From positions 62,001 through 126,000 of the forward strand of contig NZ_JANBBF010000014.1 of the NCBI RefSeq assembly GCF_024648885.1: a stretch of 64,000 bases of DNA. The letters run 5' to 3'. Below, piece after piece: positions 1 through 64,000 of this stretch (positions within the stretch are counted from its first letter, which is position 1; the number at the start of each line of letters is the position of its first letter). This stretch comes from Prauserella salsuginis (lineage in GTDB: Bacteria; Actinomycetota; Actinomycetes; Mycobacteriales; Pseudonocardiaceae). Below the pieces are notes generated by a model, which saw only the letters and a list, made by a program, of their open reading frames with translations, had not been told where the DNA came from and ran no database searches. A program made the translations under genes and the position numbers.

Positions 1-76
1 CATGATCGCCGAGTTCGCCCGCCATGCCGGCCACGGCGACATCCTCGTCGAGCAGCTCAGATCGCAGCGAACCTAA
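1..76 (+). CDS. 3' end of a DinB/DUF664-family protein (partial)
   Basis: The frame starting at base 2 is open to a TAA at 74-76 and encodes a tail beginning MIAEFARHAGHGDILVEQL. DUF664/DinB-like proteins of actinobacteria usually end in this way (E-Y/F-A-R-H-x-G-H-x-D-x-L-x-E). The family has a four-helix bundle, and many members are thought to be mycothiol-dependent metalloenzymes. Only about 24 residues are inside the window, so the assignment rests on this C-terminal signature. The last four codons fall inside the first unit of a 16-bp tandem repeat. Confidence 0.5.
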   Translation, partial: MIAEFARHAGHGDILVEQLRSQRT

Positions 77-176
77 GACACAGCGAACTCAAGGCGCAGC
101 GAACTCAAGGCGCAGCGAACTCAAGGCGCAGCGAACCCAGGACACCGTGACCCCAGGACACCGTGAGCCCAGGGAC
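65..176. repeat. 16-bp tandem repeat, seven units, overlapping a gene end
   Basis: Seven consecutive 16-bp units can be aligned. The first, CAGCGAACCTAAGACA, contains the upstream stop codon. Three units are identical (CAGCGAACTCAAGGCG at 81, 97 and 113), and the last three drift towards CCGTGACCCCAGGACA. The array begins inside the last codons of the upstream gene and runs about 100 bases into the intergenic region. Confidence 0.85.
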
Positions 177-243
177 GAGGGCCCCTGACCGATTCACGGC
201 GCCGGAATCGGCGAACGACACCTCCCGCAATCGGTGCCTTTTC

Positions 244-261
244 AGTGCACTATGATGCACT
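244..261. promoter_or_regulatory. inverted repeat over the -10 box of the XRE-cupin gene
   Basis: AGTGCA-N6-TGCACT is a perfect 6-bp inverted repeat, and its spacer contains most of a -10-like TATGAT (251-256). With that -10, transcription would begin at about 263-264, exactly at the ATG at 264, which suggests a leaderless message. An operator here would let the encoded regulator block its own promoter. Confidence 0.45.
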
Positions 262-263
262 CC

Positions 264-869
264 ATGGACGACGGTGCAGCGACGCTCGCTCGTGCGATCG
301 GCACGCGAGTGAAGCAGGAACGGCGTGCCCGCGAGTGGACGCTCGACCAGCTCGCCGCGCATGCCGGGGTGAGCAGGCGCATGGTCGTGAACGTCGAACA
401 CGGAACGGCGAACCCGAGCGTGAGCACGCTGCTGCGACTGTCGGAGGCACTCGGTGTCGGACTTCCCTCCCTCGTCGAACCACCCGTCGCCCGCACGGCC
501 AAGCTGACCAGGGCCGGCGAGGGCGCCGTGCTGTGGACGGGCGAGTCGGCCGGCCGCGGCACCCTGGTGGCCGGCACGCACCCGCCCGACGTGGTCGAGC
601 TGTGGGACTGGACCCTCGCCGCGGGCGAGCGGCACGAGAGCGAGGCGCACGCCGACGGCACCCGCGAACTGCTGCACGTTCAGGAGGGTGCGATCACCGT
701 CGAGGTCGACGGCCAGGTCCACGAACTCGGCACCGGGGACGCGCTGACCTTCCACGGCGACGTCCCGCATTCCTACGCGAACCCTCACGACGAGTCCGCG
801 CGGTTCTCGCTGACGGTCTTCGAACCGGGCGTGGGGACGACACACAGAACGGAGCAACCCGATGCCTGA
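264..869 (+). CDS. XRE-family regulator with C-terminal cupin domain
   Basis: About 201 residues. Residues roughly 7-62 form an XRE helix-turn-helix (the R-x-W-T-L-D-Q-L-A-x-H-A-G-V-S core, then a recognition helix and NPSVSTLLRL). Residues roughly 105-190 form a cupin barrel with the HESEAHADGTRE and GD-x-L-T-F-x-G-D-V-P-H-S motifs. This architecture is typical of one-component regulators that sense a small ligand in the cupin. In-frame starts also exist at 234, 252 and 255; 264 is preferred because it sits 7 bases after a TATGAT box. The stop overlaps the next gene by 8 bases, so the regulator probably controls its own operon with the B3/B4 and DapA-like genes. The ligand is unknown. Confidence 0.85.
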   Translation: MDDGAATLARAIGTRVKQERRAREWTLDQLAAHAGVSRRMVVNVEHGTANPSVSTLLRLSEALGVGLPSLVEPPVARTAKLTRAGEGAVLWTGESAGRGTLVAGTHPPDVVELWDWTLAAGERHESEAHADGTRELLHVQEGAITVEVDGQVHELGTGDALTFHGDVPHSYANPHDESARFSLTVFEPGVGTTHRTEQPDA

Positions 870-1665
870 CCTCGTGACGCCCGACGACTTCCTGGCGGCC
901 TGCACCGTCGAGCCGGAGGTGTTCGAGCTGCGACCGGACTACCGCGCCGCGCTGCTCGTCGTCGACGGCCTCGCACCGGACAACAGTGACGGCGCCGTCG
1001 ACGCGGCCGACGAACTGATCGCTTCCGCCGAGGCGCACGCCCGCACCCTGCTGGCGAGCACGCCGGTCGACGAGCTGCCGCACATCGCCGCCTGGCGCGA
1101 GGCCTATCGGGCGTTCGGAGCCAAGCCCCAGCGCACCCGCAACAGTCTGGAAGCGCTCACCCGGCGAGCCGAGAAGGGGCTGCCGCGGGTGAACGCACTC
1201 ACCGACGTCTACAACGCCGTGTCCGTACTGCGCCAGATTCCGCTCGGCGGCGAGGACTTCCACGCCTACGACGGGCCGGCACGGCTGACCAGAGCTACCG
1301 GCGACGAGCCCTTCGACACGGCCGCGGGCGGTGAGACCGTCCTCGAGCACCCGCAGCCCGGTGAGGTCGTGTGGTGTGACGGCTCGGGAGTGACGTGCCG
1401 CCGGTGGAACTGGCGGCAGGGCCGCCGCACCGGACTCACCGACGCCACGACGACGGCGCTGTTCATCCTCGACGCGCTCGCACCCATGACCGACGAAGAG
1501 CTCACCTCCGCGGCCGACGACCTCGCCGACGCAGTGGGCATGCTCGGTGACAGAGTGACCGTCACACGCCGGCTGATCGGCGCCGCACCGGAAGTGACTC
1601 CGCCGAAAGAGACCCCGGTAAACGAGACACCGGCAAACGAGAATCCGGCGAAGGAGACCGTATGA
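862..1665 (+). CDS. B3/B4 tRNA-binding domain protein (PheT-like)
   Basis: This 267-residue protein resembles the stand-alone B3/4 domain proteins related to the editing region of phenylalanyl-tRNA synthetase beta. Markers are W-R-E-A-Y-R-A-F-G followed by a run of conserved residues, LPRVNALTDVYNAVS, and the late CRRWNWRQG stretch. Solo B3/4 proteins are suspected of hydrolysing mischarged aminoacyl-tRNA or related esters, but their role is mostly unproven. It overlaps the regulator upstream by 8 bases and the DapA-like gene downstream by 4 (ATGA), so the three are probably translationally coupled. The C-terminal 20 residues come from a 15-bp in-frame repeat (PPKET, PVNET, PANEN, PAKET) and look disordered. 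Confidence 0.8.
   Translation: MPDLVTPDDFLAACTVEPEVFELRPDYRAALLVVDGLAPDNSDGAVDAADELIASAEAHARTLLASTPVDELPHIAAWREAYRAFGAKPQRTRNSLEALTRRAEKGLPRVNALTDVYNAVSVLRQIPLGGEDFHAYDGPARLTRATGDEPFDTAAGGETVLEHPQPGEVVWCDGSGVTCRRWNWRQGRRTGLTDATTTALFILDALAPMTDEELTSAADDLADAVGMLGDRVTVTRRLIGAAPEVTPPKETPVNETPANENPAKETV
1599..1658. repeat. 15-bp in-frame tandem repeat at the end of the B3/B4 gene
   Basis: Four 15-bp units (consensus CCCGGYAAACGAGAC) encode PPKET-PVNET-PANEN-PAKET immediately before the stop codon. The period is a multiple of three, so the repeat can expand without shifting the frame. Confidence 0.8.
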
Positions 1666-2591
1666 CCACCCGAGGGCAACGTCCGGACGCGACCGGCGCG
1701 TTCACCGGACTCAGCGCCTTCCCGCTCACTCCCCTGCGGGACGACACCGTCGACGAGGCCGCGTTCGTCGGACTGGTCGAACGGCTCGTGGCCGCGGGGC
1801 CGGATTCGATCACCGCGCTCGGCTCGACCGGGTCCTACGCCTACCTCGGCAGGGAGGAACGCGCCCGCGTCGCCCGCCTGGCCGTCGAGCAGGCCGACGG
1901 CGTGCCCGTGTTCGTCGGTGTCGGCGACCTGCGGACGTCACATGTCCTCGCGCACGTCGACAACGCGGAAGCCGCGGGCGCGGCGGGAATCCTGCTCGCC
2001 CCGATGACCTACCAGCCGCTCACCGACAGCGACGTGTTCGAGCTGTTCCGCACCGTCACCGAGTACACCGAGTTGCCGGTCATCGTCTACGACAATCCCG
2101 GCACCACCCATTTCACCTTCACCACCGACCTCTATGCCCGCATCGCCGAGCTGCCGGGGATCGCGTCGATCAAGATCCCCGGTGTGCCCACCGATCCCGC
2201 GGCGGCCCGCGCCCGGGTCGCCGGGATCCGGGCGGCCGTGGGCGAGCACGTGACGATCGGCGTCTCCGGGGACGCCGTCGCGGCTGCCGGACTGAACGCG
2301 GGCTGCGATGCGTGGTATTCGGTCATCGGCGGCACGTTGCCGTCACCGGCGTTGACGATCACGCGTGCCGCGCAGGAAGGACGCGGCGCCGACGCGACCG
2401 CGGAATCCGACCGGCTCGCACCGCTGTGGGACCTGTTCGCAGCGTTCGGCGGCAGCCTGCGCGTGGTCGCCGCGATCGCCGAACATCTCGGCCTCGCCCC
2501 GCGCGAATGCCTGCCGCTGCCCGTCCGGGGGCTCGGTGATCCGCAACGGGCCGCGATCGCCGGGGTGGTCGACGAACTCGGCCTCGCGTAG
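1662..2591 (+). CDS. dihydrodipicolinate synthase/N-acetylneuraminate lyase family protein
   Basis: A 309-residue class I aldolase of the DapA superfamily. Visible landmarks are GSTGSYAYL (residues 54-62, in the place of the family GTTGE), Tyr143 in VYDNPG, and the Schiff-base Lys171 in SIKIPG. It is unlikely to be the true DapA: the GTTGE motif is altered and the gene sits in an accessory operon rather than with dapB. Family members of this kind cleave or form 2-keto acid adducts, for example from sugar acids or hydroxyproline derivatives. The ATG overlaps the previous stop as ATGA, and the gene is co-transcribed with the XRE-cupin regulator and the B3/B4 protein. Confidence 0.85.
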   Translation: MTTRGQRPDATGAFTGLSAFPLTPLRDDTVDEAAFVGLVERLVAAGPDSITALGSTGSYAYLGREERARVARLAVEQADGVPVFVGVGDLRTSHVLAHVDNAEAAGAAGILLAPMTYQPLTDSDVFELFRTVTEYTELPVIVYDNPGTTHFTFTTDLYARIAELPGIASIKIPGVPTDPAAARARVAGIRAAVGEHVTIGVSGDAVAAAGLNAGCDAWYSVIGGTLPSPALTITRAAQEGRGADATAESDRLAPLWDLFAAFGGSLRVVAAIAEHLGLAPRECLPLPVRGLGDPQRAAIAGVVDELGLA

Positions 2592-2629
2592 CGGCGCGGC
2601 CGGTCTGCCCGCCCACGCCGCGGCGCGTC

Positions 2630-3187
2630 TCACGTGGTGTCGAGGTGCCGTTCGAGGCCGGTGGTGACGATTTCCATCGACGCGAACGTGAGCGGGCCAC
2701 CGACGTAGCTCGTCACCCACCGGCCGTGCGCGTGAATGCTCGGCTCCCGGCGATTCTTCGTGCGTACGTGGATGTCCTCGGCATGCGGCGGTTTCCTGGC
2801 CGGCACTTCCGCCACGGCGACGGTGAGCGCGCCTCGAGGCGGCGCGTCGGCGTGCGGATCGCTGTAGACGGTCAGCTGGAAGACGAACCGCGCCTTCTCG
2901 CTTTCCGTGTCGTAGAAGACATGATGCGCTCGGGACAGGGCGAAGTCACTGAACGGCCGCAGGGCGCCCATGCCACGGATCCGCTCGACTTCCGATTCCG
3001 GGTACTCCTCGGCGTACTCGTAGCCGTGATCGCGAGCCCACGCCGGAAACTCGGCACTCTCCTTCTGCTGCCGGGCCAGCTGACGGCGCAGCCGCATCCG
3101 GGCGACGACGAACGCGGTCACACCTGCCCCGACGACGAGCACGATGATCGCACCGATCGCCGCCAGCACACCCCAGAAAACCGACAT
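2630..3187 (-). CDS. hypothetical protein with one N-terminal membrane helix
   Basis: 185 residues. Residues about 4-29 are a clear membrane helix followed by RMRLRRQLARQQ, so the body is probably cytoplasmic (N-out/C-in). The soluble part is rich in beta-type sequence (FVFQLTVYSD, ALTVAVAEVPARKPP, SYVGGPLTF), but I do not recognise a named domain. It converges with the DapA-like gene and stands downstream of an alpha/beta hydrolase on the same strand with 10 bases between them, so the two may share a transcript. Confidence 0.65.
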   Translation of the reverse strand: MSVFWGVLAAIGAIIVLVVGAGVTAFVVARMRLRRQLARQQKESAEFPAWARDHGYEYAEEYPESEVERIRGMGALRPFSDFALSRAHHVFYDTESEKARFVFQLTVYSDPHADAPPRGALTVAVAEVPARKPPHAEDIHVRTKNRREPSIHAHGRWVTSYVGGPLTFASMEIVTTGLERHLDTT

Positions 3188-3197
3188 AGCGGAGATC

Positions 3198-4079
3198 TTA
3201 CTGAGGCGAGGAGCTCACTCCTGCCGTGGTGCTCCCGTACTCGCCCCGCACATGGTCGACGAGTGCGGGCACCACCACGTCCCACACCGGCGGCGGTGGC
3301 ACCTCGTGCCCCATACCCTCGACCCGCAGGAGGGTGGCGTCCGGAATCATGCCGGCGAGCGCCTCACCGTGGGCCAGCGGGAACAGCGGATCCGTGTCGC
3401 TGTGGATGACGAGCGCCGGTGCCGTGATCGCGGAGGGGTCCGTATCGGTGCCGCCCGCGACGAGGAAGTGGTTCGTCAACGACGATTCCATGTTCCGGCT
3501 CCGGCCCACCTCCTCGGTGGCGATCGCACGGAAACGTTCCTCGTCGAAACCGAGCGAGCCCGCGTAGGGACGTTCGGCCTCGACACGGTGGTGGACGACG
3601 GCCGCGAGGTCGGTCCAGTCACCGACCCCCGGGAGTGCGCTCTCCGCCTCACCCACGGCCGCTTCGGGTGCGGGCAGGTCTCCTGGGTCCCCTCCGGCCG
3701 GTGACGATTCGATCAAGGTGAGTGTCCGCACCCGGTGCGCAGCGTGGACACCGAGGTACTGCGCGATCCCGCCACCCATCGACAGCCCCACGAGGTGCGC
3801 CGTGTCGACACCCAGTGCATCGAGGATCCGTACCGGATCGGTCGCCAAGTCGACATCCGTGTAGTCCGGCAGGCCGGGCGGGCTCGTCGTCGACCGCCCC
3901 GTGTCCCGTTGGTCGTACCTGACGACGTAGAGCCCTTCCGCGGCGAGGACCTCACAGAATTCAGGCGTCCACCAGTCCATCGACTGCGTGGCACCGGCCA
4001 TGAGCAACACCGGCGGAGCGCTCCGGTCGCCGAACTCGTCGACGGCCAGGGAGACGTGATCGAATTCGAGGATCTTCAC
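3198..4079 (-). CDS. alpha/beta-fold hydrolase
   Basis: About 293 residues from the GTG at 4079, chosen because a GGGAGG ribosome site lies 11 bases upstream; the open frame runs further back but with shadow-like composition. Family motifs are clear: the oxyanion-loop region VLLMAGATQSMDWW, VRYDQRDTGRST, the nucleophile elbow GLSMGG (catalytic Ser), the acid in HSDTDPLFP, and the catalytic His in GMGHEVPPP. The sequence resembles the soluble esterases and haloperoxidase-like hydrolases common in actinomycetes. The substrate cannot be inferred. Confidence 0.85.
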   Translation of the reverse strand: MKILEFDHVSLAVDEFGDRSAPPVLLMAGATQSMDWWTPEFCEVLAAEGLYVVRYDQRDTGRSTTSPPGLPDYTDVDLATDPVRILDALGVDTAHLVGLSMGGGIAQYLGVHAAHRVRTLTLIESSPAGGDPGDLPAPEAAVGEAESALPGVGDWTDLAAVVHHRVEAERPYAGSLGFDEERFRAIATEEVGRSRNMESSLTNHFLVAGGTDTDPSAITAPALVIHSDTDPLFPLAHGEALAGMIPDATLLRVEGMGHEVPPPPVWDVVVPALVDHVRGEYGSTTAGVSSSPQ

Positions 4080-4208
4080 GTCCCCAACGTCCTCCCGCCG
4101 GCATCGCCCGTCAAACGGGTCTCGCCGGGATGGAGGTCCGGACTGCCCGCTCGCCCGGCGTGCCGTCGATCCGGTGCGGCGCCAGGAGCTGTCCACGGCG
4201 GACCGACG

Positions 4209-5312
4209 TCACAGCATGGCGAGCCTTCCGGCGATCCGCTGGTTCACCGCGTGGACCAGGGACGCATGATTCATGGCGTTTCCGGTGTCTCCGCCGTTTC
4301 CCGTGCCAGTCTTCCGCGTAGCACTGTCTCCCGTGGCACTGTTTCCCGTGGCACTGTTTCCCGTGGCATTGCAGAATTCGCCCGGAGCGCCGCCCGGAGT
4401 CAGCTCGAAAGCATCGTCGCCGTCGACGTACAGATGCCACACGGCGCCCGGCCCACCGGTAGCAGACACGAAGTCCGCGACCCACGCGCCGACGTCTCGC
4501 CAGTCCACGAAATCCACGCGATAGGCCGAGTTGACGCGCCGCCGCTTGCCGGGCCCCACGAACATCCCGAGCCGCTGTCGCCACGACCGCTGGTCCGGCA
4601 GATTCCACTGGTCCGTGGGCCAGAATTCGTCCTGCCACAACGCGACGGCGTTGCGGGGCCCGACGCGCACGATCAGCTCGGCCGCCTCGCCGCCGTCCTC
4701 ACCGCGCATGCGCTGCGCAACCACGTAGACGGGCACCGCATCGCTGTGGAGGGGCTGAGCGGCGAGGACGACGGCAGGGGCCGGTCGCCCGGCATCGTGC
4801 ACCATGCCGAGTGCGCGCAGTGGCGCGGCGCGCACGCTCGCGGCGAACCGTGACCATCCCTGCGCCGACCAGCCACGATAGAGCCAGTCGACGGCCTCTG
4901 GCGTGAGTACGGGGCCCCGGCTCGCAGCCAGCGGAGTGCCGCACACCGCGGAGCACCACCGGGGCAGGCCGGCTGGGACACCGCCGACGATCGGGACGGT
5001 GTGCCCTTCGCCGTCGGTCATCCAGGGCGGCCGTAACCGACGTGGCAGGTGGGTGGAGCCGAAGAAGCATCCGGCGGCGAAGCACAGCACGGCGACGAAC
5101 CCGACGCCGGTGAGAATCCACTGCAGCGCTTCGGGAAGCTCACCACCGGACGGGGCCCGGACGAGAACGACGACCAGCGCGACGAGGCCGCCTCCCACGA
5201 CACCGATCCCCATGAAGAGCATGCCCGAGCCCAGGTAGGGATAGAGATAGGTGTAAGGGCGCCAGACTCCCCGGTAATTCAGCACTCCGGCAGCGGTAAA
5301 CGCCGCACCCAC
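4209..5312 (-). CDS. hypothetical multi-helix membrane protein with a C-terminal repeat
   Basis: At least 367 residues. The N-terminal 95 residues hold two or three hydrophobic helices (YLGSGMLFMGIGVVGGG..., ILTGVGFVAVLCFAAGC). The rest is soluble, with a Trp-rich stretch (DEFWPTDQWN) and a late acidic patch. The tail contains NATGNSATGNSATGDSAT from a 15-bp tandem repeat. The start is uncertain: GTG 5312 has no ribosome site, and the hydrophobic reading LAFAFFLLAV continues in frame upstream of it without any start codon. An ATG at 5347, behind GCGGAGG, is one base out of frame. The true N-terminus may therefore be disrupted by a 1-base indel. No function recognised. Confidence 0.55.
   Translation of the reverse strand: MGAAFTAAGVLNYRGVWRPYTYLYPYLGSGMLFMGIGVVGGGLVALVVVLVRAPSGGELPEALQWILTGVGFVAVLCFAAGCFFGSTHLPRRLRPPWMTDGEGHTVPIVGGVPAGLPRWCSAVCGTPLAASRGPVLTPEAVDWLYRGWSAQGWSRFAASVRAAPLRALGMVHDAGRPAPAVVLAAQPLHSDAVPVYVVAQRMRGEDGGEAAELIVRVGPRNAVALWQDEFWPTDQWNLPDQRSWRQRLGMFVGPGKRRRVNSAYRVDFVDWRDVGAWVADFVSATGGPGAVWHLYVDGDDAFELTPGGAPGEFCNATGNSATGNSATGDSATRKTGTGNGGDTGNAMNHASLVHAVNQRIAGRLAML
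4318..4377. repeat. 15-bp tandem repeat in the 3' part of a membrane-protein gene
   Basis: Four 15-bp units, of which two (4333 and 4348) are identical GTGGCACTGTTTCCC. On the minus strand they encode the GNSAT pentapeptide repeat, about 110 to 170 bases before the stop codon. Confidence 0.8.
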
Positions 5313-5515
5313 GGCGAGCAGGAAGAACGCGAAGGCAAGAATGGCATGACCTCCGCAGCTTTCCGCGTTGCTTCTGCATCCACGGCCGGACGCACCGAGC
5401 CGACCTGTCCGGGGCTCCTCGCGCTCCGGCGGCTCGGCTACACGCAGAGCCTAACGTCACGACGTGTCGGCACGGACCGGGCTCGGCGAGTACCGGCGCT
5501 CCCGCCGTACCCGTG

Positions 5516-6373
5516 TCACCGTCCGCTGTAGACCGGGAACACGCTGTGCTCACCGTAGTCCTGCGCCCTCAGTTCCCGCAGTGCGGCCATGTCGGAGTCC
5601 GAGATCGTGAAGTCCACCGCGGCGTTGGAGCGCATGTGCTCCGGGTTGGCGGTCTTCGGCAGCGACACGGTGCCCAGCTGCAGGGTGTAGCGGATGCAGA
5701 GCTGCGGAACGGAGACGCCGTACTGCGCGGCCATCGACCGCAACTCGTCGTTGTCCAGGACCGCCCCGTGCGCGATCGGCGAGTACGCCTCCACGAGGAC
5801 GTTCTTGCTCTCGCAGTAGGAGACGAGGTCGGCCGGGGTGTTGCCGGCATGGACCAGCAGTTGGTTCACGTGCGGTGCGACCGTGCAGTTGTCGAGGATG
5901 TTCTCCAGGTCCTTCTGCTGGAAGTTGGACACACCGATGGAGCGGATCCTGCCCGACCGGTAGGCCTCTTCGAGGGCACGCCACGCGGCGCGGTTACCCT
6001 CGGCGTAGGCGCCGCCGCGGAAGTCGTGCCACGGCTGCGGGCTGTGGATGAGCATCAGATCGACGTGGTCGAGCCCCATAGCCGTGAGGGAACCGTCGAT
6101 CGCGGCGACCGCCTCGTCGTAGTCCTTGATCTCGGCGGCCAGCTTGGTCGATACGAATAGCTCGTCACGAGGTACACCACTGCTGCGCACGCCTTCGCCG
6201 ACCTCACGCTCGTTGCCATAGGCCTGAGCGGTGTCGATGTTGCGATAGCCGATCTCGACGGCGTCGCGTACCGCCTGCGGGACCTCGTCGTCGGCGATGA
6301 ACCACGTGCCCAAGCCCAACTTGGGGATCTGGACACCGTTCGACAGCGTGTACTGCTCGCTCAGGATCGTCAT
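5516..6373 (-). CDS. aldo/keto reductase
   Basis: 285 residues, normal for the AKR5 / 2,5-diketo-D-gluconate reductase group. The catalytic tetrad can be counted as Asp47, Tyr52, Lys77 and His110. GLGTWF near the N-terminus and GVSNFQ further on are family signatures, and SLPKTANPEHMRSN is the NADPH-phosphate binding segment. It should reduce carbonyl compounds with NADPH in the cytoplasm. Start is ATG 6373, with GGAGGAGAG 5 to 13 bases upstream. Confidence 0.92.
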   Translation of the reverse strand: MTILSEQYTLSNGVQIPKLGLGTWFIADDEVPQAVRDAVEIGYRNIDTAQAYGNEREVGEGVRSSGVPRDELFVSTKLAAEIKDYDEAVAAIDGSLTAMGLDHVDLMLIHSPQPWHDFRGGAYAEGNRAAWRALEEAYRSGRIRSIGVSNFQQKDLENILDNCTVAPHVNQLLVHAGNTPADLVSYCESKNVLVEAYSPIAHGAVLDNDELRSMAAQYGVSVPQLCIRYTLQLGTVSLPKTANPEHMRSNAAVDFTISDSDMAALRELRAQDYGEHSVFPVYSGR

Positions 6374-6668
6374 GCGCTCTCTCCTCCGTTCGTGGTCGCG
6401 TGCCTCCCGGACGTTCCCTCTTCGACGGCCGAGTGGTGAACGCGGTACGGGCTGGCGGGTTCCCCGATCGGCACCGGCAGGTCACCGCCGCTTCGTCCTG
6501 GCACGCCGCGGCCACGGGACACTTCGGTGCGCCGTGCATCCACGCCGCTCCGACCGACGCGTTGCGATCCTTGCCGTTGACATCGGCGAGCGCCACACGG
6601 AGTTGGGAGACCGTGGTGATGCGCCGGCCCTCCGCTCCAGCCGTCCACCATCCGCACGCGCACTCGAC
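6374..6668. other. gap between two reductase genes, no supported gene
   Basis: About 295 bases between the aldo/keto reductase start and the stop of the RibD-like gene. A minus-strand frame (start 6596) has a cysteine cluster (CPVAAAC...CRC), but it runs into the reductase gene out of frame and has no ribosome site. I see no convincing coding sequence, only the ribosome site and probable promoter of the reductase at the left edge. Confidence 0.4.
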
Positions 6669-7232
6669 TTAGTGTTGCGTGTAATGGAGGTACGCGGTGC
6701 CGTTGTCGAAGATACGGTGCTCGGCGAGGCGCAGGTCGAGTTGCGTGTCCTCCGGCACGGCCCGGAGCCCTCCGCCCACTACCTTGGGCACAACGAAGAA
6801 CCGGAAGTTCTGCACCAAACCCGCGCGGATCGCCGCGCTCGCCGTCGTCGGCCCGAAGATCTCGACCTCGCCCGAAGCCTGCGCAACGATCCGCTCGAGT
6901 TCGCCGAGATCGAGATCGGGAACGAGCCGGTCCCGTTCGGACGCGAGATCGTCTCGCGTCAGGGTCGAGGAAGCCACGATGTGCTCGATGCCGCGCCATC
7001 GGCGGGCGAACTCGTGCTCCGCGGCACCCCAGGAGCCGTCGGCCGGCGCGGACTCCCAGTACCGCATCAGCAGATACGTGTTGCGGCCCAGCACCTCGGT
7101 CGACACCATCCCCATGCGGTCGACATGGGATTGGAACACCTCGGCACTCGGGCCCAACCGGTCGAAGTCACCGTTCGCATCGGCGACGTAACCGTCGAGC
7201 GACATGGTCGCGGTGTAACTCAGCGCTCCCAC
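6669..7232 (-). CDS. dihydrofolate reductase / RibD C-terminal family protein
   Basis: 187 residues, typical for single-domain RibD_C proteins. The opening YTATMSLDGYVADANGDFD is the family NADPH-binding beginning; a STEVLGRNTYLLM stretch, the nucleotide segment EIFGPTTASAAIRAGL and PKVVGGGLRAV follow in the expected order. Proteins of this kind bind NADPH and reduce pterin- or riboflavin-like substrates, but most members in actinomycetes have no assigned substrate. It is neither the essential folA nor ribD, which have different contexts. Confidence 0.85.
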   Translation of the reverse strand: MGALSYTATMSLDGYVADANGDFDRLGPSAEVFQSHVDRMGMVSTEVLGRNTYLLMRYWESAPADGSWGAAEHEFARRWRGIEHIVASSTLTRDDLASERDRLVPDLDLGELERIVAQASGEVEIFGPTTASAAIRAGLVQNFRFFVVPKVVGGGLRAVPEDTQLDLRLAEHRIFDNGTAYLHYTQH

Positions 7233-7946
7233 ACGTCTTCACCCCCACGACCGGTCGTCCGTCGCAATCGCTTCCTGCCGAACGTAGGTCCGCCCCAGTC
7301 ACGCCGCAACCCGTTCCCTCGAGCAGCTGCATCCGGTGTTCGGGTGGTCGCAGCTACTCGCCTCGCATCGAATCGGCTCGCGTGGAGACCGGCGGTTCGT
7401 AGGCCTACCCATGGTTCGTCGACCGGGAGCACGCGGCCGACATGCCGCCCCCACGCGAATGTCGCGGCCACGAACGCACTATCGCGAATCCGCTGCCGCG
7501 ATGGAGGAGTCCGCCGAGTCGAACCCGGCTCACCACCGGCATCATCCGTGACCGAAGCCCCGTCGAGCTGCGTTGGCGCGCGAGAACCCCGCTGTTGAGA
7601 TGCTCCGAACCACTGGCGGCTAACCGCGGAACGCCGCTGCGGGACGGCCGTACCCGCGAGCACTCCGCACCACGCCGGCGTGGCCGAACCGAACCTGGGC
7701 GACACGGCCACGGCACTGCGGACCGCTCCGCGACGTGATCTCGACGGGGACTCGCTACGCCGACGCGCTACGCCGCAGCGGACGTAGTCGCTCAGTCAGC
7801 TACGGAACCGCGACAGCGTCGAGGAAACCATCGGCCCATTAGTACATTGTGGACACTGTGCACACGGTCCAGCGGCGCGACAGCGTGGAGCGCGCGGCGC
7901 TGCGCCACCGAGTTCAGACGGGCCGACATCTCGGCCGCCCCGGCGC
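7233..7946. other. 714-base region without a supported gene
   Basis: Several frames stay open on both strands, but their compositions are those of shadow frames (Arg/Pro/Ser-rich, no domain signature, no ribosome site). A short plus-strand frame from GTG 7849 to TGA 7956 has coding-like third positions but overlaps the end of the acetyltransferase gene. The stretch ATTGTGGACACTGTGCACAC (7846-7865), with the perfect palindrome TGTGCACA, could be an operator remnant. I can support nothing firm here. Confidence 0.4.
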
Positions 7947-8411
7947 CTACTCGTGATCGGCTGCTGTCGCCAGCACCATGTGCAGCAAGGGGTACGGCAG
8001 TCCCTCGCCGTCCACCGGACTCCTGCCCGTCACTTCGAATCCGGCGCGCTGATAGAAGCCCACCGCCTGTTCGTTCTGCTCATTGACGTCAACCGCCGTC
8101 GCGCCGTCTGCGACGAGCACGTGCTTCAGCAGCTTCGTGCCGATGCCGCCGCCGCGATGGTCGGCGTCGACGAACAGCATCTCCAGCTTGCCGTCCGCCG
8201 TCCCCGCGAAGCCGATCGGAGTTCCGCGACGTTCCGCGACAGTGATGCTCACCTGTGGAAGGTAGTCGGTCGCAAGGCGTGCCTCGATCGCTGCCCGGTG
8301 TTCCGCAGCTAGAAAACCGTGGGTGGCATCAACAGCAGTACGCCACACCTTCACAAGCTGCGGATACTCCCCCACGCCCTTCGTGTCTCGGAGCACGACG
8401 TCGTCGCTCAT
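7947..8411 (-). CDS. yjaB: GNAT N-acetyltransferase, YjaB-like
   Basis: 154 residues from ATG 8411; the frame extends upstream, but that part lacks family similarity. The sequence matches E. coli YjaB along its length as I remember it: VWRTAVDATHGFLAAEH near the N-terminus, the acetyl-CoA loop DADHRGGGIGTKLLKH (R-G-G-G-I-G-T), VNEQNEQAVGFYQRAGFEV, and the ending GLPYPLLHMVL. GNAT enzymes transfer an acetyl group from acetyl-CoA to an amine; the YjaB substrate is not settled. Confidence 0.9.
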   Translation of the reverse strand: MSDDVVLRDTKGVGEYPQLVKVWRTAVDATHGFLAAEHRAAIEARLATDYLPQVSITVAERRGTPIGFAGTADGKLEMLFVDADHRGGGIGTKLLKHVLVADGATAVDVNEQNEQAVGFYQRAGFEVTGRSPVDGEGLPYPLLHMVLATAADHE

Positions 8412-8593
8412 GAGAACGATCGTACGCAGCTCGGGAGTCCACGGTCGCGCACATTTCTGCCACTCACGGCTGACACTGAGCAGCGAACACTCAGCAGATC
8501 GAACAGCACCGAAGATCGAACGGCGCCCAGCCACCCGTGGCCGCGGACTCGCCACACGTGGGGCTATGTCCTGCGTACCCGGCCTGTTGCGGA

Positions 8594-9391
8594 TCATCCC
8601 GTCACGGCCACGGCCGTCGCTGCTACCACGAGCAACGCGAGGTAGGCCCAGCTGTGTACCGCATCCGGGATCCTCGGCGGCCGCCTTCGCAGCAGGACGA
8701 TGACCGGGATCGCGCCGGCTAGCAGGGCAAGCGCCGAGACGACGTCGACCGTCCCGACCAGTCCAGGGGCCGAGGCGACGGCGCTCCCGAACGCGGACGC
8801 CACGAGCATCGCCGGTACCGCGATCGCAACGGTCAACGGGTTCGCGAGCGAGGTCGCCACGCTCATGTCCATTCCGGACCGGCGCATCATCGGGACGGTC
8901 ATCACGCTCCCGCCGACGCCGAGAAACGACGCGATTCCACCGATCGGTATGCCCCAGCCATCGGGTAGCGGACGGCCGCTGGGAGTCTTCGGCCGTCGCT
9001 CCGCCCCACGCCAGGACAGGAATCCCGGGCGGAGCAGCAGGTCGACGACGGTGATGCCGATGTAGGCCACGAATCCCCAGCGCGGGACGACGTCCGGCAC
9101 GAACAGCGCTCCGACCCCGCCTACCGCTCCGCCGAGGGCGAGCAGAACGAACAGCGACCGCCGCCCGCGGAGATGGGCGAGGACGCTCCGCCTCGTCGCC
9201 GAGGTCGCGACGACCGCGTTGACGAGCATGACCAGCGCCGACGTCGCAATCGCGATGCGTAACGCGTCCGGCCCCCGCGCTGCGTCGACGAACAGGATGA
9301 TCGGGACGGTGACGAAGCCTCCCCCGAAGCCGAACAGGACCGTTGTCACTCCGACGGCCGCGCCCACGAGGAACAGAACCAGTATTGACAC
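8594..9391 (-). CDS. sulfite exporter TauE/SafE family protein
   Basis: 265 residues from GTG 9391. Two similar halves, each beginning with a Gly-rich entry motif (FGFGGGFVTVP and SFLGVGGSVMTVPMM), and about eight membrane helices: the TauE/SafE (DUF81) pattern. These inner-membrane carriers export sulfur-containing or organic anions, or take up substrates. The gene is divergent from an AraC-type regulator 84 bases away, a pairing often seen for TauE-family exporters, so expression is probably controlled by that regulator. Confidence 0.88.
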   Translation of the reverse strand: MSILVLFLVGAAVGVTTVLFGFGGGFVTVPIILFVDAARGPDALRIAIATSALVMLVNAVVATSATRRSVLAHLRGRRSLFVLLALGGAVGGVGALFVPDVVPRWGFVAYIGITVVDLLLRPGFLSWRGAERRPKTPSGRPLPDGWGIPIGGIASFLGVGGSVMTVPMMRRSGMDMSVATSLANPLTVAIAVPAMLVASAFGSAVASAPGLVGTVDVVSALALLAGAIPVIVLLRRRPPRIPDAVHSWAYLALLVVAATAVAVTG

Positions 9392-9424
9392 GCTCCCATC
9401 CGACCGCGCGCCTACGCAGGCGAG

Positions 9425-9434
9425 CAATCGATTG
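9425..9434. promoter_or_regulatory. palindrome between the TauE and AraC genes
   Basis: CAATCGATTG is a perfect 10-bp palindrome in the 84-base divergent intergenic region. A TAGGGT box at 9464-9469 lies 6 bases before the GTG of the AraC gene, as expected for a leaderless message. The palindrome could serve as the shared operator. Confidence 0.3.
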
Positions 9435-9475
9435 TTGATCGAGAAGTTTCGCGTTCTCGCCACTAGGGTGGTGTC

Positions 9476-10276
9476 GTGCACAACATCTGCCTCGACGATG
9501 TCGATCACCTGCCGATCGACGTGCTCCCGATCGGGACGGACTACCCGCCTGCTCACCAGCTGCCCCGGCACACGCATCGCCGGGCGCAGCTGCTGTACGG
9601 AGCGAGCGGAGTGATGCAGGTCGAGACGGACGACGGGTCGTGGACGGTCCCCACCGACCGCGCTGTCCTCATCCCACCGGGCGTCGCGCACGAGGTGCTG
9701 ATGGATGAGGTGACGACATGGAGCATGTACATCGAGCCGGACGCCGTGCCGTGGTGGCCGACCCGCTGCATGGTCGCCGAGATCGGCCCCCTGCTGCGCG
9801 AGCTTCTACGCGCAGCGAACGAGTTCGCTCCGGACTACGACGTCGCGGGACGTGACGGCGCCGTCATCGACCTGGCGCTGCACGAGCTGCGCCGCCTCAC
9901 GCCGACGGCACTGGCGATCTCATTACCCCGCGACGAGGCGTTCCGCTCGCTGTGTCGCGGCTACCTCGCTTCCCCCGACCTGGCCGTGACCAACGAGACC
10001 TGGGCACAAGCCGCGAAGCAGAGCCCGCGGACGTTCGACCGCCACTTCCGCGCTCAGACCGGCAGCAGTCCCGCCGCGTGGCGAGCCCGCGCCCGTCTCC
10101 TCGCCGGCCTACGACAACTGCCTGCCTCGACCATCACCGACGTTGCTGCCCGGCTCGGATACGCCTCACCCGCGGCGTTCACCGCGGCATTCACACGCGC
10201 GTTCGGCGCACCACCGTCACGTTTCGTCCCACGAGCCGGCAGGGCCCCACAACCAGCACCCGTCGCCGACCTGTGA
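9476..10276 (+). CDS. AraC-family regulator with N-terminal cupin
   Basis: 266 residues. The N-terminal 95 residues form a cupin sensor (HQLPRHTHRRAQLLY, TDRAVLIPPGVAHEV). The C-terminal 100 residues form the double helix-turn-helix of AraC proteins (TNETWAQAAKQSPRTFDRHFRAQTG..., then ITDVAARLGYASPAAFTAAFTRAFGAPPSRF). It is divergent from the TauE-type exporter, the arrangement of NimR-NimT-like pairs, so it probably activates or represses that exporter on binding a small ligand. Confidence 0.88.
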   Translation: MHNICLDDVDHLPIDVLPIGTDYPPAHQLPRHTHRRAQLLYGASGVMQVETDDGSWTVPTDRAVLIPPGVAHEVLMDEVTTWSMYIEPDAVPWWPTRCMVAEIGPLLRELLRAANEFAPDYDVAGRDGAVIDLALHELRRLTPTALAISLPRDEAFRSLCRGYLASPDLAVTNETWAQAAKQSPRTFDRHFRAQTGSSPAAWRARARLLAGLRQLPASTITDVAARLGYASPAAFTAAFTRAFGAPPSRFVPRAGRAPQPAPVADL

Positions 10277-10309
10277 GGGGCCGGGACGACAACCGCGTCG
10301 GGTGCTGGT
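10252..10309. terminator. inverted repeat across the end of the AraC gene
   Basis: ACCAGCACCCG (10252-10262) and CGGGTGCTGGT (10299-10309) are perfect 11-bp complements separated by 36 bases that contain the AraC stop codon. There is no U-tract. It may end transcription or be a scar of the adjacent island boundary. Confidence 0.4.
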
Positions 10310-10316
10310 CCAGACA

Positions 10317-10330
10317 TTGAAGCGGAACTC
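10317..10330. repeat. partial third copy of the ychF 3'-end sequence
   Basis: TTGAAGCGGAACTC matches 14 contiguous bases of the ychF 3' end (13419-13432). On the minus strand it reads V-E-F-R-F-N-V, like the end of YchF, although the stop codon is replaced. It may be a remnant attachment site that marks the outer edge of the island. Confidence 0.5.
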
Positions 10331-10363
10331 CACCCACGTGCCCACGCGTAGGGACATCCAGGC

Positions 10364-10548
10364 TCAATAGTGGAAGCGGCCTGCAGGATCACCAGGTCTT
10401 CGCCGTCGACGGGGCATACCAGTCTGTGCGCGTCGGTGATGCGCCGCGACCACGATCCCTGCGCGCCATACTTGAGCTGCTCAGGCTTGCCGATCCCGGA
10501 GAACGACTCTTGGAGGCAGGCGTCGATGAGCTTGTTGATGCACCCTGC
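10364..10548 (-). pseudogene. decayed YoeB/Txe-family toxin
   Basis: The minus-strand frame reads NKLIDACLQESFSGIGKPEQ, a tail with WSRRITDAHRLV, and DGEDLVILQA, which is the core of YoeB/Txe mRNA interferases (family consensus L-I-x-x-I-x-x-x-P-F-x-G-x-G-K-P-E-x-L-K ... W-S-R-R-I-x-x-x-H-R-L-V-Y ... L-Q-A-R-Y-H-Y). The first 20 to 25 residues are missing, and an in-frame TGA lies at 10549-10551. Near the end one base appears to be lost: adding one C after CTGCAGGCC restores ARFHY-stop at 10364-10366, the family C-terminus. No matching antitoxin is recognisable upstream. Confidence 0.75.
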
Positions 10549-10731
10549 TCAACATGATGAGCCACACAGCGCGGGGCGATCAGATCATCGCCGAGAATCC
10601 GACCTCAACCACGTTCCGTAACCGATCAACCTCTGACGCGAGAGCCGCGCCCAACACCGCATGGTCATCGCCCAGAGCGAATCGCGGATCCGACGCGGTC
10701 TTCCCTCCATGTCGAGCGCTGGAACATCGCC

Positions 10732-11049
10732 TCACTCCGGGGGCCGTGTGCCGAGGCCCCTTCGGGCGCGCTCCTTTCGCCTCACCCGGATCTCCACGAC
10801 GACGAGAGACACATGGAACCACGCGATGAGCCCGCACACGACGGCAAAGATCCAGAACACGAGCATCAGCCGGGCGGCGTCCCCCATGTCGAGCACCGCG
10901 ATCGACATCACGATGCAGCCAACCGCGCCGAGCGCCGCCCCGAGCGCCCACAGCACGCCCCAACCCAGGCTGATTCCCCAGGTCCGCGCCTCCGGGCCGA
11001 CACCCTGTGGATCCGCGTTCCGCGTGCGCCGCTTACCGCGTTGTGACAT
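10732..11049 (-). CDS. small two-helix membrane protein
   Basis: 105 residues. A charged N-terminus (SQRGKRRTRN) is followed by two hydrophobic helices at about residues 28-52 and 60-85 and a basic tail (RVRRKERARRGLG). Nothing identifies a function. It lies between the partial and the full copy of the ychF-end repeat, so it may belong to an older insertion. Confidence 0.55.
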   Translation of the reverse strand: MSQRGKRRTRNADPQGVGPEARTWGISLGWGVLWALGAALGAVGCIVMSIAVLDMGDAARLMLVFWIFAVVCGLIAWFHVSLVVVEIRVRRKERARRGLGTRPPE

Positions 11050-11202
11050 TCGGGAACTCCTCCGGGCCGCCCTCAGCCGTCCCAGTTCCCGACTGCCCGG
11101 CGCATGACGTGAACCAGCGGGTCGACACGACCCTGAGCTCGGCTCGCCAGCACTCTACGTGCAGACGGGACCGCCCCGCCCCAGACGTCAGCCCGGCATT
11201 CC

Positions 11203-11221
11203 TCACACGTTGAAGCGGAAC
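11203..11221. repeat. candidate attachment site, distal copy (ychF 3' end)
   Basis: TCACACGTTGAAGCGGAAC is identical to 13412-13430, where it is the last five codons, stop codon and one extra base of ychF. In this copy it is not attached to a ychF gene. The two copies face the same way and bracket 2.2 kb. GTCAGCAC occurs just inside this copy (11271) and again near the other end (13271). Confidence 0.7.
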
Positions 11222-11326
11222 GTCTGATGCCATGCTGTGACCTGCATATACGCCCTGTTGATCTAGCAAAGTCAGCACGGGTCAGCTCACCACTGGGCGC
11301 CCTTGCCCGATGCCCGGTATCGAAGC

Positions 11327-11467
11327 GTGCCACAGCTCAACATCTTCGGCCTACGCCTGTCGTACGGTCGCGAAGCGGTCTGCTGGTTCACGATGTCCGA
11401 AGCCTTCAAGGTCTGGGGCAGGTACGACGCAGCGCTCGGCGAGCTATATATCTACCGCCAGTGGTAG
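11327..11467 (+). CDS. small ORF in the island
   Basis: 46 residues from GTG 11327 (VPQLNIFGLRLSYGREAV then CWFTMSEAFKVWGRYDAALG and an end in YIYRQW). The amino-acid composition looks like a real folded peptide rather than a shadow frame, but there is no clear ribosome site. The frame is open back to 11267. It may be a fragment of a larger lost gene. Not recognised. Confidence 0.3.
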   Translation: MPQLNIFGLRLSYGREAVCWFTMSEAFKVWGRYDAALGELYIYRQW

Positions 11468-11560
11468 TCATCCGGACCACGGCCTTCTTGACATCCGTGG
11501 TCCTCACCAGTCCCCGAGCTGGCCCTGGGCTGACTGACGCCGTCCCAGGCGGGCAACCTA

Positions 11561-11586
11561 CGGCACCGGGCCGCAAGGCCCCGCCG
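11561..11586 (-). terminator. candidate terminator after the DUF3558 gene
   Basis: A hairpin with GGGCC-GCAA-GGCCC at its core, extended by further CGG/CCG pairs, lies about 7 bases past the stop codon of the minus-strand lipoprotein gene. It has no U-tract, as is usual in these genomes. Confidence 0.45.
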
Positions 11587-11592
11587 TTCGGA

Positions 11593-12231
11593 TTAGCCGT
11601 TCGCCTTCAGGTTGCTCACAACCCAGCTAGCGACCTCCTGAACGGGTTTGCACGGGTCCTTGCCCTCCCGCTCCGCGTCCGTCCCCAACGTGCCGGTAAC
11701 CGATACGGCGTATTCGTTGGCGATACCGACCACGGCGGTACACATCGGGGCTTCGGCGCGCGACTTGTACGTCACTGCCGGGTACTCCTCCACGGGTGCA
11801 ACTTCGTTGAACACCTCGGATTGCGGCTTGGCGTTGGCATACGTCGAGCTGAGTCCCTCGCCGGTCTCCGTCAGAAAGCCGACGATAAACGAGGATTGAG
11901 CGGACAAGTGAGTCCATCGGCATGACGTGCCGAGCTCTTCCTTATCAGTGCGCTTGCCCGGCTCTGCGCCCTCTCCGAGAGCGGTCGTGACCTGCTCTCG
12001 CGTCAGCGTGTCGCACGGGTCGCCGGAAACAGCCGATTCCGGCAGCGGGTTGTCTACGGCAGGCGCCCCACTGTGCGGCAGGTCCGATGTTGCTTCACTG
12101 CTAGCGGGTGCCGACGACGGGACCGAAGGCGCAGGGGAGCCCTGCGGTTCGGCCTGCCCATCCTCCCCAGAACATGCGGAAGCCAGCACCGCCAGCGAAC
12201 CGACCGCCAGCGTGGCAAGTGCACGCTTCAA
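11593..12231 (-). CDS. DUF3558 domain lipoprotein
   Basis: 212 residues from TTG 12231. The N-terminus is a lipoprotein signal (LKRALATLAVGSLAVLASAC, lipobox L-A-S-A-C). A Ser/Pro-rich linker and a DUF3558 domain starting DPCDTLTREQVTTALG follow, with Cys residues before W and in PMC and PCK. The TTG overlaps the TGA of the upstream gene as TTGA, so the pair is translationally coupled. DUF3558 lipoproteins are abundant in Pseudonocardiaceae and Mycobacterium, are anchored outside the membrane, and have no defined activity. It lies inside the putative element and is the main cargo. Confidence 0.85.
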   Translation of the reverse strand: MKRALATLAVGSLAVLASACSGEDGQAEPQGSPAPSVPSSAPASSEATSDLPHSGAPAVDNPLPESAVSGDPCDTLTREQVTTALGEGAEPGKRTDKEELGTSCRWTHLSAQSSFIVGFLTETGEGLSSTYANAKPQSEVFNEVAPVEEYPAVTYKSRAEAPMCTAVVGIANEYAVSVTGTLGTDAEREGKDPCKPVQEVASWVVSNLKANG

Positions 12232-12701
12232 TTGAAGAGTCCTCCTCCATCGTCTCCACCGGACTTCTTCACGTCCTTGCCCGCCTGCTCGTCGGTCTCG
12301 TTGTAGACGTCGAGCGCCTTTTGTAGCTTGTCCGCAATGTCGCGGTAGCGCTTCCACAAGACATACTGGTGATCCGCCCCTATTCGGAACATCTCCACCG
12401 CGACGTCTTGGAAGTGCCGACTTGCTGTGTCTTCAGCAGGCGGTTGGGCGTTACGCAGGCGCTCAGAGTCTTCGACCGCTTGCCTCACTCGGTCGGCGGC
12501 CCATTTGGCCTTCCGAACCATGCCCTCAGCGGTCTCGGGGTCCATCATGAAGCCACCGGCGATCGGCCCGGACGTGACTGCACCCATTGCCCAGCCGCCC
12601 TGAGTCGCGATGCCCTTATCGCCCTTGATCGCGAAGGCTGCCTGGTCCCAGAAACTGTCACCCTCGGTACCCGATCCAGACGCGCTCACGTCGTCTGCCA
12701 T
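12228..12701 (-). CDS. ESX/WXG-like helical protein paired with DUF3558
   Basis: 157 residues, mostly helical after residue 55 (ETAEGMVRKAKWAADRVRQA... and a long segment ending in ADKLQKALDVYNETD). A Gly-rich middle (GGWAMGAVTSGPIAGGFMM) and a Gly/Asp tail suggest a secreted or surface-targeted partner. Genes of this kind often precede DUF3558 lipoproteins in Pseudonocardiaceae and may be type VII secretion substrates, but a classical W-x-G motif is not present. GGGGAG lies 11 bases before ATG 12701. Confidence 0.6.
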   Translation of the reverse strand: MADDVSASGSGTEGDSFWDQAAFAIKGDKGIATQGGWAMGAVTSGPIAGGFMMDPETAEGMVRKAKWAADRVRQAVEDSERLRNAQPPAEDTASRHFQDVAVEMFRIGADHQYVLWKRYRDIADKLQKALDVYNETDEQAGKDVKKSGGDDGGGLFN

Positions 12702-12856
12702 GCCCAGCGCTCCCCATCACTTCATAGGCCAACGGAAGCCTAGCGTAACGGCCCGCTGACTCACCGGGGCAACTTCCGACAGTCTCCTGCGGTCGGGGCA
12801 GTGTGCCGTCAACCACAAGCGGGTATTCCGCTTCCTATGAGGTGAGGTGAGTACTC

Positions 12857-13192
12857 ATGCCCTTCGGGTTCAATCTGCCGGGTCCGTTCACCTGGCATCG
12901 ACAGGACAAGTCCGGCAAGAAGTTGCTACATCAACAGCAGCAACAGGAAGCCGTTGACATGCTCCAGCGGGCCGCGGAGAGGAGCTTCCACAAGGATTTG
13001 ATCAAGTACCTCGGCGAAGCGAAGGGTACTGAGGCAATCTTCGAGTTGAACCGCTTGAAGGGCGTTTCTGACGTCCTTTACAGCCGCCTAGAGAAGGACC
13101 TGCGCGCCCGAGTGAAGAGGGTCAGGACAGACGATAGGGCCGCCAGAGCTGAGGCCAGAGCGAAAGCCAAGGAAGCTAAGAAGGCAAACTAG
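12857..13192 (+). CDS. small charged helical protein in the island
   Basis: 111 residues, Gln/Lys/Arg/Ala-rich, with a predicted long helix (KKLLHQQQQQEAVDMLQRA...) and a Lys/Ala tail (RAEARAKAKEAKKAN). GAGGTGAG lies 5 to 12 bases before the ATG. Codon use is less GC-rich than in the flanking core genes, consistent with transfer. No domain recognised; a nucleic-acid-binding or structural role would be a guess. Confidence 0.6.
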   Translation: MPFGFNLPGPFTWHRQDKSGKKLLHQQQQQEAVDMLQRAAERSFHKDLIKYLGEAKGTEAIFELNRLKGVSDVLYSRLEKDLRARVKRVRTDDRAARAEARAKAKEAKKAN

Positions 13193-13224
13193 TCGCCGAC
13201 CGTCCCGACAGCGACTCTTCCCCG

Positions 13225-13256
13225 GAGGGCCCCGGCCTGCAAAGGCCAGGGCCTCT
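13225..13256 (+). terminator. hairpin terminator after the charged small protein
   Basis: GGCCCCGGCCT (13228-13238), loop GCAA, AGGCCAGGGCC (13243-13253): an 11-bp stem with one mismatch, located 35 bases after the stop codon. Confidence 0.65.
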
Positions 13257-13411
13257 CTACATCTCAGGAAGTCAGCACCAAATCAGCACATTCCCGAGAA
13301 CACTAGGGAGCACTTCATGCCACATCTGGGTATGTCATGCATAGGTATTAGTGCCTGACCTGCTCGTTTGATACCCGTGACCAGGGGCGATAATGGCACC
13401 ATTTGACCAGG

Positions 13412-13430
13412 TCACACGTTGAAGCGGAAC
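13412..13430. repeat. candidate attachment site, ychF-proximal copy
   Basis: TCACACGTTGAAGCGGAAC forms the end of ychF on the minus strand (F-R-F-N-V-stop plus one base). It is identical to 11203-11221 and partly to 10317-10330. Confidence 0.7.
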
Positions 13431-14494
13431 TCGACCACGTCGCCGTCGTGCATGACGTATTCCTTGCCCTCCATGCGGACCTTGCCCGCGGAGCGCGCGT
13501 CGGCCATGGAGCCCGCCGCCATGAGGTCGTCGTACGAGATGATCTCGGCCTTGATGAAGCCGCGCTCGAAGTCCGTGTGGATGACGCCCGCCGCCTGCGG
13601 CGCGGTGGCGCCCTGCGGAATCGTCCACGCGCGCGCCTCCTTCGGGCCCGCGGTGAGGTAGGTCTGCAGACCGAGCGTGTGGAACCCGGCACGGGCCAGC
13701 GCGTTCAACCCCGGCTCCTCCTGTCCGACCGATTCGAGCAGCTCCTGCACCGCCTCCTCGTCGTCCAGCTCGAGCAGCTCGGCCTCCACCTTCGCGTCCA
13801 GGAACACGGCGTCCGCGGGCGCGACCAGCTCGGTCAGCTCGGCACGCTTGGCCTCATCGGCGAGCACGCCCTCGTCGGCGTTGAACACGTACAGGAACGG
13901 CTTGATCGTCAGCAGGCTCAGCTCCCGCAGCAGCTCGACGTCGACCTCCTGCTGCGCGGCGAACAGCGTGCGGCCGGAGTCGAGGATCTCCTTGGCCTTC
14001 TTCGCGTTCTCGAGGGCCGGGCGCGCCTCCTTCTTGGTGCGCGCCTCCTTCTCCATCCGCGTCAACGCCTTCTCGAGCGTCTGCAGGTCGCCGAGGATGA
14101 GCTCGGTGTTGATCGTCTCGATGTCCGACAGCGGATCGATCGTGCCGTCGACGTGCGTGACGTCGGGGTCGTCGAACACGCGGATGACCTGGCAGATCGC
14201 GTTGGCCTCACGGATGTTGGCGAGGAACTTGTTGCCGAGCCCCGCCCCCTCGGAGGCGCCCTTGACGATGCCCGCGATGTCCACGAACGACACGGTCGCC
14301 GGGACGGTCTTCGCCGAGGCGAACATCTCGGCCAGCTTGTCCAGGCGCGAATCGGGCAGCGGCACGACACCGACATTGGGCTCGATCGTCGCGAACGGGT
14401 AGTTCGCCGCGAGCACGTCGTTCCGCGTCAGGGCGTTGAACAGGGTCGACTTGCCGACGTTGGGCAGGCCTACGATGCCGAGGGTCAAACTCAC
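13412..14494 (-). CDS. ychF: redox-regulated ATPase YchF
   Basis: 360 residues from GTG 14494, the usual length. The protein begins SLTLGIVGLPNVGKST (P-loop N-V-G-K-S-T), continues with FVDIAGIVKGASEG (switch II), a coiled-coil insertion, and the C-terminal TGS domain ending GDVVEFRFNV. YchF is a conserved Obg-family protein that prefers ATP, binds ribosomes and affects stress responses. The open frame extends 28 codons upstream, but those residues are not family sequence. The 3' end is the apparent insertion point of the neighbouring element, which restores the normal C-terminus. Confidence 0.97.
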   Translation of the reverse strand: MSLTLGIVGLPNVGKSTLFNALTRNDVLAANYPFATIEPNVGVVPLPDSRLDKLAEMFASAKTVPATVSFVDIAGIVKGASEGAGLGNKFLANIREANAICQVIRVFDDPDVTHVDGTIDPLSDIETINTELILGDLQTLEKALTRMEKEARTKKEARPALENAKKAKEILDSGRTLFAAQQEVDVELLRELSLLTIKPFLYVFNADEGVLADEAKRAELTELVAPADAVFLDAKVEAELLELDDEEAVQELLESVGQEEPGLNALARAGFHTLGLQTYLTAGPKEARAWTIPQGATAPQAAGVIHTDFERGFIKAEIISYDDLMAAGSMADARSAGKVRMEGKEYVMHDGDVVEFRFNV

Positions 14495-14607
14495 GGCTCG
14501 CAAGTGTACGTGCCGTCTGCCTGCCACTCGCGTCCCGTACCGACGCCCCGGCCGCCGTGTCCGATTTCCGCGAGTCACGGCGCTGACCTGGTGGCAGTAT
14601 CGACGGC

Positions 14608-16350
14608 ATGACCGAGACGGCCACCACCGGCATCTGGCACGACACCGACCGCTGCTACGCGGCCGTCAGCTCGCGCGACGCCCGGTTCGACGGCCGGTTC
14701 ATCACCGGCGTCCGCACCACCGGCATCTACTGCCGCCCCTCGTGCCCGGCGATCACGCCCAAGCGCGGCAACGTCGAGTTCTTCGCCACCGCCGCCGCTG
14801 CCCAGGCCCGCGGCTTCCGTGCCTGCCGCCGCTGCCTGCCCGACGCGGTGCCCGGCTCACCGGACTGGAACGTCCGCGCCGACCTCGCGGGGCGCGCCAT
14901 GCGGCTCATCGCCGAAGGCACCGTCGAACGCGAAGGCGTTCCCGGACTGGCGCGGCGGCTCGGCTACTCCGAACGCCAGCTCGGGCGGGTCCTCACCGCC
15001 GAGCTGGGCGCAGGCCCGCTCGCCCTCGCCCGCGCCCACCGGGCCCACGCCGCCCGCCTGCTCATCGAACGCTCCGCGATGCCGCTCACCGACGTCGCCT
15101 TCGCCGCAGGCTTCGCGAGCGTGCGCCAGTTCAACGACACGATCCGCGCCGTGTTCGGCCTGACCCCGTCCGACCTGCGCACACGCGCGACCTCCCGCCA
15201 GGTCGGCGACACGGGGACACCGGCGCCGGTGTCCGGCGCGACGCTCACCCTGCGGCTGCCGCTGCGCCCACCGTTCGACGGCGACGGCCTGCTGTCCTTC
15301 CTCGCCGCCCGCGCGGTCACCGGCGTCGAGTCGGCCACCCCGGCCCGGTACACCCGCACGCTGCGGCTGCCCCACGGCCCAGGGCGAATAACCGTGGAAC
15401 CGGCCACCGCGACGGCCGCAACCGAAACCGCGCACGTGCCGTGCGAACTGTGGCTCACCGACGTCCGCGACCTCGCCGGAGGCGTCGCCCGGGTCCGCAG
15501 ACTGCTCGACCTCGACGCCGACCCGGTCGCCGTCGACGACGCGCTGCGCCGCGACGACGCGCTGGCGCCGCTGGTCGCCGCTCGCCCCGGCATCCGTGTC
15601 CCCGGCGCGGTCGACGGACCGGAACTCGTCCTGCGGACGATGCTCGGCCAACAGGTGTCGGTCGCCGCCGCCCGTACCGCGGCGAGCCGCCTCGCAGCAG
15701 AGCTGGGCGAGAACCTGCCCGGCGAGACTCTGCCGGGCGACGCCCTGACCGGGGACGACCGGTCCGGCCACGACCCCGCCGGCGACGATCCCGCCGACGG
15801 CCAGGGTGGCACCGCCCTGTTGTTCCCCACCGCGTCCGCGGTCGCCGAGCACGCCACCGACGTCCTCCGTGGACCTCGTACCCGGATCGAGGCGATCCGC
15901 ACCGTGGCAGGGGCGCTGGCGTCCGGCGATCTCGACGTCCACGCCGGCCGCGACCCCGACGAGCTGCGCCGGGACCTGCTCGCCCAGCCGGGCATCGGGC
16001 CGTGGACCGCCGACTACGTCGTCATGCGCGCACTCGGCCGGCCCGACGTACTGCTCGACGGCGACCTCGCACTGCGAACGGGATCCGCCGCGGCCGGTAT
16101 CGACCCGGCCGAGCTGCCCGAGCGCGCGCTCGCCTGGCGACCGTGGCGGTCCTACGCGGGCATGCACCTCTGGCGCTCGGCGGCCACCGCGGACAGGGCA
16201 GTCGCCCCGAACGACGCCGCGAACGACGCCGCCGCGAACAGGACCAGTGCGGCCACTCTGAACGCGCGGCAGGACAACCGACACCGACACACGCCCCGTC
16301 ACCTCGACCGGACACGACCGGTAACCGACGTTCAGGAAGGAACGCCATGA
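14608..16350 (+). CDS. Ada-AlkA fusion: methylphosphotriester sensor and 3-methyladenine DNA glycosylase
   Basis: 580 residues. Residues 1-80 are the Ada N-terminal zinc domain with Cys42, Cys46, Cys73 and Cys76; the first would accept a methyl group from phosphotriesters. Residues 90-195 are an AraC-type helix-turn-helix (VEREGVPGLARRLGYSERQL..., LTDVAFAAGFASVRQFND). Residues 210-540 are AlkA: an N-terminal beta domain, VLRTMLGQQVSVAAART, the HhH hairpin LAQPGIGPWTADYVVMRAL, and the catalytic Asp in VLLDGDLALR. The roughly 50-residue tail is low complexity. The stop overlaps the ogt start (ATGA), so sensing and both repair activities are in one operon, as in the actinobacterial adaptive response. 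Confidence 0.95.
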   Translation: MTETATTGIWHDTDRCYAAVSSRDARFDGRFITGVRTTGIYCRPSCPAITPKRGNVEFFATAAAAQARGFRACRRCLPDAVPGSPDWNVRADLAGRAMRLIAEGTVEREGVPGLARRLGYSERQLGRVLTAELGAGPLALARAHRAHAARLLIERSAMPLTDVAFAAGFASVRQFNDTIRAVFGLTPSDLRTRATSRQVGDTGTPAPVSGATLTLRLPLRPPFDGDGLLSFLAARAVTGVESATPARYTRTLRLPHGPGRITVEPATATAATETAHVPCELWLTDVRDLAGGVARVRRLLDLDADPVAVDDALRRDDALAPLVAARPGIRVPGAVDGPELVLRTMLGQQVSVAAARTAASRLAAELGENLPGETLPGDALTGDDRSGHDPAGDDPADGQGGTALLFPTASAVAEHATDVLRGPRTRIEAIRTVAGALASGDLDVHAGRDPDELRRDLLAQPGIGPWTADYVVMRALGRPDVLLDGDLALRTGSAAAGIDPAELPERALAWRPWRSYAGMHLWRSAATADRAVAPNDAANDAAANRTSAATLNARQDNRHRHTPRHLDRTRPVTDVQEGTP

Positions 16351-16850
16351 CCACCGCCCACTGGTCCACACAGGACACCCATGCCGGACCGTTCACCGCG
16401 ATCGTGGCCCCGGACGGAGCCGTCCTCGCTTCCGGATGGACGTCCGATGTGGACGAACTCGTGCCGGTGATGTCGCCGTCGCTGCGCCCCGGCGAACTAC
16501 GCGAGAAGCGCGACCTCGGCACCGTCACGACCGCGGTCCGCCGCTACCACCAGGGCGAGTTCGACGCCGTCGACGCGATCGCCGTGCGCCAGCGGTCCGG
16601 CGAGTTCCTCAGCCACGCCTGGGACGTGTTGCGCACCGTGCCCGCCGGAAAGTCCGTCACCTACACCGAGCTGGCCGCGCTCGCCGGACGCCCGGACGCC
16701 GTCCGCGCCGCGGCGTCGGCCTGCGCGCGCAACGCCTGCGCCCTGTTCGTGCCCTGTCATCGCGTGCTGCGCGTCGGAGGCGCCATGGGCGGCTTCCGCT
16801 GGGGCGTCGACGTCAAACGGCGACTGCTCGCACACGAACGCCCCGCCTGA
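16347..16850 (+). CDS. ogt: O6-methylguanine-DNA methyltransferase
   Basis: 167 residues. The active-site motif PCHRV contains the acceptor Cys137, preceded by the VTYTELAALAGRPDAVRAAA recognition helix region and followed by GGFRWGVDVKRRLL. The protein removes alkyl groups from guanine O6 in a suicide reaction. ATG 16347 overlaps the stop of the ada-alkA gene, and AGGAAGG lies 6 to 12 bases upstream. A strong bidirectional terminator follows. Confidence 0.95.
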   Translation: MTTAHWSTQDTHAGPFTAIVAPDGAVLASGWTSDVDELVPVMSPSLRPGELREKRDLGTVTTAVRRYHQGEFDAVDAIAVRQRSGEFLSHAWDVLRTVPAGKSVTYTELAALAGRPDAVRAAASACARNACALFVPCHRVLRVGGAMGGFRWGVDVKRRLLAHERPA

Positions 16851-16874
16851 CGCGCACCGGGCCGGCCACACACA

Positions 16875-16912
16875 GGTTCGGGCGGGGCGACGGTCGTCGC
16901 CCCGCCCGAACC
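16875..16912. terminator. bidirectional terminator after ogt
   Basis: GGTTCGGGCGGGGCGACG (16875-16892) is perfectly complementary to 16895-16912, giving an 18-bp stem with a very short loop between the convergent ogt and lipoprotein genes. Confidence 0.85.
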
Positions 16913-16927
16913 GAAACGATCGGCCGT

Positions 16928-17021
16928 GGCTCAGCTACCGGGCTGCGGCTCAGCTGCCCGGCCGCAGCTCAGTGTCCCCGCTCGCAGCTCGTTTCCCGCT
17001 GCGGCTCAGTTTCCCGGCTGC
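16928..17021. repeat. degenerate ~19-bp tandem repeat over a gene end
   Basis: Five units of 17 to 20 bases share GGCTCAG-x-T-x-CCCGGCTGC. The last unit contains the stop codon of the lipoprotein gene (17006-17008), so copies of the gene end are stacked downstream of it. Confidence 0.65.
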
Positions 17022-17716
17022 TGCGGTTGCTGCTGCGGTGGCTGCTGCGGTGGCTGCTGCTGGCCACCGCCTTGCTGTTGCGCGGCCTGCAGCAGCTCCC
17101 GGCATTTCGGGGCCTGCTGGAACTCGCCGGAGAGTTGCTGGTTGCCCTGCAGCTGTTTGATCGGCTTCTGCAGGTCGACCTGCTGCAGCTTGCTGCTCGC
17201 CGCCTGCACGGCCTGGCTCGTCGCCTGCTTGTCCGAGGCCGGCGCCTTGTCGAGCTCCGACTTCGCCTCGTTCGCCGTCTCGCGGAGGTTCCGGTACGAG
17301 TCCTTGGCGGTCGAAAGGAACTTGTCGCCACCGTCAGTGGGTGAGGAGTCCATCGCGTTCATATCGGACAGGAACTTGTCGGTGCTCTGCGTGATCTTGC
17401 CGAGCATCGTGTTCATCGACTTCTTGAGAGCCGCCGGGTCCTGCGTTTCGGGCTTCGGCGTGCCCTGCGACGACGCCGAGAACTCGGCGAGGCTCCCGCA
17501 GAACCCGTCCATCCAGCGGACGCCTTCCTCGTTGACCTGGGAGCCGCCCTGGCCACCCTGCTGAGACTGCGAGGGGGCCGGGCCTGCCGAGCTCGACGCC
17601 GAACTGCCCGCCGACCCGTCCTGCTGGCCGGCGTTGTCACTCGCCTCCCCACCGCAACCGGTCAGCGCGATCGCCCCCGCCGCGACGGTGGCGAGCAATG
17701 TCAGGTGAGGTCGCAT
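17006..17716 (-). CDS. lipoprotein with Gln/Pro-rich tail
   Basis: 236 residues. The N-terminal signal with lipobox LTGC (MRPHLTLLATVAAGAIALTGC) predicts a lipid-anchored, extracytoplasmic protein. A Ser/Gly/Gln linker is followed by a helical region (VRWMDGFCGSLAEFS..., ALKKSMNTMLGKITQSTDKF) and a low-complexity Q/P tail from CAG/CCG-type repeats. It resembles the small helical lipoproteins common in Pseudonocardiaceae; no function is known to me. It converges with ogt. Confidence 0.75.
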   Translation of the reverse strand: MRPHLTLLATVAAGAIALTGCGGEASDNAGQQDGSAGSSASSSAGPAPSQSQQGGQGGSQVNEEGVRWMDGFCGSLAEFSASSQGTPKPETQDPAALKKSMNTMLGKITQSTDKFLSDMNAMDSSPTDGGDKFLSTAKDSYRNLRETANEAKSELDKAPASDKQATSQAVQAASSKLQQVDLQKPIKQLQGNQQLSGEFQQAPKCRELLQAAQQQGGGQQQPPQQPPQQQPQQPGN

Positions 17717-17947
17717 GTCGGAACCTCCGAATGTCGTAGGTGCGCTGGCCGCCCCCGCGTCGTCGGTGGCTCCTCCCAGCCCCCGATCGGCGATCCTCTT
17801 CCCCAGCCGGAGGGCGTGTGCTGCGAAGAGGTGCCGAGAAGGGACTGATCCGAAAGGGACGGATTGTCTGGCGGCCGGCTCACACCGGCCGCAACCTGGT
17901 CCCGCCTGCGGACCGGCGTTCTGGACAGCGCCCAGGCGGCAGGCGGG

Positions 17948-18502
17948 TCAGCCGCCCGTGCCGAGTTGGGGCGCGGCGGGAAGCTCGGGCTGGGCTGCGA
18001 ACAGATCCAGATACATGCCACCCGCGAGCAGCAACCCGAGCACGCCGAGGACGACACCGCCCACGGCCAAGGCCGTGACCCACGGCCGCTTGTCGGAACG
18101 TCGCGCGTACGCGAGGAGCACAATGCCCCCTACGACCGCGGCCACGAGCGCGATGACCCCGTTGACCAGCGCGGTCGTGTGCCACGGAGCGCCGTAGAAC
18201 GCTTCGATTTGATCGCCGCCGCCTCCGGCGCCGGCCTCGATCTGGCCGACGATCTCTTGGCGGGCACGCAGCATGTCACTCAGCGGATTGCCGATGAGCG
18301 AGCTCAACCCGAGCCCGGCACTCACCACTGCGATACCGCCGAGAATGCCATTGGCAGAACCGGAGGCACCGGCACTTGCGGCAGGAACGTCGGACACGAC
18401 GACCTGTTGGGGAGAGGATTCCGGGTGCTGCGTTTCGTCCGACGCCTCGTGTTGATCGCCGTCGACGATCCCGGTCGGTTGTTCGGTGCCGTCAGAAGTC
18501 AT
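17948..18502 (-). CDS. hypothetical membrane protein with acidic N-terminus
   Basis: 184 residues from ATG 18502. The first 40 residues are acidic and disordered. Hydrophobic helices follow at about 52-72 (GILGGIAVVSAGLGLSSLIG), 113-135 (ALVNGVIALVAAVVGGIVLLA) and 145-168. The middle Gly-rich loop QIEAGAGGGGDQIEAF separates them. A larger frame on this strand runs upstream into the MFS gene region, but only the part from 18502 looks like protein. No family recognised. Confidence 0.6.
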   Translation of the reverse strand: MTSDGTEQPTGIVDGDQHEASDETQHPESSPQQVVVSDVPAASAGASGSANGILGGIAVVSAGLGLSSLIGNPLSDMLRARQEIVGQIEAGAGGGGDQIEAFYGAPWHTTALVNGVIALVAAVVGGIVLLAYARRSDKRPWVTALAVGGVVLGVLGLLLAGGMYLDLFAAQPELPAAPQLGTGG

Positions 18503-18741
18503 TGCGCGAAAGCGTACGCGCCCGGGTCTGATACCCGAGTAAAGTATCGAAATCGACGCACGAGTCTTTGCGGTTTGATGAAGCACGCAGTGAGAAGCCG
18601 CGCAGTGAGATGCCGCGCGCAATGGAACCGGACCCTCGTCCCGGCGACAGACTGCGCGACGATTGCGCCCTTTCCCTGGGAGCTCAGTGCTCGGCGAGTC
18701 GGCTACTGCGCCCTGCGATGCCGAGGGGCGGTTCGAATGGG

Positions 18742-19947
18742 TCACGGTTGACGACCTTGCCGGACACGATCGTTGAGGATCAGCGGAACCGCGCCGATGG
18801 CGAGCGCTGCCCCGATGACACAGATGACGGTGAGAACAGCCCCGTGGCCGAGTGCGATTCCGGCGAGGGCCGGGGTGAGGCTGATGCCCAGTTGGAATGC
18901 CGACACCGTGGCGGCACCCGCGAGAGTGGGTGCGTGTACGGCAAGCGCGAAAACCCGGCCGTAGATGGCCGGATTCAACACGAACGCCGCGATGCCCAGC
19001 AGGAATGCGACCGCCGCCGCAGCCCAGCTCTGCTGAATCGCGGCCACCATCGTCAGCGAAAGGACCGCGACGGCCGCGGATCCCGAGAGCAACGCGGTGT
19101 GCGGCCTCCGGTCGGAGATGCGACCGCCCACGGACAGGCCGATGAAGGCACCGATCCCGAAGAGCGTGAGTACCGCCGGAATCCAGGCTTCCGAGAGGGC
19201 GGTGATGTCGGCGAGCATTGCGGCGAGGTAGTTGTAAGTGATCATGTAGGCCGCGGTCGTCAGGACGGTGATCGTCCACATTCCCCAGAGCATCGGGTTG
19301 CGCAGGTTGGCGAGTTCGCGCGTAACCGTTGATTCGGCGGCCGGGCCTGTTCGGGGTCGAACCTTCGGGATGACGAGAACGCATCCGACTGCGCCGGCGA
19401 TGGTGAGGGCGACCACCACCCAGAAGCCGCCTCGCCATTCCGTGTAGTGGCTCAGCAGGGTGCCGGCTGGGCCGCCTGCGACCATGGCGACACTGAGGCC
19501 GCTCACCACGACCCCCGAAGCGCGGGCGTTGCGGTCCGCGGTGACGAGGCTGATGGCGGTCACGGTCGCGACGGCGAAGAAACCCGCATAGGCGACGCCG
19601 GCGACGGCTCTGGTGACGAGCAGGACCGAGTAGTTGCCGACAAGCCCCGTGGCGATGCTGGCCGCGAAGGCTCCCTGCGTGATCACCAGGGTGGTGTGCC
19701 GCGGCCAGCGCGAGCTCAGCACGGCGAAGGGCGGACCGCCGATCACCACGCCGAGCGCGAACGCGGTGATCAGATATCCGGCCGACGAGAGCGACACCTC
19801 CAGGTCGGCGGCCACCGCGGGGAGAACTCCGGCGAGGAGGAACTCCGCGCTTCCCATCGCGAACAGGCAGAACCCGAGGAGATACACACCGGCAGGCAGC
19901 CTGCCGGACCGTGACTTCCGGGACGTCTCCGTACTGGTGTCGGCCAT
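18742..19947 (-). CDS. MFS transporter, Cmx/CmlA-like drug efflux
   Basis: 401 residues with about 12 hydrophobic helices. The first helix FCLFAMGSAEFLLAGVLP and helix 5 region VSGLSVAMVAGGPAGTLLSHY resemble DHA1-family chloramphenicol and arabinose exporters (Cmx, AraJ types). The protein probably expels small molecules using the proton gradient. It is divergent from an XRE-cupin regulator (start 20185), with a 30-base palindrome between them that is likely to control it. Confidence 0.85.
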   Translation of the reverse strand: MADTSTETSRKSRSGRLPAGVYLLGFCLFAMGSAEFLLAGVLPAVAADLEVSLSSAGYLITAFALGVVIGGPPFAVLSSRWPRHTTLVITQGAFAASIATGLVGNYSVLLVTRAVAGVAYAGFFAVATVTAISLVTADRNARASGVVVSGLSVAMVAGGPAGTLLSHYTEWRGGFWVVVALTIAGAVGCVLVIPKVRPRTGPAAESTVTRELANLRNPMLWGMWTITVLTTAAYMITYNYLAAMLADITALSEAWIPAVLTLFGIGAFIGLSVGGRISDRRPHTALLSGSAAVAVLSLTMVAAIQQSWAAAAVAFLLGIAAFVLNPAIYGRVFALAVHAPTLAGAATVSAFQLGISLTPALAGIALGHGAVLTVICVIGAALAIGAVPLILNDRVRQGRQP

Positions 19948-20130
19948 CAGCGTTCACTCCCGAATCGGTCGGCTGTTCCGGCCAGCTCGCGGGCCGGCAA
20001 CCGGGTCGACACGGCGCTGCCGATCGCCGAGTCGGCGAGCGCAGCGGTGACGCTCCGGGCGCATGGGTGGATCGAGAACGGCGTTGTGTCCATATGGGTC
20101 ACCTCCGCCGACAGAGTCCGAGGTGGATAC

Positions 20131-20160
20131 CGGAATCGACAACTTTCGTTGCCGATTCCG
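20131..20160. promoter_or_regulatory. 30-bp palindromic operator between MFS and XRE-cupin genes
   Basis: CGGAATCGACAAC (20131-20143) and GTTGCCGATTCCG (20148-20160) are complementary except for one pair and are separated by TTTC. A TTGACA box follows at 20168-20173, just before the regulator start at 20185. The length and symmetry suit a dimeric or tetrameric regulator. Confidence 0.6.
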
Positions 20161-20184
20161 GGACGAGTTGACAGACTGGCGGTT

Positions 20185-20763
20185 GTGGACGATCAGCCCA
20201 GCGTCGGCGCCGTGCTCGAACAGATCGCTCCGCGCCTGCGCGATGCCCGCGAGAAGAAGGATCTGAGCCTGGCAGGCCTCGCCCGTGCCACGGGCATCTC
20301 GACCAGCACTCTTTCCCGACTGGAATCAGGCCAGCGCAAGCCCAGTCTCGAGCTGCTCCTTCCGATCACGGCCGCCCTGGGTGTTCCGCTCGACGAGATC
20401 GTCGCCGCACCCCGCATCGCCGACCCACGCGTGCCCCAGCAACCCACCAAGAAGGACGGCCGCGTACTGATCCCGTTGTCGCGGCAACAAGGCGAACCCC
20501 GCGCCTACAAGATGGTCATCCCGTCCCACGACGAGGATCCGCACCTGCGCACCCATGCCGGTCACGAATGGCTTTACGTCCTACGAGGGCAACTCCGCGT
20601 CAGGCTCGCCCACCAGGACTTCGTCATGGGCGCAGGCGAGGCAGCCGAATTCGACTGCCAGATCCCCCACTGGTTCGGCGCCGCAGGACGCGGAAGCGTG
20701 GAAGTCCTCAGCCTCTTCGGCAAGTCGGGCGAACGGATCCATCTCCGCACCCCGATGCGCTGA
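20185..20763 (+). CDS. XRE-family regulator with cupin domain
   Basis: 192 residues from GTG 20185; the open frame extends upstream but crosses the operator, so this start fits better. Residues 15-70 are the helix-turn-helix (DLSLAGLARATGISTSTLSR, LESGQRKPSLELL). Residues 100-190 are a cupin (EDPHLRTHAGHEWLYVLRGQ, MGAGEAAEFDCQIPHWF). This architecture is common in repressors of adjacent transporters. It faces away from the Cmx-like MFS gene and probably binds the 20131-20160 palindrome. Confidence 0.85.
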   Translation: MDDQPSVGAVLEQIAPRLRDAREKKDLSLAGLARATGISTSTLSRLESGQRKPSLELLLPITAALGVPLDEIVAAPRIADPRVPQQPTKKDGRVLIPLSRQQGEPRAYKMVIPSHDEDPHLRTHAGHEWLYVLRGQLRVRLAHQDFVMGAGEAAEFDCQIPHWFGAAGRGSVEVLSLFGKSGERIHLRTPMR

Positions 20764-20800
20764 GCCGACCCGCCGAGGAGCATTCGGACCTGCCACTAAG

Positions 20801-20842
20801 CTCCTGCGCCGGGACTCCTGCACCGAAGCTCCTGCGCCGGGA
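20801..20842. repeat. 14-bp tandem repeat just after sbcC
   Basis: Three 14-bp units, the first and third identical (CTCCTGCGCCGGGA) and the middle one CTCCTGCACCGAAG, end 3 bases before the complement of the sbcC stop codon. Confidence 0.75.
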
Positions 20843-20845
20843 CGA

Positions 20846-23800
20846 CTAGGCGACGCCGAGATCGCCGTCGAGCCCGCCCTCGATCCGCACGCTGGAGCCC
20901 GTGCGGGCCTTGCGTACCCGCAGCCGTGTCGGGATGCGTTGCCGGAGTTCCTCGACGTGCGACACCAGCCCGACGACACGGCCGCCGGCACGCAGATCGT
21001 CGAGCACATCCATGACCACGTCGAGGGTTTCCCCGTCCAGCGTGCCGAAGCCCTCGTCGACGAACAGCGTGTCCAGCAGCGCCCCGCCGGTTTCCGCTGC
21101 CACGACGTCGGCCAGTCCGAGCGCGAGCGACAGCGAAGCCAGGAACGATTCACCACCGGACAGCGTCTTGGCCGACCGCACCATCCCGGAGTAGTCGTCG
21201 AGCACGTCGAGGCCCAGCCCGCCGCTCTTGCCGTGGCTGCCCGGAGCGTCCGAGTGCACGAACGAGTACCGCCCGTGACTCATCGACCGCAGCCGGACCG
21301 TCGCCGCGACCGCGACCTCCTCGAGCCTGGCCGCCAACACGTACGACCGCAGTGACATCCGGCGGGCGTTCTGTCCACGGCCGTTCACCACGTCCGTGAG
21401 CGCATCCAGCTCGGCGAACTCCTCCTCCGCCGGTGCGAGCTCACGCAGCACGGCGTCCAGTTCGGCCGCAAGCGTGTCGAGGTCGCGGACACGCCGCGTG
21501 TGCTCCTGCAGGGTCGCGGCGTCCTGCTCAGCCTGCTGTCGCGCCTGTTCGGCCGCCTGCCGAGCCGATTCCACGTCGACCACGCGATCCGGCTCGACGC
21601 CGAACAGTTCCGGTTCGGCCAGCACGGCGCGGGCCGTCGCCTCCGCCTGCTCGGCGTCCGCCAGCGACTGCTCCAGCTCTGCGATCCGCTCCTCGTCGCG
21701 GGCCGCCTGCCCGGCTTCGTCGACATCGGCGAAGCCGGCGGTGCGCGCGGCCTCCGCCGCTGCCGCCGCGTGCTCGTCGACACGCTCACGGGCCTCCCTC
21801 AGCTCGGTCCTGGCATCCGCCAGTCCGTCAAGGGCACCCGCCAGCTCCATCAGGTGCGCCCGCCGCGCAGCGACGTCGGCGAACTCGCCGGCCGCCTCCT
21901 CGAGCCGCCGCTGCCGCTGGTCGACCTGCTCGGCGAGGGCGCGCCGCTGTTCCTCGGCCGCGGCCGCCTCCCGCTCGGCCGACGTCCGCTGAGCGGTCAG
22001 GTCCTCGTGTTCCGCCTCTCCCGCACGGACGAGCTGCTCGAGCCGGTCCTTGTTGCCGGCCGCATCGGTCAGCGTCGTCAGCTCCGCGCGGACCTCTCCG
22101 AGTTCGGTGCGTATCTGCTCGGCGGTGCGGTCCTCCAGCCGTTCGACGACGGCCGCGAGGGCCGTGTCGGCCTCGTGCCGCGCGGTCGCCGCCCGACTCC
22201 TGCGCTGCTCCGCGGCCTGCTCGGCCTCGGTGGCCGCCCGTTCCTCCGCCTCTCCCACGCTGTCGGTGCCCATGGCCGGCGCAGGATGGTCCGCCGAGCC
22301 GCACACGGCACAGGGCTCGCCGTCTCGCAGCTGCCCGGCGAGTTCGCCTGCCATTCCGGCGAGTCGCCGCGCCCGCAGGTCGAGCAGCTCCTCGCGCGCC
22401 GTCTGATGCGCGTCGATCGCCGACTGTTCGGCCTCGCGGGCACGCGCGGCCTCCTGTTCCAGGGTCGGCACGCGCTCGGCCTCAGCCAGCGCACGTGCCA
22501 GTTCGGCTTCGCGCGTCCGGACCGGGTCGAGGCGCACCGCCGCCTGCGCCGCGGCGTCCAGCTCGGTGCGGAGCTGCCGCGTGCGTTCCGGCAGCCCTGC
22601 GAGCTTCTCACCCAGCGCCGCAGCCTGCGCCGTGGCGTGTTCGGCGGTCTCGACCAGCTGCTGCAATCGCTTGCGGTCGCGGCCCTGTTGCTCCGCCTCC
22701 TCGACGAGCCCGGCCAGCGCGCCCGCCTCCTCACGGACCTCGCCCGCGCGTGTGCGCAACTCCGGGACGTCCGGGTCGCCGGCTTCGAGCTCCGAACCCA
22801 CACGACCGTCGCCGCGCCCGCAGGCTGCCAGCGTCTCCCGGGCCAGCTGGTCACGCTCACGCGCCCGGGCCAGCCGGGTGCGCTGCCGGTCCGCCTCCGC
22901 GGCGAGACCGGTCACGGCCGATGCCCGCCGCGCAGCCGTCAGCTCGGTCTTCCACTCGGCGCGCAGGTCCGCTTCCTTCGCCAGCTCAGCCAGGCTCTCG
23001 TGGGCACCGCGCACCCGGCGGACCCGCTCGGCCTCGACCCGACGTTCGTCGAGCACGTCCGCGGCCCGCTGCCGCGCCGTGGCCGACTCGTCGGCCACGG
23101 TTCTGGCCGCGGCGACGGCCTCGGCCGCCCTGCCACGCACGTCGGCCACCCAGTCGGCGGCACCGTCCTCGGGCGGCTCCTCCGTCGCGACCTGCCCGAT
23201 CCGTGCCAACCACTCCCGCACCGACTGCCTGCGCTCGGCCAGTTCCCGCCGCTTGGTCTGGCGCCGTTCGCTGAACCACTTCTCGGCCTCGAAGAACCGC
23301 TGCGTGCCGAACAGCTTCTCCAGCAGCTCCTCACGGTCCTTCGTCTCGGCCCGCAGAAACCGCGCGAACTCGCCCTGCGGGAGCAGCACGACCTGGAAGA
23401 ACTGGTCGGCGGTCATGCCGAGCAGCCGCTCCACGGTGCGCGCGACCTCGTCGATGCGTGTGACACCCTCCGGCGGTTGTCCGCTCGGCGGATCGTCGAG
23501 CCAGGTCAGCGACGCCTTCGCCTGCTGCTTCGTCGTGCCGTCACCGCGCAGCTTCGGCCGTTCGTACTCGGGGTTGCGCACGATCCGGAACCGGTGCCCC
23601 TGCACCGTCAGCTCGAGCGTCAACTCGGTCGGCGTGCCGCGTTCGGCCACGTCGCAGCGGAACCGCTTGGCCTCCGCCCGTGCACCGGGCACCTTGCCGA
23701 ACAGCGCGAACGCCACGGCGTCCAGCAGCGTCGTCTTACCCGCGCCCGTGTCACCGTGCAGCAGGAACAACCCGTCGGCACCGAGCGTGTCGAAGTCCAC

Positions 23801-23857
23801 CACCTCGCGGCCCGCGTACGGCCCGAACGCCGAGACCTCCAACCGGTGCAGCCTCAT
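20846..23857 (-). CDS. sbcC: exonuclease subunit SbcC (AAA/SMC-like ATPase)
   Basis: 1003 residues. The N-terminal Walker A is HGDTGAGKTTLLDAV. Two long coiled coils (about residues 190-490 and 550-800) flank the zinc-hook CAVC in EPCAVCGSADHP. The C-terminal part holds the ABC signature TLSGGESFLASLSLALGLAD and Walker B LFVDEGFGTLD. SbcCD opens hairpins and processes DNA ends with ATP-dependent nuclease activity. ATG 23857 overlaps the sbcD stop by 4 bases (ATGA). Confidence 0.96.
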   Translation of the reverse strand: MRLHRLEVSAFGPYAGREVVDFDTLGADGLFLLHGDTGAGKTTLLDAVAFALFGKVPGARAEAKRFRCDVAERGTPTELTLELTVQGHRFRIVRNPEYERPKLRGDGTTKQQAKASLTWLDDPPSGQPPEGVTRIDEVARTVERLLGMTADQFFQVVLLPQGEFARFLRAETKDREELLEKLFGTQRFFEAEKWFSERRQTKRRELAERRQSVREWLARIGQVATEEPPEDGAADWVADVRGRAAEAVAAARTVADESATARQRAADVLDERRVEAERVRRVRGAHESLAELAKEADLRAEWKTELTAARRASAVTGLAAEADRQRTRLARARERDQLARETLAACGRGDGRVGSELEAGDPDVPELRTRAGEVREEAGALAGLVEEAEQQGRDRKRLQQLVETAEHATAQAAALGEKLAGLPERTRQLRTELDAAAQAAVRLDPVRTREAELARALAEAERVPTLEQEAARAREAEQSAIDAHQTAREELLDLRARRLAGMAGELAGQLRDGEPCAVCGSADHPAPAMGTDSVGEAEERAATEAEQAAEQRRSRAATARHEADTALAAVVERLEDRTAEQIRTELGEVRAELTTLTDAAGNKDRLEQLVRAGEAEHEDLTAQRTSAEREAAAAEEQRRALAEQVDQRQRRLEEAAGEFADVAARRAHLMELAGALDGLADARTELREARERVDEHAAAAAEAARTAGFADVDEAGQAARDEERIAELEQSLADAEQAEATARAVLAEPELFGVEPDRVVDVESARQAAEQARQQAEQDAATLQEHTRRVRDLDTLAAELDAVLRELAPAEEEFAELDALTDVVNGRGQNARRMSLRSYVLAARLEEVAVAATVRLRSMSHGRYSFVHSDAPGSHGKSGGLGLDVLDDYSGMVRSAKTLSGGESFLASLSLALGLADVVAAETGGALLDTLFVDEGFGTLDGETLDVVMDVLDDLRAGGRVVGLVSHVEELRQRIPTRLRVRKARTGSSVRIEGGLDGDLGVA

Positions 23858-25017
23858 CGCGGCTCACCGTCCTGCCCCGGATCGTGCTTGCCCGCGGATT
23901 CCAGCGCCGCCACGAGCAGTGCCTCCTCACGGTCGTTGGGCGGTGCGTTGCGGCAGTCCTCGACGAAACTCCGCGCGATCTCGGTGTCCGACCTGCCACG
24001 GACGGCCTCCGCGTACCGCAACGTGGCCGTCTCCGCGCCCTCCGGCTCCCATTCCAGGTGCACCGCGTACGGGAACCGTTCCCGGAGCCTGCGCATCGCG
24101 TCGACGGGCCTGACCCGGTCGGTCAGCGTCGCCGAGACGAAACTCTCGACGTGCTCCGCGTGCTCGGGCTCGGCGAGCAGGTCGTCGAGCCGTCCGCGCA
24201 TCGTCGCGAGCGGGCGCGGCACCGGCAGTTCCCGACGATGCACCTCGCCGACACCGTCGCCGTCCACATCGAACAGGAAGACCGATTTCCGTTGCGCCAT
24301 CTCGGAGAACGAGTACGCGAGTGGACTTCCCGAGTAGCGGATGCGCTCCTCGAGCACCTGCGGCCCGTGCAGATGCCCCAGCGCGACGTAATCGACGCCC
24401 TCGAATACCGATCCGGGAACCTGCTCCACGCCGCCGACGGCGATCGGCCGTTCCGAATCACATCCCGCGGCGCCGGTGACGAACGCGTGCGCGAGCACGA
24501 TCGACCGCGTGTCCGCAGACCTGCCGTCCAGGTCATCCCGCACCCGCCGCATGGCCTCGGTCAGTACCGCCGTGTGCCCCCTGCCGTCGATACCGAGCGC
24601 GTGCCGGGCGGTCTCCGGCTCGAGGTACGGGATCCCGTACACCGCGACCGGCGCGTCACCGCCCTCGAACACCACCGGCTCCGCGATACCGGCGACCGTC
24701 GTGCGCAGATGCAGCCCGCCCGCGGACGCGAACTCGGCGAACGCTCCGAGCCGGGCGGCGGAATCGTGGTTGCCCGACGTCAGCACCAACTCCGCCCCGG
24801 CCTCGCGGATCCGCCGCATACCCGCGGTCGCGACCCGCACGGCCTCGGCGGACGGCACGGCGCGGTCGTAGATGTCGCCCGCGACGAGGACCACGTCGAT
24901 GGCCTCGTCGGCCACGAGGCCGGCGAGGTGCTCGAGGGTGGCGTCCTGCTCGGTGAGCAGGTCCGCGCCGTGGAAGGTTCGTCCCACGTGCCAGTCGGAG
25001 GTATGGAGCATTCGCAC
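23854..25017 (-). CDS. sbcD: exonuclease subunit SbcD (Mre11-like phosphoesterase)
   Basis: 387 residues from GTG 25017 (ATG 25011 is equally possible). The metallophosphatase motifs occur in order: HTSDWHVGR, VLVAGDIYDRAVP, LTSGNHDS, and the late GHLHGPQV. The protein is the nuclease subunit, using two metal ions, and partners the SbcC ATPase. It is the first gene of a two-gene operon with a 4-base overlap and is divergent from rmuC. Confidence 0.95.
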   Translation of the reverse strand: MRMLHTSDWHVGRTFHGADLLTEQDATLEHLAGLVADEAIDVVLVAGDIYDRAVPSAEAVRVATAGMRRIREAGAELVLTSGNHDSAARLGAFAEFASAGGLHLRTTVAGIAEPVVFEGGDAPVAVYGIPYLEPETARHALGIDGRGHTAVLTEAMRRVRDDLDGRSADTRSIVLAHAFVTGAAGCDSERPIAVGGVEQVPGSVFEGVDYVALGHLHGPQVLEERIRYSGSPLAYSFSEMAQRKSVFLFDVDGDGVGEVHRRELPVPRPLATMRGRLDDLLAEPEHAEHVESFVSATLTDRVRPVDAMRRLRERFPYAVHLEWEPEGAETATLRYAEAVRGRSDTEIARSFVEDCRNAPPNDREEALLVAALESAGKHDPGQDGEPR

Positions 25018-25249
25018 GCGATCAACGCTAGGTGCCCACTCCGACAGAACCCGGCACACCCACCCGGCGTGTCACTAGAACGTGTGTTCCCAATAGGCTC
25101 CGGGGTCCGGCCACCGGGTTTCTGTCGGGGTCGTGCGCCATGATGCGACCGGGCCCGGAACGTGACCGGAAACCGGCGACCGGCCCGCACACAGACTCGT
25201 CCGGGGCCGGCTCGCCCGGACGAGGATCGACGAACGAGGAGCGTGCCCT

Positions 25250-26167
25250 GTGGCTTCGACGGTGTTCGCGGCGGTCGCGACGGTGGCCGCCGCGCTGCTG
25301 GCGGGCGCGGTCGTCCTGCTGTGGCGGCTGTACCAGGACGGCATGCGCCGTGCCGACGACGCCGCGAGGCAGGTCGAGGCGGAACGGGCGAAGCTCGACC
25401 AGCAGCAGGCGGCGCTGCGCCGGTACGAGGTGGCGTTCGCCTCCATCAGCGGCCGGGGCGAACTCGGCGAGCACGTGCTGGTCGAGACCGCGCGTGCACT
25501 CGGCCTGCGCGAGGGCCTGCACTACACCTTGCAGACGGACCTCGCGGGCGGCGGCGCGGCGAAGCCGGACATGGTGCTGCGGGTCGGCGGTGACCGCACG
25601 GTGCCGGTCGACGCCAAGGCGAGCCTCGCGATCTGGGCCGAAGCGGTCGAGACCGACGACCCCGACGAGCGCATCGACGCCCTGCGCGTCCACGTGCGGA
25701 ACCTGCGCTCCCGTGCGACCGAACTGGCGGGAAAGGGCTACCAGCGCTGGGCCGACGCGATCTACGGCACGGTCATGTTCGTGCCGTCGGACGCCGCGGT
25801 CGTCGCCGCGCTCGACACCGACCCCGAGCTGCTGCGGTGGATGCTCGACCGGCGCGTGTTCCTGTGCGGCCCGACCGGTTTCGCCGTCATCGCCTCGGCC
25901 GCCATGTTCGCCGCGACCGAACGCACCCTGCTGGACGACGTCGAACAGGTGCGGGCCTCCGCGGCGTCGGCGCACCGGGCGGCCGCGGGTGCCGTCGACG
26001 CGGTGAACCTGTCGAGCACGCATCTGCAGCGGTTCCTGTCCGCCCGCAAACGGGAGCTGGAAGCACTCGAGAACTTCCGCGGCACGGTCGCCCCGCTGAC
26101 CGAGGCCGCTGCCAGCCCTGCTCCGGTGCCCTCCATCAGGAAGAGCGACGAGGCCACTGCGAACTGA
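25250..26167 (+). CDS. rmuC: DNA recombination protein RmuC
   Basis: 305 residues from GTG 25250, with GAGGAG 8 to 13 bases upstream. An N-terminal membrane helix (ATVAAALLAGAVVLLWRLY) is followed by a short coiled coil and the PD-(D/E)xK-like RmuC core: GRGELGEHVLVETARALGL, KPDMVLRVGGDRTVPVDAKA, GYQRWADAIYGTVMFVP. RmuC limits inversions at inverted repeats. It sits back to back with sbcCD, which acts on the same hairpin structures. Confidence 0.9.
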   Translation: MASTVFAAVATVAAALLAGAVVLLWRLYQDGMRRADDAARQVEAERAKLDQQQAALRRYEVAFASISGRGELGEHVLVETARALGLREGLHYTLQTDLAGGGAAKPDMVLRVGGDRTVPVDAKASLAIWAEAVETDDPDERIDALRVHVRNLRSRATELAGKGYQRWADAIYGTVMFVPSDAAVVAALDTDPELLRWMLDRRVFLCGPTGFAVIASAAMFAATERTLLDDVEQVRASAASAHRAAAGAVDAVNLSSTHLQRFLSARKRELEALENFRGTVAPLTEAAASPAPVPSIRKSDEATAN

Positions 26168-26387
26168 CCACGGCCGCGCCGACGACGGGGACATGACGGG
26201 AGGCTGTGACCGAACCGATACTCCGACGAATCGCCCGAGCCGCGCGTCACGGGTTCATGCCGTCTTCACACGACGCCCGGCGACTGTGGGGGACGTCACC
26301 GGACAGAAGGTCGTCCGACCACCCGGTGCAACGAACGTCGAGGATCCTTAACAGTCGTGGCCGATCTACCGGCTACGGTGTTGCCCT

Positions 26388-27452
26388 GTGACCGCCACAC
26401 GAGATCGCCGCAGCGATCCTGACGCCGCGAACGAGGACGAGCCCGTCCCGTGGGACGAACGTCTCGCGTTCGGTGCCCGGCGCGGTCTGCCCTGGTGGGG
26501 AGCTGTGCTGCTCGCCCTGGTCACGGCGATCGCGGGTGCGGTACTGAGCATGCAGGTGAGCGACGGGCTCGGCCTGCCGTTCCAGTTGATCTACGTCGCG
26601 GGCGTGCTCGCCGCTGTCGCCGGGGTGCGCCGACGCAACCTGTTCGGGCCGATGGTCCAGCCACCGCTGGTCATGGCCGCCACCGTGCCATTGGTCGTGC
26701 TGACCGACACGTCGCTGCCGGAAAGCAACGACACCCTCGCCGATGTGCTGGCGATCAGCACGCCGCTGATCAACAACTTTCCGGTGATGGCGATCGCGAC
26801 GGCACTGACGGTCGGCCTCGGGGTGCTGCGCATCTACCGCGAACGCGATCCCGACCGGCCGCTCAAGGACACGTCGAAGCGCAGCCGTGCCGACGACACC
26901 GGTGATAGCGGGCCCGCCCCGAAGGAGAAGCGACCGGCGAAGAGCAAGACCCCAGGCCCGGCCGACGCCACGGCAGCTGCCGAGGCCGCGGGCGTGGCCG
27001 GCGGCCGGGGTCCTGCCGACGATGCCGGCACGTCCGGGCGCCGTCGCACACCTCGCCCGCCAGAGGACCGGCCGGATGCCCAGGACGGACGCGGCGAACC
27101 GCCACGTAGGCCCCGTCCCGCCGACGGCGGCCGCGGCCCGCGTGGACCGGAGGACGCTCCCCCGCCGCGCAGGCCCAGGTCCGCCGAACCCGACCGTGGA
27201 CCGCGCACGCCACCTCCGGACCGACGGCCCGCCCGGCCGCCACGAACGCCGCCCGACGCCGCGGAACGCAAACGGCGCATCGACGAATGGCCCGACGCGA
27301 TCCCCGGCCCCAAGCGTCCGCAGCGGCCACCGCGGGGCGAGCGACCGGAGCCTCCACAGCGGCCCAAGCGTCCCCGTGGGTCCGAACCACCGCGTGGCGA
27401 CCGGCCCGGCCGGGACCAGCCACGTCGGCGCCCCTGGGACGCCGAGGACTGA
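26388..27452 (+). CDS. DUF6542 membrane protein with Pro/Arg-rich tail
   Basis: 354 residues from GTG 26388, with a TACGGT box at 26374-26379 that suggests a leaderless start. The first 150 residues contain about four membrane helices (WWGAVLLALVTAIAGAVLS, IYVAGVLAAVAGVRRR, PPLVMAATVPLVVLTDT, FPVMAIATALTVGLGVLRIY), matching the DUF6542 family (Rv1111c-like). The remaining 200 residues are a disordered Pro/Arg/Asp tail. Its neighbour ispH and the downstream genes keep the mycobacterial order. Function unknown. Confidence 0.8.
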   Translation: MTATRDRRSDPDAANEDEPVPWDERLAFGARRGLPWWGAVLLALVTAIAGAVLSMQVSDGLGLPFQLIYVAGVLAAVAGVRRRNLFGPMVQPPLVMAATVPLVVLTDTSLPESNDTLADVLAISTPLINNFPVMAIATALTVGLGVLRIYRERDPDRPLKDTSKRSRADDTGDSGPAPKEKRPAKSKTPGPADATAAAEAAGVAGGRGPADDAGTSGRRRTPRPPEDRPDAQDGRGEPPRRPRPADGGRGPRGPEDAPPPRRPRSAEPDRGPRTPPPDRRPARPPRTPPDAAERKRRIDEWPDAIPGPKRPQRPPRGERPEPPQRPKRPRGSEPPRGDRPGRDQPRRRPWDAED

Positions 27453-27556
27453 TCCACGCGGTACCCGGGTCCACACCACCCGGCCGACAACGCGACGACC
27501 GGCCGCCGCAACAACTGGCGCCATGACAACCGGTGCCGCTACGAGCGGGGTCGCAC

Positions 27557-27591
27557 CGACCGCAGTGGACGCCGTGACGACCGCAGTGGAC
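27557..27591. repeat. short 21-bp-spaced direct repeat
   Basis: CGACCGCAGTGGAC occurs at 27557-27570 and again at 27578-27591, downstream of the DUF6542 gene and just before the terminator. Apart from this repeat I see nothing in 27453-27597. Confidence 0.5.
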
Positions 27592-27597
27592 ACACAT

Positions 27598-27634
27598 GAG
27601 GCCGCCCCTCCCCGCACCGGGGAGGGGCGGCCTC
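27598..27634. terminator. bidirectional terminator between DUF6542 gene and ispH
   Basis: GAGGCCGCCCCTCCCCG (27598-27614) and its perfect 17-base complement (27618-27634) are separated by a 3-base loop. The hairpin lies between convergent genes. Confidence 0.85.
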
Positions 27635-27643
27635 ATCGCTGTT

Positions 27644-27713
27644 CGAAAGCCACTATTCGGAAACCGCCATTCGGAAGCCGCTGTCCGAAAGCCACCGTTC
27701 GAGCGCTGTTGTC
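27644..27713. repeat. 14-bp tandem repeat downstream of ispH
   Basis: Five 14-bp units: CGAAAGCCACTATT, CGGAAACCGCCATT, CGGAAGCCGCTGTC, CGAAAGCCACCGTT, CGAGCGCTGTTGTC. They decay towards the right and lie between the terminator and the second repeat block. Confidence 0.7.
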
Positions 27714-27738
27714 CGCTGCCACCGGCCAGGGCTGTTCG

Positions 27739-27842
27739 TTCGGTGGCGGGCCCCTTCGGTGGCGGGCCCCGTCCGGCGGCAAGGCCTCGTCCTGCGGCAA
27801 GGCCTCGTCCTGCGGCAAGGCCTCGTCCTGCGGCAAGGCCTC
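27739..27842. repeat. 16-bp and 18-bp tandem repeats next to the ispH stop
   Basis: Two 16-bp units (TTCGGTGGCGGGCCCC at 27739 and 27755) are followed by four 18-bp units (GTCCTGCGGCAAGGCCTC and one variant) from 27771 to 27842. A minus-strand frame through them encodes EALPQD repeats, but it lacks a ribosome site and is not called as a gene. Confidence 0.8.
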
Positions 27843-27924
27843 GCGGCCGAAGGTCCGAGTCACGGCCGCACCCGGATCGTCCGCCGCCCGGCGTGCACCG
27901 GCGCGGTGCCGAGGCCGGCGGGGA

Positions 27925-28914
27925 TCAGCGCACGCTGCTGCGCGTCTCCTTGTCCGAACGCAGCTCGCGGGGCAGCGCGAACGAGATCTTCTCGTTGGCC
28001 GTGGTGACCTCCTGCACGTCCTCCCAGCCGCGTCCGGCGAGGTCGTCCAGCAGCTCCATCACGAGCACGTCGGGCACGGAGGCACCGCTGGTCACCCCGA
28101 CGGTCGTGACGCCCTCGAGCCACGCAGGGTCGACCTCACTGGCGTAGTCGATCAGGTGCGCGTCGCTCGCACCCGCCTGCAGCGCCACTTCGACGAGCCG
28201 CTGCGAGTTCGACGAGTTGCGCGAGCCCACCACCAGCACGAGGTCGCATTCGGCCGCCATCGCCTTGACCGCCACCTGGCGGTTCGACGTGGCGTAACAG
28301 ATGTCGTCGCTCGGCGGGTCGGCGATCCCGGGGAAGCGTTCGCGGAGCTGGTCCACGCGCTGCATCGTCTCGTCGACGCTCAGCGTCGTCTGGGAGAGCC
28401 ACACGACCTTCTCCGGGTCGCGCACCTGTACCTGCGCCACGTCCTCGGGGGTGTCGACGAGCTGGACGTTCTCGGGCGCCTCACCGGAGGTGCCTTCGAC
28501 CTCCTCGTGGCCGTGGTGGCCGATCAGCATGATGTCGTAGTCGTCCCGGGCGAACCGGTTGACCTCCTTGTGCACCTTCGTCACGAGTGGGCACGTCGCG
28601 TCGATCGTGCGCAGGTTCCGCTTCTCGGCCTCGGCGTGCACCGCAGGCGAGACCCCGTGCGCCGAGAACACGACGAGCGCACCCTCGGGGACCTCGGTGG
28701 TCTCGTCGACGAAGATCACGCCCCGTTCCCGCAGCGTGTCCACGACATGGCGGTTGTGGACGATCTCCTTGCGGACGTAGACGGGCGGGCCGTACATCTC
28801 GAGCGCCTTCTCGACCGTGATCACTGCACGGTCGACACCGGCGCAGTACCCGCGCGGCTTCGCGAGCAGCACACGCTTGCCGTTCTGGTCGCCGCTGGGG
28901 CTGGCTGCACTCAT
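27925..28914 (-). CDS. ispH: 4-hydroxy-3-methylbut-2-enyl diphosphate reductase
   Basis: 329 residues, normal length. The three [4Fe-4S]-ligating Cys are in [12 protein letters not shown], in [13 protein letters not shown] and in [11 protein letters not shown]. Other family motifs are [27 protein letters not shown] and [11 protein letters not shown]. The enzyme makes IPP and DMAPP in the last step of the MEP isoprenoid pathway. It is divergent from the lipid-droplet protein and xseAB, as in mycobacteria. Confidence 0.97.
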
Positions 28915-29095
28915 GGCTCCCAGGGTACGGATCGCAGGGAAGGGCCGTCATCGCGCGAGCGATGTGGCGGTGCCCGCACCGCCACATCGCCGCGTGCGGT
29001 GCCGCGGCTGTGCGGTGCGGGCGGTGGCCCCGCGCGTGCGGACGGGTAACGGGGTGGGGCTGGGCACGCGGAGCCGCGTGCGGCAGTCTTGGCGC

Positions 29096-29944
29096 ATGAA
29101 GCATTTCCCGTTCCCGGTGCGGGTCGCGGCCGGCCTCGCCGCTTCGACCGCCGACACGGTTCGTGACCTGCCGAAACACCTCACCGAGCTGCCGGTGACG
29201 GTCGCGAGCCAGGTGCTGCAGACCTCGATGCGGGTGCAGCAGCACGTCACCGAGCTCGCGATCAAGGGCGATGACGCGCTCGCGGCGTTCCGCGGAGTCG
29301 ACGACGAACCCAACTGGGCGACGTTCGACGAGGACGACGACCCCGCGGCCGCGCAGGCCGAGGCGCAACCCGGGTCCGGAGCACAACACGGGTCCGAGGC
29401 CCAGCGCGGGGCCGAAGCACCTGGAGCGGCGGCCACGTTCGACGACCCGTGGGACGCCGAATCGCAGGCCCTCGGCGAGGCACACGAGGACGGGGAATTC
29501 GACAGCACCGACCCGCGGATCGCGGCACCGGTAACGGACGCAGCACCCACCGGCGGGACCACGACGGCCGGCGGTGCGGACGCGGCCACCGCTGCCGGTC
29601 CCACCGCTTCCGGCGCCCCTCTCGGCAGCAGCGTGGTCACGGGTTCGACGTCGGCGCCGTCGGCAACGGCGGGTCCCGCAGGAGTGGACGACTACGACGC
29701 TCTCAGCCTGCCCGAGCTGCGTTCCCGGCTGCGCTCGTTCTCCTCCGAGGAGCTGCAGCAGCTCCTCGACTACGAGCGCGACCACGAGAACCGGCCGTCG
29801 TTCACGGGCATGCTGACCCGCCGGATCGCCAACGTCAGGGCCGAGTCGGAGGCCGCGGCCGACAGCGCGGCCGAGGGCTCCTCCGACGGCGGAGCCGGTG
29901 ACGGCACGGACGACGCCGCGACCGGCGAGACCACCACGTCGTGA
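29096..29944 (+). CDS. lipid droplet-associated protein (Rv1109c-like)
   Basis: 282 residues from ATG 29096. The N-terminal 70 residues are conserved in this family ([40 protein letters not shown]). The rest is acidic, Ala/Gly-rich and disordered until a helical C-terminal motif [20 protein letters not shown], ending in [21 protein letters not shown] names this family lipid droplet-associated protein. The stop overlaps the xseA start (GTGA), an arrangement shared with M. tuberculosis Rv1109c-xseA. Confidence 0.82.
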
Positions 29945-31203
29945 GCACCGACGCGCGGGGTGCCCAGGACGGTGCCCAGAACGCAGGCGCGCAGCCGTCG
30001 ACGGCCGAGAACCCGTGGCCGGTCCGCACGGTCGCGCGGAAGATCGCCGACTGGATCCACCGCCTCGGTTCGGTGTGGGTCGAAGGGCAGATCACGCAGA
30101 TCTCGGCCCGCCCCGGCACCCAGACGGCGTTCCTGACGCTGCGCGATCCGGCCGCCGACGTGTCCATGTCGGTGACGTGCCAACAGCGGATGCTGCGTTC
30201 GATCGATCCGCCGCTGCGCGAGGGCGCGAGTGTGGTCGTGCATGCGCGGCCGTCGTTCTGGCTGGGCCGCGGCACGCTGAGTCTGCGGGCGAGCGAGATC
30301 CGCGCGGTGGGCATCGGCGAGCTGCTTGCGCGGATCGAGCGACTCCGCAAACTCCTCGCCGCGGAAGGCCTGTTCGCGCAGGAACGGAAGCGCCCGCTGC
30401 CGTTCCTGCCGCGCGGCATCGGCCTGATCACGGGCCGTGCCTCAGCGGCGGAACACGACGTGCTGGCCAACGCGCAGAACCGCTGGCCGGCCGTGAAGTT
30501 CCACGTCGTCAACACGGCGGTGCAGGGGGCGAAGGCCGTGCCGCAGGTCGTGCAGGCCCTGTCGGACCTCGACGCCAACCCCGAGGTCGACGTCATCGTG
30601 ATCGCCCGCGGCGGCGGCAGCGTCGAGGACCTGTTGCCGTTCTCGGACGAGACGCTGTGCCGGGCGGTCGCCGCGGCGGGCACGCCCGTCGTCAGCGCCA
30701 TCGGCCACGAGCCGGACTCGCCGCTGCTGGACAACGTGGCGGACGTGCGCTGCTCGACGCCGACGGGCGCGGCGAAGACGATCGTGCCCGACGTCGGGGA
30801 GGAGACCGCGCGGGTGCACCAGCTGCGCGACCGCGCTCGCCGGGCGCTGCACGGCTGGGTCGACGGCCAGCGCAGGCAGCTCGACCAGCTGCGCAGCCGT
30901 CCCTGTCTGGCCGATCCGCTCGGTCCGGTCGAGCGCAGGGAGGCCGACGCCGCCATGCACGTCGAACGCGCCCGCCGGGCGGTGATGACCACGCTGACAC
31001 ACGAGCAGAGCGCCCTGACCGCCGCGCGGGCCCGGCTGACCGCGCTCGGCCCGTCGGCGACGCTCGAACGCGGGTACGCCGTGGTGCAGTACGTCGACCC
31101 CGACGGGCAGCTGAAGGTGCTGCGGTCGGTCGACGAGGTCACCGAGGGCACCGAACTGCGGGTGCGGGTCACCGACGGCGCGATCTCGGCGACCACGCGA
31201 TAG
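29941..31203 (+). CDS. xseA: exodeoxyribonuclease VII large subunit
   Basis: 420 residues. The N-terminal OB fold ([20 protein letters not shown]) is followed by the catalytic core: [50 protein letters not shown] and [12 protein letters not shown]. XseA with XseB degrades single-stranded DNA and takes part in mismatch and crosslink repair. The GTG start overlaps the preceding stop by 4 bases. Confidence 0.96.
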
Positions 31204-31278
31204 TGTGCGCCCGGACCCGGCCCCACGCGGGCACGGTGTCCAGCAGGCACGCATCCGAGACGTGAGGCGAACCGCGAC

Positions 31279-31569
31279 GTGAGCGAATCCGGTGGCGACA
31301 CCCCCGACAGCGCCCCCGACGACCTGTCCGGCCTGGACTACGAAGAGGCCCGTGACCAGTTGGTCGAGGTGGTGCGTGAGCTCGAGGCGGGCGGGTTGTC
31401 CCTCGAACAGTCGCTGGCGTTGTGGGAACGCGGCGAGAAGCTGGCGCGCCTGTGCGAAACCCATCTCGCCGGCGCCCGCGAGCGGATCGAAGCCGCGCTG
31501 GCTACGGTTGAGGACGATTCCGACGCGGGCGACGCCGCGGGTGGCTCGGGCGGTGGCTCACCGGAGTGA
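31279..31569 (+). CDS. xseB: exodeoxyribonuclease VII small subunit
   Basis: 96 residues. The core [20 protein letters not shown], then [20 protein letters not shown] and [16 protein letters not shown], is the complete XseB signature. It starts at GTG 31279, 75 bases after xseA. The N- and C-terminal extensions (Asp/Ser/Gly-rich) are typical of actinobacterial forms. Confidence 0.95.
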
Positions 31570-31686
31570 CACCCACCGTGACGTCCGCGACAACTCCATG
31601 AACGCAGGCTCGCGCAGACTGTAAGCAGTGTCCGCGCCGATCTTCGTCGAGCGCGTAATCACGCGACACCCACCTCGGGAGGCAGC

Positions 31687-32739
31687 ATGACCAACAGCAC
31701 GCCGAGACGGGGCGAGACGCCCGATCGCAACCTCGCCATGGAGCTCGTCCGGGTCACCGAGGCTGCGGCGATGGCGGCGGGCCGCTGGGTCGGCAAGGGC
31801 GACAAGAACGGTGGGGACGGCGCGGCGGTCGACGCCATGCGCCAGCTCATCGGCACCGTGTCGATGTCCGGCGTGGTCGTGATCGGTGAGGGCGAGAAGG
31901 ACGAGGCGCCCATGCTGTTCAACGGCGAGGAGGTCGGCAACGGCGACGGCCCGCAGTGTGACGTCGCGGTGGATCCGATCGACGGCACGACGCTGATGAG
32001 CAAGGGCATGCCGAACGCGCTGGCCGTGCTCGCGGTGGCCGAGCGGGGAGCGATGTTCGACCCGTCGGCGGTGTTCTACATGGAGAAGATGGCCGTCGGC
32101 CCGGAGGCCGCGGGGGTCGTCGACCTCTCCGCGCCGATCGCGGAGAACATCCGGCGCGTGGCGAAGGCCAAGCAGAGCAGCGTTTCGGACGTCACGGTGT
32201 GCATCCTCGACCGGCCCCGGCACGAGTCGATCGTCAAGGAGGTCCGCGAGGCGGGCGCCCGCATCCGCTTCATCAGTGACGGTGACGTCGCGGGCGCGAT
32301 CGCGGCGGCACGGTCGACCACGGGTGTCGACATGTTGCTCGGCATCGGCGGTACCCCGGAGGGCATCATCGCCGCCGCCGCGCTCAAGTGCCTCGGCGGC
32401 GAGCTGCAGGGCAGGCTGTGGCCGCAGGACGAGACCGAGCGGCAGCAGGCCGTCGATGCGGGCCACGACCTGGACCGGGTGCTGACCACCGACGACCTGG
32501 TGCGCGGCGACAACGTGTTCTTCTGCGCGACCGGCATCACCGACGGCGACCTGCTGCGCGGCGTGCACTACCGCGCGGGCGGCGCGACGACCGAGTCGAT
32601 CGTGATGCGGTCGAAGTCCGGCACCGTGCGGCTGATCGACGGCTACCACCGGTTGAACAAGCTGCGTACGTTCTCGACGGTCGACTTCGACGGCGCCCCG
32701 GACGCCGACGGTGACACCACCGTCCCGCCGCTCCCCTGA
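31687..32739 (+). CDS. glpX: class II fructose-1,6-bisphosphatase
   Basis: 350 residues. Class II FBPase motifs are present: [19 protein letters not shown] (metal site), and [16 protein letters not shown]. It dephosphorylates fructose-1,6-bisphosphate in gluconeogenesis and is normally the only FBPase in actinobacteria. GGGAGG lies 5 to 10 bases before the ATG. It is followed with a 1-base overlap (TGATG) by a secreted protease gene. xseB-glpX-fumC order matches M. tuberculosis. Confidence 0.96.
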
Positions 32740-33614
32740 TGCGGGGCCGGCTCTCCCGCTGCGCGGCCGCCGCCGCGGCGGCCGCTGCCTGCCTGGCCGG
32801 TGTCGTGGCGCCCACGGCGTCGGCCGCGGTTGCCGAAGCCGCACCGGACCGGCAGGCGGCGCCGGCACCGGCGTCCGTGCAGCCCGACCTGGTGGGTGGT
32901 GCGCCCGCCGACCGGACGTATCCGTTCATGGCGTCACTGCAGGAGCAGGGCGAGCACGGCTGCGGTGCGGCGCTGGTGCGGCCCACGTGGCTGGTCACCG
33001 CCGCACACTGCGTCCAGGGACCGACCGGTCAGGGCGGCGCGGATCAGGATTCGGGGCCGTTGACGGCGCGTATCGGCAGTAATGACCGGACCGCGGGCGG
33101 CGAGCTCGCCGAAGCCGCGGAGGTCGTCGTCCACCCGTCGTTCGAGTACCCGGGGTCGACGGGCGACATCGCACTGATCCGGCTGAGCGAGCCCGTGTCG
33201 GCCCAGCCCATCGACATCGCCGCGCCCGACGGCGACACGCCTCCCGGCGAGGCCACGTCGACCGATCCGGGCACGCCGACCAGGCTGCTCGGCTGGGGCC
33301 AGACCTGCCCCGAGAACGGGTGCGGCGACGCTCCGGTGAAGCTGCAGCAGGTCGACACGCAGATCGTCGACGGCGAGCGGTGTGCCGCCGGATTCGACCC
33401 GGCGTCCGAGGTGTGCACGGGCAACCCGGACGGCGCAGGTGCCTGTTACGGCGACTCGGGCGGGCCACAGGTGGTGCGTTCGGGCGAGCGGTGGCGGCTG
33501 GTGGGCGTGTCGAGCCGCGCGGGTAACAACGATCCGGTCTGCGGCAGCGGCCCGTCGATCTACACGTCGGCTCCGGCGTACACGGGGTGGATCGAGGAGA
33601 CGACCGCAGGCTGA
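32739..33614 (+). CDS. secreted trypsin-like serine protease
   Basis: 291 residues. A signal peptide (RGRLSRCAAAAAAAAACLAG, cleavage near ASA at residue 29) and a propeptide lead to LVGGAPADRTYPFMASL, an analogue of the activated trypsin N-terminus. The S1A triad is His90 (LVTAAHCV), Asp143 (GDIALIRL) and Ser240 (GACYGDSGGP). Six or more Cys suggest disulfides. It should be exported and active outside the cell. The ATG overlaps the glpX stop by one base. Confidence 0.93.
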   Translation: MRGRLSRCAAAAAAAAACLAGVVAPTASAAVAEAAPDRQAAPAPASVQPDLVGGAPADRTYPFMASLQEQGEHGCGAALVRPTWLVTAAHCVQGPTGQGGADQDSGPLTARIGSNDRTAGGELAEAAEVVVHPSFEYPGSTGDIALIRLSEPVSAQPIDIAAPDGDTPPGEATSTDPGTPTRLLGWGQTCPENGCGDAPVKLQQVDTQIVDGERCAAGFDPASEVCTGNPDGAGACYGDSGGPQVVRSGERWRLVGVSSRAGNNDPVCGSGPSIYTSAPAYTGWIEETTAG

Positions 33615-33618
33615 GCGG

Positions 33619-34665
33619 TCAGCCGCTGGAGTGGCCAGGGAAGAGGTGGGCGGACGGGTCGAGTTCGACGGCGATGTTGTTGATCGCGGTGGCCGCCTCG
33701 CCGAAACCCGTCGCGATGAGCTTGACCTTGCCCGGATAGGCGGCGACGTCGCCCGCGGCGTAGATCCTCGGGCGCGCCGTCGTCATGGTCGAGTCCACGC
33801 TGATCGCACGCTGGTGGATCTCCAGTCCCCAGTCCTCGATCGGCCCGAGATCGGCGGTGAAGCCGAGAGCCGCGACGACCGTCTGGGCGGGCAGCACTTC
33901 CGGCCGGATCTCCTTGGTGTCCGGGTCCTTGATCTCGAGTGACACCTCGGCGAGCACACCGTCGGCACCGGCGCGCAGTTCGACGACCTCGGCGTCGGTG
34001 ATGATCCTGATCCCGGCCTCGCGCGCCTCCCGGATGATCGACTCCGCCGCGCGGAACTTGGCTCTGCGGTGCACGAGCGTCACACTGCGGGCGACCGGGT
34101 GCAACGCCAGCACCCAGTCGAACGCCGAGTCACCGCCGCCGACGACCACGACGTCCTTTCCCGCGTGTTCGTCGAGCGCGGGGACGAAGTGCACCATGCC
34201 GTTGCCGAGCCAGCCGTCGCCCGCAGGCAGCGGGCGTGGGGTGAACTCGCCGATGCCCGCCGTGATGAGCACGGCCCTGGCACGCACGGTTTCCGCACCC
34301 GCCTCGCCGTCGAGGGTCATCGTCAGCCGCTGACCGTCGTCGTCGAGGGCGTGCGCCTTGCGGCCGAGCAGATACCGCGGATCCCACTGGTTCGCCTGCT
34401 CGACGAGGCCTTTCACGAGGTCACGCCCGCGGACCCCGGGGAACCCGGCCACGTCGTAGATCATCTTCTCCGGGTACATGGCCGTGACCTGGCCGCCGGC
34501 TTCGGGCAGGGAGTCGACGATCGCCGCGGACAGTCCGCGGAACCCCGCGTAGTAGGCCGCGAACAGCCCGGTCGGGCCCGCACCGACGATCAGCACGTCG
34601 ACATCGGTGGTCTCCGTCGGTTCCGGGGAGTTGGTCGGTTCGGGGTTCTCCGTCGGTTCGGCCAT
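33619..34665 (-). CDS. ferredoxin-NADP+ reductase, thioredoxin-reductase-like
   Basis: 348 residues from ATG 34665 (GTG 34674 is possible). FAD motif VDVLIVGAGPTGLFAAYYAG and the NADPH motif VVVVGGGDSAFDW; the CxxC of thioredoxin reductase is absent, which marks the TrxR-like FNR type. GDVAAYPGKVKLIATGFGEA is the C-terminal FAD-binding segment. The N-terminus has an acidic Pro-Thr repeat (ENPEPTNSPEPTETTD). It supplies or withdraws electrons from ferredoxins. It is divergent from fumC. Confidence 0.9.
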   Translation of the reverse strand: MAEPTENPEPTNSPEPTETTDVDVLIVGAGPTGLFAAYYAGFRGLSAAIVDSLPEAGGQVTAMYPEKMIYDVAGFPGVRGRDLVKGLVEQANQWDPRYLLGRKAHALDDDGQRLTMTLDGEAGAETVRARAVLITAGIGEFTPRPLPAGDGWLGNGMVHFVPALDEHAGKDVVVVGGGDSAFDWVLALHPVARSVTLVHRRAKFRAAESIIREAREAGIRIITDAEVVELRAGADGVLAEVSLEIKDPDTKEIRPEVLPAQTVVAALGFTADLGPIEDWGLEIHQRAISVDSTMTTARPRIYAAGDVAAYPGKVKLIATGFGEAATAINNIAVELDPSAHLFPGHSSG

Positions 34666-34879
34666 GGGGCGCACCGCCCTTTCCGCCGTTGATGGCTGAA
34701 GCGCTCCCTTGATCGTAATAGCGTGACACCGGTGTTGTGATCGCCGCTACATTCCTCGCGACACCCGCGGGCCCGACTCCCGTGCGCCACCGCCGACACA
34801 CCGCCTGTCACGTCCCCGTCCCGGCGACGTGCCCGACGACACCGGGCACGTCCGGCCGCTGTGGGAGCAGACTGGGGAC

Positions 34880-36277
34880 ATGGCAGAGCAGGAATTCCGG
34901 ATCGAACACGACACGATGGGCGAGGTCAGGGTCCCGGCCGAGGCCCTGTACCGCGCACAGACGCAGCGGGCGGTGGAGAACTTCCCGATCTCCGGCGGAA
35001 CGCTGGAACGCGCGCAGATCAGGGCGCTGGGGCTCCTCAAAGCGGCGTGCGCCCGGGTGAACGCCCGCCTCGGGGTGCTGGACGCCGAGACGGCGGCGGC
35101 CATCGCGAGCGCGGCAGACGAGGTCGCCGAGGGCCGGCACGACGACCACTTCCCCATCGACGTGTTCCAGACCGGTTCGGGCACGTCGTCGAACATGAAC
35201 GCCAACGAGGTCATCGCCACGCTCGCCTCGCGCGCCCTCGGTCGCGACGTGCACCCGAACGACGACGTCAACGCCTCGCAGTCGTCGAACGACACGTTCC
35301 CGACCACCATTCACGTCGCCGCGACCGAGGCAGTGCTCACCGACGTCGTCCCGGCGCTGGAACACCTGGCCACGACGATCGAGCAGCGCGCGGCCGAGTG
35401 GTCCGACGTCGTGAAGTCGGGGCGCACCCACCTGATGGACGCCGTGCCGATCACGCTCGGCCAGGAAGCCGGGGCGTGGGCCTCGCAGGTCCGGTTCGGA
35501 ATCGAGCGCCTGCGCAGTGGTCTGCCGCGGCTGGGCGAACTGCCCATCGGCGGCACCGCTGTCGGCTCGGGGCTCAACGCTCCCTCCGGGTTCGGCTCGG
35601 CCGTCGCCGACGAACTCGCCAAGGTGACCGACCTGCCGCTCGTCGAGGCGCGCGATCATTTCGAGGCACAAGCCTCGCAGGACGGCGTGGTCGAGACCTC
35701 CGGGCAGCTGCGGACCGTTGCCGTGTCGCTGAACAAGATCGCCAACGACCTCCGCTGGCTCGGCTCCGGGCCGCGCACGGGCCTGTCCGAGCTGGCGCTG
35801 CCGGATCTGCAGCCGGGATCGTCGATCATGCCCGGCAAGGTCAACCCGGTCATCCCGGAGGCGACCCTGCAGGTGGTGGCGCAGGTGATCGGCAACGATG
35901 CGGCCGTCTCCTTCGCCGGCTCGCAGGGGAACTTCCAGCTGAACGTGAACCTGCCGGTGATCGCGCGCAACGTGCTGGAGTCCGCGCGACTGCTGTCGGC
36001 CGTGGCGCGGCTGCTGGCCGACAAGGTCTTCGCGGGCCTGACCGTCAACACCGAGCGCACGCAGGCATACGCCGAGGGGTCGCCGTCGATCGTGACGCCG
36101 CTGAACGCCTACATCGGCTACGAGGAGGCGGCCGCCGTGGCCAAGCAGGCCCTCAAGGAACTGAAGACGATCCGTGAGGTCGTGATCGAACGCGGCTACA
36201 TCGAGCAGGGTAAGCTCACCGAGACCCAGCTCGACGAGGCCCTCGACGTGCTCGGCATGGCACGCGGCGGGAAGTGA
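34880..36277 (+). CDS. fumC: class II fumarate hydratase
   Basis: 465 residues from ATG 34880; the frame extends 17 codons upstream without family sequence. Fumarase signatures: [46 protein letters not shown], and [15 protein letters not shown] with the catalytic Ser. It interconverts fumarate and L-malate in the TCA cycle. A GGCCGCC/GGCGGCC hairpin follows between convergent genes. Confidence 0.96.
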
Positions 36278-36287
36278 TGCCCGGGGT

Positions 36288-36313
36288 GGGGCCGCCCGGT
36301 CGAGGCGGCCTCA
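36288..36313. terminator. terminator between fumC and the ABC permease
   Basis: GGCCGCC and GGCGGCC, a 7-bp stem with a 7-base loop (36290-36310), lie between two convergent genes. Confidence 0.65.
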
Positions 36314-36321
36314 CCTCTGCG

Positions 36322-37140
36322 TCAGCGGCGGAGCCGTCGCCAGGTTCCCGCGGCCAGCGGCAGGAAGACCGCCGTCAGCAGGACGGGCCAGATCACGGCC
36401 GGCCACGGCGCGGCGCTGCCGACCCACGAACTTCCCGCGCCGGGAGCGCCGAGCAGGTCACGCACCGCGGCGACGGTGCCGGTGAGCGGGTTGACCTCGG
36501 CGACCACGCCGAGCCAGCGCGGCATCGTGGCGGTGTCGACGAACACGCCGGACAGCATCAGCAGCGGCCACACGGCGACCTGCACCGCACTCACGGCCTC
36601 CTGACTGCGCACCCGCAGGCCGACGAACATGCCGATCCACAGCATCGCCAGCCGCAGCAACACCAGCAGTCCCACCACGGCGGCCCACGCGGGAAGGCCG
36701 GCTTCGGGACGCCAGCCGAACAGCAGCCCGGCGACGACGACCACGGCCAGTCCGACCATGGAGTTCAGCAGATCGGCCGCGCACCGCCCGGTGAGCACGG
36801 CCGCGCCGGACACCGGCAGCGAGCGGAACCGCTCGGTCACACCGCGGGACGCGTCGAGCGACACGGCCGTCATCGTGGAATCCAGTCCGAAGAACATCGT
36901 CACGGCGAGCATTCCCGGCATCACGAAGTCCACATAGGACCCGCCGGTCGACTGGCCGAGCGCCCCGCCGAGCAGTCCGACGAACATCGCCAGCACGAGT
37001 ACCGGGAACAGCCAGCCGAACACGATGACGCCGGGTCGGTTACGCCAGTGCTGCAGCTCCCGCAGGCTCATCGTCGCGACGTCGGCGAGTCCTTGGCGCA
37101 ACCCATCCCCTGTCGGGGACGCCGTCGAGGTCGTCGTCAT
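36322..37140 (-). CDS. ABC-2 type transporter permease, DrrB-like
   Basis: 272 residues with six hydrophobic helices (FGWLFPVLVLAMFVGLLGGA, DFVMPGMLAVTMFFGLDST, and so on). The loop segment RGVTERFRSLPVSGAAVLTGR is typical of the DrrB/ABC-2 exporter permeases that pump out antibiotics or lipids. The start overlaps the end of the ATPase gene by 4 bases, so they form one unit. Confidence 0.88.
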   Translation of the reverse strand: MTTTSTASPTGDGLRQGLADVATMSLRELQHWRNRPGVIVFGWLFPVLVLAMFVGLLGGALGQSTGGSYVDFVMPGMLAVTMFFGLDSTMTAVSLDASRGVTERFRSLPVSGAAVLTGRCAADLLNSMVGLAVVVVAGLLFGWRPEAGLPAWAAVVGLLVLLRLAMLWIGMFVGLRVRSQEAVSAVQVAVWPLLMLSGVFVDTATMPRWLGVVAEVNPLTGTVAAVRDLLGAPGAGSSWVGSAAPWPAVIWPVLLTAVFLPLAAGTWRRLRR

Positions 37141-38108
37141 GCGAGCACCTTCCCTTCCGCGCCGGAACCGGTCAGTTCGAGGAACGCGTCGTCGAGCGTG
37201 GGTGTGCGGATCGCGACGTCGGCGAGGTCGATCCCGGCGTCCCGTACGGCGCCGACGACGTCCGCCAGCGCACGGCCGCGGTCGGTGACCGGCACGCTCA
37301 CCCTTCCGTCGACGACGTGGGCCTCACCGCTCGCGAACGGGCGCACGAGGACGGCGACCCGGTCGGCATCGGCGTGCACGGCCGGGGCCAGTTCGAGCCG
37401 GTCGTCTCCGACGCGGGCCTTCAGCACAGCCGGCGTGCCCTCGGCGACCACCCTGCCGTTGGCGACGAGAGAGATGTGGTCGGCGAGCCGGTCGGCCTCC
37501 TCCAGATACTGGGTGGTGAGCAGCACCGTCGTGCCACGGGACGAGAGGTGCCGTACCGCGTCCCACACGTCCCGCCTGGCGGCCGGGTCGAGTCCGGTGG
37601 TGGGCTCGTCGACGAACAGCACCTCCGGTGCCACGAGCAGGGCAGCCGCGAGGTCGAGTTTGCGGCGCATCCCGCCCGAGTAGGCAGCCAGCCGTTTGCC
37701 CGCGGCATCGGCCAGTCCGAACCGCTCCAACAGCTCGTCGGCCCTGCGGGCTGCTCCGGCTCCCGACAACCGGCCGAGCTTGCCGAACATGACGAGGTTC
37801 TGCCTTCCGGTGAGATCCTCGTCGACGGCGGAGTACTGGCCGACCAGACCGATCCGGGCCCGCACGGCACGGCCGTCGGTACGCACGTCGTGCCCGGCCA
37901 CGCGCATGCTTCCCGAGTCGTGCTCCAGCAGCGTCGTCATGATCCGGATCGCGGTGGTCTTACCCGCGCCGTTGTGGCCCAGCAGTCCGTGCACGGTTCC
38001 GCGGTCGACCGTGAGGTCGAGGCCGTCGAGTGCAGGTGCCGCGGCACCGGGATACGCCTTGCGCACACCGACCGCCTCGACGGCGGGTGTACGCGCATGT
38101 TCCGACAT
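37137..38108 (-). CDS. ABC transporter ATP-binding protein, DrrA-like
   Basis: 323 residues. Walker A GHNGAGKTT, Q-loop, signature YSGGMRRKLDLAAALL, Walker B VLFVDEPTTGLDP, and a C-terminal extension as in daunorubicin-resistance ATPases. It powers the DrrB-like permease. The gene pair is divergent from a TetR-family repressor, with GTACGG/CCGTAC palindromes between. Confidence 0.92.
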   Translation of the reverse strand: MSEHARTPAVEAVGVRKAYPGAAAPALDGLDLTVDRGTVHGLLGHNGAGKTTAIRIMTTLLEHDSGSMRVAGHDVRTDGRAVRARIGLVGQYSAVDEDLTGRQNLVMFGKLGRLSGAGAARRADELLERFGLADAAGKRLAAYSGGMRRKLDLAAALLVAPEVLFVDEPTTGLDPAARRDVWDAVRHLSSRGTTVLLTTQYLEEADRLADHISLVANGRVVAEGTPAVLKARVGDDRLELAPAVHADADRVAVLVRPFASGEAHVVDGRVSVPVTDRGRALADVVGAVRDAGIDLADVAIRTPTLDDAFLELTGSGAEGKVLA

Positions 38109-38126
38109 CTACCCCTCCAGATTTTC

Positions 38127-38142
38127 GTACGGCTTACCGTAC
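38127..38142. promoter_or_regulatory. first TetR operator between ABC exporter and regulator
   Basis: GTACGG-CTTA-CCGTAC is a perfect 6-bp inverted repeat 18 bases upstream of the DrrA-like start. Confidence 0.6.
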
Positions 38143-38154
38143 AGCGTACGTCAC

Positions 38155-38164
38155 ACCGTACGGT
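38155..38164. promoter_or_regulatory. second TetR operator between ABC exporter and regulator
   Basis: ACCGTACGGT, a perfect 10-bp palindrome carrying the same CCGTAC half-site, is 43 bases before the regulator start. A related GCGTACGT lies between the two sites. Confidence 0.6.
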
Positions 38165-38207
38165 AGGTTGCCGACGAAAGGCAAACGCCAGCCGGAAGGA
38201 ACCCGAC

Positions 38208-38951
38208 GTGGCCAGAGGAACGCCGGTCGCCGACCTGACGCGCAGCATCTATCTGCTGTGGGGACACCACCCGAAACCCGGCCGCTCGGGGCTCACCGTC
38301 CCCGCGATCGTGGAGGCGGGCACCGAGCTCGCCGACGCCCACGGACTGGCCGCGGTGTCGATGCGCAAGGTCGCCGAGCATCTGGGCGTGGGCGCGATGT
38401 CGCTGTACGGCTACGTCCCCGGCAAGGAGGACCTCACCGCGCTGATGACGGACGCGGCCTACGGCGAGCTGTACGACGACGTCACGGCGCCCACCGAGGC
38501 GGGGAACTGGCGCGAGGCGATGCGGTTCGTCGCACGCCGCAACTGGGAGCTGTACGAGCGGCACCCGTGGCTGCTCGAGGTGCGCTCACCCCGGCCGGAC
38601 CTCGGCCCCGGCGTCGTCGGCAAATACGAGGCCGAACTGCGCCCGCTCGACGGAATCGGACTGTCCGACGTGGAAATGGACAGCGTGCTGGCGCTGATCC
38701 TCGGACACGTCGCGGATTCGGCCCGCACGCACGCACAGCACGTGCGGGAGAACACCGGCATGACCGATGTCGAGTGGTGGGACACCGTCTCGCCCGTGCT
38801 GGATCAGGTGATGCGGGGCGAGAACCTCCCCGTGTCCGGCCGCGTCGGCGCGACGGTCGGCACGGAGTTCCAGGCCGCCACGGACCCGGAGCACAACTTC
38901 ACCTTCGGCCTCGAAGTCATCCTCGACGGCGTGCAGGCACGCCTCGACTGA
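38208..38951 (+). CDS. TetR-family regulator (TetR_C type)
   Basis: 247 residues from GTG 38208, with GGAAGG 8 bases upstream. The N-terminal helix-turn-helix is AGTELADAHGLAAVSMRKVA, EHLGVGAMSLYGYVPGKEDL. The long C-terminal helical domain fits the TetR_C class that binds tetracycline-like or amphipathic drugs. It is divergent from the DrrAB-like exporter and probably represses it through the GTAC palindromes. Confidence 0.9.
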   Translation: MARGTPVADLTRSIYLLWGHHPKPGRSGLTVPAIVEAGTELADAHGLAAVSMRKVAEHLGVGAMSLYGYVPGKEDLTALMTDAAYGELYDDVTAPTEAGNWREAMRFVARRNWELYERHPWLLEVRSPRPDLGPGVVGKYEAELRPLDGIGLSDVEMDSVLALILGHVADSARTHAQHVRENTGMTDVEWWDTVSPVLDQVMRGENLPVSGRVGATVGTEFQAATDPEHNFTFGLEVILDGVQARLD

Positions 38952-38963
38952 CACCGAGGCGTC

Positions 38964-39542
38964 TCACAGGGCGGCGTCGAGCAGCTGCCGTGCCGCGTCC
39001 CTGGCGCCGGCCACCGCCCCGGCGACGACGTCCAGCGAAGCCGCCACCGCGGCACCTTCGAACAGCATGAACAGGGACGCCGCGAGCTTGCGCGGGTTGC
39101 GCGCGCCCGTGTCACGCACGAGCTGCCGCAGATAGTCCAGCACCCACTGTTTCTCGTCGGCGATCGCCGGGCGCGCGGGATGATCCGGATCGGGCAGCTC
39201 GGCCAGCGCGTTGACGAACGCGCAGCCACGCGGATTCTCCGCGGCCATCCACGATTCCAGGGCATCGAACATCAGCAACACTCGCCGCCGGGGACCGAAC
39301 CTGCCGGGTTGTTCGACGATCGCGGTCACGTGGTCGCGCCACCGAGCGTCCCTGCGTTCGAGATAGAGCCGGACGATGGCGTCCTTCGAGCCGAACCTGT
39401 CGTAGAGCGTCTTCTTCGTGACCCCGGCCTCGGCGGCGATCATGTCCACGCCGACCGCGTGGATCCCCTTGTCGTAGAACAGTTGCTCCACGACCTCGAG
39501 CACCCGCTCGGCCGCGGGTGTCATCGCCTGCTGCTCGGTCAT
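38964..39542 (-). CDS. TetR/AcrR-family regulator
   Basis: 192 residues. Helix-turn-helix VEQLFYDKGIHAVGVDMIAA, EAGVTKKTLYDRFGSKDAIV (YDRFGSKD is the family marker). The C-terminal domain resembles that of the AcrR/YcdC-like repressors. It is divergent from an EamA-type transporter, with a 45-base inverted repeat in between. Confidence 0.9.
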   Translation of the reverse strand: MTEQQAMTPAAERVLEVVEQLFYDKGIHAVGVDMIAAEAGVTKKTLYDRFGSKDAIVRLYLERRDARWRDHVTAIVEQPGRFGPRRRVLLMFDALESWMAAENPRGCAFVNALAELPDPDHPARPAIADEKQWVLDYLRQLVRDTGARNPRKLAASLFMLFEGAAVAASLDVVAGAVAGARDAARQLLDAAL

Positions 39543-39640
39543 ATCTGAATCCTATGCGGCCGCGCGGAGCGCGCCCGGTTGGGCGGTGGTGGGAGACGCG
39601 TGGGCGTACACCACCGTACACCGCGACGGCCTCCTTGACG

Positions 39641-39685
39641 GTAAACAGATCGGTATAGTACGACTAGGTATACCGGTCAGTTTAC
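39641..39685. promoter_or_regulatory. large inverted repeat, TetR operator upstream of the EamA gene
   Basis: GTAAACAGATCGGTATA (39641-39657) and TATACCGGTCAGTTTAC (39669-39685) pair at 15 of 17 positions across an 11-base spacer. TTGACG and TATAGT elements are close to or within it, so binding would block the promoter. Confidence 0.6.
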
Positions 39686-39713
39686 TCGCGTCGGCCAATC
39701 CCGAGGAGGATTC

Positions 39714-40790
39714 GTGGGAACGTCACGTACCGACACCGGACTCGCGGTGGGTTTCGTACTGCTCTGGAGTTCCGGTTTCATCGGCGCGACGATGGGCACC
39801 GCCCTCGCGAGCAGCGCGACGCTGCTGGCGTGGCGGTTCGCCGCGGTGACCGCACTGCTGGGCCTGTGGTGGCTGGTATTTCGCCGTCGGCGTATCCCAC
39901 TGCGCGACCTCGGCGTGCACGCACTGCTCGGCCTTCTCACCCAGGTCGGCTACCTGTCGGGTGTCGTGTGGTCGGCCGAGTTGGGCGTGCCCGCCGGCAC
40001 CTCGGCCCTGATCGCGGCGCTGCAGCCGATCGTCGCGGCGGCACTGTCGGGCCCACTGCTCGGCGAACACACCTCCGCGACGCAGTGGCTCGGCCTCGTT
40101 CTCGGACTCGGCGGCGTCGCGCTCGTCGTGTCGGGCGACCTCGCGGGCAGCGCTCCGGCCCTCGCGTACACGCTGCCGCTGCTGGCGATGCTCAGTCTCG
40201 TGGCAGGCACGTTCGCTCAGCGCAGGCTCCCCTCCCGCCTCTCGCTGCCCGAATCGCTGCTGATCCAGGCCGCGCTGTCGGCCGTGGTGTTCCTGTCCGT
40301 CGCCGGCTTCACGGGCGAGACGGCACCGCCGATGTCGGGCGAGTTCTGGTTCGCGATCGCCTGGCTGGTGGTGCTGTCGACGTTCGGCGGCTACGGGTTC
40401 TACTGGGCCGTCGCACGGCGTGGGTCGGTCCGCCGCGTGTCCACGCTGCTGTACCTGACCCCGCCGACGACGATGCTCGCCGCGCTGCTGATGTTCGGCG
40501 AGCCGGTGACGGTCCAGGGCCTGGCGGGTCTCGTGGTCTGCTTCGGTGCCGTACTGCTCGCGCTGCGCTCACCACGCGAAATGTCGGCCCCGCGCGCGAC
40601 GATGGAGCCATGCACCGAGACTCCGTGCACCACGAAACCCGGCCCGCCGACTCCTTGCGCCTCGACGACGTCGTCCGCGCCTCCGGCGAGCTGGCCGCCA
40701 CGCGATCACGCAAGACCAAGGCCGCGGTCCTTGCGGACGTCCTTGGCCGCGCAGCGACGGGCGAGCTCGCGCCCACGGTCGCGTTCCTGA
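39714..40790 (+). CDS. EamA/DMT-family transporter, 3' end runs into the ligase gene
   Basis: 358 residues as read. About ten hydrophobic helices with the DMT signatures (FVLLWSSGFIGATMG, LQPIVAAALSGPLLGE, YLTPPTTMLAALLMFGEPV). Family sequence ends near residue 290 (LALRSPREM). The remaining 70 residues are Thr/Pro/Ser/Arg-rich, arise from the ligase gene's other frame, and are probably the result of a lost stop codon. The overlap with the ligase is 181 bases. It is probably an exporter of metabolites or amino acids, repressed by the divergent TetR. Confidence 0.8.
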   Translation: MGTSRTDTGLAVGFVLLWSSGFIGATMGTALASSATLLAWRFAAVTALLGLWWLVFRRRRIPLRDLGVHALLGLLTQVGYLSGVVWSAELGVPAGTSALIAALQPIVAAALSGPLLGEHTSATQWLGLVLGLGGVALVVSGDLAGSAPALAYTLPLLAMLSLVAGTFAQRRLPSRLSLPESLLIQAALSAVVFLSVAGFTGETAPPMSGEFWFAIAWLVVLSTFGGYGFYWAVARRGSVRRVSTLLYLTPPTTMLAALLMFGEPVTVQGLAGLVVCFGAVLLALRSPREMSAPRATMEPCTETPCTTKPGPPTPCASTTSSAPPASWPPRDHARPRPRSLRTSLAAQRRASSRPRSRS

Positions 40791-42166
40791 CCGGCACACC
40801 CACGCAGGGCCGCATCGGCGTGGGGTGGCGAACTGTGCGTGACCTGCTGGGACGGCCCGCGGATACGGCCACCCTGAGCGTCACCGACGTCGACGCGGTC
40901 CTCGGCGAGGTGGCCGCCACGACTGGCAGCGGATCAGCCTCCCGTCGCTCCGAGCTGCTCTCGGACCTGCTGAGCCGGGCCACCGCCGGCGAGCAGGACT
41001 TTCTGCTGCGCCTGCTCACCGGCGAGCTCCGACAGGGCGCACTGGAGGGCGTGATGATCGAAGCCATCGCGTCGGCCACCGACGTCCCCGCTGATCTGGT
41101 TCGCCGCGCGGTGATGTTCTCCGGTGACCTGGCCACGACCGCAGCGGCGGCGGCCGCAGGCGGGCAGGAGGCGTTACTGGCCTTCGGCCTCGAACTCGGA
41201 CGACCGGTTCGACCCATGCTCGCCTCCCCCGCCGATTCGCTGGACCAGGCCGTCGACGGCATCGCCGAACCGATCGTCGAATACAAGATGGACGGCGCGC
41301 GCATCCAGGTACATCGCGACGGCGACGAGGTGCACGTCTACACCCGCACGCTGCGCGAGATCACGCGGCATGCGGCCGAACTCGCCGATCTCGTACGCGG
41401 TCTGCCCTGCACGTCGGTGGTTCTCGACGGGGAGACGCTCGCGCTGACCGACGACGGCAGGCCGCGGCCGTTCCAGGAGACGATGGCGCGCTTCGGCAGC
41501 ACGCGGGAGGAGCAGGTCAGGGCGTTGCTGCTGCGACCGTACTTCTTCGACTGCCTGCACCTCGACGGCACCGACCTGCTCGACGTGCCGCTCCGCAGCA
41601 GGCGGGAGGCACTTCACCAGGTCGCGGGCGAGCACGTGGTCCCCGGCGAGATGGCACCGGCCGACGCCGCGGCACTGCTGGAATCGTCGCTCGACGCGGG
41701 ACACGAGGGCGTCATGGTGAAGGACCCGGACACCCCGTACGCCGCAGGCAGGCGAGGGCGTGCGTGGCTGAAGGTGAAACCGTCGCACACGCTCGACCTC
41801 GTCGTCCTCGCCGCAGAATGGGGCCACGGCAGACGAACCGGTTATCTGTCCAATCTGCACCTCGGCGCGCGTGACCCGGAAGGCGGCGAACCGATCATGG
41901 TCGGCAAGACGTTCAAGGGGCTGACCGACGAGCTCCTGGCGTGGCAGACCCGCCGTTTCCCCGAACTGGAGCGAGGCAGCGACGACTGGACGGTCCACTT
42001 GCGACCCGAGCTGGTCGTGGAGATCGAATTGGACGGGGCGCAGACGAGCACCCGCTACCCCGGCGGCGTCGCACTGCGGTTCGCGAGGGTGGTGCGCTAC
42101 CGGCCGGACAAGGACCCCGCCGAGGCCGACACCATCGAGGACGTGCGCGCCATGCTGCGCGGCTGA
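40610..42166 (+). CDS. ATP-dependent DNA ligase, actinobacterial LigB type
   Basis: 518 residues from ATG 40610. The N-terminal helical domain (VRASGELAATRSRKTKAAVL) is followed by the adenylation motif IVEYKMDGARIQVHR (nucleophile Lys in E-Y-K-M-D-G), motif III/IIIa PYFFDCLHLDGTDLL, motif IV EGVMVKDPDTPY, and motif V AWLKVKPSHTLDLVVLAAEWG. An OB domain completes the enzyme. It seals nicks using ATP; NAD+-dependent LigA would be the replicative enzyme. The start codon lies inside the overlapping EamA frame. Confidence 0.93.
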   Translation: MHRDSVHHETRPADSLRLDDVVRASGELAATRSRKTKAAVLADVLGRAATGELAPTVAFLTGTPTQGRIGVGWRTVRDLLGRPADTATLSVTDVDAVLGEVAATTGSGSASRRSELLSDLLSRATAGEQDFLLRLLTGELRQGALEGVMIEAIASATDVPADLVRRAVMFSGDLATTAAAAAAGGQEALLAFGLELGRPVRPMLASPADSLDQAVDGIAEPIVEYKMDGARIQVHRDGDEVHVYTRTLREITRHAAELADLVRGLPCTSVVLDGETLALTDDGRPRPFQETMARFGSTREEQVRALLLRPYFFDCLHLDGTDLLDVPLRSRREALHQVAGEHVVPGEMAPADAAALLESSLDAGHEGVMVKDPDTPYAAGRRGRAWLKVKPSHTLDLVVLAAEWGHGRRTGYLSNLHLGARDPEGGEPIMVGKTFKGLTDELLAWQTRRFPELERGSDDWTVHLRPELVVEIELDGAQTSTRYPGGVALRFARVVRYRPDKDPAEADTIEDVRAMLRG

Positions 42167-42239
42167 TCACCACCGCCGTCGACGGAGCCCCGGCGAAACT
42201 CACTCGCACGGCGCGGCCGGTGCCCGCTACCGTCCCGCC

Positions 42240-42698
42240 ATGACCTCGGCAGCGTTTGTCCCTGACGGCTTCGAACCTCCCACACCGCTCGTCACGGACT
42301 CGTTCCGCCTCGAACCACTGGGGCCGCAACACAACGAAGCCGACCACGCAGCGTGGACCTCCAGTATCGACCACATCCGGGCGACGCCGGGCTACCCGGA
42401 CGGCGACTGGCCACCGCTCGAGGGGATGTCGCTCGAAGCCAACCACGAGGACCTGGTGCGGCACGCCGCCGACTTCACGAACCGCGTCGGGTTCACCTAC
42501 ACCGTCCTCGAGCCGGCAGGTGATGACGTCATCGGCTGCGTCTACCTGTATCCCACGTCCGTCCCGGACCGCGACGTCACCGTCCAGTCGTGGGTGCGGG
42601 CGGACAGGGCCGAGCTCGACGACCGGCTGGCCGAGGCGGTCGCCACCTGGCTCGCCGCCGAGTGGCCGTGGCAGCGCGTGGACCGCTGCGGCCGCTGA
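42240..42698 (+). CDS. GNAT-type N-acetyltransferase
   Basis: 152 residues, beginning at ATG 42240 with a TACCGT box 6 bases upstream (leaderless). The sequence VTDSFRLEPLGPQHNEADHAAW and the late VLEPAGDDVIGCVYLYP, VTVQSWVRADRAELDDRLAEA pattern fit the small GNAT group of actinomycetes, although the acetyl-CoA loop is weak. The protein ends WPWQRVDRCGR, so it looks complete. Substrate unknown. Confidence 0.7.
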   Translation: MTSAAFVPDGFEPPTPLVTDSFRLEPLGPQHNEADHAAWTSSIDHIRATPGYPDGDWPPLEGMSLEANHEDLVRHAADFTNRVGFTYTVLEPAGDDVIGCVYLYPTSVPDRDVTVQSWVRADRAELDDRLAEAVATWLAAEWPWQRVDRCGR

Positions 42699-42767
42699 GC
42701 ACGGTCGCCTGCCCCCGCCCGGCGTGCGCAGCGGCTCGTCGTCCCGCGAGTGTTCTCGACGGCAACG

Positions 42768-43529
42768 TCAGAGCTGGACACCGCGGGTGAGCGCGCCGTC
42801 CACGACGAGGTTGGTGCCGGTGATGTAGCTCGCCGCGGGGCTGGCCAGGAACGCCACGGCCTTCGCGACCTCGTCCGGGGTGCCCATGCGGCCCGTGGGA
42901 TTCAGCGACAGGGCGTACTCGAAGAGCTCGGGATTGTTCTCCTCGTTGCTCGCCCAGATCCCGCCCGGGAAGTACGTGTTGCCCGGGGAGACGCTGTTGG
43001 CCCGAATCGGTTTGTCCGCGAGCTGGTGGGCCAGCCCTTGGGTGTAGTGCACGATCGCCGCCTTGAACGTGCCGTAGGGACCTGCGGCGAAGTCCACCTC
43101 ACGCCCGGACACGCTCGAGATCGTGACGATCGAGCCCGCACTGCTGCGTTCCAGGTACGGCATCGCGGCGTTCACCGTGCGGACCGTGTGCATCATGTCG
43201 ACCTGGAAACTGGTGTTCCAGTTCTCCTCCGAGTCCGGGATCGCGAGCGCGCTGACGTTCGCCACGACGATGTCCACCCCGCCGAGCTCCTCCGCACTGG
43301 ACTCGACCCACCTGCCGATGCTGTCGGCGTCGGCGACGTCCACGACGCTGCCCGTCGCGGTGTACCCGCTGCCCTGCAGATCCGCGACCGTCGCTTCCAC
43401 ATCGGACTTCGTGCGCGCACACAGCGAGACAGCCGCTCCTTCGCCGGCGAGCGCGCGGACGGTCGCGGCACCGATTCCCTTGGTGCCGCCGGTGACGAGC
43501 GCCTTCAGTCCGTCGAGTCCCAGGTCCAT
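42768..43529 (-). CDS. short-chain dehydrogenase/reductase
   Basis: 253 residues from ATG 43529, with GGAGGA 6 bases upstream. Classical SDR: cofactor motif [12 protein letters not shown] at the NNAG position, catalytic Tyr-x-x-x-Lys in PYGTFKAA, and [30 protein letters not shown] closes the protein. The reaction is NAD(P)-dependent on an alcohol or keto group. It follows the amidase gene by 34 bases in an operon. Confidence 0.92.
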
Positions 43530-43563
43530 GGGTCGTCCTCCATATCGTCGCGGTATCCGGGCC

Positions 43564-44562
43564 TCACAGGTTCGCTGCACGCTCCCGCAGGCTGCGGTGC
43601 ATGGCTTCGTAAGGGGCGGCGGTGGGCAGCAGGCTCTTGGCGAGCTTCGTGGCCGCGCTGTAGTTGGCGTCGCACACGTTCGCCAGCGGCGACTCGCTGA
43701 TCTGGGTGACCAGCTGATAGCCGTCCATGGCGTCGAGGCCGTACAACTCGCCGAGCCAGCGGATCATGTCGACCTGGCTCGCGCGCCACGCGTCCTCGAG
43801 CGGCCTGCTCGAACCGATCACGGTGAGATACTCGTCTGATTCGATCCGGGGCCACGCCGGGCCGCCACCCTTGATCAGGTCCACCAGCAGCGTCACGTGC
43901 ATGGCACCTTCCACCGCCGTGCCACAGGATTCGCCCTCGCCCTGCCGGTAGTGGCCGTCTCCGACGGAGAACAACCCGCCGTCCACATTGACTCCGAGAT
44001 AGCACGTCACGCCCGGCTTCATCTCCGGCGTATCCATGTTGCCGCCGAAGACGTCCGGCACCAGCGACGAGCGAGCCTCCCCCGCGGCGGGTGCCACACC
44101 GACGGTGCCGAGCATCGGGGCAAACGGCAGTTCCAGCGTCAGGTCCGTGGACTGGGCGGCGAACTCCACGGTGCCGCGGTCGCTGTTCACCTCGTAGATC
44201 CACGTCTTCTCGGGTAGTGGTTCCTGCAGCAACGCCGTGCGATCCGTGCCGGTCAGTCCGCCGAACAGCGGGATGGTCGTGGACGCGCCCCAGCCTCTCG
44301 CCGGCGTCAGGTCCACGATGTGCAGTGCCAACGTGTCCCCCGGCTCGGCTCCCTCCACGTGGAACGGTCCCGTCTGCGGGTTCACGTACGGCATGTTCAG
44401 CGAGGCGCTGGGAAGGTCCGTGACGTCGCGCAGCCGACCGCAGAAGGCGTCGTCGGTCCACAGGCGCAGCAGCGTTCCCGGTTCGATCCGGTGCGTCGGC
44501 GGCACGCCGCCGAACGTCCAGGCGTACTGCTCCGGCTCCGGCGTGAAGTCGACGACGTCCAC
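43564..44562 (-). CDS. acetamidase/formamidase family protein
   Basis: 332 residues from GTG 44562, chosen for the strong AGGAGG 4 bases upstream. The family signatures are present: [67 protein letters not shown] and [12 protein letters not shown]. FmdA_AmdA enzymes hydrolyse formamide or acetamide to the acid and ammonia. The operon with an SDR suggests a small catabolic route. Confidence 0.92.
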
Positions 44563-44707
44563 AGGACCTCCTTCGATCGAGCCGCCCCGTCCCGGCGCGT
44601 GCCGTACGCCCCTTCCTAACGCACGACACCCGCCGAGGCCAGCCACAGCGCGAGCCCCGGCGGGCGAGCGGCCGGGTGGACGGCCCCGAAGGCCCACCGG
44701 ATCGGTC

Positions 44708-46123
44708 TCATCCCGGGGTTCGCGCCGACGCACTCCGGGACAGCGCCAGCACGACGGCCGCCCCGACGAGGGAGAGCGTTCCGGTCAGTACGGCCACGTG
44801 GTTCCAGCCCGACAGCTGGGCGGCGAGGTCACCGGCGGGAGCGGCGGCGAGCACACCGACGACGGTGACTCCGATAGACGCACCGACGTAACGGGTGGTG
44901 TTGTTCATCCCGACCCCGACGGCGGCGCGTTCGGGCGGAACCGTGGCGGTCGCCTGCCGCCCCAGACCGGCGTTGAGGACACCGGTGGCCACGCCGGCGA
45001 CGAGCAGACCGGGAACCAGACGCGCACCGGTCGAGCCCACCTCCAGCCCGGTGAGTAGCAGCAGGCCGACACCCGTGACCCCGAGACCGATCGCCAGCTG
45101 CGCCGTTCCGCCCAGCCACGCGGCCAACCCGCGGCTGAGCACCGCGGAGACAGCGCTCGTGCCGGACCAGAGCACGAGCAGGGCGCTGGCCTCGAAAGTC
45201 GTCATCCCCATGCTGGTCACGAGGAACGTGCAGGCGAACGACAGCAGGGCGATCACACCGGCACCGGTGGCGGTCGCCGCGACCGTCGCGGCCACGAAGT
45301 CGCCTCGGCGAAAGAGACCGAAGTCCACCATGGGTGACCGGCCGCGGAACTGGCTGATCGTGAAGGCCACCAATGTGACCACCGCACCACCGCCGCAGAT
45401 CAGGGCCGGGGCGAGACCGCCCTGGCGCGTTTCGACCAACGCGACCAGCCCGAGTCCGAGCCCGCCGGTCAGCAACGCGGCGCCGAGCAGGTCCAGCCGT
45501 CTGCCCGCGATCACCGCGGTCTCGGAGAAGCACCACCGGGCGGCGACGGCGATGCCCGCCCCGGACACGGCGAGCAGCCAGTAGGGCACGTGCCACAGCT
45601 CGACGAGGTCGAACAGGCCGGTCAGCAACGGGCCGAGCGCGATGCCCAGCCCCATGCTGGCGCCCCACCAACTGGCGGCGGTCGATCGGGCCGCGGCGTC
45701 CCCCGTCACCGCGGCCACGAGCCCGAGTCCGGTCGCGATCAGCCCGGCCGCGCCGACGCCTTCGACGACTCGCCCCACGACGAACTGCGTCGCCGTGGTC
45801 GCAGTGGCGCAGACCACCGAACCTGCCGCGAAGATCCAGGCACCGAGTGTGAAGACCCTGCGACGGCCGGACTGGTCGGCAAGCGCGCCTGCCGTCAGCA
45901 GACTCAACGCCAGACCGGTGCTCATCGAGCTCAGGATCCACAGGGTCGCCCCGGACGGGGCGGCCACCGCGGCGGTGACCGTCGCCGCGTTCCCCAGTGG
46001 GCCCGAATAGGCCAGCATCGCCACGAACGTGCTCAGCGACGTCAGCGCCAGCGCCGCGGCGAACGACCCACGTGCACCGCCGGTGCCCTGGGGCATGGAA
46101 GGACGAAGATTTGGTCTGCTCAC
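44708..46123 (-). CDS. MFS transporter, DHA2 (14-helix) type
   Basis: 471 residues from GTG 46123, with about 14 hydrophobic helices. The antiporter signature appears as GRVVEGVGAAGLIATG and SWWGASMGLGIALGPLLTG. DHA2 proteins export drugs and dyes with protons. It is divergent from an HxlR regulator 61 bases away. One GGTCT-type palindrome overlaps its start codon, so tight repression is likely. Confidence 0.88.
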   Translation of the reverse strand: MSRPNLRPSMPQGTGGARGSFAAALALTSLSTFVAMLAYSGPLGNAATVTAAVAAPSGATLWILSSMSTGLALSLLTAGALADQSGRRRVFTLGAWIFAAGSVVCATATTATQFVVGRVVEGVGAAGLIATGLGLVAAVTGDAAARSTAASWWGASMGLGIALGPLLTGLFDLVELWHVPYWLLAVSGAGIAVAARWCFSETAVIAGRRLDLLGAALLTGGLGLGLVALVETRQGGLAPALICGGGAVVTLVAFTISQFRGRSPMVDFGLFRRGDFVAATVAATATGAGVIALLSFACTFLVTSMGMTTFEASALLVLWSGTSAVSAVLSRGLAAWLGGTAQLAIGLGVTGVGLLLLTGLEVGSTGARLVPGLLVAGVATGVLNAGLGRQATATVPPERAAVGVGMNNTTRYVGASIGVTVVGVLAAAPAGDLAAQLSGWNHVAVLTGTLSLVGAAVVLALSRSASARTPG

Positions 46124-46130
46124 AAGACCA
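46112..46130. promoter_or_regulatory. HxlR operator over the MFS start codon
   Basis: TGGTCT-N7-AGACCA, a perfect 6-bp inverted repeat whose spacer includes the CAC complement of the GTG at 46121-46123. It shares the TTTGGTCTG half-site with the second operator. Confidence 0.65.
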
Positions 46131-46145
46131 CGATGACACAGGTTT

Positions 46146-46162
46146 GGTCTGGTGAACAGACC
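46146..46162. promoter_or_regulatory. second HxlR operator
   Basis: GGTCTG-N5-CAGACC, a perfect 6-bp inverted repeat between the MFS and HxlR genes, 23 bases before the regulator start. Confidence 0.65.
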
Positions 46163-46184
46163 GACCCGTCGGTACGATGGTGGC

Positions 46185-46721
46185 GTGGCACTGGGAACCG
46201 GATACGACCAGCAGGCCTGTCACCTCGCTCGTGCGCTGGAAGTCGTCGGCGAACGCTGGACCCTGCTGATCCTGCGCGACTGCTTCTACGGCGTGCGCCG
46301 CTTCACGGACCTGCGCGAGCACCTCGACATCTCCCGAGCCGTACTCACCGACCGGCTGGACACCCTGATCGAGCACGGCGTGCTGATCCGCGAGGACTCG
46401 GACGGTCATCCGGAGTATCTGCTCACCGAGGCCGGCCGGGCGCTGTGGCCCACGATCTTCTCCCTGTCCAAATGGGGTGAGCGGCACACGAGCGGACCGC
46501 ACCCGGCCCGGCTCTTCAGCCACGCGACGTGCGGCACCGACATCGACGACGTCGGGCGATGCCACACGTGCGGCGAGGTCCCCGACCCCGAGGACCTGGT
46601 CGTGCGGCCCGGCCCCGGCACGAACGCGATGCGCCGCAGCGACCGGGTCGCCCGCGCCCTGGAACGTCCCCATCGCATGCTGACCCCGATCACCACCGCG
46701 GCCGGCCCGATCACCGGGTGA
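46185..46721 (+). CDS. HxlR-family regulator
   Basis: 178 residues from GTG 46185. The winged helix is RALEVVGERWTLLILRDCFY, GVRRFTDLREHLDISRAVLT, DRLDTLIEHGVLIRE. The C-terminal extension after residue 120 contains C-x-x-x-x-D-x-x-x-x-C-x-x-C (CGTDIDDVGRCHTCGE), a likely small zinc ribbon. It faces the DHA2-type exporter and probably binds the two GGTCT palindromes. Confidence 0.88.
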   Translation: MALGTGYDQQACHLARALEVVGERWTLLILRDCFYGVRRFTDLREHLDISRAVLTDRLDTLIEHGVLIREDSDGHPEYLLTEAGRALWPTIFSLSKWGERHTSGPHPARLFSHATCGTDIDDVGRCHTCGEVPDPEDLVVRPGPGTNAMRRSDRVARALERPHRMLTPITTAAGPITG

Positions 46722-46892
46722 CCGGGCGTCCCGCGTTCGCCGACCCGAGCGGGCCGCCGCGCGTGGCACACCGTCGGCGGCACGGCCGGACCACTCGGAC
46801 GCGCGAGCCCGGCAGCGACCGGCCACAGTGGACACGGTCGACATGACTGCGGCCGGCTAATCCGGGGTATCGACCCACGAGACGGCCTGTTT

Positions 46893-46920
46893 CGCCCCTC
46901 GGGACACGCCCCTCGGGATA
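46893..46920. repeat. 14-bp tandem repeat downstream of the VOC gene
   Basis: CGCCCCTCGGGACA and CGCCCCTCGGGATA, two adjacent 14-bp units, lie 20 bases past the VOC gene stop. Confidence 0.65.
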
Positions 46921-46940
46921 CCGTCGCCGACGGTCACCCG

Positions 46941-47378
46941 TCAGTCCAAACAGAACTCGTTACCTTCGGGATCGGTCATCACGATCCACCCGGCGCCGAG
47001 CGGCGGGGCCGGCTCGAACCGTTCGAGCCGCTTCGCACCGAGCACGACGAGCCGCTCCGATTCCTGCTCGAGCGCGGCCATCCGCGGTTCCCCTTCGAGA
47101 CCCGGCGCGGCGCGTACGTCGATGTGCAGCCGGTTCTTGCCCGCCTTCTCCTCCGGCACCCGTTGCAGGAAGATCCGCGGACCCTCGCCGTCCGGGTCGA
47201 CGATCGCGTTCGCGTCGTTCCACCGCTCCTCCGGCACGCCCATCGCGGCGAGCGCCTCGTTCCACGTCGCATGCCCGCCCGGTGGATCCATCTGCCGGTA
47301 GCCGAGCACCTCCGCCCAGAACGTGCCGAGGGTTTCCGGGTCCGCGGCGTCGATGGTGATCTGCAGGTGTCGTGCCAT
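46941..47378 (-). CDS. VOC (glyoxalase/bleomycin-resistance fold) protein
   Basis: 145 residues from ATG 47378. Two beta-alpha-beta-beta-beta repeats begin ARHLQITIDAADPETLGTFW and RLHIDVRAAPGLEGEPRMAA, and the protein ends IVMTDPEGNEFCLD, the usual VOC terminus. Metal or ligand residues His4 and Glu near the end are in place. It is one base downstream of the DinB gene (TGACATG), so the pair is coupled. Confidence 0.9.
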   Translation of the reverse strand: MARHLQITIDAADPETLGTFWAEVLGYRQMDPPGGHATWNEALAAMGVPEERWNDANAIVDPDGEGPRIFLQRVPEEKAGKNRLHIDVRAAPGLEGEPRMAALEQESERLVVLGAKRLERFEPAPPLGAGWIVMTDPEGNEFCLD

Positions 47379-47379
47379 G

Positions 47380-47982
47380 TCAGCGCTCCGTGTGCAGGTA
47401 GAGATCGCGCAGGAGCGCGACCTCGGCGAGGTGGTGGATGAGTTCCCGGTGGATGTGGAGGACGAGCCTGGCCATCGAGCTGCCGGCGAACGGGCCCTCG
47501 GCCGGACCGCACGGCTGCGCGAGCCCCTCGTCGCCCAATGCCTCGACCCCGCCGACCCACGTCGCGTACTCGGCGTCGAGCTGTGCCAGCGCACCCTCGG
47601 CCGTCTCGGCGTACTCGAACGCGGCGTAGTCGGTGGGAGTGCGGCCGAAGTGCGCCGCATTGCGCATGGCGAGGACGCCCACGATCACGTGCCCCAGCCG
47701 CCAGGCGATCGTCGTCACCGGCTCGGGTTCGGGCGGCGGAGCGGCGAAGTCGATGGTCATCGCACCGGAGCCACCCTGGATGGGTGCACTACTCGTGCCC
47801 CGCGGCCGGACGTTCCACGCGCCGGGAGCGGGCTCCCAGAAGTACTCGTCGTCGGTCAGCCCGCCCAGGCGCGGCCGGAGCTGGTTGTCCCAGTGCCACG
47901 TGATCTGATCCCGCAGCACGGCGTTCCACGTACCGGCTGCGTGCCGGATCGTGGGGTCGCTCGTGAATGTCGATTCGGTCAT
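47380..47982 (-). CDS. DinB-family protein
   Basis: 200 residues from ATG 47982. The DinB four-helix bundle is recognisable: WHWDNQLRPRLGGLTDDEYFWEP at the start, TTIAWRLGHVIVGV (metal His), and LVLHIHRELIHHLAEVALLRDLY (metal His-x-x-x-His). The fold hosts thiol-dependent enzymes (mycothiol or bacillithiol transferases). It is divergent from a WYL regulator with a shared 61-base intergenic region. Confidence 0.88.
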   Translation of the reverse strand: MTESTFTSDPTIRHAAGTWNAVLRDQITWHWDNQLRPRLGGLTDDEYFWEPAPGAWNVRPRGTSSAPIQGGSGAMTIDFAAPPPEPEPVTTIAWRLGHVIVGVLAMRNAAHFGRTPTDYAAFEYAETAEGALAQLDAEYATWVGGVEALGDEGLAQPCGPAEGPFAGSSMARLVLHIHRELIHHLAEVALLRDLYLHTER

Positions 47983-48002
47983 GACGCCAGTCTCGCGTGA
48001 AA

Positions 48003-48023
48003 TGCGGACAGTTGCCGTCCGCA
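48003..48023. promoter_or_regulatory. operator between DinB and WYL genes
   Basis: TGCGGAC-N7-GTCCGCA, a perfect 7-bp inverted repeat in the 61-base divergent region. The flanks put it over both candidate promoters. Confidence 0.6.
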
Positions 48024-48043
48024 ATGTGTGCCAGGATCCGGAC

Positions 48044-49027
48044 ATGACCGTCGAGGGGACCACCGAACGGGTATTGCGACTTCTGGAGCTGCTGCAACGC
48101 AGGCCCGTCTGGACCGCGAGCGAACTGGCCGCCGAACTCGACGTCACCAACCGCTCGGTGCGCCGCGACGTCGAACGCCTCCGTGCACTCGGCTATCCGG
48201 TGCAGGCCACGGCGGGTGTCGGCGGCGGGTACCAGCTCGGCGCGGGCACCCGCCTTCCGCCGCTGTTGCTCGACGACGCCGAGGCGATCGCGACCGCCGT
48301 GTCCCTGCGGATCGCGTCCGGCGGCACGGTCGCGGGCACCGGCGAGGCCGCGCTGCGGGTGCTGGCCAAGCTCGACCAGGTGATGCCTCCCCGCCTGCGC
48401 AGCGAGGTCCGCGCCGTGCACACCGCGACCGACACGCTCGTCGCCCCCGGAGCCGAGGTCGACCCCGACATCCTGCTCACCCTCGCCAGGGCGTGCCGCG
48501 ACACCGTCCGCGCCCGGTTCGGCTACACGACGATGCGCGGCGACGCCGGAACCCGCACGGTCGAACCCGTGCGCATGGTCGCCACGAGCCATCGCTGGTA
48601 CCTCATGGCGTGGGACGTCGACCGGGACGACTGGCGCACGTTCCGCCTCGATCGCATGCACGACGTGGCCGCCACGACCTGGCGTTTCCACCCGCGTGAA
48701 CATCCCGACCCCGTCGCCTACGTGCAGGAATCGGTGACGGCCTCGCCCTACCGCCACACCGCGCGCGTACGCGTCCATGCGAGCGCGGACCGAGTCGCCG
48801 CCTACGTGCCGCCACAGGCCGCCCGCGTCACCCCGGAGACCGGCGAGCAGCCCGGGACCGGTGAGCGCTGTCTGCTCGTCTCGGGAGGTGACGACCTCGA
48901 CCTGATCGCCCTGCACCTCGCCCGGCTCCCGTTCGACAGCGAGATCCTCGGACCGCCCGAGCTGCGCGAGGCCGCCGACCGCCTGGCCCGCAGGCTGTCC
49001 GGCATGGCAACGGCACCGGGTGACTGA
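48044..49027 (+). CDS. HTH-WYL domain regulator (YafY/PafC-like)
   Basis: 327 residues from ATG 48044. The N-terminal winged helix (VLRLLELLQRRPVWTASELA, AELDVTNRSVRRDVERLRAL) is followed by the WYL domain with RMVATSHRWYLMAWDVDRDD, and a C-terminal WCX-like tail (DLIALHLARLPFDSEILGP). WYL proteins bind nucleic acid or nucleotide ligands and regulate neighbouring genes. It is divergent from the DinB-VOC pair. Confidence 0.92.
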   Translation: MTVEGTTERVLRLLELLQRRPVWTASELAAELDVTNRSVRRDVERLRALGYPVQATAGVGGGYQLGAGTRLPPLLLDDAEAIATAVSLRIASGGTVAGTGEAALRVLAKLDQVMPPRLRSEVRAVHTATDTLVAPGAEVDPDILLTLARACRDTVRARFGYTTMRGDAGTRTVEPVRMVATSHRWYLMAWDVDRDDWRTFRLDRMHDVAATTWRFHPREHPDPVAYVQESVTASPYRHTARVRVHASADRVAAYVPPQAARVTPETGEQPGTGERCLLVSGGDDLDLIALHLARLPFDSEILGPPELREAADRLARRLSGMATAPGD

Positions 49028-50524
<1,497 letters not shown>

Positions 50525-50533
50525 CGTGAAGTG

Positions 50534-50662
50534 ACGTGCCCCCAAGGGCACTTTGGTTTCGTTGAACGCGACCAATCTTCCCCTCGCACCCCGCGGCCAC
50601 GGTGCTGGAAGCGAGGGGAAGAAAAGTCGCACTGAGTGCAACCATGGTGCCCTTGGGGGCGT
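50534..50662. repeat. 129-bp nested inverted-repeat element
   Basis: Outer arms GCCCCCAAGGGCAC (50538-50551) and its perfect complement (50647-50660); inner arms TCTTCCCCTCGC (50576-50587) and complement (50611-50622). The bases between the two stems also pair imperfectly, so the whole element can fold as one long hairpin. It fills the gap between the convergent guaB1 and phoH2 genes and can act as terminator; the design is like a MITE or dispersed palindromic repeat. Confidence 0.75.
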
Positions 50663-50681
50663 GAGAACGGGCGGACGTGGG

Positions 50682-52076
50682 TCAGCCGTGGTACTCGAGC
50701 ATCTCCGTCACCAGGGCGGCGATGGGTGAGCGTTCCGAGCGCGTCATCGTGACGTGCGCGAACAGCGGGTGGCCCTTCAGCTTCTCGATCACCGCCGAGA
50801 CGCCGTCGTGCCTGCCGACCCGCAGGTTGTCACGCTGCGCGACGTCGTGGGTGAGCACCACCCGCGATGCCGACCCGAGCCGCGACAGCACCGTGAGCAG
50901 CACGTTCCGCTCCAGCGACTGCGCCTCGTCGACGATCACGTACGAGTCGTGCAGCGACCGCCCGCGGATGTGGGTCAGCGGCAGCACCTCGAGCATGCCG
51001 CGGTCCAGCACCTCGTCCACGACTTCCTGGCTGACCAGCGCGCCGAGTGTGTCGAACACCGCCTGTGCCCAGGGCTGCATCTTCTCGTTCTCGGACCCGG
51101 GCAGATAACCGAGGTCCTGACCACCGACCGCATACACCGGCCGGAACACGACGACCTTGCGGTGCATCCCGCGTTCCAGCACCGCTTCGAGTCCGGCGCA
51201 CAGCGCGAGCGCCGACTTGCCGGTACCGGCACGGCCGCCGAGCGAGACGATGCCGACCTCCGGGTCGAGCAGCAGGTCGAGCGCAATCCGCTGTTCGGCG
51301 GAGCGGCCGTGCAGCCCGAACGCCTCGCGGTCGCCGCGTACGAGCTTGACCTGCTTGTCCTGCGTCACCCTGCCCAGTGCACTGGACGTGCCGGCCAGCA
51401 GCCGCAGGCCGGTGTGACAGGGCAGTTCGGCCGCGTCGGGCACACCGAAGTCGGCGAGGTCGGCCGAGCCCTTCGAGAACATCTGGTCGATGGCCTCCTG
51501 GGGCACGTCGAGGTCCGCGGTGCCGGTCCAGCCGGACGGCGTGACCTCCTCGGCGCGGTACTCGTCGGCGTCCAGCCCCACGGAACCGGCCTTGACCCGC
51601 AACGGGATGTCCTTGGTGATCAGTGTGACGCCACCGTCGCGCTCGTTCGACAGGTTGAGCGAGCACGCGAGGATGCGGTGGTCGTTGGCCTCGGTGCGGA
51701 ACCCTGGCGGCAGCACCGTCGGGTCCGAGTGGTTCAGCTCGACGTGCAGGGTGCCGCCCTGCTCGCCGATCGGCACCGGGGCGTCGAGCCTGCCGTGCTT
51801 GCGTCGCAGGTCGTCGAGCAGCCGGAGGGCCTCGCGCGCGAACCAGCCCAGCTCGGGGTGGTGCCGCTTACCTTCGAGTTCGTTGATCACCACGATCGGC
51901 AGGACCACCGGATGCTCGGCGAACCTCGTCATCGCCCACGGGTCGGACAGCAGCACCGACGTGTCGAGCACGAAGGTCCGGGGCTGACCTGGGGATCCTG
52001 CGGCGTCGGGGTCGAAGCCCGAGGCGCCGGTGGTAGCGGGGCCGGAGGCATCTTGGGGCGAACGCTGCGCAGTCAC
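50682..52076 (-). CDS. phoH2: PIN-PhoH protein, PhoH2
   Basis: 464 residues from GTG 52076. Residues about 33-175 form a PIN RNase domain ([54 protein letters not shown]). Residues 255-460 form the PhoH RNA-helicase/ATPase domain (Walker [28 protein letters not shown], Walker B VIVDEAQ). In mycobacteria PhoH2 is a sequence-specific RNase/helicase toxin controlled by the upstream PhoAT. Here too a small ORF overlaps the start. Confidence 0.95.
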
Positions 52077-52294
52077 GACGGCATCTCCCTCAGGGGCGTT
52101 GGCACCACGCCCGCACTCGCTGGGCCGGGCACTGCCCTGGCTGGTCGCTGATCCGACGCCGGAAGCGTCAGGTCACACGGCCACGAGGGCCCGGTGCCGG
52201 CCCCCTCGTGTGCTTGAACGGCTTCGCCGTCCGCTGTGTCACTGCCACGACCAGGGCCTCCCGCGACGAACCACATCGGTTCGTGGTCCGTCAC
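52073..52294 (-). CDS. candidate PhoAT-like antitoxin ORF upstream of phoH2
   Basis: 73 codons from GTG 52294 (ATG 52276 in frame). The stop TGA overlaps the phoH2 GTG as GTGA, the kind of 4-base coupling reported for mycobacterial phoAT-phoH2. The peptide is Gly/Pro/Ala-rich with one Trp-Pro-Cys-Asp stretch and no known domain, so sequence similarity does not support it; the position does. A CGAACC/GGTTCG hairpin (52267-52283) covers its beginning. Confidence 0.35.
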
Positions 52295-52659
52295 CCGCGA
52301 AACTACCGCCGACCGTCAATAAACGCAGGCATCCAGCCAGGTGATTCACCGATTTGTCATGTCGCCGCCGGACACGGGACACACGCGCCCCGTGACTCGC
52401 CACCGAAAGTCACGAAACCCGGGTACCGGCACTGCTTTCTTCACTGGGAAAGACCAACGGTTTAGCGCCCGATACAAAGCCCGCGCGGCAATGGCGGATC
52501 GCCATACCAGGAACCATCACCGACAGGCAAGATCAGTACCCCGAGACGGTGATCAACAAGCGTGTAGCACTCACCATATCCGCAGGTCAATACCTGCACC
52601 GGGCGGGATTTCGCGCGCCACTGGCCGGGGCCGGTTCCCACCGAGAACCCGCGACGCGC
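52295..52659. other. 365-base gap upstream of phoH2, AT-richer
   Basis: The region between the candidate phoAT ORF and the stop of the prenyl synthase is less GC-rich than the surroundings and contains the phoH2 promoter region. A TTGACG lies on the minus strand near 52314. I see no further gene, tRNA or riboswitch. Confidence 0.4.
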
Positions 52660-53439
52660 TCAGCCACCGTACCGACGATTCCGCACGGCATAGTCACGCA
52701 ACGCGCGGAGAAAGTCGACACGCCGAAAAGCCGGCCAGTAAGCCTCGGTAAACCAGAATTCGGAGTGCGCCGATTGCCACAGCAGAAAACCGGACAAGCG
52801 CTGTTCTCCGGACGTCCGAATGATGAGGTCGGGGTCCGGCTGCCCCGAAGTATACAAATGTTCGGAGATATGGTCGACATCCAGAATCTTGGCCAGCTCG
52901 CGGATGGACGTGCCCTCGTCGGCGTGCTGCCGGAGCAGCTTGCGCACGGCGTGGGCGATCTCCTGTCTGCCGCCGTAGCCGACGGCGACGTTGACGACCA
53001 TGCCCTTGCGGCCGTCGGTGCGCTGCGCGGCGGCCGTGAGGCGGGTCGCGACGTCGGCGGGCAGCAGGTCCTGCGCGCCGACGATGGACAGCTGCCACGG
53101 GTTACCGGGCGCGGCCAGCTCGTCGACGACGTCCGGGATGATCTGCAGCAGCGCCTGCACCTCTTCGTTCGCACGATTGCGCACGTTGTCGGTCGAGAGC
53201 AGGAACAGCGTCACGACCTCGACGTTCGCCTCGCTGCACCAGCCGAGGAAGTCGGCGATCCGCTTGGCGCCGACGCGGTGACCGCCGTTGACGTCGGTGA
53301 AGCCCGCCTCTCTGGCCCACCGGCGGTTGCCGTCGAGGATGATGCCGATGTGCTGGGGATGCTTCCCGCCGGACTGCTGCTGCAACCGCCACGAGTACAG
53401 GCGGTACACGACCTTGGAGGCGAACGACCGAAGACTCAC
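52660..53439 (-). CDS. uppS: short-chain Z-isoprenyl diphosphate synthase (Rv1086-like)
   Basis: 259 residues from GTG 53439. UPPS-family motifs: IILDGNRRWAR (catalytic Asp), FLLSTDN, VNVAVGYGGRQEI, ISEHLYTSGQPDPDLIIRTS and WFTEAYWPAFRRVDFLRALR. The LYTSGQPDPDLIIRTSGEQR and LSGFLLWQSAHSEFW stretches match M. tuberculosis Rv1086, the Z,E-farnesyl diphosphate synthase, better than decaprenyl or undecaprenyl synthases. The gene supplies precursors for polyprenyl phosphate carriers. Confidence 0.93.
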   Translation of the reverse strand: MSLRSFASKVVYRLYSWRLQQQSGGKHPQHIGIILDGNRRWAREAGFTDVNGGHRVGAKRIADFLGWCSEANVEVVTLFLLSTDNVRNRANEEVQALLQIIPDVVDELAAPGNPWQLSIVGAQDLLPADVATRLTAAAQRTDGRKGMVVNVAVGYGGRQEIAHAVRKLLRQHADEGTSIRELAKILDVDHISEHLYTSGQPDPDLIIRTSGEQRLSGFLLWQSAHSEFWFTEAYWPAFRRVDFLRALRDYAVRNRRYGG

Positions 53440-53555
53440 GTCCAGGCAGCGTACGCCTGCCCGCGTGGGCATGGTGCGAGCTCGTCATCACTTCCGAACG
53501 TGACGTTCACACCTCACGGGTGCACCCGGCACCCACGCGCCCCTAACCTGGCTGT

Positions 53556-54248
53556 GTGAGCACTCTGAGCGGCGAGCACCCGGCGAAGCACGAGCGTCCG
53601 GAGAAATCCGTCGACAACCGGCCGCGGTTGCGGGGCCACCTGCACTTCTGGAGTTTCTTCGGTGCCGTCGCCGCGGGCGCCACACTCATCGCCCTCGCTG
53701 CGTCGACGGTGTCGGGACTGGCCGCGCTGGCGACGTCGATCTACGGCACGACGGTGCTCGGCCTGTTCGGCGTCAGCGCGCTGTATCACCGGCACATCTG
53801 GAGCCCGCGCGCCTATCAGTGGATGAAGCGCGCCGACCACTCGATGATCTTCCTGTTCATCGCCGGCACCTACACGCCGTTCACGCTGCTCGCGATGTCG
53901 CAGCCCACGGGCTACATCGTGCTCACGGTCGTCTGGACGGGCGCGATCGCGGGCGTGGCACTGAAGATGCTGTGGCCGACGGCACCGCGCTGGTTCGGCG
54001 TGCCGATCTACGTGGCACTCGGCTGGGTGGCGGTGTTCGTGCTGCCCGAACTGGCCACCAACGGCGGTGTGGCCGCGCTGGTGCTGCTGCTCGTCGGCGG
54101 TGGGCTGTACACGCTCGGCTCGGTGTTCTACGCGACGCACTGGCCGAACTACTGGCCGAAGACCTTCGGGTATCACGAGTTCTTCCACGCCTGCACCGTC
54201 CTGGCCGCGATCTGCCACTACATCGCCATCTGGCTCTCGATGTACTGA
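53556..54248 (+). CDS. trhA: hemolysin III / PAQR family membrane protein
   Basis: 230 residues from GTG 53556, with TAACCT 6 bases upstream (leaderless). Seven hydrophobic helices with the PAQR/HlyIII residues: GVSALYHRHIW, MKRADHSMIFLFIAGTYTPF, and FGYHEFFHACTVLAAICHYIA (zinc His). In E. coli such a protein (TrhA) influences membrane lipid homeostasis. The pair with uppS follows the mycobacterial order. Confidence 0.93.
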   Translation: MSTLSGEHPAKHERPEKSVDNRPRLRGHLHFWSFFGAVAAGATLIALAASTVSGLAALATSIYGTTVLGLFGVSALYHRHIWSPRAYQWMKRADHSMIFLFIAGTYTPFTLLAMSQPTGYIVLTVVWTGAIAGVALKMLWPTAPRWFGVPIYVALGWVAVFVLPELATNGGVAALVLLLVGGGLYTLGSVFYATHWPNYWPKTFGYHEFFHACTVLAAICHYIAIWLSMY

Positions 54249-54377
54249 CAGAGCCGGACCGGGTCACGCGGTCTGCCTCGACACCGACCCTCTCGGATCG
54301 GGCCGTAACGCCACGGGTGCGACCCGAGCAGTCGACAGGACGCCGCTCACCCGCTCGCGTATGCGCAGGAACGCCCG

Positions 54378-54938
54378 TCACCGGCAGTAGCGTGCGGCGA
54401 GCTCGACGACGCGGTCGTCGCGATGCTCCGCGCGCAGCCGTCCGGCTCGCTCCAGCAGGCTGAGGCCGTGCATTGCCGCCCACAGGACCTCGGTCACGGT
54501 GCCGTCGCCGTCGTCGCCGATCGCGTCGGCGAGCGCGGCGAATCCCTCGCGCAGTTCCGACTCCGCGTCCTCCTGCGCGAACCGTGCATCGAGCGGCAAC
54601 TGGAACATCGCCTCGTACAGGGCCGGGTGGGAGGCTGCGAAGTCCAGGTAGGCGACGGCCACCGCTTCGACGGCCCTGCGGCCGCGGTTCCCGCCCACGG
54701 CGGCACGGCACGTCTGCGCCAGTTCGACGAACCCTTCCAGTGCGACGGCGCGCATGATCTCGGTCTTGCCACCCGGAAAGTGCCCGTAGAGCACCGGCTG
54801 GGTGTAGCCGATCGAATCGGCCAGGTGACGCGTCGTCACGGCATCCCATCCGTCGGCGTCGGCCCTGGCGCGGGCAGCGTCCAGAATCCGCCGGCGTCGT
54901 TCCTCGGTACGACGCCGGCGCGCCGCGGTTTGGGCCAT
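54378..54938 (-). CDS. TetR-family regulator (WHG domain)
   Basis: 186 residues. Helix-turn-helix RRRILDAARARADADGWDAV, TTRHLADSIGYTQPVLYGHFPGGKTEIM; the C-terminal part has WAAMHGLSLLERAGRL, the WHG-type signature. It is divergent from a DUF1772 membrane protein and probably represses it through the 35-base palindrome between them. Confidence 0.9.
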   Translation of the reverse strand: MAQTAARRRRTEERRRRILDAARARADADGWDAVTTRHLADSIGYTQPVLYGHFPGGKTEIMRAVALEGFVELAQTCRAAVGGNRGRRAVEAVAVAYLDFAASHPALYEAMFQLPLDARFAQEDAESELREGFAALADAIGDDGDGTVTEVLWAAMHGLSLLERAGRLRAEHRDDRVVELAARYCR

Positions 54939-54972
54939 CTCTCCTCCTTGCCGTCCACGGCAGCCCTGTTTA

Positions 54973-55007
54973 GTCTAGCGGTGCTAGGTTTTCTAGCATC
55001 GCTAGAC
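54973..55007. promoter_or_regulatory. TetR operator between TetR and DUF1772 genes
   Basis: GTCTAGCGGTGCTAG (54973-54987) and CTAGCATCGCTAGAC (54993-55007) match at 14 of 15 positions across a 5-base spacer, the shape of two overlapping TetR sites. The site lies 14 bases before the DUF1772 start. Confidence 0.7.
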
Positions 55008-55021
55008 CGAGGGATTTGCCC

Positions 55022-55471
55022 ATGACTCCGGTACTCGCCGTCGTCACCGCGACCGTGGTCGGCCTGATGGTCGGCGTGGAACTCGCCGTCGCGCTCGTCG
55101 TCAACCCGATCCTGCTCCGACTGCCGGTGGGAGCCTCACTCGAAGGTCGTGCGGACGGGGCACGCATACTCGGCCGCGCCATGCCCGTCTGGTATGCGGC
55201 CTCACTCGCGCTCACGGCAGCCCTCACGGCCGTCACGTGGGGGACGGCTCCGGCCGCCCCGGCCGGTGTCGCGGTAGCGCTGCTGATGATCAGCGTGGTC
55301 ATGTCGGTCGTGTTGCTCGTGCCGATCAACAACAGATCGGCGACGTGGACGGCCGACCACCATCCGCCGGACTGGCGTGAACAGCACCGGCGCTGGGACC
55401 GCCTGCACTACGTCCGTGTCGCGATCATCGTCGGCGCCTTCGTGCTCGTGCTGGCCGCCACAGCGGTGTGA
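55022..55471 (+). CDS. DUF1772 family membrane protein
   Basis: 149 residues from ATG 55022, with GAGGGA 7 bases upstream. Four hydrophobic helices (VVTATVVGLMVGVELAVALV, ASLALTAALTAVTWG, VAVALLMISVVMSVVLLVPI, VRVAIIVGAFVLVLAA). DUF1772 (anthrone oxygenase-like) motifs include NNRSATW and the W-R-x-x-H-R-R-W-D-R pattern. It is controlled by the adjacent TetR; the function is not clear. Confidence 0.88.
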   Translation: MTPVLAVVTATVVGLMVGVELAVALVVNPILLRLPVGASLEGRADGARILGRAMPVWYAASLALTAALTAVTWGTAPAAPAGVAVALLMISVVMSVVLLVPINNRSATWTADHHPPDWREQHRRWDRLHYVRVAIIVGAFVLVLAATAV

Positions 55472-55474
55472 CCA

Positions 55475-55990
55475 CTAACCCGTGCGGAGGAACGGGGTGA
55501 GCGCTTCCTCCAGCTTGTCGATGGCCCCCGATGCGGTGCGCTGATCGATGATGCCCTCCAGCGCGTGGGCGGTGACGTCGAGCCGCCCGGGATGCCACAC
55601 GAGCTGCACCACGGCGGAGTTCATGCCCATCGCACCCGCGCCGACCATCCCGACGAGGACGAGCGGCGATGCGACGTCCCGCCGCGGCAAGGCAGCCTCG
55701 TCGAGCAGCGGTGCCGCGACGTCTCGTGCTCGCGCCACGGCGTCGTCGGTGCAGGGCACGGCGAGACTACGGCTCAGTCCGGTGACTCGGGTGAACAGAC
55801 GCGCGCCGAGGCGTCCGCCCGTTCTGCCGCCGGAGGCGCCGCCCCGAGACCCCGGTACGCCGCCGCCCGCCGCCCCTCCGATCGCACCACCGGCCGCGCC
55901 GACCTCGCCGTTGCGCTCGACCAGGAGGTCGCGCACGTGGTCGTGGGCGAGCACCGGCGACGGGTGATCCTTCTCGCCACGTTTGCGCAT
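55475..55990 (-). CDS. hypothetical protein with Gly-rich middle
   Basis: 171 residues from ATG 55990. The N-terminal 30 residues (MRKRGEKDHPSPVLAHDHVRD) are charged. A Gly/Ala-rich segment (GAAGGAIGGAAGGGVPG) follows, and the C-terminal 70 residues look folded and include VLVGMVGAGAMGMNSAVVQL and a late ALEGIIDQ helix. The gene overlaps the next ORF on the other strand by a few bases at their 5' ends. Not recognised. Confidence 0.5.
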   Translation of the reverse strand: MRKRGEKDHPSPVLAHDHVRDLLVERNGEVGAAGGAIGGAAGGGVPGSRGGASGGRTGGRLGARLFTRVTGLSRSLAVPCTDDAVARARDVAAPLLDEAALPRRDVASPLVLVGMVGAGAMGMNSAVVQLVWHPGRLDVTAHALEGIIDQRTASGAIDKLEEALTPFLRTG

Positions 55991-56051
55991 GCCGGGATCC
56001 TCGCACGGAAATCGGCCGCATCCGCCCGCCTGCCACGGAACAATCACCCGT

Positions 56052-56477
56052 GTGACAGCGACAGGTTCCAGCATGTCCCGCAACACCCCCGCGCGGCGGG
56101 CGGTCCGCGCAGCGGTCGTGATCTGTGCCGGGGCCGTCCTGGTGGCGGCGGTGATCGGGGCCGGCCGGGCCGTGTCCTTGCGGGAGGACGTCCTGCACCG
56201 CAGTTCCTCGGCCGGCGCCGGCGTGACATACCCGTATCAGGGGACACGGCACGCCGCCGATCTCCTTCTCGTGGAGGTCACGCGCATCGTCGGAACCTCG
56301 TACGAACTCCGCCTCGGCCCCGGCGCGGACACGTACCACTACCCGGTCGAACTGCACTTCGGCGGCGCCGAACCACGCGTCCGGCATGTCCGGTGGGATC
56401 CCGACGGAGTTGCCGTCGACTTCGCCGACGGCAACTCCGTCCATGTCGCCGCGGACAACTTCCGCAGCACTCGGTGA
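56052..56477 (+). CDS. hypothetical secreted or membrane-anchored protein
   Basis: 141 residues from GTG 56052 (ATG 56073 is also possible). One N-terminal membrane helix (RAVRAAVVICAGAVLVAAVIG) precedes a beta-rich extracytoplasmic domain (ADLLLVEVTRIVGTSYELRL, VELHFGGAEPRVRHVRWDPDG). No domain recognised. The annotation rests on the coding-like composition and the signal-anchor pattern. Confidence 0.6.
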   Translation: MTATGSSMSRNTPARRAVRAAVVICAGAVLVAAVIGAGRAVSLREDVLHRSSSAGAGVTYPYQGTRHAADLLLVEVTRIVGTSYELRLGPGADTYHYPVELHFGGAEPRVRHVRWDPDGVAVDFADGNSVHVAADNFRSTR

Positions 56478-56505
56478 TCACCACACGACGACCGCCCGAC
56501 ACCGG

Positions 56506-57516
56506 CTACCCGTCGGCCGGGGTGAACTTCTCCCGGTGGATGTTCCGGGGCGCCATCCGCCTGCGTTTGAACGACTTCACCCCGGCCTCCACCATCGCCG
56601 GCGGGCCGCACAGCCAGCCCGTCCAGCCACGTGCCGTGGAGACGTCCTCGACGAACGCATCGGTCGGGAACCCCTCGCGGTAACCGTCGACCGGCTCGTG
56701 CGACAGGACCGGGACGAACCGGAAGTTCGGGTACTGCCCTGCCAGTTCGGTCAGCCGCTCGCCGTCGTACAGCTCCTCCTCGCCACGAACGCCGTGGTAC
56801 AGCACGACTTCCCGCTCCGGGTGCCTGCGCAGCGCCGTCCGCACGATGCCGACCAGCGGTGCCAGGCCGGTGCCGCCGCCGATGAGGACCATCGGCCCGC
56901 CGTCGTCCTCGGACTCCGGCGGCAGGTGGAAATCGCCCAACGGGCCGGAAATGTCCACCTCGTCGCCCTCGGCCAGGCCGTCGAACAGCCAGCCGTGCGT
57001 GGCCACCCCGCCGGGCACGAGCTTGACGTGCAGTTCGAGCACCTTGTCCTCGTCGGCCGTGTTGGCCAGCGAGTACTGCCTGCGCTCGCCCGAACCCGGC
57101 ACGACCAACTCGACGTACTGGCCCGCGTCGAACGTCAACGGCTCGTTCAACCCGAGCAGGATCCGCCGCGTGTCGCGGGCGATGTCGGAGACCTCCCGCA
57201 CCGTGGCGACCATGTCCCGCAACGGATTCGCCGTCCGCGCCGCACTCGTGCCCTGTGGGCGCAGTTCGACGTCGCCGCGCGGCCGCGCCTGACAGGCGAG
57301 CGCCATTCCCGCACAGCGCTCCTCGTCGGACAGTGTCTCCACCGGCGACGAGCCGTGGTCGACCTCGCCGGCGACGACGTGCAGCTTGCACGTACCGCAT
57401 GTGCCCTGGTTGCACGAGTTCGGCATCCACACACCCGCCCGCAGGCAGGCGTCCAGCAGCGCCTGGTCCTCATCGCACTCGACGCTGCGCCCGCCGACGG
57501 TGACCGCGAACGTCAT
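56506..57516 (-). CDS. gcoB: GcoB-like [2Fe-2S]/FAD reductase of guaiacol O-demethylase
   Basis: 336 residues. An N-terminal plant-type [2Fe-2S] ferredoxin domain has Cys35, Cys40, Cys43 and Cys75. An FAD domain (RRQYSLAN) and an NAD domain (MVLIGGGTGLAPLVGIVRTA, GWLCGPPAMVEAG) follow. This three-part single-chain reductase, encoded next to a GcoA-type P450, is the described GcoB arrangement. It passes electrons from NADH to the P450. The gene follows gcoA by 1 base. Confidence 0.9.
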   Translation of the reverse strand: MTFAVTVGGRSVECDEDQALLDACLRAGVWMPNSCNQGTCGTCKLHVVAGEVDHGSSPVETLSDEERCAGMALACQARPRGDVELRPQGTSAARTANPLRDMVATVREVSDIARDTRRILLGLNEPLTFDAGQYVELVVPGSGERRQYSLANTADEDKVLELHVKLVPGGVATHGWLFDGLAEGDEVDISGPLGDFHLPPESEDDGGPMVLIGGGTGLAPLVGIVRTALRRHPEREVVLYHGVRGEEELYDGERLTELAGQYPNFRFVPVLSHEPVDGYREGFPTDAFVEDVSTARGWTGWLCGPPAMVEAGVKSFKRRRMAPRNIHREKFTPADG

Positions 57517-57517
57517 G

Positions 57518-58741
57518 TCAGACCTCCCACGTCACGTGCAGGCTCGTCGGCCCGCGGAAACCCCAGCCCCAGAACTCGACGCCTTCGCGGGTGTCGCGCT
57601 CCAGGTTCGGAATCGCCTCGAACAGCTCCTCCAGGGCGATCCGCATGGTGTGGTTGGCGAAGTAGATGCCGGCGCACGCGTGGTTGCCCGCGCCGAACGC
57701 GAGGTGCGGAAGCGGCGGGCGGTGCAGGTCGTAGGTGGTCGGCGCCTCGTAGCGACCGGTGTCGTGGTTGGCCGAGCCGTACGACATCATCACCGCCGTA
57801 CCCTCCGGCAGGTCGACACCGGCGACCGTCACCGGCTTGGTCGAGATCCTCGCCGTGGCCGACCAGATCGGCGACGTCCAGCGCACCCCCTCGGCGATCG
57901 CGCGCGGCACCAGCGTCGGATCGTCCACGACCTCCTCGAGCTGCTCCGGCCTGCTGAACAGGCCCACGAGCGTCGACGCCATGCCGTGGCCCGGCTCCTG
58001 CATCGCGCCGAGCAGGTACACGTAGATCGTCGGGTAGATGTACTCGCGGTCCCGGGTCTGTCCCGGCGGCATGCCGTCGTGCAGCCAGTGCGAGATGGCG
58101 CTGTCGTCGGGGCGGGCGATCCACTTGTCGATCAGCGGGTCGACGATCGACCGGATCTCGGCCTTGGCCTCGTCACCCTCGACGAAGCCCTCCGGGTTGG
58201 CGAACTCGCCGTCCTCGGTCATCGCCGCGTTCGTGAAGGATCGGCTCAGCTTGGCGAACCATTCGCGCAGCTTGTCCGACTCGACGTCCTGCAGCCCCAG
58301 CAGGTCGCCGAGGGAACGCACACTGACCGGCTCGCAGAACTGCGCGACCAGCTCGGCCTGCCCGTCGGCCTCGAACTGTTCCAGGTAGCGACGCGCGATG
58401 GGCCGCACCAGGTCCTCGATCCACCGGTCAACCTCGGCGGGCTGCAACGCGGGTTCGATCATCGTGCGCAGGTCGGCGTGCACGTCACCGTTGACACCGA
58501 TGACAGCCGGGTGGCCGAAGGTGCGGCCGCCCGCGGGCGTGATGACCGCCTCGAAGTCGGGGCTCGTCGCGATCTCGCGGCAGACCTCCTCGGTGGAGGC
58601 CACGTACGAGCCCAGCACGGGCACATATGCCAGAGGCGCCTCGGCACGCAACCGCTCGTAGGTGGCGTACGGATTGCGTTCCAGATCGGCCATCGTGACC
58701 TCGTCGAGCCAGGACAGGTCGGGCCGTTCGGTCGTCGTCAT
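57518..58741 (-). CDS. gcoA: GcoA-like cytochrome P450, aromatic O-demethylase
   Basis: 407 residues from ATG 58741 (GGGAGGAGA 7 bases upstream), the same length as GcoA. The haem motif [10 protein letters not shown] places the axial Cys at 356. The three active-site phenylalanines of GcoA fall at the same numbers: Phe75, Phe169 and Phe395, and Thr296 is present. The I-helix reads GAMQEPGHG, without the usual acid-Thr pair. As described for GcoA, it should demethylate guaiacol to catechol and formaldehyde. An upstream extension of the frame is not family sequence. Confidence 0.93.
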
Positions 58742-58955
58742 CAGGGCGTCTCCTCCCACGTCGTTGTCCGGGATGAGCACGGAAGGTAGGGCCGCCCGCA
58801 CGTTCCCGGCGACACGGTTCGCGCGCCCACGACACCGATCGCGCGAGTAGCACGGATTTCTCGGCGCGCGGCCGCCGAGTCGAAGACGTCGCCTGCTGTC
58901 GAGCCGCGGGAACATCGCTGGTCGGTGATCTGTGCCTCGGGTACGGTCTATGGCT
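58742..58955. promoter_or_regulatory. gcoA/gcoR divergent promoter region
   Basis: 214 bases between the P450 and AraC-type genes. A TACGGT box at 58942-58947 is placed for a leaderless start of the regulator at 58956. No clean AraC direct repeat stands out; a GC-rich stretch (GCGCGCGGCCGCCGAG near 58865) may hold a binding site. Confidence 0.4.
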
Positions 58956-59894
58956 ATGCGCGCACGACGTGGTCGCGCACCGCACGACTGGGACCAGGCG
59001 TCCCGGGAGGTGGCGGACGCGTATTTTCCCCACGAGCTCCGGCCGCTGGGTGGTGGCCGCGAGCCTCGGTTGACGCTGCACACGCTCGACCTCGGCCCGG
59101 TACTGGTCGGACATGTCGGCTGGGGCGCGGACGTCGGTATCGAGTGCGACTACCCCGGCGCCTACGAGGTGAACCTGCCGCTCACCGGCCATCTGGAGAG
59201 CCGCGGCAGGCACGGCCCGGTGTCGTCCGTTCCCGGCCAGGGGACCGTCTTCCGTGCGGACACGCCGTCGCTGATCAGCCACTGGGACGCCACGTGCACC
59301 GTGCTGGGCGTCAAGTTCGACAGCGCCTGGCTCGACCGCGAATCCGAACGGGTGCTCGGCACCGACAGGGCGGGACTGCGCGCGGAGCTGCCCGACCAGC
59401 TGCAGGTCGACGCGGGCCGCGCGCACGCCTGGCGGCAGGTCGTCGACAGCCTCGCGGCGCATCTGCAGAGTCCCGAACTGTTCGCCGACGTCGCACCGGT
59501 TCGCCAGCAGCTCGCCGGGGCGGTCGCCGCGGGGTTCCTGCTCGCGAGCTGTCCGGACTCTGGGGCGGGTGCTCCGGCACGCCCACGCGCGATCCGCAAG
59601 CTGCTCGACCAGTTGCACGACGACCCCGGCCGCGCGTGGACGGCGGGCGAGATGGCCGCCATCGCGGGCACGACCGTGCGACGGTTGCAGGAGGGATTCC
59701 GCCGCTGGGTCGGGACCACGCCCACGGAGTACCTGACGGACGTCCGCCTGCGGCGCGCGCACGCCGAATTGGTCGGCCCTGCGACGCCGACGGTCAGCGA
59801 CGTCGCCGCACGTTGGGGATTCTCCAGCGCCAGCCGCTTCGCCGCGGCGTATCGCAAGCGGTACGGCAGGCCGCCGTCACAGGCGCGGGACTGA
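58956..59894 (+). CDS. gcoR: AraC-family regulator of the gcoAB operon
   Basis: About 312 residues; starts at 58932, 58950 and 58956 are all in frame, and 58956 fits the TACGGT box best. The N-terminal AraC_binding_2-type domain includes [18 protein letters not shown] and a SWHW-like [15 protein letters not shown]. The C-terminal AraC helix-turn-helix includes [33 protein letters not shown] and [20 protein letters not shown]. Divergent position suggests it activates gcoAB in response to guaiacol or a related aromatic. Confidence 0.85.
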
Positions 59895-59948
59895 CGCGAC
59901 GACACGTAGACTGCGGCCGGAGACCGCCCGGACGTTCGAGGAGAGCCG

Positions 59949-59984
59949 TTGACCGACGTCGATTCCGCCACCTGGCTGCGTTGA
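59949..59984 (+). other. 12-codon leader ORF before the NUDIX gene
   Basis: TTG 59949 with GAGGAG 5 to 10 bases upstream opens a frame LTDVDSATWLR ending in a TGA that shares one base with ATG 59984. It may be a translationally coupled leader or the relic of a longer NUDIX N-terminus after a small indel. Confidence 0.35.
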
Positions 59985-60424
59985 TGGCGAGCGGGAACGG
60001 CACCGTCGGCGTCGGCGTCGTGGTGCGAGACGCCGACGAACGCGTGCTGCTCGGGCTCCGGGACAAGGCGGGCGAACCGACCGTCTGGTGCCTGCCCGGC
60101 GGCGCGGTCGACCCCGGCGAGAGCTTCGAAAGCGCCGCCGCACGCGAACTCGCCGAGGAAACCGGCCTGATCGCGGGATCGGTGCAGGTCACCCACCTCC
60201 TGCTCTCGCCCGCACCGAGCGTCACGGCCACCGCCGTGGCCGTCGCCCGCGACGTCCACGGTGAACCGCAGGTACTCGAACCGCAGGTGTTCCGCAGCTG
60301 GCAGTGGTTCCCCGACGACGACCTGCCCGACGCGCTCTTCCCTGCGACCCGCCTCGCACTCGACGCCCTGGGCACAGGATCGGCTCCGGACGCGGCCGCC
60401 TCCTACCGCCTCGAGCACGTCTAG
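59984..60424 (+). CDS. NUDIX hydrolase
   Basis: 146 residues from ATG 59984. The NUDIX box is complete: GGAVDPGESFESAAARELAEETGL (G-x5-E-x7-R-E-x2-E-E). Preceding VGVGVVVRDADERVLLGLRD and the hydrophobic QWFPDDDLP make a standard small NUDIX enzyme that cleaves a nucleoside diphosphate linked to another group; substrate not predictable. The start is coupled to a 12-codon leader ORF. It follows the AraC gene by 89 bases and may be on its own promoter. Confidence 0.9.
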   Translation: MASGNGTVGVGVVVRDADERVLLGLRDKAGEPTVWCLPGGAVDPGESFESAAARELAEETGLIAGSVQVTHLLLSPAPSVTATAVAVARDVHGEPQVLEPQVFRSWQWFPDDDLPDALFPATRLALDALGTGSAPDAAASYRLEHV

Positions 60425-60515
60425 TCGTTGCGGGGCAGGAGATCGTCGCGGTGGCAGTGCCGGACGAGCCGCCTCGCCGGTGCCGTGACTCCGCTGGAAG
60501 CGGTGCTCCGAGCGT

Positions 60516-60971
60516 TCAATCCTCCCGCACAACGGTCGTCGTATCGACGGTCGCGGTGGAGCCGCGGGAGTCGGTCGGGCGTAGCTCGGCAAGCGGCAGC
60601 CCGCTCTCGCCGACGAGAACGGAGTGGGACTCGCCCGGGCCGAACGCATGTCGCTCGCCCCACTGGCGCATCGCCACGATGACGGCGAAGAGGTCACGGC
60701 CGGCGTCGGTGAGCACGTAGAGCTGCCGGCGTCCCGAAGGAGCCGGCTGCCGGTCGAGGACGCCGCGCTCGAGCAGGCGCCGGAGCCGGTCGCTGAGGAT
60801 GTTGCGTGCGATTCCGGTGCGGTGCTGAAAGTCGCTGAACGATCGTGCGCCGTCCATCGCGTCGCGCACGATCAGCAGGATCCACCGGTCTCCGACCAGA
60901 TCGAGCGTGCGCGCGACCGGACACGACGCGTCCGTCCAGTCCATGTCGACGAAACGAGCGGCGTGAGCCAT
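60516..60971 (-). CDS. HxlR-family regulator
   Basis: 151 residues from ATG 60971, with AGGAG 5 bases upstream. HxlR core: CPVARTLDLVGDRWILLIVR, DAMDGARSFSDFQHRTGIAR, NILSDRLRRLLERGVLDRQ, and a C-terminal MRQWGERHAFG segment. The Cys near the N-terminus (DASCPVART) could be a redox or electrophile sensor, as in HypR/YodB types. It is divergent from an MFS exporter, which it probably represses. Confidence 0.9.
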   Translation of the reverse strand: MAHAARFVDMDWTDASCPVARTLDLVGDRWILLIVRDAMDGARSFSDFQHRTGIARNILSDRLRRLLERGVLDRQPAPSGRRQLYVLTDAGRDLFAVIVAMRQWGERHAFGPGESHSVLVGESGLPLAELRPTDSRGSTATVDTTTVVRED

Positions 60972-61022
60972 CACTACTCCTGATGAGTTGCTGATTGAAA
61001 CCATTCTGCCCTACGGTGCGAT

Positions 61023-61045
61023 CAGTTGCATTTTGCTACCAACTG
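61023..61045. promoter_or_regulatory. HxlR operator candidate upstream of the MFS gene
   Basis: CAGTTG-N11-CAACTG, a 6-bp inverted repeat, 8 bases before the MFS start. AGTTGC occurs both here (61024) and at 60986, near the regulator start. Confidence 0.5.
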
Positions 61046-61053
61046 GAGGTTCC

Positions 61054-62235
61054 GTGAGTCTCACATTCGGCCGGAGGATGCTGCTCGCAACCATCTGCGC
61101 CGTCGCCGTTGCGACGATCTACGTCGCGCAACCCGTACTCGTTCAGCTCGGCCACGACCTCGGAGTACCGGCAGCCGACCTCGGATGGATCGTGGCGACG
61201 GGACAGGTCGGCTACCTGGTCGGCCTTGTCTTGCTCGTACCGCTGGGCGACATGCTCGATCGGCGCAAGCTCATCGCCGGCCAGCTACTCCTTGCCGCAG
61301 CGGGCATGACGGTGGCGGCGGCCGCGAGCCGGCCCTGGTTCCTCCTAGCCGGACTTGCCATGACAGGCCTGTTCGCGGTCGTCGTGCAGACCACCGTCGC
61401 GTACGCCGCCGATCTCGCAGCCGTCACCGACCGGGGCCGCACGATCGGAGTCGTTACCTCCGGTGTCATCATCGGCATTCTCGGAGCCCGCGTGTTCGCG
61501 GGAGGCCTCGCTGCACTCTGGGGATGGCGCAGCAGCTACATCGCACTCGCCGCGCTCCTCGTCGGGCTCACCGTCCTCGTCCTGAAGCTGCTGCCTGCGG
61601 AACAACGCTCCGTTCACGGGACGTACGGCGAGGTGCTGCGCTCACTCGGCGCCTTGTTCCGCGAGCGGCTGTTCATCTCACGCGGGCTGATCACGTTCTT
61701 CCTGTTCGCCTCCTTCGGCGCGCTCTGGAGCGGACTCGCGCTGCCCCTCGCAGGGCAGCCGTGGCGGCTGACCACGGCGCAGATCGGCCTCTTCGGAATC
61801 GCCGGACTCGCGGGGGCTCTCGGAGCCGCACGAGCAGGACGATGGGCCGACGCCGGTCGCGCCAACGTCGTCACGGGCAGTGCGCTGGCACTCCTGGCGG
61901 TGTCGTGGTTGGCGTCCGGACAGGCGACCTGGTCGCTCTGGCTGGTCGTCGTGGGCGTCGTCCTGCTCGACTTCGCGGTCCAGGCGGTGCACGTCAGCAA
62001 CCAGCACGTACTCACCGACGCGTATGCGCACCGGACGAGCAGCGCCATCGGCGGCTACATGCTGTTCTATTCGCTCGGCTCCGCACTCGGAGCAACCGCG
62101 ACCACCACGCTGTACGCCGTCGCGGGATGGACGGGATCCGCCGTTCTCGGTGGAACGTTCGCCCTCTGCGGATTCCTCGTCTGGACCGCCAGCCGGCGCG
62201 CAACCACACGGGTACGACAAGACGCCCCCGTGTGA
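61054..62235 (+). CDS. MFS transporter, DHA1-type
   Basis: 393 residues from GTG 61054, with GGAGG 4 bases upstream. About 12 hydrophobic helices; VGYLVGLVLLVPLGDMLDRRK is the MFS motif A region (G-x-x-x-D-R-R-x). It is similar to the YfcJ/YnfM-like efflux proteins often paired with HxlR or MarR regulators. It probably exports a toxic small molecule. Confidence 0.9.
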   Translation: MSLTFGRRMLLATICAVAVATIYVAQPVLVQLGHDLGVPAADLGWIVATGQVGYLVGLVLLVPLGDMLDRRKLIAGQLLLAAAGMTVAAAASRPWFLLAGLAMTGLFAVVVQTTVAYAADLAAVTDRGRTIGVVTSGVIIGILGARVFAGGLAALWGWRSSYIALAALLVGLTVLVLKLLPAEQRSVHGTYGEVLRSLGALFRERLFISRGLITFFLFASFGALWSGLALPLAGQPWRLTTAQIGLFGIAGLAGALGAARAGRWADAGRANVVTGSALALLAVSWLASGQATWSLWLVVVGVVLLDFAVQAVHVSNQHVLTDAYAHRTSSAIGGYMLFYSLGSALGATATTTLYAVAGWTGSAVLGGTFALCGFLVWTASRRATTRVRQDAPV

Positions 62236-62244
62236 GACCTGCCG

Positions 62245-64000
62245 CTATCCCGCGATGATCGGCGCGGCCAGGAACTGTTCCGGGACGGCGAACGCGTCGA
62301 CGAGTTCGCGGGCCCGCGGGCGCAACTCGCCGCACAGCTCGTTCACCGCCGCCACGACGGCCTTCGCCCGCTGGGCCGTGAACCGGCCGTGCTCGAGGAA
62401 CCACGCCCGGTCGGCCTCGATGTTGGCCAGCGCGTAGAGGTCGCACACGCGCTCGAGCAACGCCTTGGCGTCCGGGTCGGCGCACCGGTCGATCGCGCCG
62501 ACGAACGCCTCCAGCACGATCCGGTCCACGTGCACGCGACCCGCCCGCAGCACGTGGTCCTGCGCGCTGTTGAACACCTCGAAACTGTTGTCACGGCCCA
62601 CTTTCCGCAACCGCTTCACGAGACTGTCGAGCACGTGCTCCTCGCGGTCCTCGAACGCAGCGATCTGCCAGGCGCGGTCGAACAACGAGTCCTCGTCGTC
62701 CCGGCGCGGGCTCGCATCCATGATCCGTTCGATCACCTTGCGCGCCGAGGTCCGTTCGATCACGGTGTCGACGACCTGCTCCGCCACGAACCGCGCGGTC
62801 TCGAGTGGACTGAGGTCCTGCACCTCCTGCTTGTAGCTCGTCAGCAGACCCTTCGCCACGAGCTGCAACAGCACCGTGTTGTCGCCCTCGAACGTGGTGA
62901 ACACGTCGGTGTCGGCCTTGAGCTGCGGCAGTATGTTCTCGGCGAGGTAGCCCGCCCCGCCGCACGCCTCCCGCGCGGCCTGGATCGTCGACGTCGCATG
63001 CCACGTCGCGACCGCCTTCACACCCGCGGCGTGCGATTCGAGCTCCCGGCGAGCTCGTTCGTCGGGCTCCTCGGTGCGCTGCAGCTCGTCGAGAGTGGCG
63101 ACGAGTTCTTCCTGCGCGAAGTGCAGCGCGTACGTCGTCGCCAACGCGGGCAGGAGTTTGCGCTGGTGGCCGAGATAGTCGAGCACGACTACCTCGTCGT
63201 CGGTGCCGGGGCGTTCGAACTGCGTGCGCCGATCGCCGTACCGCACCGCGATCGTCAACGCCCGTTTCGTCGCGCTGCCCGCGCTGCCCGCGACGCTGAC
63301 CCGGCCGCGCACGAGCGTGCCGAGCATGGTGAAGAACCGTTTGCCGTCGCTCTCGATCGGGCTGGCGTACGTGCCGTCAGGGGCGACGTCGCCGTAGCGG
63401 TTCAGCAGCGCCGTCCGCGGCACGCGCACCTCGTCGAACGTCAGCCGTCCGTTGTCGACGCCGTTGAGCCCGGCCTTGTGCCCACAGTCCTCGATCGTCA
63501 CACCCGGCATCGCGACACCCGCGTCGTCACGGATCGGCACCAGGAAGGCGTGCACCCCACGGCTCTCGCCACCCGTGACGAGCTGGGCGAACACCGCAGC
63601 CATCCGCCCGTCCCTCGCGGCGTTGCCGATGTACTCCTTGCGCGCCGAGGAGTCCGGCGTGTGGATCACGAACTCCTCGGCGGCCGGGTCGTACGTGGCC
63701 GTGGTGCGCAGGTTCTGCACGTCCGAACCGTGGCCGTACTCCGTCATCGCGAAGCACCCCGGCAACTCCAGGTCCATGATCGACCGGAGGTACTTCTCGT
63801 GGTGCTCCGTCGTGCCCAGCAGTTCCACCGCGCCGCCGAACAGCCCCCACTGCACGCCGGCCTTGACCATCAGCGACAGGTCGCCGAACCCGAGCATCTC
63901 GAACGCGACGATCGTCCCGCCGATGTCGCCCTTACCGCCGTAGGCGACGGGAAAGCCCAGATGCGGCCTGCCCGTCGCGGCGAGTTCGTGCAGCTGCCCC
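62245..64000 (-). CDS. acyl-CoA dehydrogenase/oxidase family protein (5' end outside window)
   Basis: 585 codons lie inside the window, and the frame is still open at 64000 with family-like sequence (RPHLGFPVAYGGKGDIGGT). Acyl-CoA oxidase-type motifs: CFAMTEYGHGSDVQNLRTTA, GHKAGLNGVDNGRLTFDEVR, REACGGAGYLAENILPQLKA, DTDVFTTFEGDNTVLLQLVA. The long C-terminal domain fits the larger ACOX/ACAD type (about 620 residues or more). It oxidises acyl-CoA at the alpha-beta bond with FAD. The protein lacks its N-terminal helical part only because of the window edge. Confidence 0.92.
   Translation of the reverse strand, partial: GQLHELAATGRPHLGFPVAYGGKGDIGGTIVAFEMLGFGDLSLMVKAGVQWGLFGGAVELLGTTEHHEKYLRSIMDLELPGCFAMTEYGHGSDVQNLRTTATYDPAAEEFVIHTPDSSARKEYIGNAARDGRMAAVFAQLVTGGESRGVHAFLVPIRDDAGVAMPGVTIEDCGHKAGLNGVDNGRLTFDEVRVPRTALLNRYGDVAPDGTYASPIESDGKRFFTMLGTLVRGRVSVAGSAGSATKRALTIAVRYGDRRTQFERPGTDDEVVVLDYLGHQRKLLPALATTYALHFAQEELVATLDELQRTEEPDERARRELESHAAGVKAVATWHATSTIQAAREACGGAGYLAENILPQLKADTDVFTTFEGDNTVLLQLVAKGLLTSYKQEVQDLSPLETARFVAEQVVDTVIERTSARKVIERIMDASPRRDDEDSLFDRAWQIAAFEDREEHVLDSLVKRLRKVGRDNSFEVFNSAQDHVLRAGRVHVDRIVLEAFVGAIDRCADPDAKALLERVCDLYALANIEADRAWFLEHGRFTAQRAKAVVAAVNELCGELRPRARELVDAFAVPEQFLAAPIIAG

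Follow-up and report, generated by a model that had tools for sequence, protein, structure and literature searches.

The ychF 3' end of Actinomycetota, a candidate docking site for gene cassettes

Integrons are the textbook route for the capture of single genes by bacteria, and their attC sites follow the order RYYYAAC...GTTRRRY. Conserved gene ends serve other mobile elements. CIME and IME elements are found at gene 3' ends, for example at fda of Streptococcus thermophilus, and SCC elements, which span tens of kb, depend on large serine recombinases (Ccr) for their insertion at rlmH. Integrons are extremely rare in Actinobacteria, according to a published study (PMC9024848). The neighbourhood of ychF is used by a prophage of Streptococcus pneumoniae, described in another report as a full phage with its own integrase that inserts on the promoter side of the gene at a 14-bp attB (PMC6375853).

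The window studied here, a stretch of 64,000 nucleotides from Prauserella salsuginis, carries ychF on the reverse strand (13412..14497; Pfam YchF-GTPase_C, E 3.1e-39, and MMR_HSR1), its translated frame intact to the stop (...VVEFRFNV). The 19-mer TCACACGTTGAAGCGGAAC has exact copies at 11203-11221 and 13412-13430 (both listed on the forward strand) and none in 100 shuffles of the window. The copy at 13412, on the attB side, is the ychF 3' end itself, whose reverse-strand translation finishes with ...FRFNV-stop. Both the perfect repeats and the identity of the second with the gene end had been reported in a first-pass annotation of this DNA. That annotation took the 2.2 kb between them for one element; the bracketing repeats stand, but a scan allowing up to 3 mismatches uncovers a third, imperfect copy at 10310-10328, missed earlier, which replaces the single insert by two tandem segments downstream of ychF, 10310-11203 (0.9 kb) and 11203-13412 (2.2 kb). 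The 14-mer TTGAAGCGGAACTC occurs at just two places in the 5.64-Mb genome, positions 10317 and 13419 of the window. Arm scoring finds no canonical right arm in either of the two outlying copies. The distal one (10310..10334, forward strand; 3 mismatches to the 19-mer) retains the left half only, with a left-half score of 41.5 and a right-arm score of -25.8, and is probably the oldest of the window's site copies. The middle one (11203..11221, forward strand) departs from the site consensus right after GGAAC and has a right-arm score of -40.6.

Segment A (10335..11202, about 0.9 kb, 66.6% GC), between two site copies, holds a 105-aa ORF on the reverse strand (10732..11049) that has no Pfam family above cut-off. 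Segment B (11222..13411, 2.2 kb) has 61.7% GC, versus 69.9% for the whole window, a value below that of every one of 310 sliding windows of equal size (lowest 61.8). Its translation reveals a 46-aa ORF adjoining the middle copy (11327..11467, forward). Two reverse-strand ORFs follow, coding for a DUF3558 lipoprotein (11593..12357; Pfam E 2.2e-25; the true start is probably internal, near 12235) and for a 157-aa ESX/EspC-like protein (12228..12701) whose match to T7SS_ESX_EspC is weak and below cut-off (E 0.0012). Relatives of the DUF3558 protein lie downstream of ychF in the genomes labelled G003 (79% identity) and G002 (65%), those of the ESX-like protein reach 71% and 55%, respectively, and in three genomes of the genus the two genes sit together as a compact unit. 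A 111-aa ORF (12857..13192, forward) has neither a Pfam family above cut-off nor a match in G003. The cargo listed by the first-pass annotation is confirmed, with a weak family match for the ESX-like partner. Its reading of an insert without recombinase agrees with the absence of Pfam recombinase matches in the four scanned ORFs between the outer repeats and of any hit in the window to an integrase profile and four integrase queries.

The ychF-side flank of segment B (13270..13411, forward strand) contains repeated motifs that make it a candidate set of integrase arm sites. The two pairs noticed earlier are both present, TCAGCAC at 13272-13278 and 13283-13289 and TGACCAGG at 13378-13385 and 13404-13411, and TGACCTG lies at 13356-13362. 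The flank is conserved in G003 and G006 with exceptions: both TCAGCAC copies are kept in G003 and one in G006, while the TGACCAG motif is kept at its first place in the two genomes and at its second (13404) in neither. No common ychF-side flank motif of this kind was seen among 41 general cassettes.

Comparison with relatives indicates that the ychF 3' end is an integration hotspot. The window, G003 and G005 have in common an araC-family flank and the same junction, followed by different contents up to ychF, which bears out insertion without integrase at this gene end. The AraC-type regulator of the window (9476..10276, forward strand; Pfam HTH_18) is at the same place in G003 and G005 and has 94-95% protein identity in L053 and L043. 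DNA homology to the window stops at 10322 in G003 and at 10339 in G005, and the latter has a ychF-end copy at the junction of the window's 10310 copy. Two observations had been named in advance as speaking against such an element, scattering of the 19-mer over many unrelated loci and the same gene order without repeats in relatives. The former did not occur, since an 18-mer present in 9 of 80 genomes searched (the own genome included) has all 10 of its places at ychF ends or at copies downstream of ychF. As to the latter, the DUF3558 and ESX-like genes of G003 are accompanied by no more than a degenerate distal repeat. At least two same-strand site copies within 6 kb are present in 34 of 390 family genomes, a count in which G004 and G005 were placed by comparison of locus contents. 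No account of integration or cassettes at the ychF 3' end in actinobacteria was found in the literature searched, which excluded preprints and most subscription papers, in agreement with the earlier suspicion of an undescribed hotspot. The related strain with an empty site that had been proposed as a check was not found in a clean form in our sample of one genome per species, its nearest approach, G170 (Amycolatopsis-type, the genus of G176), holding a remnant.

A pattern scan of named genomes extends the site to 114 stretches, nearly all from Actinomycetota. The complete site is a 50-bp imperfect palindrome with the polarity GTT...AAC, 5' to 3'. The scan pattern forces one canonical site into each locus; 92 loci have at least two sites and 39 at least three, with up to six copies in 8 kb and a median gap of 1.19 kb (82 gaps in 50 ychF-anchored arrays). 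None of the 273 copies is inverted. All sites lie downstream of ychF in 53 of the 54 loci that show the gene. In ten further loci the coordinates put ychF 1-15 kb away, and each time its side and strand are those expected (placement on the same contig was checked, by length, for Thermocrispum only). Strains with canonical arrays include Brachybacterium massiliense, Thermocrispum municipale and Demequina rhizosphaerae. FRFNV-stop is encoded in the ychF frame by 192 of the 273 copies, ychF's own included. The cassettes carry toxin-antitoxin, Abi, Fic, HipA, restriction, acetyltransferase or metal-ATPase genes, with GNAT, HigB, HepT and the Cass2 family among the cargo. A gradient of age, older cassettes being more decayed, is absent from the arrays (nearer copy cleaner in 20 cases, farther copy in 23, 15 ties). 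Small cassettes with one site apiece and one orientation, swapped between arrays, were established on the array loci rather than on the window.

Single cassettes have passed between families. One of 1313 bp recurs at about 99% identity in Brachybacterium, Brevibacterium, Micrococcales bacterium KH10 and Nocardia farcinica, in the last at 99.1% and between sites 1313 bp apart; the pair whose ychF genes were compared shows a difference of 26% in that gene. The best pairs have cassette versus ychF DNA identities of 99.1% versus 73.7%, 97.9% versus 70.2%, 97.3% versus 86.2% and 93.6% versus 71.8%. In one comparison set just 2 of 13 cassette comparisons show clearly more similarity than ychF, and many pairs of the set that supplied the best ones reach only 67-90% identity, so recent transfer is demonstrated for some cassettes and not for all. 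Three pairs were aligned across the borders: two have a block of identity that begins at the distal site, and the third has its flank in common too. Left neighbours are unrelated in most cassette groups compared. Polymorphisms place the switch of parentage between site positions 15 and 25, probably between 21 and 25; the crossover is inside the 50-bp site. Cassettes evidently move one by one in array loci elsewhere than the window, probably mobilised in trans. The first-pass term 'cis-mobilisable' is too narrow, because the same site elsewhere bears such individually moving cassettes. Three plasmid regions with metal-ATPase genes, from 52 plasmid records, have no site, so plasmids are not demonstrated as vectors. 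The window DNA itself matched 52 plasmid records in another comparison, and the 20 of them listed match in the ychF part only.

The larger integrase-coding elements that had been anticipated at this site do exist. Among the 390 family genomes, 12 have an integrase match, and in 10 of these a tyrosine integrase (Pfam PF00589) adjoins ychF or a copy of the ychF end; in the six loci that were read, 10-180 bp separate the end of the integrase gene from the site. In the viral contig G430 the site by the integrase has a right arm scoring 15.0, the maximum in 200,000 random places being 12.6, and G032 has a truncated integrase just outside a site copy. These enzymes may be the mobiliser of the cassettes, as their position suggests. 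The ychF-linked integrase family was found in none of the 114 array loci, where four further integrase queries were also empty, and no recombinase family was detected by Pfam among 30 cassette ORFs of the family genomes. A candidate-family integrase at E 1e-60 or better is absent from all 25 array genomes, 7 of which have a relative at 1e-30, and the own genome has no match at 1e-60. For most integrase-bearing elements no distal end was found, the candidate in G020 being weak, and the G020 integrase matched none of 50,697 phage records. As in a CIME, the window segments are att-flanked and recombinase-free and integrase-bearing elements use the same site; an integrase inside the element, as in a prophage or AICE, occurs only in the larger elements elsewhere, and in neither the window nor the 114 array loci. 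Absence of an integrase beside the arrays would fit integron cassette clusters without integrase (CALIN) as well.

We consider it likely that a gene-cassette system docks at the ychF 3' end of Actinomycetota, with the stacked segments of the window as putative members. A circular cassette would carry one 50-bp imperfect palindrome, with a left half that spells the final YchF codons together with the stop, and a right half formed by a conserved arm. A tyrosine recombinase, for which the phage/AICE-type integrases adjoining ychF would be the best candidate, would swap strands between circle and ychF inside TCSACC, landing the cassette directly behind ychF and giving the gene a new equivalent 3' end. 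Repeated insertion would line up cassettes of one to a few genes head to tail, without a recombinase of their own and stocked with defence, toxin-antitoxin, metabolic and metal genes. The window would hold two such segments, 10310-11203 and 11203-13412, which would either be aged and in part decayed or belong to a related class, and we infer that they too arrived by the cassette route. Weighing against this reading are the missing right arms of the window's 10310 and 11203 copies, the general cassettes with no common flank motif, the 25 array genomes with no close integrase, the distal ends not found for most integrase-bearing elements, the cassette pairs of modest identity, the arrays with no age gradient, the lack of a clean empty site and the choice of the 114 loci by a site-forcing pattern.

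A different origin of the window segments is possible, although we do not favour it: they could be CIME-like leftovers of a prophage or AICE at ychF, deprived by deletion of the integrase and most genes, and no members of a cassette system. The 140-bp flank with arm-like repeats common to the window, G003 and G006 would suit such leftovers, as would a stretch of G006 that by eye seems to contain an IS3-type insertion and a peptidoglycan-binding ORF of phage-lysin type, the integrase-bearing elements at the site, the 11203 copy devoid of a canonical right arm and the truncated integrase of G032. The uniform arrays elsewhere and their interfamily traffic would however stay unexplained, and the compact DUF3558 and ESX-like unit speaks against decay. 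Spread by homologous recombination through ychF and flanks could exploit the conserved gene on one side of the arrays, but it is highly improbable given that ychF is 26-30% different where cassettes are 98-99% identical and that identity starts inside the site next to mostly unrelated left neighbours. Local duplication of the ychF end or a chance repeat, to which the mere 19 bp in the window might point, is hardly credible in view of the empty shuffles, the contents differing across genomes between copies and the foreign GC of the segment.

The structure of the site bears on whether the arrays are CALIN with unusual attC sites, which we judge very unlikely. The arrays with their palindromic site and small cassettes, the GNAT, HigB, HepT and Cass2 family cargo and the folding of one site as a hairpin (z -3.6) recall integrons, but a second typed site folds no better than shuffles (z -1.1), the GTT...AAC polarity reverses that of attC, the site is tied to the coding end of ychF, and no Rfam match falls at a site in four array loci, a database that may hold no attC model. 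The two site halves covary little, mutual information reaching no more than 0.072 bits in the 17 pairs tested, and several half-site pairs, such as positions 19/26, are mostly unpaired. A folded single strand is therefore unsupported beyond the hairpin of one site.

We lean towards the broader view that Actinomycetota hold a second, independently evolved cassette system made of integrase-free small cassettes that are captured in one-way arrays behind ychF, pass from order to order and consist to a large part of defence and stress genes. If true, an own cassette system would explain how actinobacteria of soil, compost, cheese and animals acquire defence, toxin-antitoxin and resistance-like genes one at a time. 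With a site known nearly to the base, cassettes can be listed in any genome by anyone. The arrays offer a ready catalogue of uncharacterised small genes, among which new anti-phage systems may be frequent, and the search for the missing recombinase can be framed as a specific question open to experiment.

Among described systems, the prophage of S. pneumoniae likewise uses the ychF neighbourhood, but that system has promoter-side insertion and a 14-bp attB unrelated to the site at the ychF end (PMC6375853). Tyrosine integrases of actinomycete phages and AICEs (PF00589) adjoin ychF in some genomes, whereas none was found within ychF cassettes. SCC resembles the ychF system in tandem elements at a conserved gene's 3' end, a C-terminus preserved by the site and many elements without recombinase; it differs in that the recombinases found at ychF are of the tyrosine type and the cassettes measure about 1 kb. 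CIME and IME elements likewise accrete at a gene 3' end as stacked, att-flanked segments that have no integrase, yet the ychF system consists of small cassettes with a defined 50-bp site moving between families. Integron arrays, CALIN included, offer parallels in head-to-tail small cassettes with one palindromic site each and one orientation, single cassettes common to distant hosts, and a cargo of small-protein, toxin-antitoxin and resistance-like genes. Unlike them, the ychF arrays lack an integrase of the ychF-linked family in the loci examined with models of that family, their site differs in sequence and GTT/AAC polarity from the attC consensus, and their cassettes use the 3' end of the conserved gene ychF for docking, in hosts that are Actinomycetota. 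The ychF cassettes look like a second, integron-like way of trading single genes.

The exact 19-bp direct repeats TCACACGTTGAAGCGGAAC described by the first-pass annotation are present at 11203-11221 and 13412-13430 and yield no copy in 100 shuffles of the window. The 13412 copy is indeed the end of ychF (13412-14497, minus strand), as the reverse complement of its last codons and stop. A window scan reveals a third copy, with 3 mismatches, at 10310-10328, and the 14-mer TTGAAGCGGAACTC is found at only two places of the 5.64-Mb genome, window positions 10317 and 13419. The segment between the exact repeats, 11222-13411 (segment B), has a GC content of 61.7% vs 69.9% for the window, below all 310 sliding windows of the same size. 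Its gene content is as claimed, with a DUF3558 protein, an ESX/EspC-like protein (weak match) and small ORFs of 46 and 111 aa; the adjoining segment A (10335-11202) has a 105-aa ORF. The reported absence of a recombinase is borne out: none of the four ORFs submitted to the family scan (DUF3558, ESX-like, 111-aa and 105-aa) matches one, and integrase profiles are likewise negative across the window.

At other loci, such repeats are the left half of a 50-bp imperfect palindrome, the site, whose right half is a conserved arm. Many distal copies share a conserved inner side (GGAACTCSACCGnGTTCCGnCACnGAnCAAC), and a pattern built from it matches 114 stretches in named genomes of Microbacterium, Brachybacterium, Brevibacterium, Kocuria, Arthrobacter, Demequina, Propionibacteriaceae, Nocardia, Amycolatopsis and others. 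At least two sites are present in 92 of the 114 loci and at least three in 39, delimiting cassettes in head-to-tail arrays. Where ychF is visible (54 loci), every site is downstream of it in 53, the exception (L174) holding only a ychF fragment. For ten loci without visible ychF, the gene is by coordinates ~1-15 kb off, on the expected side and strand, in 10/10 genomes, the contig being shown to be the same, by its length, for Thermocrispum only. Fifty ychF-anchored arrays have 1 to 6 site copies each, ychF's own included, separated by a median of 1.19 kb (82 gaps). None of 273 copies is inverted and 192 of them, again with ychF's own, encode FRFNV-stop in the ychF frame. The YchF stop codon marks a sharp onset of conservation, which extends to about position 49 (222 copies), positions 7-31 being partly forced by the scan pattern.

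Canonical sites are also found in a contig (L192) of a MAG labelled Bacillota, probably through a binning error, though perhaps by genuine transfer. In several genera two site left halves lie exactly 23 bp apart, often beside ychF, perhaps a recombination or excision scar at a fixed point (oriented coordinates: L089 3129/3152, L099 3179/3202, L155 4659/4682, L179 4598/4621, L196 6052/6075, L237 5192/5215, L246 5090/5113, and L228 2417/2440 and 6552/6575).

Within Pseudonocardiaceae, extra copies of the ychF end occur 66 bp to 32 kb downstream of ychF in several of 80 relatives, and a degenerate 20-mer (at most one mismatch) is present in 360 of 390 genomes. The suspected integration hotspot is supported by 34 of the 390, as counted from tables of 20-mer matches, in which one contig has two or more copies in the same orientation no more than 6 kb apart. 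G159, G217, G271 and G413 have at least two copies on the same strand that are widely spaced or split between contigs, and fall outside this count. Loci were read for 25 of the 34, window included. Genomes G008 (L044) and G044 (L049) have the left half beside ychF swapped, so that the YchF C-terminus reads EFRTGLTSHSHK and EFRHGGTSGSGKK, not EFRFNV. In L044 the changed end recurs downstream as a tandem series.

Thirty ORFs chosen by length from 19 family cassette loci gave Pfam hits to the families Abi_2, AbiEii, HipA_C, HIRAN, Fic (twice), Mrr_cat (twice) and Schlafen AlbA_2, and to MFS, AraC, PhzF, glyoxalase, glycosyltransferase and other families; 10 matched no family and none a recombinase. 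From 75 array cassettes, 125 ORFs were analysed with Pfam and PADLOC. Pfam assigns HTH, GNAT, AAA_33, aminoglycoside-2''-adenylyltransferase-like, HepT-like, HigB-like, Cass2, P-type ATPase and other domains, with no recombinase among the top 25 of the 117 families matched, and PADLOC reports AbiEii, AbiTii and candidate systems among the best 25 of 31 families. The integron-associated effector-binding family Cass2 accounts for 2 cassette ORFs and the aminoglycoside-2''-adenylyltransferase family for 3.

Cassettes are transferred one at a time. Comparing 187 cassette bodies all against all, and leaving out pairs from one genome entered twice (e.g. L095/L158), uncovers a 1313-bp cassette 98.9-99.1% identical among Brachybacterium massiliense, a Brevibacterium MAG and Micrococcales bacterium KH10, the last two sharing 73.7% identity in ychF. 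Its left neighbours differ in three aligned loci. The same cassette is present at 99.1% in Nocardia farcinica NCTC11134, between two sites spaced by exactly 1313 bp that belong to a series starting 8.6 kb from the ychF end, which itself has no score as a site. The N. farcinica record (L301, NZ_LN868939.1, 2.66 Mb) was deposited as plasmid 2 but contains ychF and seems to be a chromosome. Further pairs are a 1.87-kb cassette (99.0%, B. massiliense vs Thermocrispum municipale), a 2.7-kb cassette with ArsR-like and P-type ATPase genes (97.9%, Propionibacteriaceae P6A17 vs KH10; ychF 70.2%), a 1.19-kb cassette (93.6%, Arachnia vs Agrococcus; ychF 71.8%) and, within one genus, an AlbA_2 cassette (97.3%; ychF 86.2%). 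Many other pairs reach only 67-90% identity, and in a separate set only 2 of 13 cassette comparisons are clearly closer than ychF.

Six groups of shared cassettes were aligned at their distal and proximal sites. At distal sites the outer flank is unrelated in 5 of 6 groups, the 2.76-kb group having its left neighbour in common and being uninformative there; single-base differences persist as far as position 12-15, or 21 in two groups. At proximal sites, agreement extends from the cassette body through position 24 and is lost at 25-27 (three informative groups). From these limits, parentage switches between positions 15 and 25 and, if the differences at 21 are recipient-derived, between 21 and 25, inside TCSACC. 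Stray differences at positions 3, 12, 30 and 34 are compatible with later mutation, as are several in the AbiEii pair. TCSACC is flanked by the arms GAAGCGGAAC and GTTCCGnCAC, which form an inverted repeat of the kind predicted for a tyrosine recombinase.

Integrase-coding elements at ychF, which the first-pass annotation proposed to look for, do exist. In viral contig G430 a distance of 21 bp separates the end of a tyrosine integrase gene from the site copy that follows. Of 390 family genomes, 12 have relatives at E ≤1e-60, and in 10 of these (11/13 loci) the gene abuts ychF or a ychF-end copy; a class-wide sample gives matches at 1e-70 in 20 of 394 genomes, with 3 of 21 loci abutting ychF. 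These PF00589 proteins have the Int proteins of 6en0 and 6emy as best solved relatives (E 5.7e-12). The right arm of the integrase-side site of G430 scores 15.0 on the cassette profile vs a maximum of 12.6 in 200,000 random places; the other three viral contigs score 21.4 (L072, whose record has no PF00589 match), 10.3 (L070) and 7.1 (L075). The window's own genome has no match to a ychF-linked integrase at E ≤1e-60, and profile searches for these and four other integrases are negative in all 114 array loci. A relative is present at 1e-30 in 7 of 25 array-holding genomes; since none of the 25 reaches 1e-60, the ychF-linked integrase stays a candidate mobiliser of the cassettes, not a result. 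Both ends of G262 contig 58 (L134/L135) carry the same integrase and site, inverted relative to each other, which may be a palindrome created by assembly.

Within the genus, the host flank with tauE- and araC-type genes is 90-92% identical in DNA among the window and genomes G003 and G005, and its homology stops at window positions 10322 and 10339, inside or just beyond the 10310 copy. Past this junction, sites recur in G005 at distances of 7.3, 2.2 and 0.9 kb from ychF, and G003 has a 1.7-kb insert with DUF3558 (79% protein identity) and ESX-like (71%) genes, its distal repeat being degenerate only, as judged by eye. The host flank of G006 is ~4.3 kb from ychF. The ychF-side 140 bp are kept among the window, G003 and G006. 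The motif pairs earlier likened to recombinase arm sites fare unevenly in this otherwise kept flank, one TCAGCAC being absent in G006 and the second TGACCAGG (13404) in both G003 and G006. The 10310 and 11203 copies score -25.8 and -40.6 on the cassette profile, both without a canonical right arm; canonical right arms occur at the same place in G004 (27.7) and G005 (10.4), beside further copies without score. We favour, with less certainty than for the array system, the reading that both segments of the window are insertions of old date at the ychF site, B being probably related to an integrase-type element whose flank is common to the window, G003 and G006. To the eye, the DNA separating ychF from the host flank in G006 (L054, ~5600-7720) resembles a phage-lysin-type ORF and an IS3-type insertion. 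In G002 (L052, 87-248 and 331-1363), a partial second DUF3558/ESX-like pair adjoins the full one downstream of ychF.

No account of a ychF cassette system was found in the literature searched, where the only ychF insertion found is a pneumococcal prophage that lies on the promoter side and uses an unrelated attB (PMC6375853). The nearest working model for the ychF cassette arrays is provided by integrons.
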